DNA of 64,000 bases from Jiangella mangrovi. Lineage in GTDB: Bacteria > Actinomycetota > Actinomycetes > Jiangellales > Jiangellaceae. Positions 1 through 64,000 of the stretch are shown here, one piece after another. Below the pieces are notes generated by a model. The model was given only the letters and a program-made list of their open reading frames with translations, searched no databases and was not told the origin of the DNA. Made by a program: the position numbers and the translations under genes. Position 1 is the first letter of the stretch. Each line of letters begins with the position of its first letter. Location: positions 7,068,037-7,132,036 of the forward strand of contig NZ_JACHMM010000001.1 in the NCBI RefSeq assembly GCF_014204975.1. The letters run 5' to 3'.

Positions 1-1659
<1,659 letters not shown>

Positions 1660-1681
1660 GAGACGAGACTCTAGCACCCGC

Positions 1682-2611
1682 TCAGAAGCCGAGCTTGCCG
1701 AGCTGCTTCGGATCGCGCTGCCAGTCCTTGGCCACCTTGACGTGAAGGTCCAGGTAGACGGGGGTGCCGAGCAGCCGCTCGATCTGCAACCGGGCGTTGG
1801 TGCCGACCTCGCGCAGCCGGGCCCCCTTCTTGCCGATGACGATGGCCTTCTGGCTGTCGCGCTCGACGTAGAGGCTGGCGTGGATGTCGAGCAGCGGCCG
1901 GTCCTCGGGGCGGTCCTCGCGCGGGATCATCTCCTCGACGACGACGGCGATGGAGTGCGGCAGCTCGTCACGGACGCCCTCGAGCGCGGCCTCGCGGACC
2001 AGCTCGGCGACCAGCGTCTCCTCGGGCTCGTCGGTGAGCTCGCCGTCCGGGTACAGCGGTGGCCCCTCGGGCATCTGCGCCAGGAACAGCTCGGTGAGCA
2101 GCTCGACGCGGTCGCCCGACGTCGCCGACACCGGGACGACGTCGGCCCAGGCGATGCCGGTCTCCTCGCCCAGCGCGGCGACGGCGGCCAGCTGATGGGC
2201 GAGGCGGTCGGGCCGGACGAGGTCGCTCTTCGTGACGACGGCGATCTTCGGGGTGCGCCGGATGGCGGCCATCTCGCCGGCGATGAACCGGTCGCCGGCG
2301 CCGATGTCCTCGTTGGCCGGGATGCACACCCCGACGACGTCGACCTCGGACCACGTGGCGCGGACGAGGTCGTTGAGCCGCTGACCCAGCAGCGTCCGCG
2401 GCCGGTGCAGGCCCGGGGTGTCGACGATGACCAGCTGGCCGTCGGGGCGGTGCACGATGCCGCGGATGGCGTGCCGGGTGGTCTGCGGCCGGTTCGAGGT
2501 GATCGCGATCTTCTCGCCGACCATCGCGTTGGTCAGGGTCGACTTGCCCGCGTTGGGCCGCCCGACGAAGCAGCCGAAGCCCGAGCGGAAGCCTTCGTAG
2601 TCACCGATCAC
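1682..2611 (-). CDS. era: GTPase Era
   Basis: Era binds 16S rRNA and assists 30S subunit maturation. The 309-residue protein has G1 GRPNAGKS (17-24), G3 DTPG (64-67), G4 TKSD (127-130), a G5 SAT motif and a C-terminal KH domain with GKKG near residue 265, all in family order and at family length. The start is the GTG at 2611 (MIGDYEGF); the longer upstream frame reads antisense through the neighbouring exporter and is not coding. leuA's leader begins just downstream of its stop. In many actinobacteria era follows ybeY, the CBS transporter and the CDA-like gene; here three other genes separate them. Confidence 0.96.
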   Translation of the reverse strand: MIGDYEGFRSGFGCFVGRPNAGKSTLTNAMVGEKIAITSNRPQTTRHAIRGIVHRPDGQLVIVDTPGLHRPRTLLGQRLNDLVRATWSEVDVVGVCIPANEDIGAGDRFIAGEMAAIRRTPKIAVVTKSDLVRPDRLAHQLAAVAALGEETGIAWADVVPVSATSGDRVELLTELFLAQMPEGPPLYPDGELTDEPEETLVAELVREAALEGVRDELPHSIAVVVEEMIPREDRPEDRPLLDIHASLYVERDSQKAIVIGKKGARLREVGTNARLQIERLLGTPVYLDLHVKVAKDWQRDPKQLGKLGF

Positions 2612-2652
2612 GGAGTCGAGTCTCCCATCTCGGGCGTTCTTACGATGCCGAG

Positions 2653-2689
2653 TTGTACGAGTGTCCCATTCTTTTGGTACGGTCGTACA
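2653..2689. promoter_or_regulatory. operator-like palindromes upstream of SMR/tetR operon
   Basis: TGTACGA (2654-2660) is repeated inverted as TCGTACA (2683-2689), and the second half also forms the short palindrome GTACG-GT-CGTAC at 2677-2688. The stretch is less GC-rich than its surroundings and sits 28-64 nt before the exporter start, overlapping a possible -35 TTGTAC at 2653-2658. This is the expected position for binding by the TetR protein encoded by the second gene of the operon. The palindromes are seen; the binding is inferred. Confidence 0.55.
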
Positions 2690-2716
2690 GGAATTGGTTC
2701 TATGTTGGAGGACATC

Positions 2717-3043
2717 ATGGCGTGGCTCTACGTGATCGTCGGCGGGCTGTTCGAGACGGCCTTCGCGGTCTCGCTCAAGGAGTCGCACGGCTTCACCCGG
2801 CTCTGGCCGACGCTGAGCTTCGCCGTCTCGGTGACGGTGAGCATGCTGCTGCTGGGCCTCGGCCTGCGCGAGCTGCCGGTCGGCACGGCCTACGCGGTCT
2901 GGACCGGCATCGGCGCCGCCGGTACGGCGATCGTCGGCATGCTGTTCTTCGAGGACCCGGCGACGTTCTTGCGCATCGCCGCCATCGGGTTGATCGTGTG
3001 CGGGGTGATCCTGCTGAACCTCGCCGGCGGAGGGGCGCACTGA
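2717..3043 (+). CDS. SMR family exporter, Gdx/SugE-like
   Basis: This 108-residue protein has four hydrophobic segments and the essential membrane glutamate at residue 13 (GLFETAF), which in the family binds the cation and protons. The segments GFTRLWP and GTAYAVWTGIGAAGTAIVG resemble the Gdx (guanidinium/small quaternary amine) branch more than EmrE. It probably works as an antiparallel dimer in the cytoplasmic membrane. The ATG at 2717 has GGAGGA six nt upstream; two earlier in-frame starts lack a ribosome site. It overlaps the following tetR gene by one base (TGATG), so the two are co-transcribed. I saw no guanidine riboswitch upstream, so regulation by the TetR protein is more likely. Confidence 0.88.
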   Translation: MAWLYVIVGGLFETAFAVSLKESHGFTRLWPTLSFAVSVTVSMLLLGLGLRELPVGTAYAVWTGIGAAGTAIVGMLFFEDPATFLRIAAIGLIVCGVILLNLAGGGAH

Positions 3044-3624
3044 TGACCACCGCCAAGGGCGAACAACGCCGCGCCGCCCTGGTGCGGGCCGCCACCGAGC
3101 TGCTGCAGTCCGGCGGGCTCGAGGCGGTGGCGCACCGGGCGGTGGCCGGACGGGCCGGCGTGCCGCTCGGGGCGACGACCTACTACTTCGCCGACCTCGT
3201 CGAGCTGCGCCGGGCCGCCGTCGACGCCCTCGCCGACGCCGACGTCGCCCGCATGGCCGCCGCCGTCGACGCGCTGCCGGCCCGGCGCCGCGGTGGTGCC
3301 GCCGTCGCCCGCATGATCGCGACACTGCTGACGCCGGACGAGTACGGCGCCCTGGTCGCCTGGTACGAGCGGTACGTGCTGGCGGCCCGCGAGCCGCTGT
3401 TCGCGGCGGCCGCCCGGCGCACCAACGCCGCCGCCCGCGACGCGGTCGCGACGGTGCTCTCGCGTTCCGGCGTGGGGGCCGGGCTGCCGCCGCAGGTGAT
3501 CCTGGCGGTGGTCGACGGCGCGGTCCTCGGCGCCCTGGCCGACGGTGCCGGCCTGACGGGGGTCCGCTCAGCCGCCGCCGACGCCCTCACCGTCGTCCTC
3601 GACAGCGCCAGCCGTCCTCGATAG
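3043..3624 (+). CDS. TetR family regulator of the SMR exporter
   Basis: A 193-residue TetR protein. The N-terminus (residues 1-60) carries the helix-turn-helix, with RRAALVRAATELL as helix 1 and VAGRAGVPLGATTYYFADL as the recognition region. The rest is a helical ligand and dimerisation domain without a recognisable specificity. The start ATG overlaps the stop of the exporter by one base, so it is translated from the same message. By analogy with other SMR/TetR pairs it probably represses its own operon at the GTAC-containing palindromes at 2653-2689. The last codons run into a repeat array (CCGTCCTCGATAG) that continues downstream, so the C-terminus may have been shaped by repeat insertion. 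Confidence 0.85.
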   Translation: MTTAKGEQRRAALVRAATELLQSGGLEAVAHRAVAGRAGVPLGATTYYFADLVELRRAAVDALADADVARMAAAVDALPARRRGGAAVARMIATLLTPDEYGALVAWYERYVLAAREPLFAAAARRTNAAARDAVATVLSRSGVGAGLPPQVILAVVDGAVLGALADGAGLTGVRSAAADALTVVLDSASRPR

Positions 3625-3746
3625 CGCGGCCCGTCCTCGATAGCGCCGGCCGACTTCAATAGCGCAGACCGTCTTCTGCGTCCGCGTGGGCCGCTCAGAA
3701 GACGGCTCGCCCTATTGAAGTCGGCTCCCGCTATTGAAGTCGGCTC
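3612..3746. repeat. nested direct and inverted repeats in a convergent intergenic space
   Basis: CCGTCCTCGATAGCGC occurs at 3612-3627 and again at 3631-3646. GCCGACTTCAATAG (3649-3662) and CCGTCTTCTG (3669-3678) are followed by their exact inverses CAGAAGACGG (3696-3705) and CTATTGAAGTCGGC (3712-3725), so 3649-3725 can fold into a long two-part stem. CTATTGAAGTCGGCTC is then repeated directly at 3731-3746, and an inverse of the first motif, ATCGAGGACGG, follows at about 3752. The layout of direct copies followed by inverted copies recurs at 31417 and 36352 with different sequences. Confidence 0.85.
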
Positions 3747-3798
3747 ACGGCATCGAGGACGGCGGGCGGCATCGGAGGCGGGACCGCAGCAGACAGCG

Positions 3799-3835
3799 CG
3801 ACGCCGGCCGGGGCGTGAACCCCCGGCCGGCGTCG
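3799..3835 (-). terminator. hairpin terminator of the zinc-ribbon gene
   Basis: CGACGCCGGCCGGGG (3799-3813) pairs with CCCCGGCCGGCGTCG (3821-3835) around a short loop. It lies 13-49 nt past the stop of the minus-strand zinc-ribbon gene. There is no T tract, as is common for GC-rich actinobacterial terminators. It may also stop read-through from the tetR side. Confidence 0.75.
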
Positions 3836-3847
3836 GTGCTGCTGCGA

Positions 3848-6004
3848 TCAGCGGCTGCTGCGGCGGCGCAGCGCCTCGTCGACCTCGGGGTCGCCGAGCT
3901 GGCTCAGCCAGGTCAGCAGCTCCGGGTAGGTCGACGGGTTGGCGGCGACGTACTTGCGCAGCCCCGGCTCCTGGGCGGCGATGTCGGCCAGGACCTGCAG
4001 CGGCGTGTTCGGGTCGAGCGCGGTGCGGGCGTCGAAGCCCGACGAGCCCGCGACGTCGTCGGTGACCGGCGGCTGGTCGACCCGGGTGGCGGGCTCGACC
4101 AGGGGCTGGTTGACGCGCGTGGCGGTGTCGTCGGCCGCGCTCCCGGCCGCGGCCTCACCGGCGGCGAGCCCACTGACCGGGCCGGGGCCGTCGCCGCCGA
4201 TGCGACCGGACGGGGTGGCGGCGGTGCCGTTGCCCGTGCCGGACTCGCCGGCCGGAGCGTCGGTGACCGTTTTGGCCTCGTCGGCCGGGACCGCGGGGCT
4301 GGCCGGCACCTCGCCGTCGGCGTCGCCCTGGGCCTTCGCCTCGGCGGCGCGGGCGTCGGCCGCGGCCTTCGACTCCGTGACCCGCGCCTGGGCGTCCGCC
4401 TCGGCCTTCGCGGCGTCGGCCTTCGCCTTCGCCTCGGCCTTCGACTCCGCGGCCTTCGACTCCGCGGCCCGCGCGGCGGCGGCGCCCGAGGCGGCCGCAG
4501 TCGCACCGGTGGCCACGCCCGCCCCCGCCGGACGAGACGCCGTCGCGGACTCGCCCTCACCGGAGCCGGACCCGTTGCCGGGCAGCACGCTGCTGAGGCT
4601 GAGCTGGTTGGCGCCGATGGGCCCGTACTCCGACCGCACCGACGACGGCGCCGTCAGCACCACGAACAGGGCGAGCCCGAACACCCAGAGCACGCTGACG
4701 ATCGTGGCGGTGACGATGTCGACGATGGTCTCGTCGGAGGCGCCGAGGATGGCGACGACGACGATGCCCAGCAGCAGGAACACCCCACCGGCCACGACGG
4801 CGATGGCCCGGCCCGCGTTGGCGTCGCGGACCAGCGCGTTGCGGCCGACCAGTGCGGCCAGCACCAGGATCAGCATGAGCACCAGGACGACGATGGCGAT
4901 GCCGCGGCCGACGTCGGCGCCGATGATGTTCAGCACGAAGAACACGACGCCCGCGACGGCGGTGAGCATGACCAGCTCGAGCGCCCGGACACCCACCGCG
5001 GACCAGTAGCCGGCGCCGGCGGTGTGCGTGTACCGCGGCCGCAGGCCCGGCGCGGCCGCCGCGACCGCGATGGCCGGGACGAGGATGAGCTGCGGCCCGA
5101 ACGTGCTGAGGCTCCACGCGTCGGCCATGGTGCCGTCGGCGCCGAGCTGCCACACGCCCACGAACAGCGCCGTCACGCCCAGCAGCAGGAGCACGTCGCG
5201 CCAGGCGGCGTCGCCGCGGAACACGCCCCACAGCGGCAGGGCGGCCAGCGCGAGGAAGAACACCATGGCGACGACGAGGTAGGTGATCTGCTCCCACTCG
5301 AGCACGTCGGCGTCGTCGGTGAGGAACGTGACGAGGCTGATGACGGTCAGCAGAGCGAAGAGCCCGCCGATGCCCAGCGTGATCCAGCGCCACAGGGCAC
5401 CGTCGCCGCCGTCGGACGGGGTCTGCTCGGCCTCGCGGCCCTGCGCGGCCAGCAGCGCGCCGGCCAGGCCGAACATGATGCCGACTCCGACGCCGTCGCC
5501 GCCGTTCTCGCCCACGTAGCCGAGGACCAGCGTGATGAGCACGACGACGACGTAGGGCGCGTTGGCCGCGAGCCGGGCCAGCCGCAGCTCCGCGGTGCCC
5601 CACGACCCCGGCAGCACGCCGCCACGCTGCAGGTAGGGCAGCGCCAGGGAGATGACGGACAGCAGCGTCACGAGGATGACGTAGACCTTGCCCGTCACCG
5701 TGTCGGTGAGGTCCCACGGCATGCCGAACGAGACCAGGAGGAGCACGAGGGCGACGATGTCGCGGACGTAGTCGAGTGCCGGGATGTCCGCGAACGGGTT
5801 GCCGCGCCCCGCGGCGCCGGGCGTGCCGGTGCCGAGCGTGCCGCCGATGGGGCCGCTCTGGCGTGTGCCCGGCTGCCCTGCCGGCGGCTGTCCGGCCTGG
5901 GTCCGGCCCGCTGTGGCCTCCGCGGTCGCCGTCATGGGCGAGCCGCAGTTGCCGCAGAAGGCCGAACCGGTGGCCGGCGCCCCGCAGTTACTGCAGTAGT
6001 TCAT
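3848..6004 (-). CDS. zinc-ribbon, multi-pass membrane protein with LRV-like C-terminal domain
   Basis: A 718-residue protein of unknown function. Residues 1-22 form a zinc ribbon (CSNCGAP...CGNCGSP). A Gly/Pro/Thr-rich linker follows, then about ten hydrophobic segments (roughly 75-470), then a low-complexity Ala/Glu/Lys/Ser stretch (about 500-570, likely helical or coiled) and an acidic linker. The last 60 residues (DPNTPLQVLADIAAQEPGL...NPSTYPELLTWLSQLGDPEVDEAL) match the variant leucine-rich domain found at the ends of several actinobacterial proteins. GGAGA stands 7 nt before the ATG. It is separated by 120 bp from the CDA-like gene upstream and has its own terminator. It interrupts the usual link between the ybeY group and era. 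Confidence 0.75.
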   Translation of the reverse strand: MNYCSNCGAPATGSAFCGNCGSPMTATAEATAGRTQAGQPPAGQPGTRQSGPIGGTLGTGTPGAAGRGNPFADIPALDYVRDIVALVLLLVSFGMPWDLTDTVTGKVYVILVTLLSVISLALPYLQRGGVLPGSWGTAELRLARLAANAPYVVVVLITLVLGYVGENGGDGVGVGIMFGLAGALLAAQGREAEQTPSDGGDGALWRWITLGIGGLFALLTVISLVTFLTDDADVLEWEQITYLVVAMVFFLALAALPLWGVFRGDAAWRDVLLLLGVTALFVGVWQLGADGTMADAWSLSTFGPQLILVPAIAVAAAAPGLRPRYTHTAGAGYWSAVGVRALELVMLTAVAGVVFFVLNIIGADVGRGIAIVVLVLMLILVLAALVGRNALVRDANAGRAIAVVAGGVFLLLGIVVVAILGASDETIVDIVTATIVSVLWVFGLALFVVLTAPSSVRSEYGPIGANQLSLSSVLPGNGSGSGEGESATASRPAGAGVATGATAAASGAAAARAAESKAAESKAEAKAKADAAKAEADAQARVTESKAAADARAAEAKAQGDADGEVPASPAVPADEAKTVTDAPAGESGTGNGTAATPSGRIGGDGPGPVSGLAAGEAAAGSAADDTATRVNQPLVEPATRVDQPPVTDDVAGSSGFDARTALDPNTPLQVLADIAAQEPGLRKYVAANPSTYPELLTWLSQLGDPEVDEALRRRSSR

Positions 6005-6124
6005 TCGTCTCTCCGTCTCGGTCGGTCGCCTCGGAGGTCACGCGCGGGCAGCGCCGGACTCCGTATGCGCCAGGTGTGCCCCGGACTCGAACGGCCGCAC
6101 GTTAGCGCACTCGGGTGCCGATGG

Positions 6125-6466
6125 CTACGAACGCAGCGCCGTGAGCGGCGTGCCGTCGGGGCCGGCGACGTACACGGGTATACCCGGTCCGCCCAGATCC
6201 GACACCACGACGACGTCCACCTGGCCGGGGACGCCGGTCGTGACGACGGCGGCCGCCTCGAGCCCCGTCGCGCCGCTGGACACGGCCGAGGCCACGGCCA
6301 GCTGCAGCGCGCTGAGGCGCAGCGACGGGAGCGCGACGTCGGCGGCCGCGTAGGTACGCCCGTCGGTGTCGCGGACGGCGGCCCCCGCGGCCACGCCGGT
6401 GCGGGCGCGCGCGGACCGGGCCAGGGTCAGGATCTTCGCGTCCTCGGGGTCGAGTGTGTCCCTCAC
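6125..6466 (-). CDS. cytidine-deaminase-fold protein lacking zinc ligands
   Basis: A 113-residue protein ([20 protein letters not shown]...) found in many actinobacteria between the CBS transporter gene and era, and often annotated as cytidine deaminase. The phrase SLRLSALQLAVASAVSSGAT lines up with the family core, but the whole protein contains no cysteine and no histidine, so the catalytic zinc site (H/C-A-E and PCxxC) cannot form. It is therefore probably a non-catalytic member with an unknown role. The GTG start overlaps the stop of the CBS gene by four bases (GTGA), so it is translationally coupled to it. Confidence 0.8.
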   Translation of the reverse strand: MRDTLDPEDAKILTLARSARARTGVAAGAAVRDTDGRTYAAADVALPSLRLSALQLAVASAVSSGATGLEAAAVVTTGVPGQVDVVVVSDLGGPGIPVYVAGPDGTPLTALRS

Positions 6467-7830
6467 TGGGCATGCTCCTCGTGCGGCTCGGTGTCGGTGA
6501 CCTGAACGAGCCGGCTCACCCGGACGGTTCCGATGCGGTTGCGCCGGCCCGACGGGCCCTCGGCCACGAGGCGCAACCCGGCGACGTCGACCTCGGCCCC
6601 GGCGATGGGCACCCGGCCCAGCTGCTTGGCCATGAGCCCGCCGACGGTGTCGACGTCGTCGTCGGAGAGCTCGAGCCCGAACAGCTCGCCGAGGTCGTCG
6701 ATGTGCAGCCGCGAGCTGACCCGGACGTCGCCGTCCTCGAGGGTCTCGACGCCGTCCTCGTCGGAGTCGTACTCGTCGGTGATCTCGCCGACGATCTCTT
6801 CGAGGATGTCCTCGATGGTCACCAGGCCGGCGGTGCCGCCGTACTCGTCGACGACGACGGCGACATGGATGCGCTGGGCCTGCATCTCGCGCAGGAGGTC
6901 GTCGGCCGGCTTGGAGTCGGGCACGAAGAACGCCGGCCGGAGCACGGAATCGATGCGCTCGACGGACTCGGCGTCGCGGTTGTCGTAGAGCCGGCGGGCG
7001 ACGTCCTTGAGGTAGGCGATGCCGACGATGTCGTCGAGCCCGCCCGGCCCCACTGCGGGGATGCGGCTGAACCCGCTGCGCAGCGCCAGCGACTGGAACT
7101 GCCGCAGCGTCTTGCCGGCCTCGATGAACACGACGTCGGTGCGCGGCACCATGACCTCGCGGACGACGGTGTCGCCGAGCTCGAAGACGGAGTGGATCAT
7201 CTGGCGTTCGCCGGACTCGATGATGCGGCCGGCCTCGGCGAGGTCGACCAGCTCGCGGAGCTCGGCCTCGGTGGCGAACGGTCCCTCGCGGAAGCCCTTG
7301 CCCGGCGTGAGCGCGTTGCCCAGCAGGATGAGCAGCCGCGGGATGGGCCCGAGGACCCGGGTGATGCCCAGCAGCAGGCCGGCGAAGGCCAGCGCGATGC
7401 CCTCGGCGTGCTGACGGCCCAGCGTGCGCGGCGCGACGCCGATGACGACGAACGAGACCACGACCATGCTGCCGGCGGCGACGAGCAGCGTCTGCCACCA
7501 GGGGTCGAAGTACTCCTCGCACACCACCGCGACCATGACGACGGCGGCGACCTCGCAGGCCATGCGCACCAGCAGGGCGGTGTTGAGCGCGGGGACGGGG
7601 TCGGAGGCGGCCCGGACCAGCGCGGCCGAGCCACGACGGCCGGCGCGGTGCAGCTCTTCGGCGCGGGTGCGCGAGATGCTGGACAGCGCCGCCTCGGACA
7701 TCGCGAACAGCATCGCGACGATCACCAGCACCGCCGCCGACACCAGCAGCCAGACGGTGGACGCGCCACCGGCGGTGGTGGCGGTCTCCGCGGCGAGCAC
7801 CGGTGCGGCGGGCAGCGGTGAGGCGAACAT
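6463..7830 (-). CDS. CNNM/CorC-type (HlyC) membrane protein with CBS domains
   Basis: A 455-residue protein. The N-terminal half has a signal-anchor and three further hydrophobic segments (CNNM/DUF21 domain, about 25-190, with [12 protein letters not shown]). Two CBS domains follow (about 205-335, including [11 protein letters not shown] and [25 protein letters not shown]) and a CorC_HlyC domain at the end. Relatives take part in magnesium or cobalt efflux; the older hemolysin label is not meaningful. The ATG shares one base with the ybeY stop (TGATG) and the stop overlaps the CDA-like gene, so these genes form a tight operon with phoH. Function in divalent cation transport is by family only. 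Confidence 0.9.
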
Positions 7831-8294
7831 CAGCGGCCGCCCCCTCGGGCGTCCCGCCAGTCGCTCAGCAGCTGTTTCTGCAGCCCGAACATCTCTTTCT
7901 CCTCTTCCGGCTCGGCGTGATCGTAGCCGAGCAGGTGCAGGATGCCGTGCGCGGTCAGCAGCTGCAGCTCGTCCTCGGTGCTGTGGCCGGCGGCCTTGGC
8001 CTGGGTGGCCGCGACGTCGGGGCACAGGACGACGTCGCCGAGCAGCCCGGGCTCGGGCTCGGCGTCGTCAGGGGTGGGCCGCAGCTCGTCCATGGGGAAC
8101 GACAGCACGTCGGTGGGGCCGGGCTCGTCCATCCACTGCACGTGCAGCTGTTCCATGGTGTCGGTGTCGACCAGCAGGATCGCCAGCTCGGCGAGCGGGT
8201 GGATGCGCTGGTGGTCGAGGACGAACCGGGCGAGGTCGGACAGCGTCTTCTCGTCGACCTCGGCGCCGGACTCGTTGTTGACCTCGATGGTCAC
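7830..8294 (-). CDS. ybeY: endoribonuclease YbeY, rRNA maturation factor
   Basis: YbeY is a zinc-dependent single-strand RNase involved in 16S rRNA 3' processing and ribosome quality control. The 154-residue protein has the family signature [11 protein letters not shown] (116-126), whose three histidines bind zinc, and the conserved [10 protein letters not shown] (61-70). Its GTG start overlaps the phoH stop by four bases (GTGA) and its stop overlaps the CBS gene start, as in most actinobacteria. Length and context are standard. Confidence 0.96.
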
Positions 8295-9325
8295 GGGCGC
8301 CGGCCGGGAACGCGCGACCGCCCGTTGCCCCCTGCCGCCTCCTGCGCGGCGTCGTAGCGGGTGTACGCCTCGACGATCTCGCCCACCAACCGGTGCCGGA
8401 CGACGTCGCGGCTGGTCAGACGGCAGAAATGGACGTCGTCGATGCCGTCCAGGATGCCCTCGACCACGCGCAGCCCGCTGGTGGTGCCGGCCGGGAGGTC
8501 GACCTGGGTGACGTCGCCGGTGATGACCATCTTGGAGCCGAACCCCAGCCGGGTGAGGAACATCTTCATCTGCTCGGCGGAGGTGTTCTGCGCCTCGTCG
8601 AGGATGACGAAGGCGTCGTTGAGGGTGCGCCCGCGCATGTACGCGAGCGGCGCGACCTCGATGGTGCCCTCGGTCATGAGCCGCGGGATCGAGGCCGGGT
8701 CCATCATGTCGTGCAGCGCGTCGTACAGCGGCCGCAGGTAGGGGTCGATCTTCTCCGACAGCGTGCCGGGCAGGAAGCCCAGCCGCTCGCCCGCCTCGAT
8801 GGCCGGGCGGGTGAGCAGGATGCGGCTGACCTGCTTGGCCTGCAGCGCCTGCACGGCCTTGGCGACCGCGAGGTACGTCTTGCCCGTACCGGCCGGGCCG
8901 ATGCCGAAGATGACGGTGTGCTTGTCGATGGCGTCGACGTAGCGCTTCTGGTTCAGCGTCTTGGGCCGGATGGTGCGGCCGCGGTTGGAGAGGATGTTGG
9001 CCGTGAGCACCTCGGCCGGGCGCTCGCCGGTGCGGGAGCGCAGCATGGACACGGTGCGCTCGACCGCCTCGGGGGTCATGCCCTGACCGGTGCGCAGCAC
9101 CGCCACCATCTCGTCGATGACGCCCTCGGCCTCGGCCATGTCGCCCGGCCGGCCGGTCATCGTGATCTGGTTGCCGCGCACGTGGATGTCGACGCCGGGG
9201 AACGACGACTCGACGACCTTGATGAGCTCGTCACCGGAGCCGAGCAGACTCACCATGGAGATGCTCGTCGGGATGACGATGGTGTGCTGGGCGGCCTGCT
9301 GGTCGGCCTGATCTGTCTTCGTCAT
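8291..9325 (-). CDS. phoH: PhoH-like ATPase
   Basis: A 344-residue cytoplasmic P-loop ATPase of the PhoH family. Walker A is GPAGTGKT (143-150) and Walker B is ILDEAQN (241-247); [18 protein letters not shown] and the sensor-like [13 protein letters not shown] are typical. An N-terminal KH-like region (about 15-80) precedes the ATPase. PhoH next to ybeY is one of the most conserved bacterial gene pairs, and an RNA-helicase or RNA-processing role is suspected. It heads the operon phoH-ybeY-CBS-CDA-like. Confidence 0.94.
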
Positions 9326-9440
9326 GGGCGGCCCCCGCTGGGCCTCTCACGCCTACTTCCCGTCTCGATCACGCTGTTCAATGGTTGTCTTGAATGCTAC
9401 CCGCGAGGGCTGACAAGTCATTCCGAATAAACCGGCTCCG

Positions 9441-9788
9441 TCAGCCGGGCGGCCAGGTCATGGCCCGCCCGCCGAGGACGTGCACGTGCACGTGGAACAC
9501 CGACTGACCGGCCTCGGACCCCGTATTGAACACCAGCCGGTACGCCTCGATTCCCTCGGCCGCCGCGACGGCGGCGGCCTCGCGGACCAGTTCGGCCAGC
9601 GTGTCGGGCGATTCGGCGGCCAGCGACGCGACGTCGCGGTGGTGCTCGCGCGGGATCACGAGGACGTGCGTCGGCGCCTGCGGCGAGATGTCGCGGAACG
9701 CGAGGGTCCGCTCCGACTCGCGCACGACGTCGGCCGGGATCTGCCCGCCGGCGATCTTGCAGAACAGGCAGTCGGCGTCTGCGCTCAC
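9441..9788 (-). CDS. HIT family nucleotide-binding protein
   Basis: A 115-residue histidine-triad hydrolase. The signature HVHVHV (99-104) gives the active-site histidines, and CLFCKIAGGQIP near the N-terminus is the usual metal-ligand region of the HinT/PKCI branch. It likely cleaves nucleoside phosphoramidates or adenylylated substrates. The GTG at 9788 is preceded by GGAGG with a short spacer. In related genomes this gene lies between rsmE and phoH; here LCP, sigma, GerMN and oxidoreductase genes have come between it and rsmE. It ends 115 bp before phoH. Confidence 0.93.
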   Translation of the reverse strand: MSADADCLFCKIAGGQIPADVVRESERTLAFRDISPQAPTHVLVIPREHHRDVASLAAESPDTLAELVREAAAVAAAEGIEAYRLVFNTGSEAGQSVFHVHVHVLGGRAMTWPPG

Positions 9789-9966
9789 GGTGCCTCCGGT
9801 GGTTCGGGTAGCAGGGATCGTAGGGCACCCGGGTGGCGCGGAGGTGACGCCGTCGCCGTCGTCGATGCAACCGGACCCGCCCGCCGCGCGTCATCACCAT
9901 GAACGACCACCGCGGGCGGGGTGTCCTGACCGGCGCCCTCGCCGCCCGACCGTACCCTCTGGAGCC

Positions 9967-11022
9967 ATGCCGAACCCGCCCGACGAGCAGCCGTCCGACC
10001 CCTCCCAGCCCGCGCCGGCCGATCGTCCGCGCCGGCGCCGCCGCAACCGCCGCATCCTCGTCGGGGTGCTGATCACCCTCGTGGTCCTGCTGGTCGCGGT
10101 GGCCGGCGGTGCGTTCTACTTCGTGAACCGGCTGTCGTCGAACATCGAGCGGATCCCCGACGCGTTCGACATCCCCGAGACCGCGCGCCCCACCGAGTTG
10201 CCGGGCGACAGCATCACGTTCCTGCTGGGCGGCCTGGACGGCGAGGACAAGGTCGACGTCTACGAGCCCGGCGCGGCGCGCACCGACACGATCATGCTGG
10301 CGCACTTCCCCGAGGGCCGCGACCGCGGCTACCTGGTCTCCATCCCGCGCGACACCTACGTCCCGATCCCCGGTCACGGCGAGAACAAGATCAACGCCGC
10401 GTACTCCTTCGGCGGGCCAGCGCTGTTCGTGCAGACCGTCGAGGAGCTCACCGGCATCCGCGTCGACCACCTGGCGCTCATCGACTGGAACGGCTTCCAG
10501 GCGCTCACCGACGAGCTGGGCGGCGTCACACTCACGTTCGACGAGGAGACCCAGCTCGCCGACGACACCACGCTGCCGGCCGGCACGCACACCCTCACCG
10601 GCGAGCAGGCGCTGCAGTACGTCCGCGACCGCAAGGACCTCCCCGGCGGCGACTTCGACCGCGTCAAGCGCCAGCAGAACTTCCTCCGCGCCCTCATGAA
10701 CGAGCTGGTGTCGTCGGGCACCCTCACCGACCCCGGCAAGGTCAACGGCGTCGCCGGCGCCATCGGTGAGGCCGCCCGGGTCGACGAGGACCTCAGCGCG
10801 TTCGGCATGGTTGACCTCGCGCTGTCCATGAACGGCCTGCGCGCCGACGACATGACCTTCCTGACGGTGCCCACCGACGGCACCGGCATGGCGGGCGCGC
10901 AGAGCATCGTCGTCTACGACGAGGCACGCGCGGACGAGCTGTGGACGGCGCTCAAGGACGACGACGTCGACGCCTTCCTCGCCGCCAACCCCGACCTCGT
11001 CACCGGCGCGGACGTCCAGTAG
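9967..11022 (+). CDS. LytR-CpsA-Psr (LCP) family protein
   Basis: A 351-residue membrane-anchored enzyme. A basic, Pro-rich cytoplasmic tail (1-34, ending RPRRRRRNRR) is followed by one membrane span (about 35-54) and an extracellular LCP domain. Conserved pieces include RTDTIMLAHF, YLVSIPRDTYV, KINAAYSFGG and YVRDRKDLPGGDFDRVKRQQNFL, which hold the phosphate-binding arginines and aspartates. LCP proteins transfer glycopolymers such as teichoic acid or arabinogalactan from lipid carriers to peptidoglycan. The ATG has CTGGAG upstream. It is divergent from the HIT gene and followed by a sigma-factor gene after about 100 bp. Confidence 0.92.
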   Translation: MPNPPDEQPSDPSQPAPADRPRRRRRNRRILVGVLITLVVLLVAVAGGAFYFVNRLSSNIERIPDAFDIPETARPTELPGDSITFLLGGLDGEDKVDVYEPGAARTDTIMLAHFPEGRDRGYLVSIPRDTYVPIPGHGENKINAAYSFGGPALFVQTVEELTGIRVDHLALIDWNGFQALTDELGGVTLTFDEETQLADDTTLPAGTHTLTGEQALQYVRDRKDLPGGDFDRVKRQQNFLRALMNELVSSGTLTDPGKVNGVAGAIGEAARVDEDLSAFGMVDLALSMNGLRADDMTFLTVPTDGTGMAGAQSIVVYDEARADELWTALKDDDVDAFLAANPDLVTGADVQ

Positions 11023-11125
11023 CGGTGCTGTGACCGCGTTCTCCTGAAGATCGGCGGCCTGATCCCCTACGGTGGGCCCGCGATCCGGTAAACCAGCGCC
11101 GGGGGCAACGCGTCTGTAGGGGTAT

Positions 11126-11638
11126 GTGGTGCAAGACAGGACCGGGTCCGACGCCGACGAGGCGATCACCGACCTGTACGCGGCCCACTATGTCCGGCTC
11201 GTCCGCATGGCGACGCTGCTGCAGGTCAGCGAGGCCGTCGCCGAAGAGGTCGTCCAGGACGCGTTCGTCGCTCTGCACCGGCGCTGGCGGCGGCTGCGCG
11301 ATCCCGCCGCCGCCGTCGCCTACCTGCGCACGTCGGTCGTGCACGGCTGCCGCAGCGTGCACCGCCGTCGCGGCGTCGCGGCCCGCCACCCCGAGGACCC
11401 GCCCGCCCATGCGCCCAGCGCCGAGCAGGTCGCGGTCGGCGGCGCCGCAGCGGACGCCGTCGTCGAGGCCCTGCGCGGGCTGCCCGACCGGCAGCGCGAG
11501 GCGCTGGTGCTGCGCTACTACGGCGGGCTGTCGGAGTCGGAGATCGCCGGCGCGATGAAGATCAGCAACGGCGCCGTCAAGAGTCATGCGTCGCGGGGCC
11601 TCGCCGGCCTGCGCGACGCCATGGCGGAGTGGTCGTGA
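11126..11638 (+). CDS. SigE-family RNA polymerase sigma factor
   Basis: A 170-residue ECF-type sigma factor with region 2 (LYAAHYVRLVRMATLLQVSEAVAEEVVQDAFVALH, about 15-50) and region 4 (LRGLPDRQREALVLRYYGGLSESEIAGAMKIS, about 112-145). It belongs to the SigE-like group abundant in actinomycetes. The GTG at 11126 is chosen for agreement with family length; a second GTG follows directly. The sequence CAACGCGTCTGTAG just upstream (about 11107-11120) resembles ECF promoter elements and could mark autoregulation, but this is tentative. The next gene starts 10 bp after its stop and is probably its membrane partner. Confidence 0.9.
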   Translation: MVQDRTGSDADEAITDLYAAHYVRLVRMATLLQVSEAVAEEVVQDAFVALHRRWRRLRDPAAAVAYLRTSVVHGCRSVHRRRGVAARHPEDPPAHAPSAEQVAVGGAAADAVVEALRGLPDRQREALVLRYYGGLSESEIAGAMKISNGAVKSHASRGLAGLRDAMAEWS

Positions 11639-11648
11639 GGAGGCAGCC

Positions 11649-12701
11649 GTGAACACGCCCGAGAACTGGACGCCCGAGGAGCGGCGGCTGCACGACGCCC
11701 TCGAGCGCGCCGCCGAACGAGTGGAGCCCGGCCCCGACGGCCTGGCCCGGATCAGAAGGAGGGCGGCGGTGGTCCCGATGTGGCGACGACCGGTGGTGAT
11801 CGGCCTCGCGGGGGCGACGGCCCTGGCAGCGGCCGTGCTCGTGGGCGGTGTGATAGCCCTCAACAGCAGCGACGACGACACCCCGGTGGCGTCCGAGTCG
11901 ACGACGACTACGCCGAGCGAGACGCCGACGACGCCGCCGGCGGAGACGACGCCGCCCGCCGAGACGACGCCGCCCGCACAGACGCTGACCGTGCCGGCCT
12001 ACTACGCGGCCGACTCCGGCGACGGGCTGCGGCTCACGCGCGAGTTCCACACCGTCGAGACGTCGCTCTCCCCCATCGCCGCCGCGGTGCACGAGATGCT
12101 GGCCGCGCCGGCCGCCGACCCCGACTACGCGACGCTGTGGGCGCCGGGCACCGAGGTGGTGGCGGCCGAGGTCGGCGACGGGTTCATCGGTGTCGACCTG
12201 ACGGGGACACCGGCGCTCGACGCCGCGGACGACGCCGAGCTGGCGCTGCAGCAGCTCGTCTACACGGCGACGGCCGCGGCCGCGAACGCCGGGCTGGACG
12301 GCTCGCTGCCGGTGCGGGTGACCGTGGACGGCGCACCGGTGGAGCGGCTGTTCGACTCGGTGGACGCCGCCGAGCCGGTCGGGCGGGCCGACCCGCTCGA
12401 GGTCCGGCAGCTGGTGCAGATCAACGAGCCGGGCGAGGGCGCGACGGTGTCCGGCCCGGTGACCGTCACGGGCGAGGCGGCGGTGTTCGAGGCCAATCTG
12501 TTGTGGGAGCTGCGCCGCGACGGCGAGGTGGTCGACTCCGGCAACACGTCCACGACGGAGTGCTGCACGTTCGCCGAGTTCAGTCTCGAGCTGGACGACC
12601 TCGAGCCGGGCAGCTACGAGATCGTCATGAGCGAGGACGACCCGTCCGGCGGCGAGGGCCGGGCGCCCATGAGCGACAGCCGGACGTTCACCGTCGAGTA
12701 G
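11649..12701 (+). CDS. membrane-anchored GerMN/Gmad2 domain protein, possible sigma partner
   Basis: A 350-residue protein with a short cytoplasmic helix region (1-45), one membrane span (about 48-70), a Thr/Pro-rich linker (about 77-110), a GerMN domain (about 112-235, FHTVETSLSPIAAAVHEML and VDLTGTPALD) and a C-terminal Gmad2 immunoglobulin-like domain (about 250-350, INEPGEGATVSGPVTVTGEA). Such proteins often follow SigE-like sigma genes. The cytoplasmic part could act as an anti-sigma segment, but no zinc motif (HxxxCxxC) is present. The GTG at 11649 has GAGGAGG five nt upstream. Its 3' end overlaps the convergent oxidoreductase gene by 14 bp. Confidence 0.82.
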   Translation: MNTPENWTPEERRLHDALERAAERVEPGPDGLARIRRRAAVVPMWRRPVVIGLAGATALAAAVLVGGVIALNSSDDDTPVASESTTTTPSETPTTPPAETTPPAETTPPAQTLTVPAYYAADSGDGLRLTREFHTVETSLSPIAAAVHEMLAAPAADPDYATLWAPGTEVVAAEVGDGFIGVDLTGTPALDAADDAELALQQLVYTATAAAANAGLDGSLPVRVTVDGAPVERLFDSVDAAEPVGRADPLEVRQLVQINEPGEGATVSGPVTVTGEAAVFEANLLWELRRDGEVVDSGNTSTTECCTFAEFSLELDDLEPGSYEIVMSEDDPSGGEGRAPMSDSRTFTVE

Positions 12702-13716
12702 GCGCCTGGAACCGGTCGAGCCGGCAGCCCGCCAGCATCGGCTCGACGGCGCCGTCGACCACCTCGCGCGCGACCAGGCGGCCGACGGCCGCGGCGAGCG
12801 TCACCGCGGGGTGCATCACCGCCACGTAGAGGCCGGGCAGCTCGGCGGCCGGCCCGACGATCGGCACGCCGTCGGCCGGCATGGGGCGACCGCGGACCGA
12901 GGTGCTGAGCAGCTCGACGTCCGCGGCGCCGCGGAAGGTGGACCGGACGGCGGCGAGCGTCCGCTCGGGCGAGTCCGCGGCGGCGATGAGCCGGTCGGCC
13001 GCGACCTGCCGGAGGTCGAAGTGCTGGTTGTTGACCACGCCGCGGATCAGACCGGCCGGAGCGCGGAACCGGAAGAGCGTGGCCGGCGACGGGCCGACCG
13101 GGACGCGGACGCCGGCCGACGTGCCCAGCTCGGCCGTGGCCACCCCCGCCGCGAGCACCACCGTCGCACCGGAGAGGAGTTCCGCGGCTGTCTCGACCCC
13201 GGCGACACGGCCTTGGGTGTCCCGGCGGACCGCGATGATCGGGGTGTCCGGGCGGATCCGGGCGCCGTGGGCGCGGGCGCCCTCGACCAGCCGCTCGGTC
13301 ACGCCCACCGGATCGATGGCGCCGTCGCCGGGTGCCCAGACGGCCCATTCGGGCGGCTCGAGCAGGGTGGGCTCGAGCGCCGCGACGGTGGCGGCGTCGA
13401 CGATCTCCTGCCCGGGCCCCGCCTCCGGCACCTCCTCCGTCGTTCCCCAGGACAGCGAGCCGGACCAGGTGATCGGGAGCCCCGGAAGCTCGGCCTCCAG
13501 CCGGTGGTACTCGTCCGTCGCGCTCGCCCGCAGCGCGCCGGCCGGCCCGGCGTGGACCCCGGACGATCCGATCCAGGCGAAGGAGTCCGCCGTCACACCG
13601 GCGCCCGGCCGCCCGGCGTCGACGAGGGTCACGGCGGCACCGGCCCGGGCGGCGTGGTAGGCCACGGAAGCGCCGACGATGCCGGCGCCGACGACCACGA
13701 CGTCGCTGCTCACCAC
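12688..13716 (-). CDS. FAD-dependent oxidoreductase (DAO family)
   Basis: A 342-residue flavoprotein. The N-terminal dinucleotide-binding motif VVVGAGIVGASVAYHAARAG (6-25) followed by VTLVDAG defines the DAO (D-amino-acid/glycine oxidase) fold, and RGRPMPADGVPIVGP near the C-terminus is the second FAD-contacting region. The substrate, probably an amino acid or amine, cannot be told. The GTG at 13716 is the only start keeping the Rossmann motif near the N-terminus. The gene stands alone between rsmE and the convergent GerMN gene and seems inserted into the otherwise conserved rsmE-HIT neighbourhood. Confidence 0.85.
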   Translation of the reverse strand: MVSSDVVVVGAGIVGASVAYHAARAGAAVTLVDAGRPGAGVTADSFAWIGSSGVHAGPAGALRASATDEYHRLEAELPGLPITWSGSLSWGTTEEVPEAGPGQEIVDAATVAALEPTLLEPPEWAVWAPGDGAIDPVGVTERLVEGARAHGARIRPDTPIIAVRRDTQGRVAGVETAAELLSGATVVLAAGVATAELGTSAGVRVPVGPSPATLFRFRAPAGLIRGVVNNQHFDLRQVAADRLIAAADSPERTLAAVRSTFRGAADVELLSTSVRGRPMPADGVPIVGPAAELPGLYVAVMHPAVTLAAAVGRLVAREVVDGAVEPMLAGCRLDRFQAPTRR

Positions 13717-13786
13717 TGGCTCGACCCGATCATCGGCACACCGTACCCACGGGGTCCGGGCGTGACGAACGGTTTTCGGACGACCC

Positions 13787-14512
13787 CTAGGCCCAGCGGG
13801 CGGTCCGCGCGAGCACGATGCCGGCGGCGACGGTGCCGGCGGTCGAGGTGCGCAGGACCGTCGGGCCGAGGCGGCCGGCGACGGCTCCGGCGGCGGTCAG
13901 CTGGTCCAGCTCGTCGGGCGCCACCCCGCCCTCGGGGCCCACGATCAGCAGGATGTCGCCGTCGGCCGGGAGCTCCAGGGCGCCGAGCGGTGCCGTCGCC
14001 TCCTCGTGCAGGACGACGGCGGCGCTTGCGGCCCCCGCGCGGGCGGCCAGCTCCGCCGTCGACACCACGTCGCCGACCACGGGCAGCCAGGCGCGGCGGG
14101 CCTGCTTGCCGGCCTCGCGCGCCGTCGACCGCCAGCGGCGCAGCGCCTTGTCGCCGCGTTCCCCCGTCCAGCGGACCATGCACCGCTGCGCCGACCAGGG
14201 CAGGATCTCGTCGGCGCCCACCTCGGTGAGGGTCTCGACGGCGGTCTCGCCGCGGTCGCCCTTGGGGACGGCCTGGGCGACGACGACCCGCGGCCGTGGC
14301 TCCGGCACCTCGAGGCGTTCGCTGACCTCGCAGGTCAGGCCCTGCTTCGAGGCCGCGACGACGACGCAGCGGGCCAGCTGCCCGGCGCCGTCGGTGAGCT
14401 CGACCGCCTCGCCGGGCGCGATGCGGCGCACGACGGCGGCGTGCCGGCCCTCGTCGCCGTCGAGCACGACGAGGTCCGACCCGCGCAGTGCCGCGGCGTC
14501 GGCGAGGAACAC
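13787..14512 (-). CDS. rsmE: 16S rRNA (uracil-1498-N3) methyltransferase
   Basis: RsmE methylates U1498 of 16S rRNA using S-adenosylmethionine. The C-terminal SPOUT region shows ILLIVGPEGGVAPDELDQL and LGPTVLRTSTAGTVAAGIVLA, the knot motifs that hold the cofactor; the N-terminal PUA-like part has DGDEGRHAAVVRRI. The GTG at 14512 gives 241 residues, normal for the family, and leaves 8 bp after the dnaJ stop; an in-frame CTG overlapping the dnaJ stop is another, less likely, start. It is the last gene of the hrcA-dnaJ-rsmE unit. Confidence 0.93.
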   Translation of the reverse strand: MFLADAAALRGSDLVVLDGDEGRHAAVVRRIAPGEAVELTDGAGQLARCVVVAASKQGLTCEVSERLEVPEPRPRVVVAQAVPKGDRGETAVETLTEVGADEILPWSAQRCMVRWTGERGDKALRRWRSTAREAGKQARRAWLPVVGDVVSTAELAARAGAASAAVVLHEEATAPLGALELPADGDILLIVGPEGGVAPDELDQLTAAGAVAGRLGPTVLRTSTAGTVAAGIVLARTARWA

Positions 14513-14520
14513 CGGTGCGG

Positions 14521-15660
14521 TCAGTTGAGGCCTTCCTTGAAGGCGTCGCGGATGCGGGTGAAGAAGTTGCCGTGGCCGCTGGCGCCGCCCGGGCCCTGCA
14601 CCCGCTCTTCGCCCCGCAGCCCGGCGAGCTCGCGCAGCAGCTCTTCCTGACGGGCGTCGAGCTTGGTGGGCGTCTGGACCTCGACGTGGATGAGGAGGTC
14701 GCCGCGGCCGGTGCCGCGCAGCTTCGGGACGCCACGGGCGGCCAGTTTGATGACCTCGCCGTGCTGGACGCCGGAGCGCACCTCGACCGTCGTGGGCCCG
14801 TCGAACGTCTCGAGCTCGACCGTCGTGCCGAGCGCGGCCGCCGTCATGGGCAGCTGCAGCGTGCACTGCAGGTTGTCGCCGTTGCGGCTGAACACCGGGT
14901 GCGGCGTGACCGCCAGCTCGACGTAGAGGTCGCCGGCCGGGCCGCCGCCGGGGCCGACCTCGCCCTGGCCGGTCAGCTGGATGCGGGTGCCGTTGTCGAC
15001 GCCCGCCGGGATCTTGATCGTGAGCGAGCGGCGGGTGCGGACCCGGCCGTCACCGGAGCACTCGACGCACGGGTTCGGGTTGACGGTGCCGAAGCCCTGG
15101 CAGGCCGGGCACGGCCGCGTCGTCATGACCTGGCCGAGGAACGAGCGCTGCACCTGGCTGACCTCGCCCTGCCCCTGACAGGTGGGGCAGGTGACGCGGG
15201 TGGTGCCCTTGGCGGTGCCCTCGCCGTGGCAGACCTCGCACACGACGGCGGTGTCGACCTGCAGCTCGCGGGTCGCGCCGAAGACGGCGTCGGCCAGCTC
15301 GATCTTCAGCTGCACCAGGGCGTCCTGGCCGCGGCGGACCCGGCTGCGCGGGCCGCGGGCGCCGCTACCGCCGAAGAACGCGTCCATGATGTCGGTGAAC
15401 GAGAACGCGCCGCCGAAGTTGCCGCCCGCGCCGCCGCCGCTGGAGAGCGGGTCGCCGCCGAGGTCGTACATCTCGCGCTTGCGGGGGTCGTTGAGGACCT
15501 CGTAGGCCGTCACGACCTCTTTGAACCGCTCCTGCGTGGCGGGATCGGGGTTGACGTCGGGGTGCAGTTGCCTGGCCAGCCGGCGGTACGCCTTCTTGAT
15601 CTCCTCGCTGGAGGCGTTCTTCGGCACGCCGAGAACTTCGTAGTAGTCGGTGGTGGGCAC
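14521..15660 (-). CDS. dnaJ: chaperone DnaJ
   Basis: A 379-residue full-length DnaJ (type I Hsp40). The J domain (1-70) has the HPD tripeptide that stimulates DnaK. A Gly-rich stretch ([15 protein letters not shown]) follows. Four CxxCxGxG-type zinc motifs come next ([32 protein letters not shown]), then the substrate-binding C-terminal domains. It lies 12 bp after hrcA and is under the CIRCE element upstream. This is the DnaJ2-type gene that accompanies hrcA in actinobacteria, in contrast to a DnaJ1 expected in the dnaK operon elsewhere. Confidence 0.97.
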
Positions 15661-15672
15661 CCTGTGTCTTCC

Positions 15673-16695
15673 CTAGTGAGCCTTGAGGATCTTGCTGACA
15701 TAACGTGCAACGGCGCCGACGGCCGCGATGGTGCCGGGGTAGTCCATGCGCGTCGGCCCGACGACCCCCATGCTAGCCAGCGCCAGTTCGCCCGGCCCGT
15801 AGCCCGAGGTGACGACGGACGTGGCCAGCAGCCCCGTGCCGACGTTCTCGCTGCCGATGCGGACCCGGACGGGGGTGGGGCTGGTGGCCTCGCCGAGCAG
15901 CCGGAGCAGGACGACCTGCTCCTCGAGCGCGGACAGCAGCGGCTCGAGCTCGTGGTCGAACTCCTGCCCGTAGCGGGCGAGGTTGCCGGTGCCGGCGACG
16001 GCGACCCGCTCCTCGTGCCGCTCGATGAGCGTGCTGAGCAGGGTGGCCGTGACGGCGGCGACGGTGGCGCGGTCCTCGGGACCGAACCGCTCGGTGAGCT
16101 CGGTGACCCGGGCCTCGACGGCGGCGAAGTCCTGCCCGACGGCGAGCGCGTTGATGCGGGCGCGCAACTCGCCCACCAGGGCGTCGTCGGCGTCGGAAGG
16201 AAGGTCGACGACGCGCTGCTCGACCCGGCCGGTGTCGGTGATGAGCACCACCAGCACCCGCGACGGCGCGAGCATGACCAGCTCGACGTGGCGCACCGTG
16301 GACCGGCTGAGCGACGGGTACTGCACGACGGCGGCCTGCCGGGTCAGCTGCGCCAGCAGCCGCACCGTCCGCGACACGACGTCGTCGAGGTCGACCGCGC
16401 CGTCGAGGAACGTCTGGATGGCCCGCTTCTCGGGCGCCGAGAGCGGCTTCACGTTCGACAGGCGGTCGACGAACAGCCGGTACCCCTTGTCGGTGGGCAC
16501 CCGGCCGGCGCTGGTGTGCGGCTGCGCGATGTAGCCCTCGTCCTCGAGCGCGGCCATGTCGTTGCGGATCGTGGCCGGGGACACGCCGAGGTGATGCCGG
16601 TCGACCAGGGCCTTCGACCCCACCGGCTCCTGAGTGGCGACGTAGTCCTCGACGATCGCCCGCAGGACGTCGAGCTTGCGGTCATCGACGGACAA
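15673..16695 (-). CDS. hrcA: heat-inducible transcription repressor HrcA
   Basis: HrcA represses heat-shock genes by binding CIRCE. The 340-residue protein has the N-terminal winged helix ([60 protein letters not shown]) and the family C-terminal part ([27 protein letters not shown]). I chose the TTG at 16695 because GGGAGGT lies about nine nt upstream; no ATG fits. A CIRCE-like inverted repeat stands 24-50 nt before this start, so the gene is autoregulated together with dnaJ and rsmE. Confidence 0.96.
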
Positions 16696-16718
16696 CCGGG
16701 CACACCTCCCGTCGCGCA

Positions 16719-16745
16719 CTGGCACTCGGACCTTCCAAGTGCCAA
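16719..16745 (-). promoter_or_regulatory. CIRCE operator of hrcA-dnaJ
   Basis: Read on the plus strand, CTGGCACTC (16719-16727), nine bases, AAGTGCCAA (16737-16745). The layout 9-9-9 and the GCACT/AGTGC core match the CIRCE consensus TTAGCACTC-N9-GAGTGCTAA, with the TGGCACTC form usual in Streptomyces. It sits just upstream of hrcA and is the expected HrcA binding site. Confidence 0.88.
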
Positions 16746-16992
16746 TTCTACGTGGTTCCGGCCGCGTCCGTCTCTTGCCAGTTGCCCGGGGGTGGTGAGG
16801 TGGGCTCGCCTCGCACGTCCGCTGCGGCACTGTCCTGGTCTGATGTCACATCCTGGTCCCCAGTCACGCGTTCGGGCCGAATTCGACCGTTTCGCGTGAC
16901 GCCAGACCAGCACGTGACGGCAGACCACGGGACCCGCAGAACGCCGACCTTGTCAGTGCCGCCGCGTAGGTTCCATAGCGAGCCAGTCACAC

Positions 16993-17014
16993 CGATGTGA
17001 CGCAGGTCACATCG
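16993..17014. promoter_or_regulatory. consensus CRP/GlxR-type site
   Basis: CGATGTGAC-GCAG-GTCACATCG is a perfect 22-bp palindrome and contains TGTGA-N6-TCACA, the exact consensus for CRP-family proteins (Crp in actinomycetes, GlxR in corynebacteria). It lies 129 bp before the tetR start and upstream of the operator array, in the hrcA/tetR divergent region. A CRP-type regulator probably acts on the tetR/efflux promoter; activation or repression cannot be told. Confidence 0.7.
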
Positions 17015-17030
17015 ATGGCCGGAAATATCC

Positions 17031-17117
17031 GGGGATGCCCTCCCCGTTTCAGCTCAGGACAGTGTGAAGTGGGGACGCACTCCCCGGTTCACGAAACGGG
17101 GATCCAGTCCCCGTTTC
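17031..17117 (+). promoter_or_regulatory. three tandem GGGGA-N5-TCCCC operator-like palindromes
   Basis: The motif GGGGA-N5-TCCCC occurs at 17031-17045, 17071-17085 and 17098-17112. The third is extended to perfect 10-bp arms (GAAACGGGGA 17093-17102, TCCCCGTTTC 17108-17117) and the second to GTGAA..GGGGA/TCCCC..TTCAC with two mismatches per arm (17064-17092). The right half TCCCCGTTTCA is shared by the first and third. They occupy 26-112 nt before the tetR start, so the TetR protein is the likely ligand. Confidence 0.7.
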
Positions 17118-17142
17118 ACCGCACGACTCCGAAGGGGGAATC

Positions 17143-17787
17143 ATGGGCGGCATGGCGACAGCCGAGCGCAAGGCACAGTCGGCTCGCGTCGACGCCACCC
17201 GCAACCGTGAGCGCATCATCGCCGCGGCGCGCGAGGCGTTCGTCGAGCACGGTCCCACCGTGCCCCTCGACGCCATCGCCCACCGCGCCGGCGTGGGCAA
17301 CGCCACGCTGTACCGGCACTTCGCCGACCGGCAGGAACTCATCCACGTCGTCGCGTCCTACTCCATGGCACGCATCACCGAGCAGGCCGAGGCCGCCCTC
17401 GACGAGGAGCCCGACGCCTTCGAGGCGCTGCGACGTTTCGTCCACCGCGCCGCCGACGAGCGGGTCGGCGCGCTCTGTTCGCTGCTGTTCGAAGGGTTCG
17501 ACAAGAACGACCCGCACGTGGTCGACGCCCGGCTCCGGCTCGAGGCGGCGGTCACCCGGCTGATGGACAACGCGCGCGAGTCGGGAGAGCTCCGGCCCGA
17601 CGTCGGCCTCGGTGATCTCATGGTCGCGATCACCCAGCTGACCCGCCCCGTCGCCGGCACCGCGTGCGCCCAGGTCGAGCGCTTCATGCACCGGCACCTC
17701 CAGCTCTTCCTCGACGGCCTGCGCGCCCCTGCCCGCTCGGAGCTGAGCGGCACGGCGGTGACGTTCGAGGACTTCGAGACGACGTAA
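17143..17787 (+). CDS. TetR family regulator next to MFS efflux gene
   Basis: A 214-residue TetR protein. Residues about 18-65 form the helix-turn-helix region (NRERIIAAAREAFVEHG, DAIAHRAGVGNATLYRHFADRQEL), and the C-terminal domain has the form seen in regulators of DHA2 drug exporters (FVHRAADERVGALCSLLFEGF, MHRHLQLFLDGLRA). The start ATG at 17143 follows GAAGGGGGAATC; MAT at 17152 is an alternative. The efflux gene follows after 93 bp in the same direction. Three tandem palindromes and a CRP-type site stand upstream, so the operon probably has layered control. Confidence 0.88.
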   Translation: MGGMATAERKAQSARVDATRNRERIIAAAREAFVEHGPTVPLDAIAHRAGVGNATLYRHFADRQELIHVVASYSMARITEQAEAALDEEPDAFEALRRFVHRAADERVGALCSLLFEGFDKNDPHVVDARLRLEAAVTRLMDNARESGELRPDVGLGDLMVAITQLTRPVAGTACAQVERFMHRHLQLFLDGLRAPARSELSGTAVTFEDFETT

Positions 17788-17880
17788 CCGGTCGTCGTTC
17801 TCGCCAGTCCCGGCCGGCCGTCGATTTCCGACCCGACCTCACTGAACCACGCCTTCATACTTTTCGATTGGACCCTCGTC

Positions 17881-19380
17881 ATGCCTGAAACACACCAGCC
17901 TGATCCCAGGCGCTGGCGGGCTCTGGCGTTCATCGCCATCGCCCAGCTGATGGTGGTGCTCGACGCCACCATCGTGAACATCGCGCTCCCGTCGGCACAG
18001 GCCGACCTCGGCATCTCCGACGCCAACCGGCAGTGGGTCATCACGGCCTACGCGCTGGCCTTCGGCAGCCTGCTGCTGCTCGGCGGCCGGGTCGCCGACA
18101 TGTGGGGCCGCAAGAACACCTTCCTCACCGGCCTGATCGGCTTCGCCGGCGCGTCCGCCCTGGGTGGCGCCGCCGCGAACGAGGCCATGATGTTCGCCTC
18201 CCGCGCGCTGCAGGGTGCCTTCGGCGCGCTGCTGGCCCCGGCGGCACTGTCGCTGCTCGCCGTCATGTTCACCGACGGCAAGGAGCGGGCTCGCGCGTTC
18301 GGCATCTTCGGCGCCATCGCCGGTGGCGGCGCGGCGCTCGGCCTGATCCTCGGCGGCATCCTCACCGAGTACCTCGACTGGCGCTGGGTGTTCTTCGTCA
18401 ACATCCCGATCGCCGCGTTCGCGTTCGTCGGCGCCGTCACCTCGGTACACGAGCCCGACGGCACCCGCAACCGCTCGCCGCTGGACCTCCCCGGCACCGT
18501 GCTCGGCACGCTGGGCCTCGTGGCGCTGGTCTACGGCTTCACCCGCGCCGAGACCGAGGGCTGGAGCGACACCGGCACCATCTCGATGTTCGTCCTGACC
18601 GTCGTCCTGCTGGCCACATTCGTGCTGGTGGAGCGGAAGGCCAAGGCGCCGCTGCTGCCGCTGCGCGTCATCCTCGAGCGCAACCGCGGCGGCGTGTACC
18701 TCGCGCTCGGCCTCGCGGTCATCGCGATGTTCGGCCTGTTCCTCTTCCTCACCTACTACCTGCAGGTGGTCAAGGGTTACAGCCCGATCCGCTCCGGCGT
18801 GGCGTTCCTGCCCATGGTCGCGGGCATGGTCATCGGCTCGACCCAGCTGGGCGCCCGGCTGATGACCCGCGTCCCGGCGCGCTACCTCATGACGCCGGGC
18901 CTGCTGGTCGCCGCCGTCGGCATGCTGCTGCTCACGCAGATGACCGTCGACAGCTCGTACGTGACCCTGCTGCTGCCGGCCATGATCCTGCTCGGCCTCG
19001 GCCTGGGCACCACGTTCATGCCGGCCATGAGCCTGGCCACCTACGGCGTCGAGCCGCGCGACTCCGGCATCGCCTCGGCCATGATCAACACGTCGCAGCA
19101 GGTCGGCGGCGCCATCGGCACGGCGCTGCTGAACACCATCGCGGCCACCGCCACCACGTCCTACATCACCGCGCACGCCGGCGGGACCACCCCGCCCGAG
19201 GTGGTGCAGCTGCAGGGCATGGTCGACGGCTACACCACCGCCATCTGGTGGGCCGTGGGCATCCTGGTCGTCTCCGCGGCCATCGCGTTCTTCTCCGTGA
19301 ACGCGACCCCGGAGAGCGAGGAGGCCGCGTTCGACGAGCTCGACGGCGAGGGTGAGGCCGCTCCGGTCATGATCCACTGA
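17881..19380 (+). CDS. MFS transporter, DHA2 (EmrB/QacA-type) drug exporter
   Basis: A 499-residue, 14-span major facilitator protein. Motif A-type GGRVADMWGRKN (about 63-74) and the motif C region (AIAGGGAALGLILGGIL, about 141-157) belong to antiporters; VVLDATIVNIALPSAQADLG near residue 25 is the classic DHA2 opening (motif D1). It probably exports hydrophobic or cationic drugs in exchange for protons. It is downstream of, and likely controlled by, the TetR gene. A strong hairpin terminator follows 29 bp after the stop. Confidence 0.92.
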   Translation: MPETHQPDPRRWRALAFIAIAQLMVVLDATIVNIALPSAQADLGISDANRQWVITAYALAFGSLLLLGGRVADMWGRKNTFLTGLIGFAGASALGGAAANEAMMFASRALQGAFGALLAPAALSLLAVMFTDGKERARAFGIFGAIAGGGAALGLILGGILTEYLDWRWVFFVNIPIAAFAFVGAVTSVHEPDGTRNRSPLDLPGTVLGTLGLVALVYGFTRAETEGWSDTGTISMFVLTVVLLATFVLVERKAKAPLLPLRVILERNRGGVYLALGLAVIAMFGLFLFLTYYLQVVKGYSPIRSGVAFLPMVAGMVIGSTQLGARLMTRVPARYLMTPGLLVAAVGMLLLTQMTVDSSYVTLLLPAMILLGLGLGTTFMPAMSLATYGVEPRDSGIASAMINTSQQVGGAIGTALLNTIAATATTSYITAHAGGTTPPEVVQLQGMVDGYTTAIWWAVGILVVSAAIAFFSVNATPESEEAAFDELDGEGEAAPVMIH

Positions 19381-19408
19381 CCGGCGCACCCACGCCGACC
19401 GCAAGACT

Positions 19409-19437
19409 GGGGCCCCGTCGTCCGGCGACGGGGCCCC
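19409..19437 (+). terminator. hairpin terminator after MFS gene
   Basis: GGGGCCCCGTCG (19409-19420), loop TCCGG, CGACGGGGCCCC (19426-19437): twelve perfect pairs, 29 bp after the MFS stop and before the DUF3097 gene. Confidence 0.85.
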
Positions 19438-19499
19438 TGCCATGTCCGATTCGTGTCGCTGCCGGGTACGCCCGCGGCGAGCCGCTAGCGTCGGCTGGC

Positions 19500-20342
19500 G
19501 TGAGCCCCTACAACGACCGCTACGGCCGCGACGTCCTCACGAACTCGCCGCACCCGAAGCGCCCGGTCAGCACCCAGGAGCCGGCCGAGCCGGGGCTCGT
19601 CGTCGAGGACGTGCAGACGGGGTTCGTCGGCGCCGTCGTCGAGGTCGACAAGCACGGCGTCATCCTCGAGGACCGGCACGGCAAGCGCCGCGGCTTCCCG
19701 CTGGGCCCCGGCTTCTGGATCGACGGCAAGCCGGTCGAGCTGGTCCGCCCGACGGCGCCGGCCGCGCCCGCCGGCCGCATGGTGTCGGCGTCGGGCTCGG
19801 TCGCCGTCCTGGACCACAAGGCCCGCACCGCGCGCGAGAGCCGCATCTACGTCGAGGGCAAGCACGACGCCGAGCTGGTCGAGAAGGTCTGGGGCCACGA
19901 CCTGCGGGTCGAGGGTGTCGTCGTCGAGGAGCTCGGCGGCGCCGACGACCTCGCCGCCGTGGTCGCGGAGTTCGAGCCCGGCCCCGAGCGGCGCCTCGGC
20001 GTCATGCTCGACCACCTGGTCGCCGGCAGCAAGGAGACCCGGCTGGCCGCCTCCGTCACCTCCGGCCCCCACGCCGACCACGTGCTGATCGTCGGCCACC
20101 CCTACATCGACGTCTGGCAGGCGGTCCGCCCCTCGGTGCTCGGCCTGAAGGCCTGGCCCGACGTCCCCAAGGGCGAGCCCTGGAAGGAGGGCGTGCTGCA
20201 GCGCCTGGGCTGGCGCGGCGAGACCTGGGAAGCCTGGGCGCACATCCTGGGCAAGGTGAGCACCTACACCGACCTCGAGCCCGCCTTCCTCGGCCGCGTC
20301 GAGGAGCTCATCGACTTCGTGACGGAGCCCGGCTCGGTTTAG
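19500..20342 (+). CDS. DUF3097 family protein
   Basis: A 280-residue soluble protein of the actinobacterial DUF3097 family, of unknown function. Recognisable stretches are DVLTNSPHPKRP near the N-terminus, SRIYVEGKHDAELVEKVWG (a Toprim-like start with EGKHD, about 120-138), LGVMLDHLVAGSKE (DxD-type region) and VLIVGHPYIDVWQAVRP. The Toprim-like pattern hints at a nucleic-acid enzyme or regulator, but this is not proven. GTG at 19500 is the family-consistent start; TAGCGT at 19487-19492 could be a -10 very close to it. The gene lies convergent to hemW, as in Streptomyces. Confidence 0.85.
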   Translation: MSPYNDRYGRDVLTNSPHPKRPVSTQEPAEPGLVVEDVQTGFVGAVVEVDKHGVILEDRHGKRRGFPLGPGFWIDGKPVELVRPTAPAAPAGRMVSASGSVAVLDHKARTARESRIYVEGKHDAELVEKVWGHDLRVEGVVVEELGGADDLAAVVAEFEPGPERRLGVMLDHLVAGSKETRLAASVTSGPHADHVLIVGHPYIDVWQAVRPSVLGLKAWPDVPKGEPWKEGVLQRLGWRGETWEAWAHILGKVSTYTDLEPAFLGRVEELIDFVTEPGSV

Positions 20343-20403
20343 GGCCGAGGGTCAGGGATGCCGTCCCCCCGCCCGCCGAGGCCGAGCCGGCCCACCCCGG
20401 AAT

Positions 20404-21630
20404 TCAGGGGAGGAGGTCGCGGACGACGGCGTCGGCGAGCAGCCGGCCGCGCCGGGTGAGGACCAGCCGGCCGGCCTCGAACGCCGTCGCCGAGGCCAGG
20501 CCGTCGGCGACCATCTGCACGGCCGCTACGCTGCCGCCGTCGTCGAGCAGGGAGAGGTCGAGGCCGGCCGCCAGCCGGACCTCGAGGAGCACCCGCTCGA
20601 CCCGCCGCGTCTCGTCGTCGAGGATCTCGCGTGCGTGCGCGGGACTCTCACCCGCCGCCAGCCGCGCCGCCCACGCCGCCGGGTGCTTGACGTTCCACCA
20701 GCGGGTGCCGCCGACGTGGCTGTGCGCGCCCGGGCCGGCGCCCCACCAGTCGGCGCCGGTCCAGTACAGCTCGTTGTGCCGGCACCGCCCGGCCGCCGAC
20801 GTGGACCAGTTGGACAGCTCGTACCAGGAGAACCCGGCCGACGACAGCAGCGAGTCGACGAGCAGGTACTTGTCGGCCTGGTCGTCGTCGTCCGGGAGCG
20901 GCAGCTCGCCGCGCGACATGCGGGCCGCCAGCCGGGTGCCGGGCTCGACGATGAGCGCGTAGGCGCTGACGTGGTCGGGCCCGGCGTCGACGGCGGCCGA
21001 GACGCTGGCCCGCCAGTCGTCGGCCGACTCCCCCGGTGTGCCGTAGATGAGGTCGACGCTGACGTGCTCGAACCCGGCCGCGCGCGCCTCTGCCACCACC
21101 TGCGCCGGCCGGCCGGGCGTGTGCACGCGGTCGAGGACGGCGAGCACGTGCGGCCGGGCACTCTGCATGCCGACGGAGACGCGCGTGAAGCCGGCCGAGC
21201 GCAGCTCACCGAGCGACCGGGCGTCGACGGACTCCGGGTTGGCCTCCGTCGTCACCTCGGCACCCGGCGCCAGCCCGAACTCGTCGCCCAGGAAGCGCAG
21301 CACCAGCCCGAGGTCGGACGGCGGCAGCAGCGTGGGCGTCCCGCCGCCGACGAACACCGTCGAGACCGGGACGTCGGCGTCGCCGAGCACCTGCCGGGCC
21401 AGGCGCAGCTCCGCGATGGCGCCGTCGGCCCAGGACGAGCGCGACGCGCCAGGCGCCTCGCCCAGCTCCGACGCGGTGTAGGTGTTGAAGTCGCAGTAGC
21501 CGCACCGCGTGGTGCAGAACGGCACGTGCAGGTACACGCCGAACGGCCGCGTCCCGACGCCGTCCAGCGACGACGCCGGCAGCGAGCCGTCAGTAGGCGC
21601 GGGCGAGCCGTCGGGCAGGGTGGAAGGCAC
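20404..21630 (-). CDS. hemW: radical SAM family heme chaperone HemW
   Basis: A 408-residue radical SAM protein. C39-xxx-C43-xx-C46 (CTTRCGYC) binds the 4Fe-4S cluster and SAM, VFVGGGTPTLL is the GGxxxTP-type SAM contact, and the C-terminal HemN-like domain follows. It was formerly annotated as oxygen-independent coproporphyrinogen oxidase, but this branch is missing the extra cysteine of HemN and acts in heme delivery. The position between dnaJ/hrcA, DUF3097 and lepA is the common actinobacterial arrangement. The acyl-CoA synthetase gene ends 51 bp after... its start codon on the same strand lies downstream of that gene. Confidence 0.93.
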   Translation of the reverse strand: MPSTLPDGSPAPTDGSLPASSLDGVGTRPFGVYLHVPFCTTRCGYCDFNTYTASELGEAPGASRSSWADGAIAELRLARQVLGDADVPVSTVFVGGGTPTLLPPSDLGLVLRFLGDEFGLAPGAEVTTEANPESVDARSLGELRSAGFTRVSVGMQSARPHVLAVLDRVHTPGRPAQVVAEARAAGFEHVSVDLIYGTPGESADDWRASVSAAVDAGPDHVSAYALIVEPGTRLAARMSRGELPLPDDDDQADKYLLVDSLLSSAGFSWYELSNWSTSAAGRCRHNELYWTGADWWGAGPGAHSHVGGTRWWNVKHPAAWAARLAAGESPAHAREILDDETRRVERVLLEVRLAAGLDLSLLDDGGSVAAVQMVADGLASATAFEAGRLVLTRRGRLLADAVVRDLLP

Positions 21631-21681
21631 GTCCCATTGTCCCCGCCCGGCGGCCCCGGAACGAAACCGCGAGCGAGACCG

Positions 21682-23514
21682 TCAGGCGTACATGCCGTCG
21701 AGGATGTCCATGTACTTCTTCTCGACCGCCTTGCGCTTCACCTTGAGGCTGGGCGTGAGGTCGCCGCTCTCGATGGTGAGGTCATGCGACAGGATCTCGA
21801 ACTTCTTGATGGTCTCCCAGCGCTCGAGCCGCCCATTGAGCTGGTCGATCTGGCCTTGGACCAGCGCACGGACCTCGGGCGCCTGGGTGAGCTCTTCGTA
21901 CGACCGGCCGCCCAGCTCGTGGTGCTGCGCCCAGTCGGTGAGGGCGTCGGGGTCGAGCGTGATGAGCGCGACGCAGTAGTTGCGGGTGTCGCCGTGCACG
22001 ACGATCTGGCTGGCGTGCGGGCTGACCGCCTTGAAGATGATCTCGATCTCCTGCGGCGCGACATACTTGCCGCCGGAGGTCTTGATGAGGTCCTTCTTGC
22101 GGTCGGTGACGCGCAGGTAGCCGTCGGCGACCTCGCCGATGTCGCCGGTGCTGAACCAGCCGTCGGCGTCGAGCACCTCGGCGGTGACGTCGGGCAGTTT
22201 GTGGTAACCGCGCATGACGCCCGGGCCCTTGAGCAGGATCTCGCCGTCGTCGGCGATCTTCACCTGGGTGCCGGGCGCCGGCGGGCCGACGGTGCCGAAG
22301 CGGCAGTCGTAGGGCATGTTGACGAACGACGCGGCGCTGGTCTCGGTGAGGCCGTAGCCCTCGAGGATGAGCATGCCGGCGGCGTGGAACCACTCGGCGA
22401 CGTCGCGGGACAGCGCCGCGGCGCCGCTGACGAAGAACCGGATGTTGCCGCCGAGGCGCGCCTTGATCTTGTGGAACACCAGCCGGTCGGCGAGGTCGTA
22501 CTGGAACTTCAGCAGGCCGGTGGGCTCCTTGCCCTGCTGGCGCAGCGCCGACACCTTGGCGCCGACACCGAACGCCCACGCGAAGATCTTCGCCTTGGCG
22601 CCGCCCTCGTTCTCGACGCCGGTGATGACCCGGGCGCGCACCTTCTCGAAGATGCGCGGCGCGCCGGCCATGAACGTGGGCTTCACCGCGCCCAGGCCCT
22701 CGACGATGTTGTCGAGGTTGCCGTCGACGGCGGTGGCGAAACCGATGCGCAGCTGGATGGCCTCGAGCGCCTTGCCGAACGAGTGCGACAGCGGCAGCCA
22801 GAGGTACTGGACGTCGTCGACGGAGAGGATCTTGAACGCGTCGACGGCCACGCCCTCGTACACCCAGTTGTCGTTGACCAGCCGGACGCCCTTGGGCCGC
22901 CCGGTGGTGCCGGAGGTGTAGATGAGGGTGGCCAGCGTCTCGGGGCCGACGGCGGCGAGGGCGTCGTCGACGGCGTCGGGGCGCGCCTCGAGCGCGGCCC
23001 GGCCGAGCTGCTCGAGCTCGGTCAGACTCAGCACGAAGCCGTCATGACGGTCGACGCCGTGGCCGTCGAAGACGACGATGCGGCTCAGCTGCGGGAGCTT
23101 CTCTCGGTGCTCGACGACCTTCGCGACCTGCTCGGCGTTCTCGGCGAAGACGACGCGGGTGTCGGAGTCGCCGAGGATGTACGCGACGTCCTCGGGCGTG
23201 GTGGTCGGGTAGACGGTGGTGGTGGCCGCGCCGACGACGTTGATGGCGAGGTCGGCGAGGATCCACTCGATGCGGGTCGACGACGCGATGGCCACCCGCT
23301 GCTCGTGCTCGATGCCGAGGTCGAGCAGCCCCGCGGCGAGCACCCAGACGCGGTCCTTGGTCTCGTCCCACGTGAGCGACGACCAGCCGGCGCCCTCGGG
23401 GTAGCGGTAGGCCTCACGGCTCGGCGTGGCCTCGACGCGGTCGAGGAACATCCTGCCGATCGACGCCGGTCGCACCGCGACGAGGTCAGCCTTGTCAGTG
23501 GTGCCCAGACCCAT
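21682..23514 (-). CDS. long-chain fatty acid-CoA ligase (AMP-forming)
   Basis: A 610-residue acyl-adenylate-forming enzyme that activates fatty acids with ATP and CoA. LIYTSGTTGRPKGV is the AMP-binding P-loop motif, GYGLTETSA the A5 motif, GWFSTGDIGEV and the A8 region DRKKDLIKTSGGKYVAPQEIE are intact, and SLKVKRK near the end carries the catalytic lysine. The size and the phrase WLPLSHSFGK fit the FadD15-like long-chain group. The ATG at 23514 follows GGGAGGAAGCGC. It lies between hemW and a glycosyltransferase gene on the same strand. Confidence 0.94.
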   Translation of the reverse strand: MGLGTTDKADLVAVRPASIGRMFLDRVEATPSREAYRYPEGAGWSSLTWDETKDRVWVLAAGLLDLGIEHEQRVAIASSTRIEWILADLAINVVGAATTTVYPTTTPEDVAYILGDSDTRVVFAENAEQVAKVVEHREKLPQLSRIVVFDGHGVDRHDGFVLSLTELEQLGRAALEARPDAVDDALAAVGPETLATLIYTSGTTGRPKGVRLVNDNWVYEGVAVDAFKILSVDDVQYLWLPLSHSFGKALEAIQLRIGFATAVDGNLDNIVEGLGAVKPTFMAGAPRIFEKVRARVITGVENEGGAKAKIFAWAFGVGAKVSALRQQGKEPTGLLKFQYDLADRLVFHKIKARLGGNIRFFVSGAAALSRDVAEWFHAAGMLILEGYGLTETSAASFVNMPYDCRFGTVGPPAPGTQVKIADDGEILLKGPGVMRGYHKLPDVTAEVLDADGWFSTGDIGEVADGYLRVTDRKKDLIKTSGGKYVAPQEIEIIFKAVSPHASQIVVHGDTRNYCVALITLDPDALTDWAQHHELGGRSYEELTQAPEVRALVQGQIDQLNGRLERWETIKKFEILSHDLTIESGDLTPSLKVKRKAVEKKYMDILDGMYA

Positions 23515-23572
23515 GCGCTTCCTCCCAATCGCCCTTGACGGGACCCGCCGGAACCGGCCAGGTGGAGGAAGG

Positions 23573-24766
23573 TTACGACCTGGTAGCTTCCAGCGACAGT
23601 CTCCGCCGTGCCTCATCTTTTCCGTGCCCTTGGCGGGCAGCCCGTTGTGCGGTCTGCAGACCGTGCACCGCAAGCATTCCCTCAACGGTATCCGACCAGG
23701 AGAAATCCTGGGCTCGGCGGCGCGCGGCCAGCCTCGCCTCGGGGCCCGCCGCGGCCACCTCGAGCACGGCCTCGGCCATGGCCACGGGGTCCGACGGCGC
23801 CGTCCTCCCGGACTCGCCGACGACGAGTTCCGGCAGCGCGCCGCGGTCGCTGGCGACGACCGGCGTGCCGCAGGCCATGGCCTCGAGCGCGGCCAGCCCG
23901 AACGTCTCGTACGGCCCCGGCGCGACGACGACGTCGGCACTGGCCAGCACCGAGGCGAGCTGCGCGCGGTCGGTGACGAAACCGGCCATGGTGACGGGGT
24001 TGCCCTCGGCCTGCTCGGCGACCATGTCGCGGACCGAGCCGTCGCCGCACACGACCATGCGCACGCTGGTGCCGCGCCGCACGAGCTCCTCGACCATGGG
24101 GACCAGGAGGTCGGGGCGCTTCTCCGGCGACAGCCGCACGGCGGTGACGATCAGGACGTCGGCCCCACGGGCCAGCTCGGCACGCAGCCGCAGGTCACGC
24201 CGTCGTGGATGGAAGGTCTCGAGGTCGATGCCCAGCGGCACGTGCGCGAGGTTGTCGACGCCCAGCCGGACGAACTCCTCGGCCGCCCACTGGGTGGTGC
24301 AGACGACGGTGTCGAACGACGCGGCCAGCTTGCGGTTCCAGTGGTCGGCGATCTGCCGGGTCGGCACCGCGCGGCCGAGGTGGAACTGCAGCAGCGCGTC
24401 GAGGCGCTCGTGGGAGAAGACGGCGGACGGCACCTTGCGGCGCGCGGCCCACTGCCCGATGCGGGCCAGCGTGAGGCGGTCGGACACCTCGACGCGGTCC
24501 GGCGCGACGACGGCGAGGAGGTCCTCGACGATGCGCCATTTGGTGATCATCCGGTAGCCGCCGGTGGACGGGATGGTCGGCGCGGCGATCTCGATGATGC
24601 GGCCGTACGACGTGGCCCGGGTGGCGTTGCGCTCCCCCGGCACCACCGCCACGACCTCGTGTCCGGCAGCGGCGTAACCGTCGGCGAGGTGCCGCATCAT
24701 CGTCCGGATCCCACCGGAGTGCGGCGCGACGAAATTGGCGGCCTGAAGGATGCGCACGGCCGTCAC
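23573..24766 (-). CDS. glycosyltransferase family 4 (GT-B) protein
   Basis: A 397-residue GT-B enzyme. The N-terminus RILQAANFVAPHSGGIRTMMRHLADGY is the acceptor-side loop, and the donor-side signature PYETFGLAALEAMACGTPVVA has the paired glutamates of GT4 enzymes. It resembles actinobacterial mannosyltransferases acting on phosphatidylinositol mannosides or on menaquinone-linked or lipid acceptors, but the exact acceptor cannot be read from sequence. GTG at 24766 is taken as start, GTG at 24757 is possible; no strong ribosome site decides. About 300 bp of non-coding DNA lie upstream. Confidence 0.86.
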   Translation of the reverse strand: MTAVRILQAANFVAPHSGGIRTMMRHLADGYAAAGHEVVAVVPGERNATRATSYGRIIEIAAPTIPSTGGYRMITKWRIVEDLLAVVAPDRVEVSDRLTLARIGQWAARRKVPSAVFSHERLDALLQFHLGRAVPTRQIADHWNRKLAASFDTVVCTTQWAAEEFVRLGVDNLAHVPLGIDLETFHPRRRDLRLRAELARGADVLIVTAVRLSPEKRPDLLVPMVEELVRRGTSVRMVVCGDGSVRDMVAEQAEGNPVTMAGFVTDRAQLASVLASADVVVAPGPYETFGLAALEAMACGTPVVASDRGALPELVVGESGRTAPSDPVAMAEAVLEVAAAGPEARLAARRRAQDFSWSDTVEGMLAVHGLQTAQRAARQGHGKDEARRRLSLEATRS

Positions 24767-25065
24767 TCTGTCGCCCCGGATCGGACCCGAGGCGACGCCG
24801 ACGTGACCAGAGGGTGAATTCCAGCGTCCGCTTTCGCCCCTCCTTCACGATTCGTCACATCCACATTCACGAATTGACGCAATGGGCGGGACAGGCCTGA
24901 AGGCTGTTGATCACGATCAAGAAATCCTCTGCCGCGACCGCCCGGATCTCGGAAGAATCCCCAGCTCACAAGATCGAAATGTCCGTATTCTCCGTGGATA
25001 CAACGCACTGTGTATTTGATCACGCATTTATGCCAAAATGCCCGAGGATTGAAGGGGGTAAAACT
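24767..25065. other. non-coding divergent region with short palindrome and direct repeats
   Basis: This gap between the glycosyltransferase and the two-repeat anchored protein is clearly richer in A/T than its surroundings. TTGATC-AC-GATCAA (24907-24920) is a perfect palindrome, TTCACGATTCG (24844-24854) and TTCACGAATTG (24866-24876) are direct copies exactly two helical turns apart. Both sit where divergent promoters are expected. I see no gene here; an in-frame ATG at 25030 could extend the next protein by 12 residues. Confidence 0.6.
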
Positions 25066-25812
25066 TTGCCACGGCAACGAAAACGCCAGCGACGCGGTCG
25101 AGGCCGCATCGTCATCGCCGCAGTAGTTGTCCTCGGCCTCCCGTTCCTCGGGTGGGCCGCCGTGAATGCGCTGACCGGAGACGACCCCGGCGGTGGATCA
25201 GCAGCCACCGCCGACGCGTCCCGGGTGGACAGCGCCGACGCTCCGTCCCGGGGTGGCGACTCCACCCCCGGCTCCTTCGAGCTCGCCCAGGCCGCACGTG
25301 ACTCCGTCAGCGCCTGTGCCACCCGCCTCGCCGCCGGCGACGCCTACGTCGAGAAGGCCGGCGTCGGCATCGGGCACTGGGGCGAGCACGTCCAGGCCCG
25401 CACCGACATGCTGAACGGCACCGTCGGCCAGGAAGAGATGCGCGCCATCTGGAAGCGCACCCGCCTCGCCGGTCCCGACGACGTCGCCCAGGCCACCGCC
25501 GCCCTGGAGGAGTACCAGGCGCTCCCCACCTGCGAGGAGCTCGCCGCCGCCGACCTCCCCGAGAACATCGCCGAGCAGGCCGCCGCCTGCGTCGAGCGCG
25601 AGACCGCAGTGACCGCCGCCGTCGACGCCGCCACGGCAGGCCTGCAGGACTGGGCCAACCACCTCAACAACATGGCCGCCCACGCCGACGGCGAGATGAC
25701 CGCCCAGCACGCCCAGGACCTCTGGGTCGCCTCCTGGGAGGCCGCCCCCGTCAACATCGGCGCATACAACGATGCCCGTGCCCAGCTGGCTGCGGCGCCG
25801 GCCTGCGGGTAG
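25066..25812 (+). CDS. membrane-anchored protein with two 73-residue Cys/Trp/His repeats
   Basis: Function unknown. The 248-residue product has a basic start (RQRKRQRRGRGR), one membrane anchor (about 15-36), a Gly/Ser/Asp-rich linker and two copies of a helical unit, C84-C156 and C175-C247. In both copies the spacing is identical: Cys, +21 Trp (W105/W196), +24 His (H108/H199), +34 Gly, +45 Trp (W129/W220), +72 Cys. The cysteine pairs probably form disulfides outside the cell. The TTG at 25066 has GAAGGGGG seven nt upstream; the ATG at 25030 is an alternative. The membrane protein gene downstream starts 19 bp later. Confidence 0.7.
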   Translation: MPRQRKRQRRGRGRIVIAAVVVLGLPFLGWAAVNALTGDDPGGGSAATADASRVDSADAPSRGGDSTPGSFELAQAARDSVSACATRLAAGDAYVEKAGVGIGHWGEHVQARTDMLNGTVGQEEMRAIWKRTRLAGPDDVAQATAALEEYQALPTCEELAAADLPENIAEQAAACVERETAVTAAVDAATAGLQDWANHLNNMAAHADGEMTAQHAQDLWVASWEAAPVNIGAYNDARAQLAAAPACG

Positions 25813-25831
25813 CGCCACCGCGGCGGCGCCG

Positions 25832-26437
25832 ATGACGTCGTTGCCCGCGGTCGCCGGTGCGGCCGCGGGCAGTGCGTTGTCGCCGTCGTCCGCGCCATCG
25901 GCCGTCACCGTCACCCGGCCGGCGCGCGAGCCGATCGTCACCAGGGGTGAGGTGGCACTCGCGTTCTCGACGCTGTTCGTCCTGGCCGCCGTCGTGCTGG
26001 GCAGCGTGCTGGTGGAGCCGCCCCCGGCCGTGCACGCGGTGGCGCAGTTCGTGCACCTGGCCTGCGTGGTCCTCGGGCTCGGCAGCGTCCTCGCGGTCGA
26101 CTGGTTCGGGCTGCGCTGGCAGTTCGGCAAGGGCACGCTGCGCGAGGTCGTCACGACGGCGACCGCGCTGGCGGTGCCGATCTGGCTGGGTCTCGGCGGG
26201 CTGATGCTGTCGGGGATGCTGTTGTCGCCGGACTTCGGCTCCACCATCACGCTCGTCAAGATCGGGATGGTCGGGGTCGCGGGCGTCGTGGGCGTGCTGG
26301 CGCTCGCCGTGAGCCGGCGGCTGGCCGCCCGCACGGTGCCGTCGCGGCGGCTGCTGCGAGCCGGTCTGATCATGGCGACGGCGTCACAAGTGGCGTGGTG
26401 GACGGCGACGGTGATCGGGTTCCTCAACCGGACGTGA
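25832..26437 (+). CDS. small integral membrane protein, unknown
   Basis: A predicted membrane protein of about 201 residues with a polar N-terminus and four to five hydrophobic segments. The stretch VHAVAQFVHLACVVLGLGSVLAVDWFGL places histidines in or near membrane spans, as in some heme- or quinone-binding membrane proteins, but no family can be named. ATG at 25832 follows the previous stop by 19 bp; an upstream in-frame ATG at 25772 would overlap the previous gene by 41 bp. It probably shares the transcript of the two-repeat protein. Confidence 0.6.
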   Translation: MTSLPAVAGAAAGSALSPSSAPSAVTVTRPAREPIVTRGEVALAFSTLFVLAAVVLGSVLVEPPPAVHAVAQFVHLACVVLGLGSVLAVDWFGLRWQFGKGTLREVVTTATALAVPIWLGLGGLMLSGMLLSPDFGSTITLVKIGMVGVAGVVGVLALAVSRRLAARTVPSRRLLRAGLIMATASQVAWWTATVIGFLNRT

Positions 26438-26460
26438 TCGTCCCGTGTAGAACTGACCCC

Positions 26461-27015
26461 ATGAACCAGACGGCGGTCGACTCCCACGAGAACTGGCTCA
26501 CCCCGGACGAGCTCGCGTCCGCGCGCCGGCGCCTCCCGATCCTCTACGTCAACGCGGTCCCCGTACGGGTCGACGACACCGGCGTCGCGACGTCCGTCGG
26601 CCTGCTGCTGCGCTCGACCCCCGAGGGCGAGATCCGGCGCGAGCTGGTGGCCGGCCGGGTGCTGTTCCACGAGCGCATCCGCGACGCTCTCGTGCGGCAC
26701 ATCGAGAAGGACCTCGGACCGCACGCCCTGCCGCGGATCCCCGTGTCGCCGTCGCCGTTCACCGTCGCCGAGTACCTGCCCACACCGGGCGTCACCCCGT
26801 ACCACGACCCGCGCCAGCACGCCGTGGCGCTGGCGTTCGTCATCCCCGTGGCCGGCGACTGCGCGCCGCGTCAGGACGCGCTGGACCTCATCTGGCTGTC
26901 GCCGTCCGAGGCCGCCGACGACGGCCTGCAGAAGGAGATGCTCGGCGGCCACGGCATCGTGCTGCGGCAGGCGCTGGCCCACCTCGGCTTCCCGCCAGGA
27001 CCGCCGGTCGGCTAG
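26461..27015 (+). CDS. DUF4916/Nudix-like protein with degenerate Nudix box
   Basis: A 184-residue cytoplasmic protein of the actinobacterial DUF4916 group, which has the Nudix hydrolase fold. Its box reads [22 protein letters not shown]: the first Gly, Glu and Arg are in register, but the catalytic REUxEE glutamates are replaced by His, Lys and Asp. Hydrolase activity is therefore doubtful, and a ligand-binding role is possible. The ATG at 26461 is the natural start. Its last four bases overlap the convergent lepA stop. Confidence 0.75.
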
Positions 27016-28871
27016 CTCGAGGAGCCGCCGCTGTCGGACGAGAGTGCCGCGATGAACGCCTCTTGCGGCACCTCGACCCGGCCGACCATCTTCATGCGCT
27101 TCTTGCCCTCTTTCTGCTTCTCGAGCAGCTTCCGCTTCCGCGTGATGTCGCCGCCGTAGCACTTGGCGAGGACGTCCTTGCGGATGGCGCGGATGTTCTC
27201 TCGGGCGATGACGCGGGCGCCGATGGCGGCCTGGATGGGCACCTCGAACTGCTGGCGTGGGATGAGGTCCTTGAGCTTGCCCGCCATGGCGACGCCGTAC
27301 GCGTAGGCCTTGTCCTTGTGGACGATGGCGCTGAAGGCGTCGACGGGGTCGCCGTGTAGCAGGATGTCGACCTTGACGAGGTCGGCCTCCTGGTCGCCGG
27401 TGGGCTCGTAGTCGAGGCTGGCGTAGCCGCGGGTGCGCGACTTCAGCGCGTCGAAGAAGTCGAAGACGATCTCGGCCAGCGGCAGGGTGTAGCGCAGCTC
27501 GACGCGGTCCTCGGACAGGTAGTCCATGCCGAGCAGCGTGCCGCGGCGGGCCTGGCACAGCTCCATGATGGTGCCGACGAACTCGCTGGGCGCCAGCAGC
27601 GTGGCCCGGACGACCGGCTCGCGTACCGACGCGATCTTGCCCGACGGGAACTCGCTGGGGTTGGTGACGATGTGCTCGGCGCCGTCCTCCATGGTGACCT
27701 GGTAGACGACGTTGGGCGCGGTCGAGATGAGGTCGAGGCCGAACTCGCGCTCGAGCCGCTCGCGGACGATCTCGAGGTGCAGCAGGCCCAGGAAGCCGCA
27801 GCGGAATCCGAAGCCGAGCGCCACCGAGGTCTCGGGCTCGTAGACCAGCGCGGCGTCGTTGAGCTTGAGCTTGTCCAGCGCCTCGCGCAGGTCCGGGTAG
27901 TCGGAGCCGTCGAGCGGGTAGAGACCCGAGAACACCATGGGCTTCGGGTCGCGGTAGCCGCCCAGCGCCTGGGTGGCCGGCTTCGCGGCGTCGGTGACGG
28001 TGTCGCCGACCTTCGACTGGCGGACGTCCTTGACGCCGGTGATGAGGTAGCCGACCTCGCCGACGCCGAGCCCGGCGCCGGGGCGCATCTCGGGCGAGAT
28101 GACACCGATCTCGAGCAGCTCGTGGGTGGCCTTGGTCGACAGCATGAGGATGCGCTCGCGCGGCGTCAGCTTGCCGTCGATGACGCGGACGTAGGTGACG
28201 ACACCGCGGTAGGAGTCGTAGACGCTGTCGAAGATCATGGCCCGGGCCGGGGCGTCGGGGTCGCCCACCGGCGCCGGCACGTCGGCGACCACGCGCTCGA
28301 GCAGCTCGAGCACGCCCTCGCCGGTCTTGCCGCTCACGCGCAGGACGTCGTCGGGGTCGCCGCCGATGAGGTGGGCGAGCTCCGCGGCGTACTTCTCCGG
28401 CTGCGCCGCCGGCAGGTCGATCTTGTTCAGCACCGGGATGATCGTGAGGTCGTTCTCGAGCGCCATGTACAGGTTGGCCAGCGTCTGCGCCTCGATGCCC
28501 TGCGCGGCGTCGACCAGCAGGACCGCGCCCTCGCATGCCGCCAGGCTGCGGCTGACCTCGTAGGAGAAGTCGACGTGCCCGGGGGTGTCGATGAGGTTGA
28601 GCGCATAGGTGGTGCCGTTGTTCTCCGGCGCCTGCGAGGCGAACGGGAGCCGTACCGCCTGGCTCTTGATGGTGATGCCGCGCTCGCGCTCGATGTCCAT
28701 GCGGTCGAGGTACTGCGCGCGCATGGACCGATCGTCCACGACGCCGGTGAGCTGCAGCATCCGGTCCGCCAGCGTCGACTTGCCGTGGTCGATGTGGGCG
28801 ATGATGCAGAAGTTCCGGATCAGCTCCGGCGGCGTCGCCGACGGCAGCGGCGCGTTCTCACTGACTGGCAC
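27012..28871 (-). CDS. lepA: elongation factor 4 (LepA)
   Basis: EF4 is a translational GTPase that helps stalled or misassembled ribosomes. The 619-residue protein carries G1 AHIDHGKS (25-32), DTPGH, NKID, the EF-G-like domains and the LepA-specific C-terminal domain ([45 protein letters not shown]). The GTG at 28871 ([10 protein letters not shown]) has GAGGAAA about six nt upstream. It is convergent with the DUF4916 gene (4-bp overlap) and divergent from the SPFH gene. Confidence 0.97.
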
Positions 28872-28980
28872 GCAGGTTTCCTCGGGCTTGGGTGTGGCTT
28901 CGGTGTGGGTTCCGGGCAGGGTTCGTCGTCCTGCCCGCAGCAGACATCATCCCATGGTCGGTGATGCGGGCTCGCCAGAA

Positions 28981-28994
28981 AAGTGATATCACTT
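28981..28994. promoter_or_regulatory. perfect palindrome AAGTGATATCACTT upstream of SPFH operon
   Basis: A 14-bp perfect palindrome in an A/T-rich pocket, 46 bp before the SPFH start and 110 bp from the lepA start. Its size and symmetry fit an operator of a small dimeric regulator. The ribbon-helix-helix protein encoded by the second gene of the operon is the nearest candidate. Confidence 0.6.
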
Positions 28995-29039
28995 AGCTAT
29001 CGCGCTGCCGGGGTTCGGCCGCGATCACCTGGAGGAGAC

Positions 29040-30044
29040 ATGACCGAGACCCCTGTGGACGTTCCCGGCTCGGCGCCCGGTTCCGCGCCCGGGGCCGCTC
29101 CCGGTCCGGCGCCGGTGGGCCGGGCGGGGCACCGCATCGACGTCGACGAGCACCGCGCGTGGGCCATGAGCGGCTTCTTCGCGCTGTTCCTGGCGCTCGC
29201 AGCCGTCGTCTACGCCGTCTGGCAGATCGTCCAGCTGGCGCCGTCGCTGCGCGACGCGTTCGAGAACGAGGACTGGGCCGGGGTGTCCGGCGGCCGGGCC
29301 GGACTGGTGGTGCTCGCGCTGCTGGTGGCGGCGCTGCTGGCGTCGCCGCTGGTGGTCATCCAGCCCGGCCAGACGCGCGTCATCCTGTTCTTCGGGCGCT
29401 ACATCGGCACCGTCCGGCGCACCGGGCTGGTCTGGGTCGTCCCGTTCACCACCCGGCGGCCGGTGTCGGTGCGGGTGAACAACTTCGAGACCGCCGAGCT
29501 CAAGGTCAACGACGCCGACGGCAACCCCGTCAACATCGCCGCCATCGTCGTCTGGCAGGTCGCCGACACCGCGCGCGCCTCGTTCGCCGTCGAGGACTAC
29601 CGCGACTTCGTCCAGGTGCAGTCCGAGTCGGCGCTGCGCCACGTTGCCACCACCCACCCGTACGACGACCCGAACGACCAGGGCACGTCGCTGCGCGGCT
29701 CCACCGACGTCGTGTCCGGCGAGCTCGCCCACGAGGTCGCCGCCCGGGTCGCCGTCGCCGGCGTCGAGATCCTCGAAGTGCGCATCAGCAACCTCGCCTA
29801 CGCGCAGGAGATCGCCCAGGCCATGCTCCAGCGCCAGCAGGCCAGCGCCATCGTCGCGGCGCGCGAGCGGATCGTCGAGGGCGCCGTCAGCATGGTCGAG
29901 CTCGCGCTGTCGCGGCTGGAACGCGAGAACGTCGTCACGCTCGACGAGGAACGCAAGGCGGCCATGGTCTCCAACCTGCTCGTCGTGCTCTGCGGCGACC
30001 AGCGGGCCACGCCGGTCGTCAACGCCGGCAGCCTCTACACCTGA
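29040..30044 (+). CDS. SPFH/band 7 domain protein
   Basis: A 334-residue membrane protein of the SPFH (stomatin/prohibitin/flotillin) family. A Pro/Gly/Ala-rich tail (1-30) is followed by two hydrophobic segments (about 40-65 and 85-108) and the SPFH domain ([63 protein letters not shown]), then a helical region rich in Glu/Arg/Ala typical of oligomer formation. The ATG at 29040 follows GGAGGAG. It heads a unit with an Arc-type ribbon-helix-helix gene 5 bp downstream, an association seen repeatedly in actinobacteria; the partner meaning is unknown. Confidence 0.9.
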
Positions 30045-30049
30045 TCGCG

Positions 30050-30316
30050 GTGGCTTCGCCTGCTGACGGGGGCCGCTCGGGCGGACGGCGCGAGCGGCAC
30101 GCCGTCCTGCTCCGCCTCGACCCGGCCGTCCACGAGGCGCTCACCCGCTGGGCGCAGGACGAGTTCCGCAGCGTCAACGCCCAGGTCGAGCTGGTGCTGC
30201 GGAACGCGCTGCGGGCGGCAGGGCGCGAGCCGAGGAACGCCGGACCGCTCCCCCGCCGCGGCCGGCCGCCGTCGGGCCCGTCGCCGCCGTCCTCGTCGTC
30301 GTCCGCCGAAGAGTGA
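30050..30316 (+). CDS. Arc-type ribbon-helix-helix protein
   Basis: An 88-residue protein. The segment RHAVLLRLDPAVHEALTRWA...EFRSVNAQVELVLRNAL (about 16-52) is a ribbon-helix-helix fold with the usual one-strand, two-helix pattern, as in Arc and HicB-like antitoxins. The C-terminal tail is low-complexity Pro/Ser. GTG at 30050 is 5 bp after the SPFH stop. The protein probably binds DNA as a dimer, perhaps at the palindrome 28981-28994. It need not be an antitoxin; no toxin is directly fused or overlapping, although a PemK-like gene starts 34 bp later. Confidence 0.82.
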   Translation: MASPADGGRSGGRRERHAVLLRLDPAVHEALTRWAQDEFRSVNAQVELVLRNALRAAGREPRNAGPLPRRGRPPSGPSPPSSSSSAEE

Positions 30317-30350
30317 GCCGGGCGGCGGGTCGCGGCGCTACAGTGCCGAC

Positions 30351-30899
30351 GTGGCCCGCCTCCTCCGTGACCTCGTCCGGACCCTGCTGACCCCGCCCAA
30401 GCGCCGCCGCGACGACCGGCGCCCGCGCCCGTCGGACCCCCGCCCGCCCCGCGGCGGCTCGGGCGGTCACGACGGCGAGGAGTCGCCCGGGCAGTTCGGC
30501 TCGAACGCGACCACCGAGGCGCACTCCGTCGGCGCCGTCCACACGTCGTACAACCCGAGCACCGACGGCGACCCCGACCCGGGCGAGATCGTCTGGACCT
30601 GGGTGCCGTACGAGGAGAACGACGGCCGCGGCAAGGACCGGCCCGTCCTCATCGTGGCGCGCGAGCCCGGCGGCACCCTGCTGGCGGTCCAGCTGACCAG
30701 CAAGGATCACGACGGCGAGCGCGACTGGGTCGGCGTCGGCTCCGGCCGCTGGGACGGCGAGCACCGGCCCTCGTGGGTCGACGTCAGCCGGGTCCTGCGC
30801 GTCCACCCCGACGGCATGCGCCGCGAGGCGTCGGCCCTCGACCGCCATCAGTTCGACGCCGTCATCGACGCACTGCGCTCGCGCTACGGCTGGAACTGA
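30351..30899 (+). CDS. PemK/MazF-like protein with N-terminal extension
   Basis: A 182-residue protein. Residues 1-75 are a basic, Pro/Arg-rich and then polar extension; from about 80 on (GEIVWTWVPYEENDGRGKDRPVLIVARE...LLAVQLTSKDH) it has the PemK/MazF fold, with RPVLIV and LTSK as the conserved strands that hold the RNase arginine and Ser/Thr. In actinobacteria such long PemK-like proteins often sit near rpsT and holA without a cognate antitoxin and may have a housekeeping role. GTG at 30351 gives the family length. rpsT follows after a promoter. Confidence 0.82.
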   Translation: MARLLRDLVRTLLTPPKRRRDDRRPRPSDPRPPRGGSGGHDGEESPGQFGSNATTEAHSVGAVHTSYNPSTDGDPDPGEIVWTWVPYEENDGRGKDRPVLIVAREPGGTLLAVQLTSKDHDGERDWVGVGSGRWDGEHRPSWVDVSRVLRVHPDGMRREASALDRHQFDAVIDALRSRYGWN

Positions 30900-30906
30900 C
30901 GCCGAA

Positions 30907-30936
30907 TTGGCTGGTGAGGCGGGGCGCTGGTATTGT
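30907..30936 (+). promoter_or_regulatory. rpsT promoter (-35 TTGGCT, -10 TATTGT)
   Basis: TTGGCT (30907-30912) and TATTGT (30931-30936) are separated by 18 bp and lie just after the pemK-like stop. Transcription from here would give rpsT a leader of about 130 nt, long enough for the translational self-control known for S20. Confidence 0.55.
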
Positions 30937-31073
30937 TGGCGGCTGCGCGTCGGCCCAGGTCGCGGACGCGCCCGGCCGACTCCTTGCCGCCGCGACGGTT
31001 TCCCCGCCGACGCGTGTCCCGGAGAAGACCGACGCCCTCACGACCTATCCGGACCGACCAAAGGCATCAGTTC

Positions 31074-31334
31074 GTGGCGAACATCAAGTCCCAGAAGAAG
31101 CGGATTCTCACCAACGAGAAGGCGCGGCTGCGCAACAAGGCCGTGAAGTCGTCGCTGAAGACGTCGATCCGCAAGTTCCACGAGGCCGCCGACGCCGGCG
31201 ACACCGAGAAGGCCACCGAGGCCGCTCGCGCCGCCAACCGGCAGCTCGACAAGGCCGTCTCCAAGGGCGTCATCCACAAGAACCAGGCGGCCAACCGCAA
31301 GTCCTCGATCTCCAAGCGGGCCGCCTCGCTCTGA
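31074..31334 (+). CDS. rpsT: 30S ribosomal protein S20
   Basis: An 86-residue S20 protein ([20 protein letters not shown] at the start, then [20 protein letters not shown]), basic and helical, binding the 5' domain of 16S rRNA. The GTG at 31074 is the universal position. AAAGG lies about 11 nt upstream. It is a single-gene unit with its own promoter and a strong terminator, placed between lepA and holA as in most actinobacteria. Confidence 0.97.
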
Positions 31335-31354
31335 GGCCGGGCCCACTTCGGCTC

Positions 31355-31391
31355 GACGGCGCCGCCTCCCCTCTGGGAGGGCGGCGCCGTC
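31355..31391 (+). terminator. hairpin terminator of rpsT
   Basis: GACGGCGCCGCCTCCC (31355-31370) pairs with GGGAGGGCGGCGCCGTC (31375-31391) around a CTCT loop with one bulge, 21 bp after the rpsT stop. Confidence 0.85.
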
Positions 31392-31416
31392 GTCGTGCGC
31401 CCGCGTCGCCTGGTGT

Positions 31417-31476
31417 GTGGCGTAGCTGTCGCCGCCGGGTGGCGTAGCTGTCGCCCGGGCAACAGCTACGGCCCAC
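31417..31476. repeat. direct plus inverted repeats in rpsT/holA gap
   Basis: GTGGCGTAGCTGTCGCC is present at 31417-31433 and again at 31439-31455, followed by a near-inverse, AACAGCTACGGCCCAC, at about 31461-31476. The rest of the gap to holA (31477-31625) holds nothing I can name. Confidence 0.75.
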
Positions 31477-31625
31477 GCCCCCGGCCGCAGCGGCGTCACC
31501 CGTCGACAGCGCAGCCAAACGATGTGGGTTCATTGCAGTGACGATGTGGCGGAACTGTCGTCAGAGCAGCAGCGATCTCACAGTGATTCCGCAGCGACGT
31601 CACACCGTCGGCGGCCGGGAGTTCG

Positions 31626-32603
31626 TCAGGCCGCGCGGGCGGTGCCGATGGCGACCAGCGCCGTCGTGAGGGCGAGCGCGGAGTCGTTGCCGCCGCCCTT
31701 GACCGCGAGGTCGGCCTCGGCGACCGCCCGGATGGCCTGGGACAGGCCGTTCGGCGTCCAGCCGCGGAGCTGGCCGCGGAGCACGCGGATCTTCCACGGC
31801 GGGATGCCGAGGTCGCGGGCGACGTCGGCGTCGCGCATGCCGCGCGGCGCGCCGGCCAGCCGGGCCAGGGACCGCAGCGACGTCGCGAGCGCACCCGTCA
31901 CCAGGACGGGGTCGGTGCCGGTCTCGAGCGCCCAGCGCAGCTGCTCGACCGCCTCGCCGGTGCGGCCCTCGACGGCGCGGTCGGCGACCACCCAGCCCTT
32001 GACCTCGGCGCGGCCCTCGAAGTACATCGAGACCACGTGGCCGGTGACCTGGCCGTCCGGCGCGTCGACGGCGAGCTGGCCGGCCGCCGAGGCGAGGCCG
32101 CGAAGGTCGCCGCCGACCGACTCGACCAGCTGGCGGGCGGCGGGCTCGTCGATGCGGCCCCCGGCCCGGCGGACCTCGGCCCGCACGAACGCGACCTGGT
32201 CGTCGGGGCGGGTGAGGCGCTCGGCGGGGACCTCGTGCACGCCGGCCTTGCGCAGCGCGGTGAGCAGCTTCTTGCCCTTGACGCCGCCCGGGTGCAGCAG
32301 CACGACGTGGATGTCCTGGATGGGCGACTGCACATAGCCCACGAGGATGTCGCCGACCGCCTCGGTGACGTCCTGCACGTCGTTGACCAGCAGCACCCGG
32401 CTGGTCGCGAACAGCGACGGGCTGACGTGCTCGGCCAGGGCTCCGGGGGTCAGCTCGGAGCCGGCGACCTGGGACACGTCGGTGTCGGCGTCGGCGGCCC
32501 GCGCCGCCCGGACGACGGCGCCCGCGGCACGCTCGGCGAGCAGCGTCTCGGGACCGAAGACGAGGGTGACCGGGACGAGGGGATCGGTGGATAGCGCAGC
32601 CAT
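31626..32603 (-). CDS. holA: DNA polymerase III subunit delta
   Basis: HolA opens the beta sliding clamp during loading. The 325-residue protein has the family's divergent AAA+-like fold: VTLVFGPETLLAERAAGAVVRAAR at the N-terminus, LLHPGGVKGKKLLTALRKAG, the lid region LVESVGGDLRGLASAAGQLAVDA and a C-terminal domain with GIPPWKIRVLRGQLRGW. The ATG at 32603 is clear. Its first 154 bases are shared, in another frame, with the 3' end of the comEC frame on the same strand, an unusual overlap. Confidence 0.93.
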   Translation of the reverse strand: MAALSTDPLVPVTLVFGPETLLAERAAGAVVRAARAADADTDVSQVAGSELTPGALAEHVSPSLFATSRVLLVNDVQDVTEAVGDILVGYVQSPIQDIHVVLLHPGGVKGKKLLTALRKAGVHEVPAERLTRPDDQVAFVRAEVRRAGGRIDEPAARQLVESVGGDLRGLASAAGQLAVDAPDGQVTGHVVSMYFEGRAEVKGWVVADRAVEGRTGEAVEQLRWALETGTDPVLVTGALATSLRSLARLAGAPRGMRDADVARDLGIPPWKIRVLRGQLRGWTPNGLSQAIRAVAEADLAVKGGGNDSALALTTALVAIGTARAA

Positions 32604-35059
32604 GTCGCGTCACAGCATGACACGTCCCACCGACACCGTCGCCGCCCGTTCACCGATCGCCGTGGCGCCGGTCCCGACCTCGGCCCGCCCGTCGTCACCC
32701 CCAGCCCGCCGTCGCCGGTGCGGACGACCGCGACGCTGCCGTGCTCGTCGGTGCGGTAGACCCGCACCCCGCCGGCGCGCAGGGCGTCGAGCACCCGAGG
32801 CGACGGGTGTCCGTAGCCGTTCTCGCCGACGCTGATCAGCGCCACGCGGGCGTCGAGGGCGGTGAGCAGCTCGGCCTCCTGGTGCGGCGAGCCGTGGTGG
32901 GCGACCTTGAGCACGTCGGTGTCGAGCCCCGGCTCGGCGCGCAGCAGCGCCCGTTGCGCCGACGGCTCGATGTCGCCGGTCAGTAGGACGCTGACGCCGT
33001 CGACCCCGGCCTCGATGACCAGGCTGGCGTTGTTGGACTCGGACTCGTCGGTCTCGGTGAGTCGGACGGGCCCGAGTACGTCGAGCGTCAGCCGCTCCCC
33101 CACGCGCAGCAGGTCACCGGCCCGCGGCACCGTCACCGGGACGCCGTCGGCCGCCAGCCGCCGCCTGACCCCGTCGGCGACCGCGGGCGGATCGTCGAGC
33201 GGCGACACCAGGACCCGGCCGACCTCGCGACCGGCGAGCACGCCGGCCAACCCGCCGACGTGGTCGGCGTGGAAGTGCGTGAGGACCAGCAGCGGCACCT
33301 GCCGCACCCCGAGCCCGTCGAGGCACCGGCGGACGAGCCGCGGCTCCGGCCCGGTGTCGACGACGACGGCGGAGCGCTCACCGGCGCGCAGGACGAGCGC
33401 GTCGCCCTGTCCGACGTCGCACGCGACGACCAGCCAGCCGGGCGGCGGCCAGCCCGGCGTCGGGACCGCCTTCAGCAGACCGATCACCAGCACCGTCCCC
33501 GCCGCGACCGTGACGACCGGGCGGCGCAGCACCAGCGGCACGGCCAGCAGCGCCAGGACCGCGAGGACGACGGCGACCACCACACCGCCCGCGCCCGGCG
33601 GCCACGGGAGCACGGCGCCGGGCTGGCCGGCGAACCAGCGCGCGACCGCGGCGATCCACCAGGCCGGCAGGGCCGCCAGCCAGGCGAACGCCGTCGCGAC
33701 CGGCGCCGCGACCGGGCTCACCACGGCGGCGGCCGCGCCGAAAACCGTCGCCGGCGCTACCGCGGGAGTGGCCAGCATGTTCGCCGGCAGCGCGGCCAGG
33801 CTCAGTTGCCCGGACAGCCCGAGGACGATCGGCGTGCAGGCGACCTGGGCCGCGAGCGGGACGGCGACCGCGAGGGCCAGCGGGCGCGGCAGCCAGGTCA
33901 GCGACCGCGTCCACGCCGGGACCAGCAGCAGGATGCCCGCCGTCGCCAGCACCGAGAGCGCGAACCCGGCGCTGCGGGCCAGCCACGGATCGACGAGCAC
34001 CAGCACGACGACCGCGGCGGCCAGCGCCGGCAGCCCGCGCCGACGCCCGGCGAGGGCCAGCCCCACGACGGCGACCAGGCCCATGGCGGCGGCCCGCAGC
34101 ACGCTCGGCTCCGGCCGCGCGAGCAGGACGAACGCGAGCACGCACAACACGCCGACGACCGGCAGCGCGTAGCCGCGGACCCGCAGCCAGCGGGCCAGCC
34201 CGAGCGCCACGACCAGCACGATCGCGACGTTGGTGCCGGACACCGCGGTGAGGTGCGTCAGCCCGGCGACCGTCATGGCGTCGCGGAGGTCGTCGGAGAG
34301 CAGCGACTCGTCGCCGATGACCAGGCCGGGCACCAGACCGCGCGGGTCGGGCGGGACGCCGTCGACGGCCTCGCGCAGCCCGGCTCGGAACGGCTCCGTG
34401 GCGCGGCTGGCGGCGCTGGGCGGGCCGGTCGCCCGCTCGTCGGGCCCGGTATAGGGGCGGAACACCGCGGCGACGTCGTCGCGCGGGTGGTCGGTGGACT
34501 CGAGGCGTCCCTCGACGCGGATGCGCTGGCCCGGCAGGAGATCGGCCCACTCGCGGTCGCCACTGACCAGCAGGACCGGCACGTCGACGCGGTGGGTGTC
34601 GCCGCGGCCGGTGACCTGGTCGACCCGGATGCGCCCGACGACGTACTGGGTGGCGGCTGCCTCCTCGCCCATGGGACCGCTGCCGCGCAGGACCGGGTCG
34701 CGTTCGATGGTGCCGTCGACCTCGACGTGCGCGCCTGCGGCGGCGAGGGCGGTGACGGGGCCGGTCCAGACGGGTGCGGCTCGGGCGGCGCCCACGGCGA
34801 AGCCGGCGAGGAGGCACAGGCTCGCGGCGACGACGGCGCGGCGAGCCGGTGGGGCGAGGCGGGCGCGGACCAGGACCGCCGCGGCGACGAGCAGGACGAC
34901 GGCGCACCCCGCGAGGCCGTCGCGGAGCGGGACGAGGACGCCGGCGAGGGCGCCGATCCAGAGTCCGAGCGCTGCCGGCACGAGCCGCAGGTCCAGTGGC
35001 TCGGCGGGGGCGGCATCCGGCGGCGTGGTCGTCGGGGTGGCCGGCGGAGTGGTCGTCAT
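32450..35059 (-). CDS. comEC: ComEC/Rec2 DNA uptake channel with overlapping 3' extension
   Basis: ComEC forms the inner-membrane channel for incoming single-stranded DNA. The 869-codon frame has an N-terminal membrane pair and OB-like DUF4131 domain (about 25-200), the competence domain (GLTHLTAVSGTNVAIVLVVALGLARWLR, then many spans, about 260-560) and a C-terminal metallo-beta-lactamase domain (CDVGQGDALVLR, LTHFHADHVGGL, LKVAHHGS, about 585-790). Recognisable sequence ends near VVRTGDGGLGV; the last 70-80 codons are Arg/Pro/Ser/Cys-rich and read out of frame through the start of holA. The ATG at 35059 overlaps the comEA stop by four bases (ATGA). Confidence 0.88.
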   Translation of the reverse strand: MTTTPPATPTTTPPDAAPAEPLDLRLVPAALGLWIGALAGVLVPLRDGLAGCAVVLLVAAAVLVRARLAPPARRAVVAASLCLLAGFAVGAARAAPVWTGPVTALAAAGAHVEVDGTIERDPVLRGSGPMGEEAAATQYVVGRIRVDQVTGRGDTHRVDVPVLLVSGDREWADLLPGQRIRVEGRLESTDHPRDDVAAVFRPYTGPDERATGPPSAASRATEPFRAGLREAVDGVPPDPRGLVPGLVIGDESLLSDDLRDAMTVAGLTHLTAVSGTNVAIVLVVALGLARWLRVRGYALPVVGVLCVLAFVLLARPEPSVLRAAAMGLVAVVGLALAGRRRGLPALAAAVVVLVLVDPWLARSAGFALSVLATAGILLLVPAWTRSLTWLPRPLALAVAVPLAAQVACTPIVLGLSGQLSLAALPANMLATPAVAPATVFGAAAAVVSPVAAPVATAFAWLAALPAWWIAAVARWFAGQPGAVLPWPPGAGGVVVAVVLAVLALLAVPLVLRRPVVTVAAGTVLVIGLLKAVPTPGWPPPGWLVVACDVGQGDALVLRAGERSAVVVDTGPEPRLVRRCLDGLGVRQVPLLVLTHFHADHVGGLAGVLAGREVGRVLVSPLDDPPAVADGVRRRLAADGVPVTVPRAGDLLRVGERLTLDVLGPVRLTETDESESNNASLVIEAGVDGVSVLLTGDIEPSAQRALLRAEPGLDTDVLKVAHHGSPHQEAELLTALDARVALISVGENGYGHPSPRVLDALRAGGVRVYRTDEHGSVAVVRTGDGGLGVTTGGPRSGPAPRRSVNGRRRCRWDVSCCDATWLRYPPIPSSRSPSSSVPRRCSPSVPRAPSSGRRGPPTPTPTCPRSPAPS

Positions 35060-36192
35060 ACCGTCACCAGGGGTTCGAGCTGGGCGAAGCGCTGTTCGCC
35101 GATGCCCGAGACCTCGCGCAGCTCGCCGACGGTCGTGAAGCGGCCGTTCTGGGTCCGCCACTCGAGGATCCGGCCGGCGAGGGCGGGGCCGATGCCGGGC
35201 AGCGTCTCGAGCTCGGTGCCGGTGGCGGTGTTGAGGTTGACCGGCGCCGTGGGTGCGGGTGCGGTGGAGCCGGGTGGGGCGGCGGGCGGAGCGGCCTGCG
35301 GCGGCGGGTCGGCGGTGACGAGCACCTGCTCGCCGTCGGTGAGGACGCGCGCGAGGTTGATCGGGGTCAGGTCGGCCTCGGGCGTCGCGCCGCCGGCCGC
35401 CTCGATGGCGTCGACCACGCGGGAGCCGGCCGGCAGTTCGAGCACCCCGGGCCGCGCGACCAGCCCGGCCACGTGCACGACGATGGCCGCGTCGGGCGCG
35501 GCCGGGCCCGGCGCGGCTGACTCTGTGGGGGCCGGCGTCGGGTCGCTCGGCGGCGGGGTCTCGGTGGCGGTGTGGCTTCCGGTGGCGACGAGCTCGGGTT
35601 CGATGGGGACGACTTCGGGGCGGGCCAGCAGGAACAGCACTGTCGCGCTGATCAGGCCGACCAGCACCACGAGCACGATGACCGCCAGGTGGGTCCGCTC
35701 CAGCCCGGCCCGCGGCCGGACGGCGAACGGCAGCCGGTCCTTCAGGCCGTCCAGCCACTCCGGCGACCGCGCGGCGTCGTCCTCGATGGCCTGCGCCGAC
35801 GCCGGCTCGTCCCACGGCGCCGCCGGGCCGTGCTGCTCTGGCCCGAGCTCCGGCCCGCGCCCCGGCTCGGTCTGAGGATCGGGATCGAGCCGATCGGCAG
35901 GTGCGGGGTCGAACCACGCCGCCGGGCCGCCCGAGTCGACGGCGTCTACCGGCGGCCGGGCCGCCCGCCGCGGGCGGGAGGTGGCGTGACGAGGACGACG
36001 ACCGTCGTTCGCGAGTTCGTCGGTCCTCCCTTCGTGGCGGGCGGCGCTCGAAGGCCCGCCGTCCTCGACCCCGGCTGCGACCGCGGCGTTCCCATCCAAG
36101 CCGCGGCGGGTCGAACCGGCCAAGTGCGCCACCCGGGCGCGCGCGAGCGCCGCCGTCCGGTCGTCGGCGGGGCGGGAGCGCAGCGATCGCAT
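35056..36192 (-). CDS. comEA: ComEA-like DNA-binding protein
   Basis: A 378-residue membrane protein. A long cytoplasmic, acidic and Pro-rich part (1-175) precedes one membrane span (about 183-207, HLAVIVLVVLVGLISATVLFLLA), an outside Pro/Thr linker, a SLBB domain (VVHVAGLVARPGVLELPAGSRVVDAIEAAGG) and a C-terminal double helix-hairpin-helix DNA-binding domain (VNLNTATGTELETLPGIGPALAGRI, ELREVSGIGEQRFAQL). ATG at 36192 is preferred; ATG at 36216 is possible. It is co-translated with comEC. Together they are the DNA-uptake core, though natural competence is rarely shown in actinomycetes. Confidence 0.92.
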   Translation of the reverse strand: MRSLRSRPADDRTAALARARVAHLAGSTRRGLDGNAAVAAGVEDGGPSSAARHEGRTDELANDGRRPRHATSRPRRAARPPVDAVDSGGPAAWFDPAPADRLDPDPQTEPGRGPELGPEQHGPAAPWDEPASAQAIEDDAARSPEWLDGLKDRLPFAVRPRAGLERTHLAVIVLVVLVGLISATVLFLLARPEVVPIEPELVATGSHTATETPPPSDPTPAPTESAAPGPAAPDAAIVVHVAGLVARPGVLELPAGSRVVDAIEAAGGATPEADLTPINLARVLTDGEQVLVTADPPPQAAPPAAPPGSTAPAPTAPVNLNTATGTELETLPGIGPALAGRILEWRTQNGRFTTVGELREVSGIGEQRFAQLEPLVTV

Positions 36193-36351
36193 GCCAGCGA
36201 CGCTAGGCCGCGGCACCGACCGCCGCGACCGCCGGAACCGGCTTCTGTGGACAGCTGAAAGAACTGGTCAGAGCTGTGGACAAGCGCTCGCGCCCGGCTC
36301 GGTCGCGGCGGCAGCATCCGGCCGTGGCCACCGATGCCCGCCGACGCAGCG

Positions 36352-36450
36352 GACGCTCGGGAACCAGGCGGACGCTCGGGATTCCGGCGCTTGGCGTGCT
36401 TTCCGGGCGCCCACGCGCCTGATTCCCGAGCGTCGGCCGGATTCCCGAGC
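36352..36450. repeat. two direct and two inverted copies of a CGCTCGGGAAT motif
   Basis: GACGCTCGGGAACCAGGC (36352-36369) and GACGCTCGGGATTCCGG (36371-36387) are followed by the inverted copies GCCTGATTCCCGAGCGTC (36417-36434) and CCGGATTCCCGAGC (36437-36450). The outer pair matches at 17 of 18 positions. The array sits in the 320-bp gap between comEA and the VOC gene, which otherwise contains no gene that I can support. Confidence 0.82.
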
Positions 36451-36512
36451 ACGACGGCACGGCGGCGGCAGCACCGCACCCCAGCAGCCGACTCAGCAAC
36501 GACGCCGGCCGC

Positions 36513-36968
36513 TCAGGTCACGCAGAACTCGTTGCCCTCGGGGTCTTGCAGGACCGTCCAGGTGTTGCCGTACTCCTCCACCGTTGCGACCACCGTCGCG
36601 CCGGCGGCGAGCAGTTCGGCGACCTTGGCGGCGGCCGCGGCGAGGCGCTCGGCCTCGGGGGGCACCTCGCCGCCGGCGCCGTACCGCCAGCCGCGGACGT
36701 CGAGGTGGACGCGGTTCTTGGCGGTCTTCGGCTCGGGCACCTTCTGGAAGAGCAGCCGCGGCAGCACGCCCCGGGGATCGATGATGGCGCTCGCGCTGTC
36801 CCAGTCGGCCTCGGGGACGTTCCAGGCGACCAGCGCCTCCTCCCAGGTTCCGAACCCGTCGGGCGGCGGCTCGAGCTGATACCCGAGCGCGACGGCCCAG
36901 AACTCGGCCAGCCGGCGCGGGTCTGCGGCGTCGAACGCGATGTTGAAGATCTCGGAGGCACGCGGCAT
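36513..36968 (-). CDS. VOC (glyoxalase-like) superfamily protein
   Basis: A 151-residue protein of the actinobacterial glyoxalase-like VOC group. IFNIAFDAADPRRLAEFWAVALGY opens the first beta-alpha-beta-beta-beta unit, VHLDVRGW lies at the start of the second and WTVLQDPEGNEFCVT closes it, the standard pattern. Members act as small-molecule enzymes or binding proteins; nothing here fixes a substrate. The ATG at 36968 is chosen over an upstream in-frame ATG since the VOC fold begins immediately. Confidence 0.85.
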   Translation of the reverse strand: MPRASEIFNIAFDAADPRRLAEFWAVALGYQLEPPPDGFGTWEEALVAWNVPEADWDSASAIIDPRGVLPRLLFQKVPEPKTAKNRVHLDVRGWRYGAGGEVPPEAERLAAAAAKVAELLAAGATVVATVEEYGNTWTVLQDPEGNEFCVT

Positions 36969-37018
36969 GCACCGCAGCCTGCCACCCGGCACCGACAACC
37001 GAACGCCCGACAACGAAC

Positions 37019-37885
37019 TCAGCGCGGGCTGATCACCGCGGCCAGCATGCCCGGCCCGACGTGCGCCCCGATGACGGCACCCACCTCGGTCACCACCACG
37101 GTCCCGACCGACGGAAGCCGGTCGGCCAGGCGGGCGGCCAGCTCGTCGGCGCGGCCGGCGTTGTCGAGGTGGTGCACCGCCACGTCGACCCGCCCACCCT
37201 TCCCGGCCTCCGAACCCGCCACCGCCCGCGCGACCGCGAGGTCCTCGAGCCGCGCCCGCGCCCGTGCCGACGTGCGGACCTTCTCGAGCAGGTCGACCCA
37301 GCCGTCGCGCAGGTGGAGCAGCGGCTTGATCGCCAGCGCCGTCCCCACGACGGCAGAAGCAGCGCCGACGCGGCCGCCGCGGCGCAGGTACTCCAGCGTG
37401 TCCACGTAGAAGAAGGCCGACGACCGCACCGCCCGGTCCAGCGCCAGCGCCGCCACTTCGTCCGCCATCAGCCCGCGCGAAGCCGCGTCAGCGGCCACCA
37501 GCACCGCGAACCCGAGCCCCATGCCCAGCGACCGCGAGTCGACGACGTGCACGGGGACCGGCGCGTCGCGGGCCGCCAGCCGGGCCGCGTCCGCCGTCCC
37601 CGACAGGCTGCCGGAGATGTGCACCGACACGACGGCCGTGGAGCCCGAAGCGGCGAGCGACTCGTACACGTCCAGGAACGCCCGCGGGCTCGGCCGCGAC
37701 GTCGTCACCGGCACATGCGACCGCAACGCCGCCGCGACCTCCCGAGGACCGAAACCAGAGTCCTCGTCGACGGCGACACCGTCGACCACCACCTGCAGCG
37801 GCACCACCCGGAGGCCGTGCGACTCCACGTCGCCGGCCGCCAGGTGTGCCGTCGAGTCCGTGACGACCGCGACCCGCCCCGTCAA
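37019..37885 (-). CDS. DegV family fatty-acid-binding protein
   Basis: A 288-residue DegV protein (VAVVTDSTAHLAAGDVESHGLRVVPLQVVVDG at the start; VTTSRPSPRAFLDVYE; VSVHISGSLSGTADAARLA; YLRRGGRVGAASAVVGTALAIKPLL). The Ser/Thr pairs in TTSRPS and ISGSLSGT bind the carboxylate of a fatty acid. Relatives serve as fatty-acid-kinase substrates (FakB); no fakA is in the window. TTG at 37885 is the start closest to family length, four bases after the leuS stop, so the two genes are coupled. Confidence 0.9.
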   Translation of the reverse strand: MTGRVAVVTDSTAHLAAGDVESHGLRVVPLQVVVDGVAVDEDSGFGPREVAAALRSHVPVTTSRPSPRAFLDVYESLAASGSTAVVSVHISGSLSGTADAARLAARDAPVPVHVVDSRSLGMGLGFAVLVAADAASRGLMADEVAALALDRAVRSSAFFYVDTLEYLRRGGRVGAASAVVGTALAIKPLLHLRDGWVDLLEKVRTSARARARLEDLAVARAVAGSEAGKGGRVDVAVHHLDNAGRADELAARLADRLPSVGTVVVTEVGAVIGAHVGPGMLAAVISPR

Positions 37886-37889
37886 GGGG

Positions 37890-40739
<2,850 letters not shown>

Positions 40740-40778
40740 CGGAATTCGTCCCTCATCTGTGGGTGTCGGGGCCTGGAA

Positions 40779-40809
40779 CAAAAGAAAGACCCCTCACGCA
40801 GGAGGGGTC
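40779..40809 (-). terminator. attenuator terminator in leuS leader
   Basis: Read on the minus strand, GACCCCTC (40809-40802) pairs with GAGGGGTC (40795-40788), followed by CTTTCTTTTG, a U tract rare in such GC-rich DNA. It lies 40 bp before the leuS start and 43 bp after the leader peptide stop. The segment GTCGGCGCGGC just before it can pair with GCCGCGCTGAC at the end of the leader frame, giving an alternative structure. Confidence 0.85.
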
Positions 40810-40851
40810 AGCCGCGCCGACGTGACGCCGCTGGAGGGCGTCCGCTACCAG

Positions 40852-40887
40852 TCAGCGCGGCCCGATAAGGAGCAGCAGGCCTCGCAC
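40852..40887 (-). CDS. leuS leader peptide (MRGLLLLIGPR)
   Basis: An 11-codon frame: GTG at 40887, four consecutive Leu codons CTG CTG CTC CTT, stop TGA at 40852. The -10-like TATCCT at 40894-40899 is six bases upstream, so the transcript probably starts at the GTG with no 5' leader, a frequent actinobacterial mode. Stalling at the Leu codons would change the pairing that competes with the terminator at 40788-40809. The frame, the codons and the terminator are seen; regulation is inferred. Confidence 0.8.
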   Translation of the reverse strand: MRGLLLLIGPR

Positions 40888-40922
40888 ATTGTCAGGATAG
40901 CGCACTCGTCCCCCTAGGGTGT

Positions 40923-42143
40923 GTGGCCATGGACGTCCCGGGCTGGGTGTGGGTCCCGACGGTGGCCGCGATCGTCGCGCTGCTGGCCTTCGACTACGTG
41001 TTCCACGTGCGCCGGGCCCACGTTCCGTCCCTGCGCGAGGCGGCGGTGTGGTCGGCGCTCTACGTCGGCATCGCGGTGGCGTTCGGCGTCGGCGTGCTGA
41101 TCCTCGGCGGCACCACCATGGGCGCGGAGTACTTCGCCGGCTACATCACCGAGAAGGCGCTCTCGGTCGACAACCTGTTCGTGTTCCTGATCCTGCTGCA
41201 CAGCTTCCGGGTGCCGCGGGAGTACCAGCAGAAGGCGCTGCTGTTCGGCATCACGTTCTCGCTGATCGCCCGGACCGGCCTGATCTTCGTCGGTTCGGCG
41301 CTGATCAACACGTTCGCCTGGGTGTTCTACCTGTTCGGGATCGCCCTGCTGCTGACGGCGGGCAACATGCTGAAGCCGAGTGGCGGCGAGCCGGACGAGG
41401 GCGAGAACATCGCCGTGCGCACGGCCCGGCGGTTCTTCCACACCAGCCCGTCCTTCGACGGCGGCCGGCTGTTCACCGAGCGCGGCGGGCGCCGCGTGAT
41501 GACGCCGATGCTGCTGGTCATGGTGGCGCTGGCCGGCACCGACGTGCTGTTCGCGCTGGACTCGATCCCGGCGATCTTCGGGCTCACGCAGAACGTCTAC
41601 CTGGTCTTCACCGCCGTCGCGTTCTCGCTGCTCGGGCTGCGCCAGCTGTACTTCCTCATCGACGGCCTGCTGGACCGGCTGATCTACCTGTCCTACGGGC
41701 TGGCCGTGATCCTGGGATTCATCGGCGTCCGGCTCATCCTGCACGCGCTGCACGAGAACAACCTGCCGTTCGTCAACGACGGGCAGCCGGTCGAGGTGGC
41801 CGAACTCAGCACCGGGCTCTCGCTGGCGGTGATCGTGGTGGTCCTCGTGGTGACGGTGGTGGCGTCGCTGGTCAGCCGCACGGGCCGGGCGCAGACGGCG
41901 ATCGCCAACGCCCGGCGGCACGCGACGGCCTACCTCGACTCGGAGTACACCGCCGACCCCGCCGAGCGGGAGCGGATCTTCCAGTGCCTCGTCGACGAGA
42001 AGGTCGAGATCGTGAAGCTCGGCCCGAAGTACAAGCAGATGGCCAGGGACGCCGAGGGGCTGCTCGACCTGGTGGAGCGAGCGCACGACAGCCACGAGGC
42101 GGCGGCCGCCCGCGGCGAGACCCCCGCCGGCGACCACCACTGA
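40923..42143 (+). CDS. TerC family membrane protein
   Basis: A 406-residue integral membrane protein with about eight to nine spans and the TerC signatures EYFAGYITEKALSVDNLFVF (acidic residues in membrane) and ALAGTDVLFALDSIPAIFGLT. TerC proteins are tied to tellurium resistance and metal (manganese) export during membrane-protein secretion. A soluble tail (about 330-406) follows the last span. GTG at 40923 or ATG at 40929 may be the start. It is divergent from the leuS leader and convergent to the VKOR gene, whose stop is one base away. Confidence 0.9.
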   Translation: MAMDVPGWVWVPTVAAIVALLAFDYVFHVRRAHVPSLREAAVWSALYVGIAVAFGVGVLILGGTTMGAEYFAGYITEKALSVDNLFVFLILLHSFRVPREYQQKALLFGITFSLIARTGLIFVGSALINTFAWVFYLFGIALLLTAGNMLKPSGGEPDEGENIAVRTARRFFHTSPSFDGGRLFTERGGRRVMTPMLLVMVALAGTDVLFALDSIPAIFGLTQNVYLVFTAVAFSLLGLRQLYFLIDGLLDRLIYLSYGLAVILGFIGVRLILHALHENNLPFVNDGQPVEVAELSTGLSLAVIVVVLVVTVVASLVSRTGRAQTAIANARRHATAYLDSEYTADPAERERIFQCLVDEKVEIVKLGPKYKQMARDAEGLLDLVERAHDSHEAAAARGETPAGDHH

Positions 42144-42144
42144 C

Positions 42145-42780
42145 TCAGAAGACGAGGTACCAGCGGTCCCAGAACTCGATGGTGATGAGGATCGCGAGGA
42201 TGAGGAACCAGACGGTGACGATGAGGCCGCGGCTCTCGACGACGGCCTTGCGCAGCCACGCGGGCGCCTTGAGGTGACCCTCGGAGAGGTTGTAGCCCGT
42301 CGTGTACACGAAGATCGGGATGGTGACGACCCACACGACCATGCAGTACGGGCACAGTGCGCCGATGTAGTACGTGGTCTGGGTGAACAGCCAGGTGACG
42401 AAGACCGCGCCGCCCAGCGCGCCGGCGTTGAGGCCGAGCCAGAACCAGCGCGGCAGTGTGGCGCCCGTCAGCGCGACCACCCCGGCCGTGACGACGATGG
42501 GGAACGCCGCGACGCCGATGACGGGGTTGGGGAAGCCGAACAGCGACCCCTGCCAGCTGTCCATGACCGCACCGCAGGTGAGCACGGGGTTGAAGCTGCA
42601 CGACGGGGTGTGGTTCGGATCTTGGAGGACCCAGACGCGCTCGATGATGAGCATCGCCGAGGCGACCGTGCCGATGGCCCCGCCGATGGCGAGCAGCCAG
42701 CCGAGGACCTTGATCGAGGCCCGCGTCTCAGGCAGCTCGAACTCGGCGTCCTCGAGGTGTTCCTTCTCCTGCACGGCCAT
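42145..42780 (-). CDS. vitamin K epoxide reductase (VKOR) family protein
   Basis: A 211-residue membrane protein with five hydrophobic segments. The redox motif C143-PY-C146 and the loop cysteines C61 and C69 are the four conserved cysteines of VKOR homologues, which re-oxidise DsbA-type thioredoxins with quinone to form disulfides in exported proteins. No DsbA-like fusion domain is present, so the partner must be encoded elsewhere. It could serve the many secreted Cys-containing proteins of this window. A single-gene unit. Confidence 0.92.
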   Translation of the reverse strand: MAVQEKEHLEDAEFELPETRASIKVLGWLLAIGGAIGTVASAMLIIERVWVLQDPNHTPSCSFNPVLTCGAVMDSWQGSLFGFPNPVIGVAAFPIVVTAGVVALTGATLPRWFWLGLNAGALGGAVFVTWLFTQTTYYIGALCPYCMVVWVVTIPIFVYTTGYNLSEGHLKAPAWLRKAVVESRGLIVTVWFLILAILITIEFWDRWYLVF

Positions 42781-42901
42781 GAGTCACCCAGTGATGATCG
42801 TAGGTATCCGACGGACCATCAACGTACGCTACCCGCCTGGGGTGCCCGACGACAGATCACGAATCGGTTCCGCACCACGGTGATATGCGAGGATTGCGGC
42901 A

Positions 42902-43633
42902 ATGCACTGGTCCGGGCGACATCGCTCCGGCGGCCCGCTGGCGGCCGCCGTCGTCGCCCTGGCCGCGCTCCTGGTGGTGCTGGCGCTGGCCTCCGGCCCG
43001 GTCGACGTGCAGGAGCCCGGCTGGCTCGGCGATGGTGGGGTCACGGGCGACGTCGTGCCGCTGGAGCCAGGGCCCACCGCATCGGCCGCGCCGACCGAGG
43101 AGCCGGTGCTCGACGACGGCGCTCCCGGCATCGACGTGCCCTGGCAGGTCGTCGTGCTGGCGGCCGTCGCCGCCGCCGTCTACCTCGTCTACTGCATCGT
43201 GCGCCGGGTGGTGCCGGACCTCCGGCTGCGAGCCGCCCGCCGCCGGACCCCGCTCGGCGGCCACGTCGAGGCGCTGCCCGATCCGGTCGAGGACCTGCGC
43301 GACGGCGCCCGCTCGGCCGCGACGGCCCTCAGCGGGCCGGCGCCGGACGCCGCGGCCGCCGTCATCGCCGCCTGGCTGGCGCTGGAGTCGGCGGCGGCCG
43401 GCAGCGGTGCGGCGCGCGGCCCGGCCCAGACGCCCACCGAGTTCACCGCCGCGCTGCTGCGCCGGCACCACGCCGACCCGGACGCCGTCGCGACCCTGCT
43501 GGGCCTCTACCACCGGGCCCGGTTCGCCGTCCGCCCCGATCTCGGCGCCCAGGACGTCGAGGCGGCCCGGCACGCACTGGAGACGCTGGTGGGGACGCTC
43601 GGATCGGCGAGCACGGTGGGAGGCGCCGGGTGA
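42902..43633 (+). CDS. DUF4129 domain membrane protein
   Basis: First gene of a five-gene operon. The 243-residue protein has two membrane spans (about 12-30 and 80-103) and a C-terminal DUF4129 region (IAAWLALESAAAGSG...RGPAQTPTEFTAALLRRHHAD...LYHRARFAV), the domain usually at the end of transglutaminase-like proteins next to MoxR/DUF58. Here it stands without the transglutaminase part. ATG at 42902 gives a short N-terminus before the first span. Its stop overlaps the next start by four bases. Confidence 0.85.
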   Translation: MHWSGRHRSGGPLAAAVVALAALLVVLALASGPVDVQEPGWLGDGGVTGDVVPLEPGPTASAAPTEEPVLDDGAPGIDVPWQVVVLAAVAAAVYLVYCIVRRVVPDLRLRAARRRTPLGGHVEALPDPVEDLRDGARSAATALSGPAPDAAAAVIAAWLALESAAAGSGAARGPAQTPTEFTAALLRRHHADPDAVATLLGLYHRARFAVRPDLGAQDVEAARHALETLVGTLGSASTVGGAG

Positions 43634-44111
43634 GCCGCGGGATGGTCGTCCGCGCCGTGCTGCTCGGCGCGGCCGCCGGGCTGTTGGCCTGGGCGTTCGG
43701 CGTCCAGGGCGTGCGGCCCGCGGTCATCGCCCTCTGCGTCGCGGCCGGGGTCGCGGCGACGCTCGGCATCCCGGCCGGCTGGTACGGCACCTGGCCGGAC
43801 CGCCCGCACGCGCCGTCGGGCGGCGGCTCCGCCCAGGTCTGGCGGCTGGCGAACCGGCTGCGCCGCTACGAGAACGACTACGACCCCGCCCTGCAGCACC
43901 GGCTGCGCTCGCTCGCCGCGACCCGGCTGCGCCGCCTGGGCGCCGAGTGGGACGACCCGCGTGCGGTCCGGGCACTCGGCGCCGACGTGCACGCGGCGCT
44001 GTCGGAGGGGACGCTGCGCCCGAGCCTGCGCGACGCCGACGCCGTCGTCACCGCCATCGAACGACTCGACCAGCACCGCACGCTCGACCAGCCCGGCGAA
44101 GGAGCCCGCCC

Positions 44112-44115
<4 letters not shown>
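43630..44115 (+). CDS. small membrane protein of MoxR operon
   Basis: A 161-residue protein with two N-terminal membrane spans (about 6-25 and 28-47) and a soluble helical, Arg-rich tail (VWRLANRLRRYENDYDPALQHRLRSLAA). No family is certain; proteins of this form are regularly found between DUF4129 and MoxR genes in actinobacteria. The GTG at 43630 overlaps the previous stop (GTGA), and its stop overlaps the moxR ATG, so translation is coupled. Confidence 0.8.
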
Positions 44116-45089
<974 letters not shown>

Positions 45090-45102
45090 CCGGGGACGCC
45101 CG

Positions 45103-46443
45103 ATGATCCGCGAGTACCGCTGGCGGGCCAGCCCGGCCCTGGCGCGGTCGCTGCTGCTGCCGGCGCTGCTGGCCGCTACGGGCGTGACGCTCGGCCGCGC
45201 CGACCTGGTGCTGCTGGGCGTCCCGCTGGTCGCCGGCACCGCGCTGGCGCTGGGCGGGACGGCCGGACGCCGGGGCCGCCGCCCGCCGCCGGACGTGCGC
45301 GCCACCGGCCCGCGGGTCATGGACGTCGGGCTGCCGGCGGCGGTCGCCGTCGTCGTCGGGCCGTCCGACGCCCAGCTGGTCACGACGGTCCTCGCCGCGG
45401 CCGAGACCGGGGCCGAGGCGCACACCGTCACCGTCGCCGCCCCCGAATCCGCCGAGCGGCAGCTGGTGACCGAGGTGACGTCGGCGCTGTGGGGCTCCCA
45501 GCTGCTGGCCCGGCCGGACCACCTCGCGGCCGCCGCCGACGGCCTGCTCGTGGCCGGCCCGGTGCCGGGGACGGCGACGACGGCGCAAGTGCTGCCCGGG
45601 GTCGCCGCCGCGTTGCCGCCCGGGGCACTGCCGCCGCGGCCGGCCGGCATGGTCGGCGCACACCGGACCCGCCGTCCCGGCGAGGGCACCGAGCTGCACG
45701 ACGTGTCGCCGTTCCAGCCCGGCGACCGGCTGCGGCGCATCGACTGGCGGGTGACGGCGCGGCAGGCCGGCCCGCGCGAGACGCTCTTCGCCCGGCACAC
45801 GCTGGTCGATGCCGACGCCGACGTCGTGTGCTGCCTGGACAACCGGTTCGACCTGGGTGCCGACGTCGCGACCTGGCTCGAGGTCGCCGCGACGCACGAG
45901 GGCGACCACGCGCCGGCCCGCAGCAGCATCGACATCGCCGTCGACACCGTCGCGTCGGTCGCGGCCGCCTACATCGAGCACGGCGACCGCGTCGGCGTCC
46001 TCGACCTCGCCCGCCCCCTCGACCCCGTCCACCTCGGCAGCGGCCGACGGCACCTGCTGCGGCTGCGCACGCACCTGGCCCGGCACACCCGGCGGCCCGG
46101 CTCCGGCGACGCGCTGCCGGCGCCACGGCACGCGCCGCCGCTGCCGCCCGGCGCGATCGTGGTGGTCACCTCGGTCTTCCTCGACGACGCGCCCGGCACG
46201 CTCGCCGTCACCTGGCGGCGGCGCGGGCACCCGGTGCTCGTGGTGGACGTGCTGCCGTCCCCGCTGTCGGTCGACGGCGTCGACGCCGCGACGGCGCTGG
46301 CCGCCCGGCTGGTGCTGGCGGAGCGGCAGGAGCGGATCCGCGCCCTCGAGGCGGCCGGCGTTCCGGTCAGCGCGGCCGACCCGGCAGCACTGGCGCTCAG
46401 CCTCGCCCGGCTGCGCCGCCACGCCCGCGGAGTCCGCCGATGA
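45103..46443 (+). CDS. DUF58 domain protein
   Basis: A 446-residue protein with two N-terminal membrane spans (about 13-50) and a DUF58 region with HDVSPFQPGDRLRRIDWRVTAR (about 205-226), the family signature, followed by a VWA-like alpha/beta domain (DADADVVCCLDNRFD, IVVVTSVFLDD). The first VWA motif lacks the usual DxSxS, reading CLDNRFD, so metal binding may be weak. It is the usual MoxR client. The last gene of the operon overlaps its stop by four bases. Confidence 0.88.
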   Translation: MIREYRWRASPALARSLLLPALLAATGVTLGRADLVLLGVPLVAGTALALGGTAGRRGRRPPPDVRATGPRVMDVGLPAAVAVVVGPSDAQLVTTVLAAAETGAEAHTVTVAAPESAERQLVTEVTSALWGSQLLARPDHLAAAADGLLVAGPVPGTATTAQVLPGVAAALPPGALPPRPAGMVGAHRTRRPGEGTELHDVSPFQPGDRLRRIDWRVTARQAGPRETLFARHTLVDADADVVCCLDNRFDLGADVATWLEVAATHEGDHAPARSSIDIAVDTVASVAAAYIEHGDRVGVLDLARPLDPVHLGSGRRHLLRLRTHLARHTRRPGSGDALPAPRHAPPLPPGAIVVVTSVFLDDAPGTLAVTWRRRGHPVLVVDVLPSPLSVDGVDAATALAARLVLAERQERIRALEAAGVPVSAADPAALALSLARLRRHARGVRR

Positions 46444-46862
46444 CGGCGCCGGCCGGAGCCATGGGCGCGGTGCTGCCCGGGTGGACGCTGCGGGTGGCGC
46501 TGGGCGCGTCGGTGCTGGTGACCGTGCTGGCCGTGGCGGGCTGGACCTCGGTGTCGCCGTTCGCGCTGGCGCTGGCCGTCCTCGTCGGCGGCGTGGCGGT
46601 GGCGCTGCCGGTCTCGCACATGGCGACGGCGTTCCTGGCGCTCTGCGGGCTGTGCGGCCTGGCCGCCGACGGCGCGATCACCGGCTGGCTGAGCCTCGCC
46701 GTGCTGGGCGCGCACGCCACCCACGTCACCGCCGCTTTGGCCGCCGTCGTGCCCGCCGGGGCGCCGGTCGAACGGGGCGCGCTACGGCCATCGCTGGAAC
46801 GGTTCATCCTCGCCCAGGCGGCCGGTCAGCTGGTCGTCCTGCTCGCCTGGGCCCTCACCTGA
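46440..46862 (+). CDS. small membrane protein closing the MoxR operon
   Basis: A 140-residue protein with four hydrophobic segments and few polar residues. Not assignable to a named family, but a membrane protein at this place follows DUF58 in related operons. ATG at 46440 overlaps the DUF58 stop. The convergent aminotransferase gene ends 18 bp further on. Confidence 0.75.
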   Translation: MTAPAGAMGAVLPGWTLRVALGASVLVTVLAVAGWTSVSPFALALAVLVGGVAVALPVSHMATAFLALCGLCGLAADGAITGWLSLAVLGAHATHVTAALAAVVPAGAPVERGALRPSLERFILAQAAGQLVVLLAWALT

Positions 46863-46880
46863 GCGGTCTGGGTTGGGCCG

Positions 46881-48608
46881 TCAGGGGCGGGCGCAGCGGT
46901 CGTCGACGAGGACCTCGACCGACGGGTCGGCGGCGACGACGCAGGACGGCGGCAGGGTGAACCAGCGCAGCGCCTCGAAGTCGGCCGACAACCCCGTCGG
47001 GCCGTCCTCGACGACGTCCGGCCGGGCGGACAGGACGGCCCGCGCGTCGGACAGGTGCGCCGCCAGCGCGTCCTCGCCCATCCGCTCGTGCCGCTCCGCC
47101 TCCACAAGGGAGCCGGCGTCGTCGTAACGCAGCCCGGTCAGCCGGACCGGCGGGCGCGACGTGCCCTCGCGGTGCCGCCACAGCCCGGTGTGCGGGTCGA
47201 ACCCGTAGTCGGGCAGCAGGCGGTACCCGTCGCGGGCGATGAGCGAGACCGCGTCGACCAGGTAGTCGCGGACGGTGTCGGAGATGAAGTAGTTGAAGTT
47301 CAGCCGGGTCCAACCGGGCTTGATGCCCTCGCAGCCGACGCCCACCACGTCGCGGAAACCGCGGGACTCGACCGGGCCGACGGACAGCAGCCGGTGGCCG
47401 TACGGGCCGGCGCAGGAGCAGCCGCCGCGGGCCTGGATGCCGAAGAGGTCGTTGAGCAGCGCGACGACGAAGTTGTGGTGCAGGAACCGGTCGCCGTGGC
47501 GGATGCGGAACGACACGATGGACAGCCGCGCGACGTCGGGGTTGCCGAGCACGTCGACCTGCGGGACCTCGCTCCACCGCTGCAGCGCGTGCCGCCAGAG
47601 CGCCTCCTCGCGCTCCTGGATGAGGTCGGTGCCGACGGCGTCCTTGAGGCCGAACACCAGGCCGGCGCGGATCGACTCGACGATGGCCGGGGTGCCGCCC
47701 TCTTCGCGGGCGACGGGGTCGTCGAGGTAGCGGTGCTCGTCGGGGCTGACGAACTCGACGGTGCCGCCGCCGGGAACCGTCGGGACCTGGTTCTGCACCA
47801 GCGCGCGGTCGACGACCAGGACGCCGGGGGTCTGCGGGCCGCCCACGAACTTGTGCGGCGACACGAAGATCGCGTCCTTGTGGTCACCGGCGCCGGACGC
47901 GCTCTCGGCCATGCGGATCGGGACGTAGGGCGCGGCGGCGGCGTAGTCCCAGAACGACAGCGCGCCGTGCTCGTGCAACAGCGCCGCGATGCGGTCGGTG
48001 TTGGTCAGCACGCCGGTGACGTTGGACGCGGCGGAGAAGCTGCCGATGCGCACCGGCCGGTCGGCGTAGGCGCGCAGCAGCTGGTCCAGCTGCGCGAGGT
48101 CGATGTGGCCGTCGGCGTCGGTGTCGACGGCGACGACGTCGGCGATGGTCTCGCGCCAGGGCAACTCATTGGAGTGGTGCTCGTACGGCCCGACGAACAC
48201 CACCGGCCGGTTGGCGGGGACGTCGTACACGACGCCGTGCCGCTTGGCCGCACCGGCGGGCAGGCGCAGCTCGAGGATGCCGATGAGCTTGTTGACGGCG
48301 GACGTGGCGCCGGAGCCGGTGAACACGACGAGGTGGTCGTCGGTGCCGCCCACCGACGACCGGATGGTGCGCCGGGCGTCCTCGCGCAGCAGCGTCGTCT
48401 GCAGCCCGGTGCCGGAGCTCTCGGTGTGGGTGTTGGCGTAGAGCGGCAGCACCTGCTCGCGGACGAAGTCCTCGATGAAGTCCAGCGACCGCCCCGACGC
48501 GGTGTAGTCGGCGTAGGTCATGCGGCGGGCGCCGTACGGCCCGTGCAGGACCTCGCCCTCGCCGATGATGCCGCTGCGGATCCGCTCGATCAGCGACGTC
48601 GCGACCAT
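46881..48608 (-). CDS. class V aminotransferase / cysteine desulfurase-like protein
   Basis: A 575-residue PLP enzyme. VFTGSGATSAVNKLIGIL binds the cofactor phosphate, NVTGVLTNTDRIAALLHEHGALSFWDYAAAAPY contains the PLP aspartate, and SPHKFVGGPQTPGVLV has the Schiff-base lysine. GGCSCAGPYGHRLL holds cysteines in a place where desulfurases have their active-site loop, so it may act on a sulfur substrate, but the C-terminal 130 residues are extra compared with SufS. The ATG at 48608 has GAGAGGGGG seven nt upstream. Divergent from phoX1. Confidence 0.85.
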   Translation of the reverse strand: MVATSLIERIRSGIIGEGEVLHGPYGARRMTYADYTASGRSLDFIEDFVREQVLPLYANTHTESSGTGLQTTLLREDARRTIRSSVGGTDDHLVVFTGSGATSAVNKLIGILELRLPAGAAKRHGVVYDVPANRPVVFVGPYEHHSNELPWRETIADVVAVDTDADGHIDLAQLDQLLRAYADRPVRIGSFSAASNVTGVLTNTDRIAALLHEHGALSFWDYAAAAPYVPIRMAESASGAGDHKDAIFVSPHKFVGGPQTPGVLVVDRALVQNQVPTVPGGGTVEFVSPDEHRYLDDPVAREEGGTPAIVESIRAGLVFGLKDAVGTDLIQEREEALWRHALQRWSEVPQVDVLGNPDVARLSIVSFRIRHGDRFLHHNFVVALLNDLFGIQARGGCSCAGPYGHRLLSVGPVESRGFRDVVGVGCEGIKPGWTRLNFNYFISDTVRDYLVDAVSLIARDGYRLLPDYGFDPHTGLWRHREGTSRPPVRLTGLRYDDAGSLVEAERHERMGEDALAAHLSDARAVLSARPDVVEDGPTGLSADFEALRWFTLPPSCVVAADPSVEVLVDDRCARP

Positions 48609-48698
48609 CAGGTCCCCCTCTCCCCGTCGGTCCAGCATGCACCCTCGGGACCCCGCCTGGCACCCGAGAAAGCCTTGACACACGTTTCGTGACTTTTT

Positions 48699-48716
48699 GG
48701 TAGCCAACGGGTGAAT
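48699..48716. promoter_or_regulatory. PHO-box-like repeat between aminotransferase and phoX1
   Basis: On the minus strand ATTCACC-CGTT-GGCTACC resembles the actinomycete PhoP box GTTCACC-N4-GTTCACC (6 of 7 and 5 of 7 matches). It sits 53-70 bp before the phoX1 start, with a TTGACA at 48675-48680 and a -10-like TACGCT at 48724-48729 near it. Orientation is opposite to phoX1, so the assignment is tentative. Confidence 0.35.
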
Positions 48717-48768
48717 GTTTACCTACGCTGTGACACCACGTTCGCGCCTCCGGCGGAGGGAGTCACCG

Positions 48769-50904
48769 ATGCCCGACCACGACGAGGGCCCCGCCCGGCG
48801 GAGGCTGCTCCCGCTGCTCGACGGGAATCGCGGCGGTCGCAGCGCCATGACGTGCCGGTACCGCTGCGCCGACGCCTGCGCCCACGAGCCGCCCAACACC
48901 AGCGACAACGCCTACTTCGGCGACGTGGTCGAGGCCGCCGTCAGCCGCCGGGGCCTGCTCCGCGGCGGGGCCGCGGCTGCCGCCGTCGTCGTCGGAGGCG
49001 GTGCCGCGAGCACCCTGACCGGTGGCACGTTCGCCGCCGCGTCCGAGGACGGCGCCCGGCCGCCCAGTGGGCCCAGGCCGGACCACCCGGACGGCCCCGA
49101 GTACGGCCGCCCGGTCGGCTTCCGCCCCGTCGGCGACAACACGATCGACGCCGTCGTCGTCCCCAACGGCTACGACTGGTCGGTGACCATCGCGTGGGGC
49201 GAGCCGGTGCTGCGCGGCGCGCCGGAGTTCGACTTCGACGGCCAGACCGCGGCCGCCCAGCGCGAGCAGTTCGGCTACAACTGCGACTTCGTGGCCGTCT
49301 ACCCGCTGGACCGCCGGTCCGGCCGCGCCCTGCTCTGGGTGAACCACGAGTACACCAACGAGGAGCTGATGTTCCGCGGCTGGACCGGCGCGGCCGGCGC
49401 CACCGTCGAGCAGCTGCGCATCGCGATGGCCGCGCACGGCGGGTCGATCGTCGAGATCGAGCGGGTCGGCGACACCGGCGAGTGGCGGCCGGCCGGCGGC
49501 GGGCGGCGGCACAACCGGCGCATTCACGCCGGCACCCGGTTCCGGGTCACCGGCCCGGCGGCGGGCAGTGCGCTGCTGCGCACCGGGGCCGACCCGTCCG
49601 GCACCGAGGTGCTCGGCATGCTGAACAACTGCGCCGGCGGCACCACGCCGTGGGGCACCGTCCTGACCGGCGAGGAGAACGTCAACCAGTACTTCGGCGC
49701 GTCCGCCGACGTCACCGACCCGGTCGTCGCGGCCCGCTACGCCCGCTACGGCATCCGCACCACCGCCGGCACCGAGCGCGCCTGGGAGCGGGCCGACGCG
49801 CGCTTCGACGTCGCGCGCGAGCCGAACGAGCCGAACCGCTTCGGCTGGGTCTGCCAGATCGACCCGTACGACCCGCGCTCGACACCGCAGAAGCTCACAG
49901 CCCTCGGCCGGTTCAAGCACGAGGGCGCGACGACGGCGCTGACGGCGGACGGCCGGGTCGCCGTCTACATGGGCGACGACGAGCGGTTCGAGTACGTGTA
50001 CAAGTTCGTGTCGTCGGGGCGGTTCCGCTCCGGCCGGGGTGATCGCGACCGGCGGCACAACCTGGCCCTGCTCGAGGACGGCGACCTCTACGTCGCGCGG
50101 TTCACCGGCGACAGCCCGGCCGCTGAGATCGACGGCTCCGGCCGGCTGCCGTCGGACGGCCTGTTCGACGGCACCGGCCAGTGGCTGCCGCTGGTCGTCG
50201 ACGGCGAGAGCGCGGTCGACGGCATGACGGTCGAGGAGGTGCTGGTGCTCACCCGGCTGGCCGCCGACCGCGCCGGTGCCACCAAGATGGACCGCCCCGA
50301 GGACGTCGAGCCGCACCCCGTCACCGGCACCGTGTACATGGCCCTGACCAACAACGACCGCCGCACCCCCGCCCAGGCCGAGGAGGCCAACCCCCGCGCC
50401 ACCAACCGGTGGGGCCACGTCCTCGCCCTGGACGAGGCCGGCGGCGACGCGGCGGCTGTGACGTTCACCTGGTCGCTCGTGCTGGTCGCCGGCGACCCCG
50501 ACGACCCGTCGACCTACTACGCCGGCTTCGACAAGTCGCAGGTCAGCATGATCAGCTGCCCCGACAACGTCGCGTTCGACCCGTCCGGCCGGCTCTGGCT
50601 CGCCACCGACGGCATGCCCGGTTCCGTCGGCGTCAACGACGGCATGTTCGTCCTGCCCCTCGACGGCGACGACGCCGGCCACCTGCGCCGCTTCGCGTCG
50701 GTCCCGGTGGGCGCCGAGTGCTGCGGCCCCTGCATCACGGAGGACGGGCGGACCGCACTGATCGCCGTCCAGCACCCCGGCGAGGAGGACGGCGCCTCCC
50801 CCGACGCGCCCGCCTCGACCTTCCCCTACGGCGACCAGCCGCGGCCGTCCGTCGTCACGATCTGGCGGACGAGTCCCACAGGGGGACCGTTCATCGGCGA
50901 CTGA
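48769..50904 (+). CDS. PhoX family alkaline phosphatase (DUF839), Tat-exported, copy 1
   Basis: A 711-residue PhoX enzyme that releases phosphate from esters outside the cell using calcium and iron. Residues 59-65 (SRRGLLR) and the following Ala/Val-rich stretch form a Tat signal, but it starts only after a 58-residue lead with CRYRCADAC. The catalytic part shows FGYNCDFVAVYPLD, WVNHEYTNEELMF, MLNNCAGGTTPWGTVLTGEEN, RFGWVCQIDPYDP, FKHEGATTAL and MGDDERFEYVYKFV, which in the family hold the metal ligands. ATG at 48769 follows GGAGGGAG and makes its length equal to that of the second copy. Possibly Pho-regulated. Confidence 0.93.
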   Translation: MPDHDEGPARRRLLPLLDGNRGGRSAMTCRYRCADACAHEPPNTSDNAYFGDVVEAAVSRRGLLRGGAAAAAVVVGGGAASTLTGGTFAAASEDGARPPSGPRPDHPDGPEYGRPVGFRPVGDNTIDAVVVPNGYDWSVTIAWGEPVLRGAPEFDFDGQTAAAQREQFGYNCDFVAVYPLDRRSGRALLWVNHEYTNEELMFRGWTGAAGATVEQLRIAMAAHGGSIVEIERVGDTGEWRPAGGGRRHNRRIHAGTRFRVTGPAAGSALLRTGADPSGTEVLGMLNNCAGGTTPWGTVLTGEENVNQYFGASADVTDPVVAARYARYGIRTTAGTERAWERADARFDVAREPNEPNRFGWVCQIDPYDPRSTPQKLTALGRFKHEGATTALTADGRVAVYMGDDERFEYVYKFVSSGRFRSGRGDRDRRHNLALLEDGDLYVARFTGDSPAAEIDGSGRLPSDGLFDGTGQWLPLVVDGESAVDGMTVEEVLVLTRLAADRAGATKMDRPEDVEPHPVTGTVYMALTNNDRRTPAQAEEANPRATNRWGHVLALDEAGGDAAAVTFTWSLVLVAGDPDDPSTYYAGFDKSQVSMISCPDNVAFDPSGRLWLATDGMPGSVGVNDGMFVLPLDGDDAGHLRRFASVPVGAECCGPCITEDGRTALIAVQHPGEEDGASPDAPASTFPYGDQPRPSVVTIWRTSPTGGPFIGD

Positions 50905-51005
50905 TCCGTCCACCTGAGCCCCGGGGTGGGAGGGGCGGGGCCGGCGTCCCTCGTCCGCGGCGCCGGCCCTGTCCCGCCCGTCCCGTTCGCCGGGGGGTGG
51001 AGAGG

Positions 51006-51058
51006 CTCCCCGTCCCCCTGCTGCCCAGTGTCTTGGCCGCTATCAGGGGGACGGGGAG
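51006..51058. repeat. palindromic element, copy 1 (short form)
   Basis: CTCCCCGTCCCCCTG (51006-51020) and CAGGGGGACGGGGAG (51044-51058) are perfect 15-bp inverted arms around CTGCCCAGTGTCTTGGCCGCTAT. The same arms and inner words return at 54545-54681 and, inverted, at 54858-55005, where a further internal stem is present. The next about 60 bp (51059-51105) and the sequence to about 51215 are also shared with the copy after 54681. Confidence 0.9.
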
Positions 51059-51148
51059 ACCCTGGGCACGCCTCGCCCTCCTTCTGTGCCCGTTTCGTCC
51101 CGCTTTGGCAGGTTGCGGACAGCGATGATCATCAACGATCCGCTACAT

Positions 51149-51210
51149 CACCACGATTACCCGAGCCCCAACACGATTGCAGGCGTGTTGAGGCTCGGGT
51201 AAGCGTGGTG
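51149..51210. repeat. long hairpin, second half of the shared intergenic element
   Basis: CACCACG-A-TTACCCGAGCCCCAACACG (51149-51175) can pair with the segment 51184-51210 (CGTGTTGAGGCTCGGG...GTGGTG) with only two mismatches in 27, around an 8-base loop. The same sequence, more decayed, follows copy 2 at about 54758-54822, preceded in both places by GACAGCGATGATCATCAA. The remaining part of the phoX1-phoX2 gap, apart from an iron box, shows no gene. Confidence 0.85.
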
Positions 51211-51398
51211 GGCGGCCCAGAAAACGACCCCGAAATCTCACATCGTGGGATGGTGCGGGCCCGCCGACCGCCCACCCGTCGCCAGACTCCCCCCGTCCCC
51301 CAACCCAGCCCCAGCGGTAACCATCAACCCGCGAAGCGGGCACGCCGCGACGCGCCGGTCATGGACGATCACTCTCGGCAAACGTGCTGGTCAGAGGC

Positions 51399-51417
51399 TT
51401 AGCAAAGGCTTGCCTAA
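51399..51417. promoter_or_regulatory. DmdR/IdeR-type iron box upstream of phoX2
   Basis: TTAGCAAAGGCTTGCCTAA matches the consensus TTAGGTTAGGCTAACCTAA at 14 of 19 positions and is itself a near-palindrome. It lies 106-124 bp before the phoX2 start in the expected promoter region. PhoX contains iron, so iron control would be sensible; binding is inferred. Confidence 0.5.
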
Positions 51418-51522
51418 CTCATACGCCCTTTACCTTCTGTTCGTTCTCAGGTGGTGGCTCCCGCCGACACCGGTTCCTAGGTTCCTACTGAGAACGTGCC
51501 GGAGAGTGACGAAGGGACTCCC

Positions 51523-53658
51523 ATGCCCGAAACCGAAGGTGGCCAGCGCCGCCGCCTGCTGCCCATGCTGGGCGGCGTGCACGGCGGCCGCAGCGCCATG
51601 ACGTGTAAGTACCGCTGCGCCGACGCCTGCTTCCACCCGGTGCCGAACGAGAGCGACAACGAGTACTTCGGCGACATGGTCGAGAAGGCGATGTCGCGTC
51701 GTGGTCTGCTGCGCAGTGGCGCGGTCGCCGCGCTGGTCGTGGGCTCGGGCGTCGGTGGCAGCGCCCTTGCCGCCGCGGCCGCGCCGGCTCGCCCGGACGT
51801 CACCGCCTCGGGCCCGAAGCCGCCGAACCCGAGCTTCCCGGACCTGCCGGAGCGCGGCCGTCCCGTCGGCTTCCGCTCGGTCGGCGACAACACGCTCGAC
51901 ACCATCGTGGTGCCGAACGGCTACGACTGGTCGGTGACGGTGGCCTGGGGCGACCCGATCCTGCCGGGCGCGCCGGAGTTCGACTTCGACAACCAGACCG
52001 AGGCCGCGCAGCTGGGCCAGTTCGGCTACAACTGCGACTTCGTGGCGATCCTCCCGCTGGACCGCGACTTCACCAAGGGCCTGCTCTGGGTGAACCACGA
52101 GTACACCAACGAGGAGCTCATGTTCCGCGGCTGGACCGGCGCCGCCGGTATCACCCTGGAGCAGCTGAAGGTCGTCCAGGCCGCGCACGGTGGCTCGGTC
52201 GTCGAGCTCGAGCGCGTCGCCGAGACCGGCGAGTGGCTGCCGGTCGGCGGCCGTCGCCGCTACAACCGCCGCATCCACACCAAGACCGAGTTCCTGGTGA
52301 CGGGCCCGGTGGCCGGCAGCGACCTGCTGAAGACCAGCGCCGACAAGACCGGCAAGAAGATCCTCGGCATGCTGAACAACTGCGCCGGCGGCACCACCCC
52401 GTGGGGCACCATCCTCTCGGGCGAGGAGAACTTCAACCAGTACTTCGGCTCCTCGGCGGCCATCACCGACCCCACGGTCGCGGCGCGCTATGCCCGTTAC
52501 GGCCTGCGCACCACGGCCGGCACCGAGCGCAACTGGGAGAAGGGCGACAAGCGCTTCGACCTCGCGCAGGAGCCGAACGAGCCGAACCGCTTCGGCTGGA
52601 TCGTCGAGATCGACCCGTTCGACCCGGAGTCGACCCCGCGCAAGCACACCGCGCTGGGCCGCATGAAGCACGAGGGCGCCACCATCTCGATCGCCGAGGA
52701 CGGCCGCGCCGTGGCCTACATGGGCGACGACGAGCGCTTCGACTACGTGTACAAGTTCATCTCGAAGAACAAGTTCCGCCCGGGCGACAGCAAGCGCGAC
52801 CGCGACTCGAACCTGCGCCTGCTCGAGGAGGGCGACCTCTACGTCGCCAAGTTCACCGGTGACAGCCCGGCCGCCGAGATCGACGGCACCGGCAAGGTCC
52901 CGTCGGACGGCGCCTTCGACGGCACCGGCCAGTGGATCCCGCTCGTGGTGAACGGCCAGAGCAAGGTCCAGGGCATGACGGTCGCCGAGGTCCTCACCTT
53001 CACGCGTCTCGCGGGCGACCGCGTCGGCGCCACGAAGATGGACCGTCCCGAGGACGTCGAGCGCAACCCCGTCACCGGCACCATCGTGATCGCGCTGACG
53101 AACAACACCTCGCGCAACGCGACGACCGGTGCGGACGAGACCAACCCGCGCTTCGCCAACAAGTGGGGCCACGTCGTCGGCATCGACGAGACCGGCAACG
53201 ACGCGGCGGCGATGACGTTCACCTGGAACATCATCATGCTCGCGGGTGACCCCAACGACGCGTCGACCTACTACGGCGGCTTCGACAAGACCCAGGTCAG
53301 CCACCTGTCCTGCCCGGACAACGTGGCCTTCGACCCGGCCGGCCGGCTGTGGATCTCGACCGACGGCATGCCCAGCGCCAGCGGCATCGCCGACGGCCTG
53401 TTCGTCGTGCCGGTCGAGGGCCCCGACAAGGGCCACGTCCGCCGGTTCGCCTCGGTGCCGCGCAACGCCGAGTGCTGCGGCCCGTTCATCACGCCCGACG
53501 GCCGCACCGCCACCATCGCGGTGCAGCACCCGGGCGAGGGCGGCACCGCCTCGCCGGAGAACCCGATCTCGACGTTCCCCTACGGCGACCAGCCGCGGCC
53601 GTCGGTCGTCACCGTCTGGCGCAAGAGCCCGGGCAACGGCCCGTTCATCGGCGACTGA
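51523..53658 (+). CDS. PhoX family alkaline phosphatase (DUF839), Tat-exported, copy 2
   Basis: A 711-residue paralogue of the preceding phosphatase, alike along its full length, including the long lead (GGRSAMTCKYRCADACFHPVPN) before the Tat motif SRRGLLR (58-64) and all metal-site motifs (NNCAGGTTPWGTILSGEEN, GDSPAAEIDGTGKVPSDGAFD, CPDNVAFDPAGRLWISTDGMP). Base use is a little less extreme (more Lys/Ile/Asn codons) than in copy 1. ATG at 51523 (MPETEGG) follows GAAGGGA; an in-frame GTG at 51496 exists. A 617-bp gap with repeats and an iron box separates it from copy 1. Terminator follows at 53705. Confidence 0.94.
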   Translation: MPETEGGQRRRLLPMLGGVHGGRSAMTCKYRCADACFHPVPNESDNEYFGDMVEKAMSRRGLLRSGAVAALVVGSGVGGSALAAAAAPARPDVTASGPKPPNPSFPDLPERGRPVGFRSVGDNTLDTIVVPNGYDWSVTVAWGDPILPGAPEFDFDNQTEAAQLGQFGYNCDFVAILPLDRDFTKGLLWVNHEYTNEELMFRGWTGAAGITLEQLKVVQAAHGGSVVELERVAETGEWLPVGGRRRYNRRIHTKTEFLVTGPVAGSDLLKTSADKTGKKILGMLNNCAGGTTPWGTILSGEENFNQYFGSSAAITDPTVAARYARYGLRTTAGTERNWEKGDKRFDLAQEPNEPNRFGWIVEIDPFDPESTPRKHTALGRMKHEGATISIAEDGRAVAYMGDDERFDYVYKFISKNKFRPGDSKRDRDSNLRLLEEGDLYVAKFTGDSPAAEIDGTGKVPSDGAFDGTGQWIPLVVNGQSKVQGMTVAEVLTFTRLAGDRVGATKMDRPEDVERNPVTGTIVIALTNNTSRNATTGADETNPRFANKWGHVVGIDETGNDAAAMTFTWNIIMLAGDPNDASTYYGGFDKTQVSHLSCPDNVAFDPAGRLWISTDGMPSASGIADGLFVVPVEGPDKGHVRRFASVPRNAECCGPFITPDGRTATIAVQHPGEGGTASPENPISTFPYGDQPRPSVVTVWRKSPGNGPFIGD

Positions 53659-53704
53659 CGCTCACCAGCACGACCTGATCCGCAGGAACCATCCGCAGGC
53701 GAGG

Positions 53705-53738
53705 GGGTCCCGGTGCCAGCCAGGCACCGGGGCCCTTT
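53705..53738 (+). terminator. hairpin terminator after phoX2
   Basis: GGGTCCCGGTGCC (53705-53717), loop AGCCA, GGCACCGGGGCCC (53723-53735) then TTT: one mismatch in 13 pairs, 47 bp after the stop. Confidence 0.85.
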
Positions 53739-53803
53739 CGCGTTCCCGGCGGGCTGGGTAGGCTGGGATAACGCTTTCCATCGACGACGGCGGGAGCTTG
53801 CGG

Positions 53804-54520
53804 ATGCGTGCTGGGCGGCCGGGATTCCCCGGCGGGACGGCGGTCAGCCACCTCACCGTCTACGACTGGCCGACGCCCGACGGACTGGCCGGCGGCTCGC
53901 CGCACCTGCACACGGCGTCGGGCGAGGGCTACGTCGTCGTCGGCGGGCAGGGCCGGCTGCAGACCCTCAGCGCCGCCGGCGTGGGCGAGCACCCGCTCGC
54001 GCCGGGCACCGTCCTGTGGTTCACGCCGGGCACGGTGCACCGGCTGGTGAACGACGGCGGCCTCGAGATCGTCGTCGTCATGCAGAACGCCGGGCTGCCC
54101 GAGGCCGGCGACGCCGTCTTCACCTTCCCCGACGAGGTCCTGGCCGACCCGCGGCACTACGCCGTCGCGTCCGCCCTCCCCGACGGCGACGAGGACGCCG
54201 TCGCCACCGCCGCCCGGCGCCGTCGCGACCTCGCACTCGAGGGGTACGCCGAGCTGCGCGCCGAGGGTCCGGCGGGGCTGGAGCGGCTGCACCAACGTGC
54301 CGGCGTGCTGGTGGCCGCGAAGGCCGCGGGCTGGCGGGCGACGTGGGAGCAGGCCGTCCGGGCGGGGGTCGAGGAGACCGACCGGTCGCTGACGGCGCTG
54401 GCTCGCGGCGACGCGTCGCACCTGGCCGCCGCGTCGGTGCACGTCGGCGAGCGGCGCGAGCAGACCTACCGGTACGGCATGTGCGGGCGCCTGCGCACCT
54501 GGGACGTCGCCGCGCTGTGA
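53804..54520 (+). CDS. cupin domain protein
   Basis: A 238-residue protein. The N-terminal half is a single cupin barrel (HLHTASGEGYVVVGGQGRLQTL, LAPGTVLWFTPGTVHRLVND), with the two His-containing motifs that could hold a metal. The C-terminal half is helical (LEGYAELRAEGPAGLERLHQRAGVLVAAKAAGW). Such proteins are often sugar-related and controlled by LacI-type regulators; GGATAACGCTTTCC about 30 bp upstream weakly resembles such an operator. ATG at 53804 has GGGAG upstream. Enzymatic role unknown. Confidence 0.8.
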   Translation: MRAGRPGFPGGTAVSHLTVYDWPTPDGLAGGSPHLHTASGEGYVVVGGQGRLQTLSAAGVGEHPLAPGTVLWFTPGTVHRLVNDGGLEIVVVMQNAGLPEAGDAVFTFPDEVLADPRHYAVASALPDGDEDAVATAARRRRDLALEGYAELRAEGPAGLERLHQRAGVLVAAKAAGWRATWEQAVRAGVEETDRSLTALARGDASHLAAASVHVGERREQTYRYGMCGRLRTWDVAAL

Positions 54521-54544
54521 GGTTCCGCCGGGTGGTGCGGTGGG

Positions 54545-54681
54545 CTCCCCGTCCCCCTGGTGCCCAGTCTCTTAGCCGCGTAACCGCGCCTCAAGTCCGA
54601 CGATTGGCGCTTCGCGCGGAGGGCGGACTTGACCCGCGGTCCCGCGGCCAAGAACCTGGCACCTATCAGGGGGACGGGGAG
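54545..54681. repeat. palindromic element, copy 2 (long form)
   Basis: The same 15-bp arms as copy 1 (54545-54559 and 54667-54681) enclose about 107 bp instead of 23. The extra part is a second palindrome: CTCTTAGCCGCG...CCTCAAGTCCG on the left and CGGACTTGA...CGCGGCCAAGAA on the right. To the right the similarity to the copy 1 flank continues to about 54830 (GACCCTGGGCACGCCTCGCC, then GGACAGCGATGATCATCAA). Confidence 0.9.
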
Positions 54682-54857
54682 ACCCTGGGCACGCCTCGCC
54701 GCTCCCTGCCCGTTTCGTCGGGCTGTGGACAGCGATGATCATCAAGGATCGCGTACATCACCAGGATTACCCGAGCCTCAACACGATTACAGGCCTCGTG
54801 ATGCACGGGTAAACGTAGTGGGCCGCCCAAGAATCGCCGGCAAATCCCACATCGCGG

Positions 54858-55005
54858 CCCGTCCCCCCTGATAGCTGCCCGTTCTTGGCCGCGGGGACCC
54901 GGGTCAAGTCGAAGCCCCCCAATCACAGCAGCGACCCGACCACAGAGGGCGCCGACTTGAGGCGGGTCCCCGCGGCCAAGAGAATGGGCAGCAGGGGGAC
55001 GGGGG
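54858..55005. repeat. palindromic element, copy 3 (long form, inverted orientation)
   Basis: CCCGTCCCCCCTG (54858-54870) and CAGGGGGACGGGGG (54992-55005) are the outer arms. Inside, CTTGGCCGCGGGGACCCGG...TCAAGTCG pairs with CGACTTGA...GGGTCCCCGCGGCCAAG. CAGCTATCAGG/CTGATAGCTG shows that this copy is inverted compared with copies 1 and 2. It ends 35 bp before the epimerase stop. No gene is seen in 54521-55040. Confidence 0.9.
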
Positions 55006-55040
55006 AACCCAGCGCAACCACACGCACCCAAACGGAACCC

Positions 55041-55928
55041 TCAGTGAAGCGGAAGATCCCGCGGAACCACCTCGGCCAGCCGGGTCGCGGTGAAGCCGAT
55101 CAGGTCGCGGGCGGCCGTGAGGTCGACCGGCGCCTCGCGCCCGGCGAAGGTCTGCGTCCGCGGCACGTCCGGGTGGAACGCGGCCAGCAGCTGCTCCGTC
55201 GGGTACGGCGTCGAGTTCTCCGGCGCGGCGACGAAGACGGCGTGCGCGCCGGGCCGGCTGGGCCGCAGCGCCAGCTCGGCGGCCCGAGCGGCGTCGCGGG
55301 TCTCGAGGTAGAGCCAGAGGTCGGGCGCGGCGTGGCCGGGGTCGGCGGCGATCTTCTCGAGGTACCCGACCAGCCGGTCGTCTCCCACGGCCGAGTCGCC
55401 GAAGCCGCCGACCATCGGGAAGCGCAGCGCCACGACGTCCATGCCGTGCCGGCGGTGCATGGCCTGCGCCGTCAGCTCGTCGACCACCTTGGACAGCGAG
55501 TACGGGTCGGCGGCGCGGGTGGGCAGCTTCTCGTCCAGCGGCAGGTACTCGGGGTGCGCCGGCTGCTGTGGGCCGTAGCGGTACCCGAGCGCGTTGATGC
55601 TGCTGGCGACGACGGCGTGGCGCACGCCCCGCTCGCCCGCGGCGTCGAGGACGGCGAACGTGGCGGCGGTGTTGCCGGCGAAGACGGCGTCGGGCGTGCC
55701 GAGCTCGGGCGCGGGGATCGCGGCCATGTGCACGACGGCGTCGGCTCCCTCGAGCGCGGCGACGACGGTGTCGCGGTCGGCAGCACTGCCCACGACGACG
55801 CGGTCGGCCGCGAGGTCGCCTGGGTCGTCGAGCACCAGCGCCGTCGTCGCGTACCCCGCTTCGGCGAAGTGCCGGCAGGTGGTCCGGCCGATCAGGCCGG
55901 CGGCCCCGGTGATGAGTACTCGCGTCAC
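55041..55928 (-). CDS. NAD-dependent epimerase/dehydratase (extended SDR)
   Basis: A 295-residue SDR protein. RVLITGAAGLIGRTTCRHF (3-21) is the NAD(P) GxxGxxG motif, and PYSLSKVVDELTAQAMHRRHG holds the catalytic YxxxK (Tyr and Lys separated by three). It resembles bacterial uronate or sugar-nucleotide dehydrogenases, but the substrate is open. The GTG at 55928 puts the Rossmann motif directly at the N-terminus. A divergent PHO-box/GDPD promoter begins 24 bp upstream. Confidence 0.88.
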   Translation of the reverse strand: MTRVLITGAAGLIGRTTCRHFAEAGYATTALVLDDPGDLAADRVVVGSAADRDTVVAALEGADAVVHMAAIPAPELGTPDAVFAGNTAATFAVLDAAGERGVRHAVVASSINALGYRYGPQQPAHPEYLPLDEKLPTRAADPYSLSKVVDELTAQAMHRRHGMDVVALRFPMVGGFGDSAVGDDRLVGYLEKIAADPGHAAPDLWLYLETRDAARAAELALRPSRPGAHAVFVAAPENSTPYPTEQLLAAFHPDVPRTQTFAGREAPVDLTAARDLIGFTATRLAEVVPRDLPLH

Positions 55929-55951
55929 GAGCGCCGATTCTCTCACCCGGA

Positions 55952-55984
55952 GTTCAACCGGCATTCAGTGACGATCCGTAGCAT
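55952..55984 (+). promoter_or_regulatory. PHO-box-like direct repeat and -10 of the GDPD gene
   Basis: GTTCAACCGGC (55952-55962) and ATTCAGTGACG (55963-55973) are 11-bp units in tandem, the spacing of PhoP boxes in Streptomyces. A -10-like TAGCAT follows at 55979-55984, so the repeat takes the -35 place, as in known Pho promoters. The gene downstream degrades phosphodiesters, which supports the reading. Confidence 0.55.
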
Positions 55985-56016
55985 CTCGGAAACCCCCCAC
56001 CATCCCAGGAGGATCC

Positions 56017-57888
56017 GTGCGACTCCCCCGCCTGTCCGTGCTCCTCGCCGCGGCGCTGCCCGCGGCGGCGCTCACCGCGGCCCTCGCCGTACCAGCCGAA
56101 GCCGAACCCGCGGCCGATGAGCCCGAGGTCGTCCTCACCGAGGACTTCTCCGGCGGCGCGGTCCCGGCCGGCTGGAACGCCGTCGAGGGCCAGTGGTCGG
56201 TGTCGAACGGCCGCCTGGTCGGCGTCAGCACGTCGGCCAACCAGCTCTCGCGCATCACGTTCGGCCCGCACCTGCGCAACTACCGCGTCGAGGTGACGGC
56301 CCGGTTCGAGCAGGTCATCAACGCCGCCCGCTGGACCGCCGTCGGCCTCGACATCGCGCCGAACGGGGCCACGCCGTGGTGGATCGCCACCATGCGCAGC
56401 GGCTCGACGGCGTCCAACGGCCTCGAGTTCGCCCAGCGGACGACGTCGGACGCGTGGAACGTCACGAACACCGCCGCCGCGCCGCACGCCGCCGGCACCG
56501 GCCGCGACGTCCGCGTCGCCGTCGAGGTGCGGGGCAGCCGGGCCACCTGGATCTTCGACGGCGAGGAGGTCATGCGCACCAGCGCGCTGCAGCGCTCCGA
56601 GCAGGGCGTGCTGGGGCTGCTCGCGAACGGCGGCACCGTATCCTTCGACGACGTCGTCGTCACGGAGCTCGAGGAGGAGCCGGTGATCCGTCCGGTCGGC
56701 CCGGCCTCGACGCCCGCCGTCGTCGCGCACCGCGGCTACTCGTCCGTCGCGCCCGAGAACACCCTGGCGGCCGTGGAGTCCGCGCTGCGCACCGGCGCCG
56801 ACTACGTCGAGATCGACGTCGCCAGCAGCGCCGACGGCGTCCCGATCATCCTGCACGACAACACGCTGGACCGGACGACCGACGGCACCGGCGCGCTGCC
56901 GTCCGTGACGTCGGACTACATCGAGGGGCTCGACGCCGGCTCCTGGTTCTCGACGGCGTTCGCGGGCCAGCCGGTGCCGACGCTGCTCGACGTGCTCGCG
57001 CTGATGAAGGGCCGCGCGCCGGTGCTGCTGCTCGAGGTCAAGGGCCCCGAGACGCGCGCGGAGCTCGAGCTCATCGTCCAGCAGCTGCGCGACGAGGGGC
57101 TGGTCGAGCAGACCCTGCTGCAGAGCTTCGACGTCAACGTGCTGCGCGACGTCCGGGCCATCGAGCCGGAGCTGCGCCTCGGCCTGCTGCGCTCCAGCCT
57201 CGACGCCGACCCGGTCGCCGTCGCCCGGGACCTCGGCGTCGTCGCCTACAACCCGGCGTGGACGGCGCTGCAGAGCCGCACCGACGTCGTCGAGGACCTG
57301 CACGCCGCCGAGATCGCCGTCATGCCGTACACCATCGACGACCCCGCCCAGTGGCAGATCCTGCGCGACCTCGGCGTCGACGGCGTCATCACCAACAAGC
57401 CGGGCGAGCTGGTCGGCTGGAACGCGCGGCACGTGCAGACGGTGCCGGACGAGCCCACGGTGGCGTTCGCGGCGCCGGCCGACGGTGCCGAGCTCACCCG
57501 CGGCGACGTTCTGGTGCCCGCGGTGACGTCGGAGCGGGCCGAGTCACTGGCCATCACGCTCGACGGCGAGGAGGTCACCGAGGGTGCCGCCGTCGCCGTC
57601 GACACCCTGGCCGCCGGCGAGCACACGCTCGAGGTGACCGCGACCGGGGTGAACGGGACGGCGACCGCGTCGGTGACCGTCACGGTCACGCCGTCGGCCG
57701 CGGGCCTGGTGCGGCTGGCCACGAGCCCCGACGTGGTCCGGAGCCTGCGCGACCAGCTGCTGCGCGCCATCGACCGGTCCGACTGGATCCGCGTCGCCGC
57801 CATCGCCGAGGACGGCGTCGGCGGCCAGCAGCTGCCGGCCGAGCTGGCGGAGCTGATCGCCGCCGACGCCCGCGCGTTGCGGGCGTAG
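56017..57888 (+). CDS. secreted glycerophosphodiester phosphodiesterase
   Basis: A 623-residue exported enzyme. A signal peptide (about 1-29) is followed by a jelly-roll domain of the laminarinase/DUF1080 type (about 38-225), the GDPD barrel (about 230-470; VVAHRGYSSVAPENTLAAVE, YVEIDVASSADGVPIILHDN with the catalytic His-Arg and Glu-x-Asp), an Ig-like domain (about 480-570) and a helical FIVAR-like end. It releases glycerol-3-phosphate from deacylated lipids or teichoic acids. GTG at 56017 has AGGAGG six nt upstream. A PHO-box-like repeat precedes it, so phosphate shortage likely induces it. Confidence 0.92.
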   Translation: MRLPRLSVLLAAALPAAALTAALAVPAEAEPAADEPEVVLTEDFSGGAVPAGWNAVEGQWSVSNGRLVGVSTSANQLSRITFGPHLRNYRVEVTARFEQVINAARWTAVGLDIAPNGATPWWIATMRSGSTASNGLEFAQRTTSDAWNVTNTAAAPHAAGTGRDVRVAVEVRGSRATWIFDGEEVMRTSALQRSEQGVLGLLANGGTVSFDDVVVTELEEEPVIRPVGPASTPAVVAHRGYSSVAPENTLAAVESALRTGADYVEIDVASSADGVPIILHDNTLDRTTDGTGALPSVTSDYIEGLDAGSWFSTAFAGQPVPTLLDVLALMKGRAPVLLLEVKGPETRAELELIVQQLRDEGLVEQTLLQSFDVNVLRDVRAIEPELRLGLLRSSLDADPVAVARDLGVVAYNPAWTALQSRTDVVEDLHAAEIAVMPYTIDDPAQWQILRDLGVDGVITNKPGELVGWNARHVQTVPDEPTVAFAAPADGAELTRGDVLVPAVTSERAESLAITLDGEEVTEGAAVAVDTLAAGEHTLEVTATGVNGTATASVTVTVTPSAAGLVRLATSPDVVRSLRDQLLRAIDRSDWIRVAAIAEDGVGGQQLPAELAELIAADARALRA

Positions 57889-57955
57889 GCGGCGCCGGGG
57901 TGGGCGCTGGAGTACCCGCGACCGGGACCCGTGCGGCAGGGGTCCGCGCAACGGG

Positions 57956-60900
57956 TCAGTCCAGCAGGTGCTCCAGCGCCCGGTCCATGACGGCGGCCCG
58001 CTCGGCCGCGGTCTCGATGCCCTCGAGGCCGAACCCGGCGTAGAGCGAGCCCCGGGTCGCCGTGACGGCCGCCTCCGGGAAACCGGCCGCCGTCGACCGC
58101 AGGAAGTCGTTCGCGTTCGGCGCGCTGCCGTCGGGCGCGCCGGGCACCTCCCAGCCGCCGAGGTCGGTCTCGAAGGACGTGCTGCCGTCGCCGGTGCTGA
58201 CGGTGACGTCGTCGACGAACACGCCGAGCCCTTGGACCGCCCAGTCGCTGGCGTAGCTGATCGAGACCTCGACGTCGCCGCCGGCGTAGGCGGACAGGTC
58301 GATCTCCCACTGCTGCCAGCCGCCGGAGTTGCCGGACGCGGCGTTCCACTCGCCGGTCGTGCCGGTCGGCTCGCAGGTGTCGCCGTCGACGACCGTCTGG
58401 TAGTGCTCGAGCTGCGGGTGCAGGACGTTCCAGCCGGCCGTGCAGCTGCCTTCGGCCGCGATGTCCTGCGTTGTGTGCCCGTTGAGGTCGGGCAGCGTCG
58501 TCCAGTCGTCCGTGCCGACCGGCCTCGCCTCGACGAACAGGTGGTCCCAGTCGGGCTCAGTGTCGTACGACGTCCAGAACGAGAGCGTGGCGCCCCCGGC
58601 CGGCACGCTGATCGTGTTGGCCAGCCGCTTGAACGAGACGTCGCCGATCTGTGAGTAGACGTAGAAGTCGCCGGTGTGCGGCTCGAACGGCCCGCCCTCG
58701 CGATCCCAGCGGCCGGCCACCCAGCTGTCGAACTGCGGGTACCGGTCCGCGGGCAGGATGCCGCTGGTGGTGATCAGCGAGTTGCTGTGATCCTGGTTGC
58801 CGTCCGGGTCGAAGCCCCAGGTCAGACCGTTGAACGGGCCGTCGTCGGTGCCCAGGACGTCCAGCAGCTCGCCGTCGTCGCCGGTGCCGCCGTTGTCGAC
58901 CACGAGGTAGGCGCCGAGCCAGTACTGCAGCACGTCGTTGGTGAGGTCGCCGGAGCCGCCGAGCGGCCGGCACCGGCTCTGGACCGCCGGCGACGACGTG
59001 CACTGGGCGTTCGCGGCCGTGGGGTCGTAGAGCTGGTTGCCGACGTTCTGGGTGTACTGGCTGCCGGCGTTCTTGCCGGTCCAGAGGACGCGGCCGCCCT
59101 CGTTGAGGAAGTCGCGGACCTCGAGCAGCTGGTCCATGGCCAGCCGCGACGCGTTGCCGGCCGCCCAGCCCGGCTCGCGGGTCACGACGTCGTCGCCGGT
59201 GTACCAGACGACGGCGTCGTAGTGCGACAGCACGCCCAGGGCGTCGGGGGCGACCCGGCCGCGCGCGTCGACGTCGTACAGGTCGTAGCCGACGCCGTTC
59301 GCCGCCAGCGCTTCCTCGTAGGCGGCGAGGTGGTGCGGCCCGCCGGCCGGCTGGACCGGCGAGGCGCCGGTGTAGTCCTCGGCCGCCAGGATCAGCACGT
59401 CGTTCGCCGACTCCTCGACCGCCTGGTAGGTGAAGGAGTCGCTGGTCTCGCCGCCGCCCTCGAACCAGACCTCGACGGAGTCGCCGGGGTCGGTGCCCGT
59501 GACCATGCCGCTCATCACGCGGTAGTGCACCGCCGTCGTGCCGCCGTAGCGGTCGCCGCCCTTCCATTCCTGCGTGGGCGCCGTGACGACGGGGCCGCCG
59601 TCGATCCGGTACTTCACGGACACCTCGCCGAGGTCGCGCTTGGCGAGCACCCGCACCTCCTGCGGGTCGCCGTAGGAGTAGTCGAAGGTGAAGTCCGCCT
59701 GCGGCAGGCCGGCCTTGTAGGTGTCGTCGCTCTGCAGGTAGAACGGCTTCGTCGTGAGGCCGAGGTGCGACACCGGGTCGTCCGGGTCGGCCGCCGACTT
59801 CGCCACGTCGAGGGCGAACGGCAGCACCTTCTGGAACTCCGCCTCGATCAGCGCCTCGTCGTCGGGGAAGACGAACCCGCTGCCGGGGACGCCCTCGCCG
59901 AGCTCCGGCGTCCAGGCCAGCGTGCCGCGCTGGGCGTGCGCGAAGTCGGTGGTCTCGCCGTTGGTCACGTACAGCACGTCCGAGGACAGGCCGGGCTCCC
60001 AGCCGGGGATCGCCGGGGTGTCCCAGTTGCCGGAGAGCGCGAAGTAGATGGGGTCGTCGGCGCTGGGCGTGCCGATCTGCCAGCCCTCGGGATAGATCAG
60101 CCACTCGCCGGCGGAGTGCCAGTTGACGTGGAAGGCGAAGTTCACGCGGTCGTAGAGCTCGAGCATGGCCTGCGTCTCGGGCTCCGACGCGGGCTCCGGT
60201 CCGCGGTACGTGTCGCTGGAGATCAGCGACGACGAGCCCTCCTCGTCGTAGCCGAAGTGCTCGGGATAGTTGCGGTTCGGGTCGACCCCGTCGAGCGCCG
60301 TGGTGACGCCGTCGCCGTCGTTGTCGCGCAGGTTCTTCCGCCACAGCCGCTCGGTGTCGAACGTGTACTGGTAGCCGTCCGGGTTCGCGACCAGCAGGAA
60401 CCAGTACTCGTTGCGACGGAGCATGCTGCGGACCTCGCGGTCGTTGGCCCGCCAGCGGTCGACCAGGTGGTTCATCAGCCGGCGGTTGACCTCGGTCGAG
60501 ATCCACTCGCGGGCGTGCTGGGTCGAGCTGTAGAGCACCGCCGGCCGGGTGCCGTCGGCGATGCCGCGCGCGCCCTGGGTGAGCTTGAGCGCGATGATCT
60601 CGCGCCCGTTGTACGTCTCGCCGAGGACGACGAGCTTCGCGATCTGCGGGTTGGCCCTGGCGATGGCGTAGAGCTCGTCGCTCAGGCCGCCCTCCTCGTC
60701 CCACGACCGCCAGACGGTGTACCCGCCGGCCGCCTGGCGAGCGGCCGACTCGCGCGCGCTGAGGCCGTCGGCGTTCCGCTTCACCCGCACGTCGATGCCG
60801 CGGCCGCGCAGCGCCTGCGCCTCCTCGTCGCTGAGGACGAGGTCCAGGCTGACGCCTTCGGCCGTCGGCTCCGCGACGGTGACGTCGAGGCCGTCGGCGC

Positions 60901-61060
60901 TGATCTCGGCCGCCTCCTGGGCCGTGACGTCGGCGGTGTACTGCTCCAGCTCGTTGCCGTCCTGGGCGCCGGCACCGCTGGTGACCAGCAGAGAGACGCC
61001 GAGCCCGAGGGCTGCGGCGGCGGCGAGGAGACGGCGGGAGGGATGACGGCGTGCGGGCAT
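57956..61060 (-). CDS. secreted M14 zinc carboxypeptidase with C-terminal adhesion-type domain
   Basis: A 1034-residue exported metalloprotease. Signal peptide about 1-32; prodomain about 35-105; M14 catalytic domain about 112-425 with zinc ligands H182 and E185 (QHAREW), H315 (NWHSAGEW), substrate arginine in DPNRNY (263) and the catalytic glutamate E386 (WTPELGEG). A middle region with a class-I-amidotransferase-like fold (about 555-700, VLILAAEDYTG, YDAVVWYTGDD) and a MAM/immune-inhibitor-A-like beta domain (about 800-985, LSFWTSYDTEPDWDHLFVEA) follow. Probably degrades extracellular peptides. ATG at 61060 follows AAGGAG. Confidence 0.92.
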   Translation of the reverse strand: MPARRHPSRRLLAAAAALGLGVSLLVTSGAGAQDGNELEQYTADVTAQEAAEISADGLDVTVAEPTAEGVSLDLVLSDEEAQALRGRGIDVRVKRNADGLSARESAARQAAGGYTVWRSWDEEGGLSDELYAIARANPQIAKLVVLGETYNGREIIALKLTQGARGIADGTRPAVLYSSTQHAREWISTEVNRRLMNHLVDRWRANDREVRSMLRRNEYWFLLVANPDGYQYTFDTERLWRKNLRDNDGDGVTTALDGVDPNRNYPEHFGYDEEGSSSLISSDTYRGPEPASEPETQAMLELYDRVNFAFHVNWHSAGEWLIYPEGWQIGTPSADDPIYFALSGNWDTPAIPGWEPGLSSDVLYVTNGETTDFAHAQRGTLAWTPELGEGVPGSGFVFPDDEALIEAEFQKVLPFALDVAKSAADPDDPVSHLGLTTKPFYLQSDDTYKAGLPQADFTFDYSYGDPQEVRVLAKRDLGEVSVKYRIDGGPVVTAPTQEWKGGDRYGGTTAVHYRVMSGMVTGTDPGDSVEVWFEGGGETSDSFTYQAVEESANDVLILAAEDYTGASPVQPAGGPHHLAAYEEALAANGVGYDLYDVDARGRVAPDALGVLSHYDAVVWYTGDDVVTREPGWAAGNASRLAMDQLLEVRDFLNEGGRVLWTGKNAGSQYTQNVGNQLYDPTAANAQCTSSPAVQSRCRPLGGSGDLTNDVLQYWLGAYLVVDNGGTGDDGELLDVLGTDDGPFNGLTWGFDPDGNQDHSNSLITTSGILPADRYPQFDSWVAGRWDREGGPFEPHTGDFYVYSQIGDVSFKRLANTISVPAGGATLSFWTSYDTEPDWDHLFVEARPVGTDDWTTLPDLNGHTTQDIAAEGSCTAGWNVLHPQLEHYQTVVDGDTCEPTGTTGEWNAASGNSGGWQQWEIDLSAYAGGDVEVSISYASDWAVQGLGVFVDDVTVSTGDGSTSFETDLGGWEVPGAPDGSAPNANDFLRSTAAGFPEAAVTATRGSLYAGFGLEGIETAAERAAVMDRALEHLLD

Positions 61061-61221
61061 GGTGGACTCCTTCGTCCGCCGGGCGACGGGTGCCGAACGA
61101 ACTCGAGAGCCGGGGCTGACTGCGGATCAGGCGCCCCCCGGGCCCGCCCGCTCGGGACCGTACAGGGCGAAGGCGATCTTGTGAAGGTGCCGGTCCGGAC
61201 CGCCCGTGGCGGCGCGCGGCG

Positions 61222-61587
61222 TCAGGACGGGAGCGGGCGGCGGCCGGCGAAGCCGAGGTCGGCGCGGTGGTACCAGGCCAGCTCGGCGTCGCCTTCGAGC
61301 CAGCAGAGCAGCACCTGCTCGCCGTCGAGCACGGAGGGGAAGTCGAGCAGGAGCGGCGCGATGCCCTTGACCTCGACGCCGGCGCCCACGAGGGACGACA
61401 GCAGCTCGTCCAGCCGGGCCTGGGCGGCCTTGAGCTCCGGCAGCCCGCCGAGCCGGCTCGGGACGCCGCCCTGGACGGCGGCGCCCAACTCGGCGAGGTC
61501 GGCACGGACCTCGATCAGCTCGTCGAGGGCGGGCCGCAGCCGTTCCAGCACGGCGCGCGCCTCGGCGGCGCTGTAGAGGTCGCTCAC
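61222..61587 (-). CDS. DUF2203 family protein
   Basis: A 121-residue soluble protein of the DUF2203 family. The N-terminal half is helical (LYSAAEARAVLERLRPALDELIEVRADL) and the end is the conserved VKGIAPLLLDFPSVLDGEQVLLCWLEGDAELAWYHRADLGFAGRRPL. Function unknown; DUF2203 genes occur across many phyla. GTG at 61587 gives family length. The small zinc-ribbon gene upstream ends 10 bp earlier on the same strand, so both may be co-transcribed. Confidence 0.88.
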   Translation of the reverse strand: MSDLYSAAEARAVLERLRPALDELIEVRADLAELGAAVQGGVPSRLGGLPELKAAQARLDELLSSLVGAGVEVKGIAPLLLDFPSVLDGEQVLLCWLEGDAELAWYHRADLGFAGRRPLPS

Positions 61588-61597
61588 TCCCCCATTC

Positions 61598-61774
61598 TCA
61601 CCGCTGGGGCAGCAGCACCCGCAGGGTGTCGGCCGGGCCGAGGAAGCGGTGGCCGGCGACGCAGAGAACGGCGACGTGCTCGACGGGGCCGGAGGTGCCG
61701 GACAGCGTGCCGCGCGGGCTGACGGTCGCGGGCAGGTCGCATTCGGGGCAGTCGTACAGCGTGTCGTCGAGCAT
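61598..61774 (-). CDS. small zinc-ribbon-like protein
   Basis: A 58-residue protein with CPECD near the N-terminus and CVAGH later on, enough for a one-zinc ribbon (three Cys, one His). Similar short proteins with DCPECDLPATV are widespread in actinobacteria and have no known role. ATG at 61774 has AGGAG nine nt upstream; a longer frame to 61852 lacks such a site. An iron-box-like sequence stands 56-74 bp before its start. Confidence 0.78.
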   Translation of the reverse strand: MLDDTLYDCPECDLPATVSPRGTLSGTSGPVEHVAVLCVAGHRFLGPADTLRVLLPQR

Positions 61775-61829
61775 CGGGGGCCACTCCTGACGAGGAGACG
61801 TGCGATCGCGCCGTCCTCGCCGCGAGCCT

Positions 61830-61848
61830 TTAGGTAAGGCAATCCTGC
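61830..61848. promoter_or_regulatory. DmdR/IdeR-type iron box
   Basis: TTAGGTAAGGCAATCCTGC agrees with TTAGGTTAGGCTAACCTAA at 14 of 19 positions, with a nearly perfect left half. It lies in the divergent region between the small zinc-ribbon gene and the coxS-like gene and is nearer to the former. Confidence 0.5.
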
Positions 61849-61951
61849 CCAAACGCCCAGCTTGATCGCCAGATCCTCGTGAGCGCGGTCACATGTGCGC
61901 TCGGTCACACGGGTTCCGCGGAAACCCTTGCGGTGTCAGCTTCCGCCGACT

Positions 61952-61967
61952 TTGCTGGACCCAGCAA
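61952..61967. promoter_or_regulatory. palindrome TTGCTGG-AC-CCAGCAA upstream of coxS
   Basis: A perfect 16-bp palindrome with 7-bp arms, 138 bp before the small-subunit start, in a region that otherwise shows only two direct copies of CGGTCACA (about 61888 and 61904). It could be the operator of a dimeric regulator of the molybdenum enzyme operon. Confidence 0.5.
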
Positions 61968-62104
61968 GCGCGCATCGGGACCGGACGCCGTCGGCGCACC
62001 CGGTCACGGCACGAGGAGGTGAGCGCGCCCGCGGTCGTCCCCGTTGCGCTCGGGTCGGGCCGGTGGAGCCTGCGCGCCGGTCCCTGGCGTAGGCGGGAGC
62101 CCGC

Positions 62105-62626
62105 ATGACCAGAATCACCATGACCGTCGATGGCGTCCGGTACGACGACGACGTCGAGCCACGCACTCTTCTCGTCCAGCATCTGCGCGACAACCTCGGC
62201 AAGGTCGGCACCGTCGTCGGGTGCGACACCAGCAACTGCGGCAGCTGCACCGTCCTGCTGTCCGGCCGGAGCGTCAAGAGCTGCTCCGTCCTCGCCGTGC
62301 AGGCCGACGGCGCCGACGTCACCACCGTCGAGGGCCTGGCCGGCGCCGACGGCACGCTGCACCCCGTCCAGACCGCGTTCCACGAGCAGCACGGCCTCCA
62401 GTGCGGCTACTGCACCCCCGGCATGATCATGGCCGCGGTCGACCTGCTCACCGAGAACGCCGACCCCACGGACGACGAGATCCGCCACGGCCTCGAGGGC
62501 AACCTGTGCCGGTGCACGGGCTACCAGAACATCGTCAAGTCCGTCCGCGCGGCCGCCGACGCGATGCGCACCAGCGTGCCGACCACGCCGGAGACCGCCG
62601 CCACGACCGAGGGGGTGACGTCGTGA
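62105..62626 (+). CDS. 2Fe-2S small subunit, form II CO-dehydrogenase/xanthine-dehydrogenase-like
   Basis: A 173-residue iron-sulfur protein. The plant-ferredoxin-type cluster is bound by C40, C45, C48 and C60 ([10 protein letters not shown]), the second cluster by C100, C103, C135 and C137 (CGYC and CRC), exactly as in CoxS. It carries electrons from the molybdenum site of the large subunit to FAD of the medium subunit. Gene order small-large (medium expected next) is typical of form II enzymes. ATG at 62105 begins the conserved [10 protein letters not shown]. The stop overlaps the large-subunit start (GTGA). Confidence 0.94.
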
Positions 62627-64000
62627 CGGTCACCGAGCAGCGCCCGTCCGGCGAGGTCGGCCGCGACCGCCGCCGCAAGGAGGACGCCCGGCTGATCACC
62701 GGCCGCACCGCCTGGACCGAGAATCTCACCCTCCCCGGCATGCTGCACCTGGCCATCCTGCGCAGCCCCATGGCGCACGCGCGCATCACCGGCATCGACG
62801 CGACGGCGGCCCGTGGCGCTCCCGGGGTGGTCGACGTGTTCACCGGGCCGGACGTCGCCGACCTGCAGGGCAGCATGCCGTGCGTCTGGCCGGTCACCGA
62901 GGACACGGTGCTGCCGGCCTATCCCCCGCTGGCGCTGGACGAGGTCCGGCACGCGGGCGAGCCGGTCGCCGTCGTCGCCGCCCGCAGCCGCGAGAGCGCA
63001 CTCGACGCGCTCGAGCTGATCGAGGTCGACTACGAGCCACTGCCGGTCGTGCTCGACATGGAGGAGGCGCTGGCCGACGGCGCCACCCTGGTGCACGAGG
63101 CCAGCGGCACCAACAAGTGCTACACGTGGATCCTCGACTCCGCGGCCGCCGGCACCGGAGCCGACGTCGCGCAGATGGAGGCGGAGGCCGAGGTCGTCGT
63201 CAAGCGGCGGTTCATCCAGCAGCGGCTGATCCCCGCGTTCATGGAGCCGCGCAGCACCGTCGTCGACCCCACCGGCGACCAGATCACGATGTGGTCGTCG
63301 ACCCAGGTGCCGCACATCCTGCGGATCCTGCTGTCGCTGGGCACCGGCACGCCGGAGCACAAGATCCGCGTCATCGCGCCGGACGTCGGCGGCGGCTTCG
63401 GCGGCAAGCTCGAGGTCACGCCCGAGGAGTTCATCGCGTTCGCGGCGGCCCGGCGGCTGAACAAGCCGGTGAAGTTCACCGAGTCGCGGTCCGAGGCGAT
63501 GCTCTCGGCGCACCACGGCCGCGACCAGATCCAGGACATCACCGTCACCGCCCGCCGCGATGGCACCGTCACCGGCATGTCGGCGCACCTGATCGCCAAC
63601 ATGGGCGCCTACCTCGGCATCATCACGCCGGGCATCCCGATCCTCGGCGCGTTCATGTTCGGCGGCATCTACAAGTTCCCCGCCTACCGGTTCGAGTGCA
63701 CGGGTGTCTTCACGAACACCACGAAGACCGACGCCTACCGCGGCGCCGGCCGGCCCGAGGCGACGTTCGCGCTCGAGCGGATCATGGACGAGCTCGCCGT
63801 CGAGCTGGACATGGACCCGCTGGAGCTGCGCCGGCGCAACTGGATCAACAGCGACGAGTTCCCGTTCACGACGTCGGCCGGGCTCACCTACGACTCCGGC
63901 GACTACGCGAAGGCCACTGACCGGGCGCTGGAGCTGTTCGGCTACGACGCGCTGCGGCAGGAGCAGCGCGAACGGCGCGACCGGGCCGACTCCGTGCAGC
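62623..64000 (+). CDS. molybdopterin large subunit, form II CoxL-like, 3' end outside window
   Basis: The open frame continues past the window end; 459 codons are visible of an expected 780 or so. It starts with GTG overlapping the small-subunit stop. [14 protein letters not shown] is the usual opening of the large subunit, [16 protein letters not shown] is a molybdopterin contact, and residues 371-377 read AYRGAGR, the signature of form II CoxL; form I (true CO dehydrogenase) has AYxCSFR. The substrate is therefore uncertain: CO oxidation by form II enzymes is disputed, and other aldehydes or heterocycles are possible. Confidence 0.93.

Follow-up and report, generated by a model that had tools for sequence, protein, structure and literature searches.

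A leuS leader of Jiangella mangrovi with a leucine-codon peptide and two abutting hairpins: a probable further case of the actinobacterial leuS attenuator

Introduction

Classical attenuators of leuS, the leucyl-tRNA synthetase gene, were predicted in Streptomyces avermitilis and Streptomyces coelicolor (Seliverstov et al., 2005; PMC1262725), and RNA-seq of Streptomyces lividans TK24 showed that the leader peptide leuL2 (MRAVRLLLSEPR) is leaderless and is followed by a hairpin and uridines (2021; PMC8079986). Lopatovskaya et al. (2010), cited in PMC10272879 for the attenuation of amino-acid and aminoacyl-tRNA operons, may hold further leuS cases, and a survey of premature terminators from 2010 (PMC2965389) does not name leuS in its accessible part. 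The ilvBNC leader of Corynebacterium glutamicum (PMC11857589) and the ilvB-II motif (PMC10272879) have CUU and GUA control codons a short distance upstream of a hairpin that adjoins the terminator. In Escherichia coli, the leu leader is reported to use rare Leu codons (PMC1183508). That attenuator components are missing in many actinobacterial cases is an old puzzle (PMC1262725).

The leuS leader of Jiangella mangrovi described here resembles the Streptomyces leuS attenuators in the gene that it precedes, in its apparently leaderless peptide with a run of Leu codons, and in its hairpin and U tract. This kind of attenuator is thus already known from Streptomyces, and the Jiangella leader adds a further case.

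Results

The window, that is, the whole 64-kb stretch of J. mangrovi DNA that was analysed, carries leuS on the minus strand, and the encoded LeuS is closest to that of Jiangella species, with up to 92% identity among the matches listed. The parts that the initial annotation had named in front of this gene (a box, six bases, a GTG-started peptide, two pairing segments, a hairpin and a U tract) all lie where it had placed them:

40923-42143, strand opposite to leuS: terC/Alx-type gene, divergent upstream neighbour of leuS
40899-40894, minus strand: -10-like box TATCCT, read from the sequence
between the box and the GTG, minus strand: 6-nt spacer GACAAT, read from the sequence
40852..40887, minus strand: leader peptide MRGLLLLIGPR, 11 codons, GTG at 40887-40885, stop codon ending at 40852
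40867..40878, minus strand: four Leu control codons CTG CTG CTC CTT, the near-invariant one being the final CTT (40869-40867)
40851..40862, minus strand: P1 hairpin, 5' strand (GGCCGCGCTGAC), which overlaps the peptide end and the stop codon (folding, covariation)
40824..40842, minus strand: inner helix of P1, GACGCC/GGCGTC, conserved in neither sequence nor length
40810..40821, minus strand: 3' strand of P1 (GTCGGCGCGGCT), with a 0-nt gap to the terminator (folding, geometry)
40788..40809, minus strand: intrinsic terminator hairpin GACCCCTC-CTGCGT-GAGGGGTC (folding, terminator scan, covariation)
40779..40787, minus strand: U tract TTTCTTTTG, directly after the terminator hairpin (sequence, terminator scan)
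37890..40739, minus strand: leuS, leucyl-tRNA synthetase of 949 aa (TIGR00396, 891.8 bits against a cut-off of 548.4)

On the minus strand, the codons after the GTG read CGA GGC CTG CTG CTC CTT ATC GGG CCG CGC TGA. Pairing of GCCGCGCTGAC with GTCGGCGCGGC (40821-40811) gives hairpin P1, and the minimum-energy fold of 40888-40779 consists of two back-to-back hairpins, P1 and then the terminator (40809-40788). The folding energy by itself does not stand out: its z score is -1.77, and 13 of 200 shuffles reach an equally low value. The terminator scan gave 2 nested sites in the leader compared to a mean of 0.1 in shuffles. When both strands of the window were searched for short ORFs that contain a run of control residues and begin 5-7 nt after a -10-like box, the leuS leader ORF was the sole match, and the terminator motif CCCCTCCTGYGYGAGGGG occurs a single time in the 7.16-Mb genome. 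The pattern of the leuS leader exceeds chance.

An overlapping ATG at 40889 opens another frame; relatives conserve the frame of the GTG peptide and not that of the ATG. Since the GTG stands 6 nt after the box, the leader peptide is probably leaderless. The promoter scan found no consensus sigma-70 promoter for the leuS leader. The TATCCT box and the first base of the divergent terC/Alx-type ORF are 24 nt apart (40899-40923), so both promoters probably overlap.

Other assignments of these elements were rejected. The terminator does not belong to the upstream gene, since the terC/Alx-type neighbour sits on the other strand, and a repeated mobile terminator does not explain the conserved terminator sequence, which has one genomic copy. 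The T-box riboswitch controls synthetase genes via tRNA charging. Within 40500-41200, Rfam gave no T-box match at E up to 10, and a T-box or any other Rfam element was rejected, as three Rfam matches were all far below gathering scores. Elsewhere in the window, a frame at 2-1534 (minus strand) overlaps a weak TIGR00977 match (C1:7068461-7069402, 59.9 bits) and is perhaps leuA; the box/ORF pattern found no leaderless Leu leader at this frame.

The initial annotation had proposed an alignment of the leuS upstream regions of relatives. In 81 such regions (80 leuS loci from named genomes and the window), a leader was called when the DNA before leuS had a TANNNT box followed, at a box-to-start distance of 5-8 nt (4-9 nt in the search of a second set), by a short ORF that opens with ATG or GTG and contains Leu codons. 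The layout, with its Leu codons, was present in 60 of the 81 regions, and P1 and the terminator covary, as detailed below. In 115 of 116 leaders the ORF starts 6 or 7 nt after the box, and the S. lividans homologue is reported to be leaderless. The original reading of an apparently leaderless Leu-codon peptide and a terminator before leuS is supported. T1, A2 and T6 of the box were invariant in 48 aligned leaders, which had been found by that motif.

A covariance model (R1) was built from 48 of the 60 leaders (alignment A1), leaving out 12 near-duplicates. R1 matched all 22 genomes searched in the family. Across the class, with weak matches included unchecked, it matched 232 of 393 genomes, and 95 of 137 genera had a match. 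In a draw from the phylum, 21 of 198 genomes had a match, 12 of them within the class and 9 outside it. Part of the R1 matches precede cimA instead of leuS. By motif, the leader was absent from 21 of the 81 leuS upstream regions, including those of Cellulomonas, Rhodococcus and Gordonia, with a few of the 21 (e.g. L013 and L058) too close to a contig end to judge; R1 matched a single one of these, L026, and weakly (E 0.46). The leader is therefore dispensable. Genome G200, of the same family, has two leuS-type leader matches, L133 and L125, the former beside a leuS start; this pair may reflect a second gene copy or assembly redundancy.

Both hairpins show compensatory change. In the MAFFT alignment A1, P1 and the terminator were paired in 92.8% of cells, two-sided changes occurred in 11 of 18 pairs, and none of 500 shuffles reached the observed covariation; one P1 pair was C-G in 30 and U-A in 18 of the 48 leaders and was never broken. 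In a second alignment of 60 separately fetched elements (A2), 95.0% of cells were paired and two-sided changes occurred in 15 of 18 pairs, with 113 two-sided-change cells compared to 29.4 in shuffles (0 of 500 as high). A2 leans towards R1, because it was fitted to the model, and the MAFFT alignment A1 agrees with it. Its elements were hand-chosen among the R1 class matches listed, none coming from the family of the window (f1) or the most sampled family (f19). They comprise 55 elements before leuS (50 called by motif, and L146, L150, L157, L193 and L200 by a TIGR00396 match of a fragment), 4 before cimA-like genes and 1 (L158) at a contig end.

For the majority of the 60 first-set leaders, the free minimum-energy fold consists of P1 plus the terminator; leaders that in part fold otherwise include L021, L047, L048, L059 and L071. 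Micromonosporaceae leaders (e.g. L018) have a second form of P1, in which the peptide ends in PC before the stop (CCGTGCTGA/CAGCACGG) instead of PR (CCGCGCTGA/TCAGCGCGG). The RNA stem P1 seems to set the last residue of the leader peptide.

Codon use and geometry were examined in 113 of 120 leaders; L012 and L177 failed geometry, and L174 and four cimA-type elements had no usable peptide. The last Leu codon was CTT in 103 leaders, CTC in 9 and TTG in 1 (104 CTT by a slightly different rule), and the Leu codon before it was CTC or CTT in 87 of 110. In the leuS coding background, CTT accounts for 29 of 4031 Leu codons (about 0.7%) and CTC and CTT together for 338 of 4031, approximate counts that assume a coding start at locus position 4001, which is untrue for L009 and L012. 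By the decoding rules, CUC and CUU are read by tRNA-Leu(GAG), and tRNA-Leu(UAG) might read CUU too. One tRNA-Leu(GAG) gene and one tRNA-Leu(UAG) gene were found among the 38 of 46 tRNA hits that were typed. Biased control codons are expected under the selective-charging theory (Elf and Ehrenberg; PMC1183508).

The position of P1 is fixed at both ends. P1 mostly starts 4-5 nt after the last Leu codon and ends 0-2 nt before the terminator, although the gap counts are partly built in, as the geometry script sought the P1 3' end only from -6 to +2 nt of the terminator. When the stretch from the codon to the terminator was folded (n = 113), P1 started 4-6 nt after the last Leu codon in 93.8% of leaders compared to 14.7% of shuffles, and ended within 2 nt of the terminator in 95.6% compared to 43.7%, the folded stretch stopping at the terminator and so favouring small gaps in shuffles too (0.44-0.47). 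Both spacings occurred together in 89.4% of leaders and 7.3% of shuffles. The window leader has a gap of 0, and an overlap of 1-2 nt was seen in 13 of the 113. Other dimensions vary: P1 loops measure 3-67 nt, and the stop codon is found anywhere between -2 and +26 nt, counted from the P1 start.

A hairpin about 5 nt past the A-site codon is the arrangement found at frameshift sites. An A follows the last Leu codon in 84 of 113 leaders, and the hairpin that begins about 5 nt on recalls known +1/-1 shift sites. We considered whether starvation-induced frameshifting at CUU might carry ribosomes past the stop codon and through the terminator. The shifted frames are not kept open: only 83 of 113 leaders can be read through the terminator in the +1 frame without meeting a stop codon, and 59 of 113 in the +2 frame. 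This explanation was rejected as extremely improbable.

The same layout precedes ilvB and cimA. The second R1 match in the genome of the window lies before cimA (citramalate synthase; TIGR00977, 622.3 bits). This leader (C1:5351172-5351279, minus strand; loci L135 and L304) encodes the peptide MSFCLIIT with Ile codons and has the P1-terminator layout of leuS. The ilvB leader of the same genome, MRFGILVLH (about C1:5388570-5388650, minus strand; L303), was read by eye, as its box does not fit the script pattern; its last control codon CTT is followed by 5 nt, P1 and, 1 nt on, the terminator. Using a looser box and a spacing of 5-10 nt, we scanned the best 30 loci for each gene (98 genomes) and found leaders in 25 of the 30 best-scoring class loci for ilvB and 22 of the 30 for cimA. 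We used 24 ilvB and 20 cimA leaders, dropping L256 (a copy of L255) and the doubtful L208 and L210; in six (L213, L222, L223, L233, L244 and L245) the start was moved by hand to an inner ATG/GTG. P1 ended within 2 nt of the terminator in 91.7% of ilvB and 85% of cimA leaders compared to 46.5% of shuffles for each, and the distance from the last control codon to the P1 start was 4-6 nt in 83.3% and 60%, compared to 16.3% and 14.0% of shuffles, respectively. In cimA, 6 leaders out of 20 had a codon-to-P1 distance of 8 nt, with four of the six coming from a single genus, and the cimA sample includes several leaders from one genus. A literature search, in which subscription journals were mostly not covered, found no paper on a cimA leader peptide.

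P1 had been taken at first for a stem that competes with the terminator, and folding of the leader had been proposed as a check. That folding confirmed that P1 and the terminator form, and did not show mutually exclusive stems: the two share no arm and form together in the window leader and most others. We then placed a ribosome on the leader, with an assumed footprint of 15 nt on each side of the P-site codon masked in folding. In the window leader, the terminator probability was 0.99, 0.99 and 0.90 with the ribosome at the first Leu codon, the last Leu codon and the stop codon, respectively, and folding thus gives no direct reason for P1 to stop termination, as the terminator stays at 0.90-0.99 at every ribosome position.

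In classical attenuation the stems would be mutually exclusive, with an antiterminator taking a terminator arm, as in E. coli trp and leu, or a shared edge, as in C. glutamicum ilvBNC. P1 does resemble the C. glutamicum antiterminator (nucleotides 36-79, with the terminator at 77-113 and a shared GCC; PMC11857589), and the 1-2-nt overlaps of P1 and terminator noted above fit such a shared edge. We calculated how far the terminator 5' arm is paired before the 3' arm is made, dropping L169, in which the terminator assignment is doubtful (n = 112). Mean pairing was 0.17 at the first Leu codon, 0.27 at the last and 0.39 at the stop codon; this rise towards the stop is the reverse of what classical attenuation requires, and the arm is mostly free. 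Pairing above the stop value, the classical direction, was seen in 15 of 112 leaders at the first Leu codon and in 31 of 112 at the last. In contrast, the E. coli controls gave 0.68 at the best stall codon and 0.06 at the stop for trpL, 0.67 and 0.31 for leuL, and 0.82 and 0.17 for thrL, with lower values at other stall codons (trpL Trp1, 0.35; leuL Leu4, 0.39; thrL codons 16 and 18, 0.20 and 0.13).

Candidate antiterminators were also sought directly. Pairing of the P1 3' strand with the terminator loop was rejected, as it showed no covariation and 488 of 500 shuffles scored as high. In 75 of 113 leaders the terminator stem admits no outward extension at all, and an extension of 3 bp is possible in just 1. 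Single leaders are more favourable to a classical switch: the window leader has a loop segment, GAC.GCCCUC, able to pair with the terminator 3' arm, and the free fold of L047, L048 and L059 pairs the peptide-coding part with that arm. The terminator probability without a ribosome was 0.61 in these three and in L062, and with a ribosome at the stop codon it was 0.11 in L010 and 0.59 in L035. Micromonospora leaders have short P1 loops without a segment that pairs to the terminator 3' arm. In these computed folds, the leaders do not form a classical antiterminator that excludes the terminator upon stalling, with departures in single leaders, and neither ribosome-placed folding nor the covariation test found a conserved alternative pairing of the terminator, so the competing stems first proposed were not borne out. 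Classical attenuation is on balance unlikely, with a real if minor chance of being correct.

In computed energies, a ribosome at the first Leu codon favoured the terminator by over 2 kcal/mol more than a ribosome at the stop codon did in 94 of 113 leaders; this result, like the terminator probabilities above, gives no direct reason for P1 to stop termination. Such a bias would suit a scheme in which P1 delays the ribosome at the Leu codons and a constant basal read-through is set by the terminator, any regulation being weak or opposite in sign. The 4-5-nt spacing, which sets P1 at the mRNA entry of the ribosome during CUU decoding, also points this way, and the leader geometry might serve ribosome pausing only. 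However, pausing would leave unexplained both the 0-2-nt distance between P1 and the terminator in leuS, ilvB and cimA and the match of the control codons to the amino acid of the downstream enzyme, and we consider it quite improbable.

Discussion

With its parts, conservation, covariation, spacing and codon bias, the leuS leader is probably a leucine-responsive, ribosome-mediated attenuator in which a ribosome stalled on CUU, together with P1, prevents termination. We infer from the layout, and from the RNA-seq of the S. lividans homologue, that transcription starts at or beside the GTG, and the ribosome would therefore load straight onto the 5' end. The response to leucine and the blocking step, which we likewise infer, would run as follows. 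With ample charged tRNA-Leu, the ribosome would clear the Leu run and reach the stop codon within the P1 5' strand; there it would open P1, the terminator would fold freely, and leuS would stay untranscribed. When charged tRNA-Leu is scarce, the ribosome would wait on the Leu run, chiefly at the last CUU, read by tRNA-Leu(GAG), P1 would stand between ribosome and terminator, and the terminator would fail. Because P1 abuts the terminator without overlap, we consider this block to be positional, exerted by P1 or by the stalled ribosome that P1 brings to the terminator foot, with no exchange of base pairs.

P1 could block in two ways. It may itself compete with the terminator, sterically or at the edge, in the way argued for ilvBNC of C. 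glutamicum (PMC11857589), or it may hold the stalled ribosome at the foot of the terminator. The latter hypothesis fits best, because the codon-P1 and P1-terminator distances are fixed and the loop is free, and it would keep the usual logic by which an untranslated leader terminates. Taken further, it suggests an actinobacterial class of attenuator without any antiterminator, in which P1 loops out variable RNA, the CUU-stalled ribosome itself disables the terminator, and a ribosome that reaches the stop codon unfolds P1 and so ends up at a distance from the terminator. We put this forward as a speculative and rather doubtful extension. If true, it would account for the two fixed spacings, the free loop, the free stop position and the near-invariant CUU, and it would apply to leuS, ilvB and cimA alike.

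Published codon tests in Streptomyces bear on these readings. Substitution of the control codons was without effect in the S. coelicolor ilvB leader, and mutations in the S. coelicolor leuA leader had effects inconsistent with classical attenuation (both as reported in PMC1262725). These tests, of ilvB and leuA and not of leuS, speak against a simple codon-driven switch, and the ilvB result counts against a shared reading because ilvB leaders have the leuS-type layout.

The closest known counterparts of the Jiangella leader are in Streptomyces. As with leuL2, a short Leu-run ORF lies directly upstream of leuS and is followed by P1 and a terminator hairpin with a U tract; the leuL2 peptide MRAVRLLLSEPR itself recurs in the Streptomyces loci L028, L042, L070 and L078, of which L028 and L042 align with the Jiangella leader. 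The initial annotation had regarded leaderless, ribosome-mediated attenuation of leuS as unusual. The observation stands, and the claim has to be cut back because leuS attenuators were predicted in 2005 (PMC1262725) and the leaderless leuL2 was reported in 2021. In PMC1262725 the Streptomyces leuS attenuators are termed classical, with an antiterminator, whereas folding here shows that P1 does not compete with the terminator. Furthermore, the wider range, the near-invariant CUU and the fixed spacing do not appear in the accessible parts of the accounts of Streptomyces leuS in PMC1262725 and PMC8079986.

The C. glutamicum 'fast' attenuator of ilvBNC (PMC11857589) and the ilvB-II element (PMC10272879) are similar to the leuS leaders in having a near-leaderless peptide and a hairpin adjoining the terminator. 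In the 'fast' attenuator, the hairpins share GCC, which is called its hallmark, and in the ilvB-II motif a P1-loop segment pairs with the 3' shoulder of the terminator. P1 of the leuS leaders likewise lies next to the terminator (at a distance of at most 2 nt in 95.6% of the 113 leaders), but it mostly abuts the terminator without sharing, and the two hairpins have no boundary trinucleotide in common. The E. coli trp, leu and thr attenuators also combine a control-codon peptide with a terminator before the operon, and the leuS leader is like them in that its control codons match the amino acid of the gene under control. In E. coli, stalling lets an antiterminator take the terminator 5' arm, whereas the same computation found none in the leuS leaders. 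A T-box likewise controls synthetase genes, and the leuS region of the window has no T-box match.

A putative leucine-sensing leuS attenuator, described so far, in the accessible literature, for a few Streptomyces, is here found to be widespread in Actinobacteria. The leuS, ilvB and cimA leaders have one strict layout in common, which the textbook antiterminator model does not explain, and a small number of reporter and in-vitro constructs could now put the puzzle of missing attenuator components in Actinobacteria to the test.
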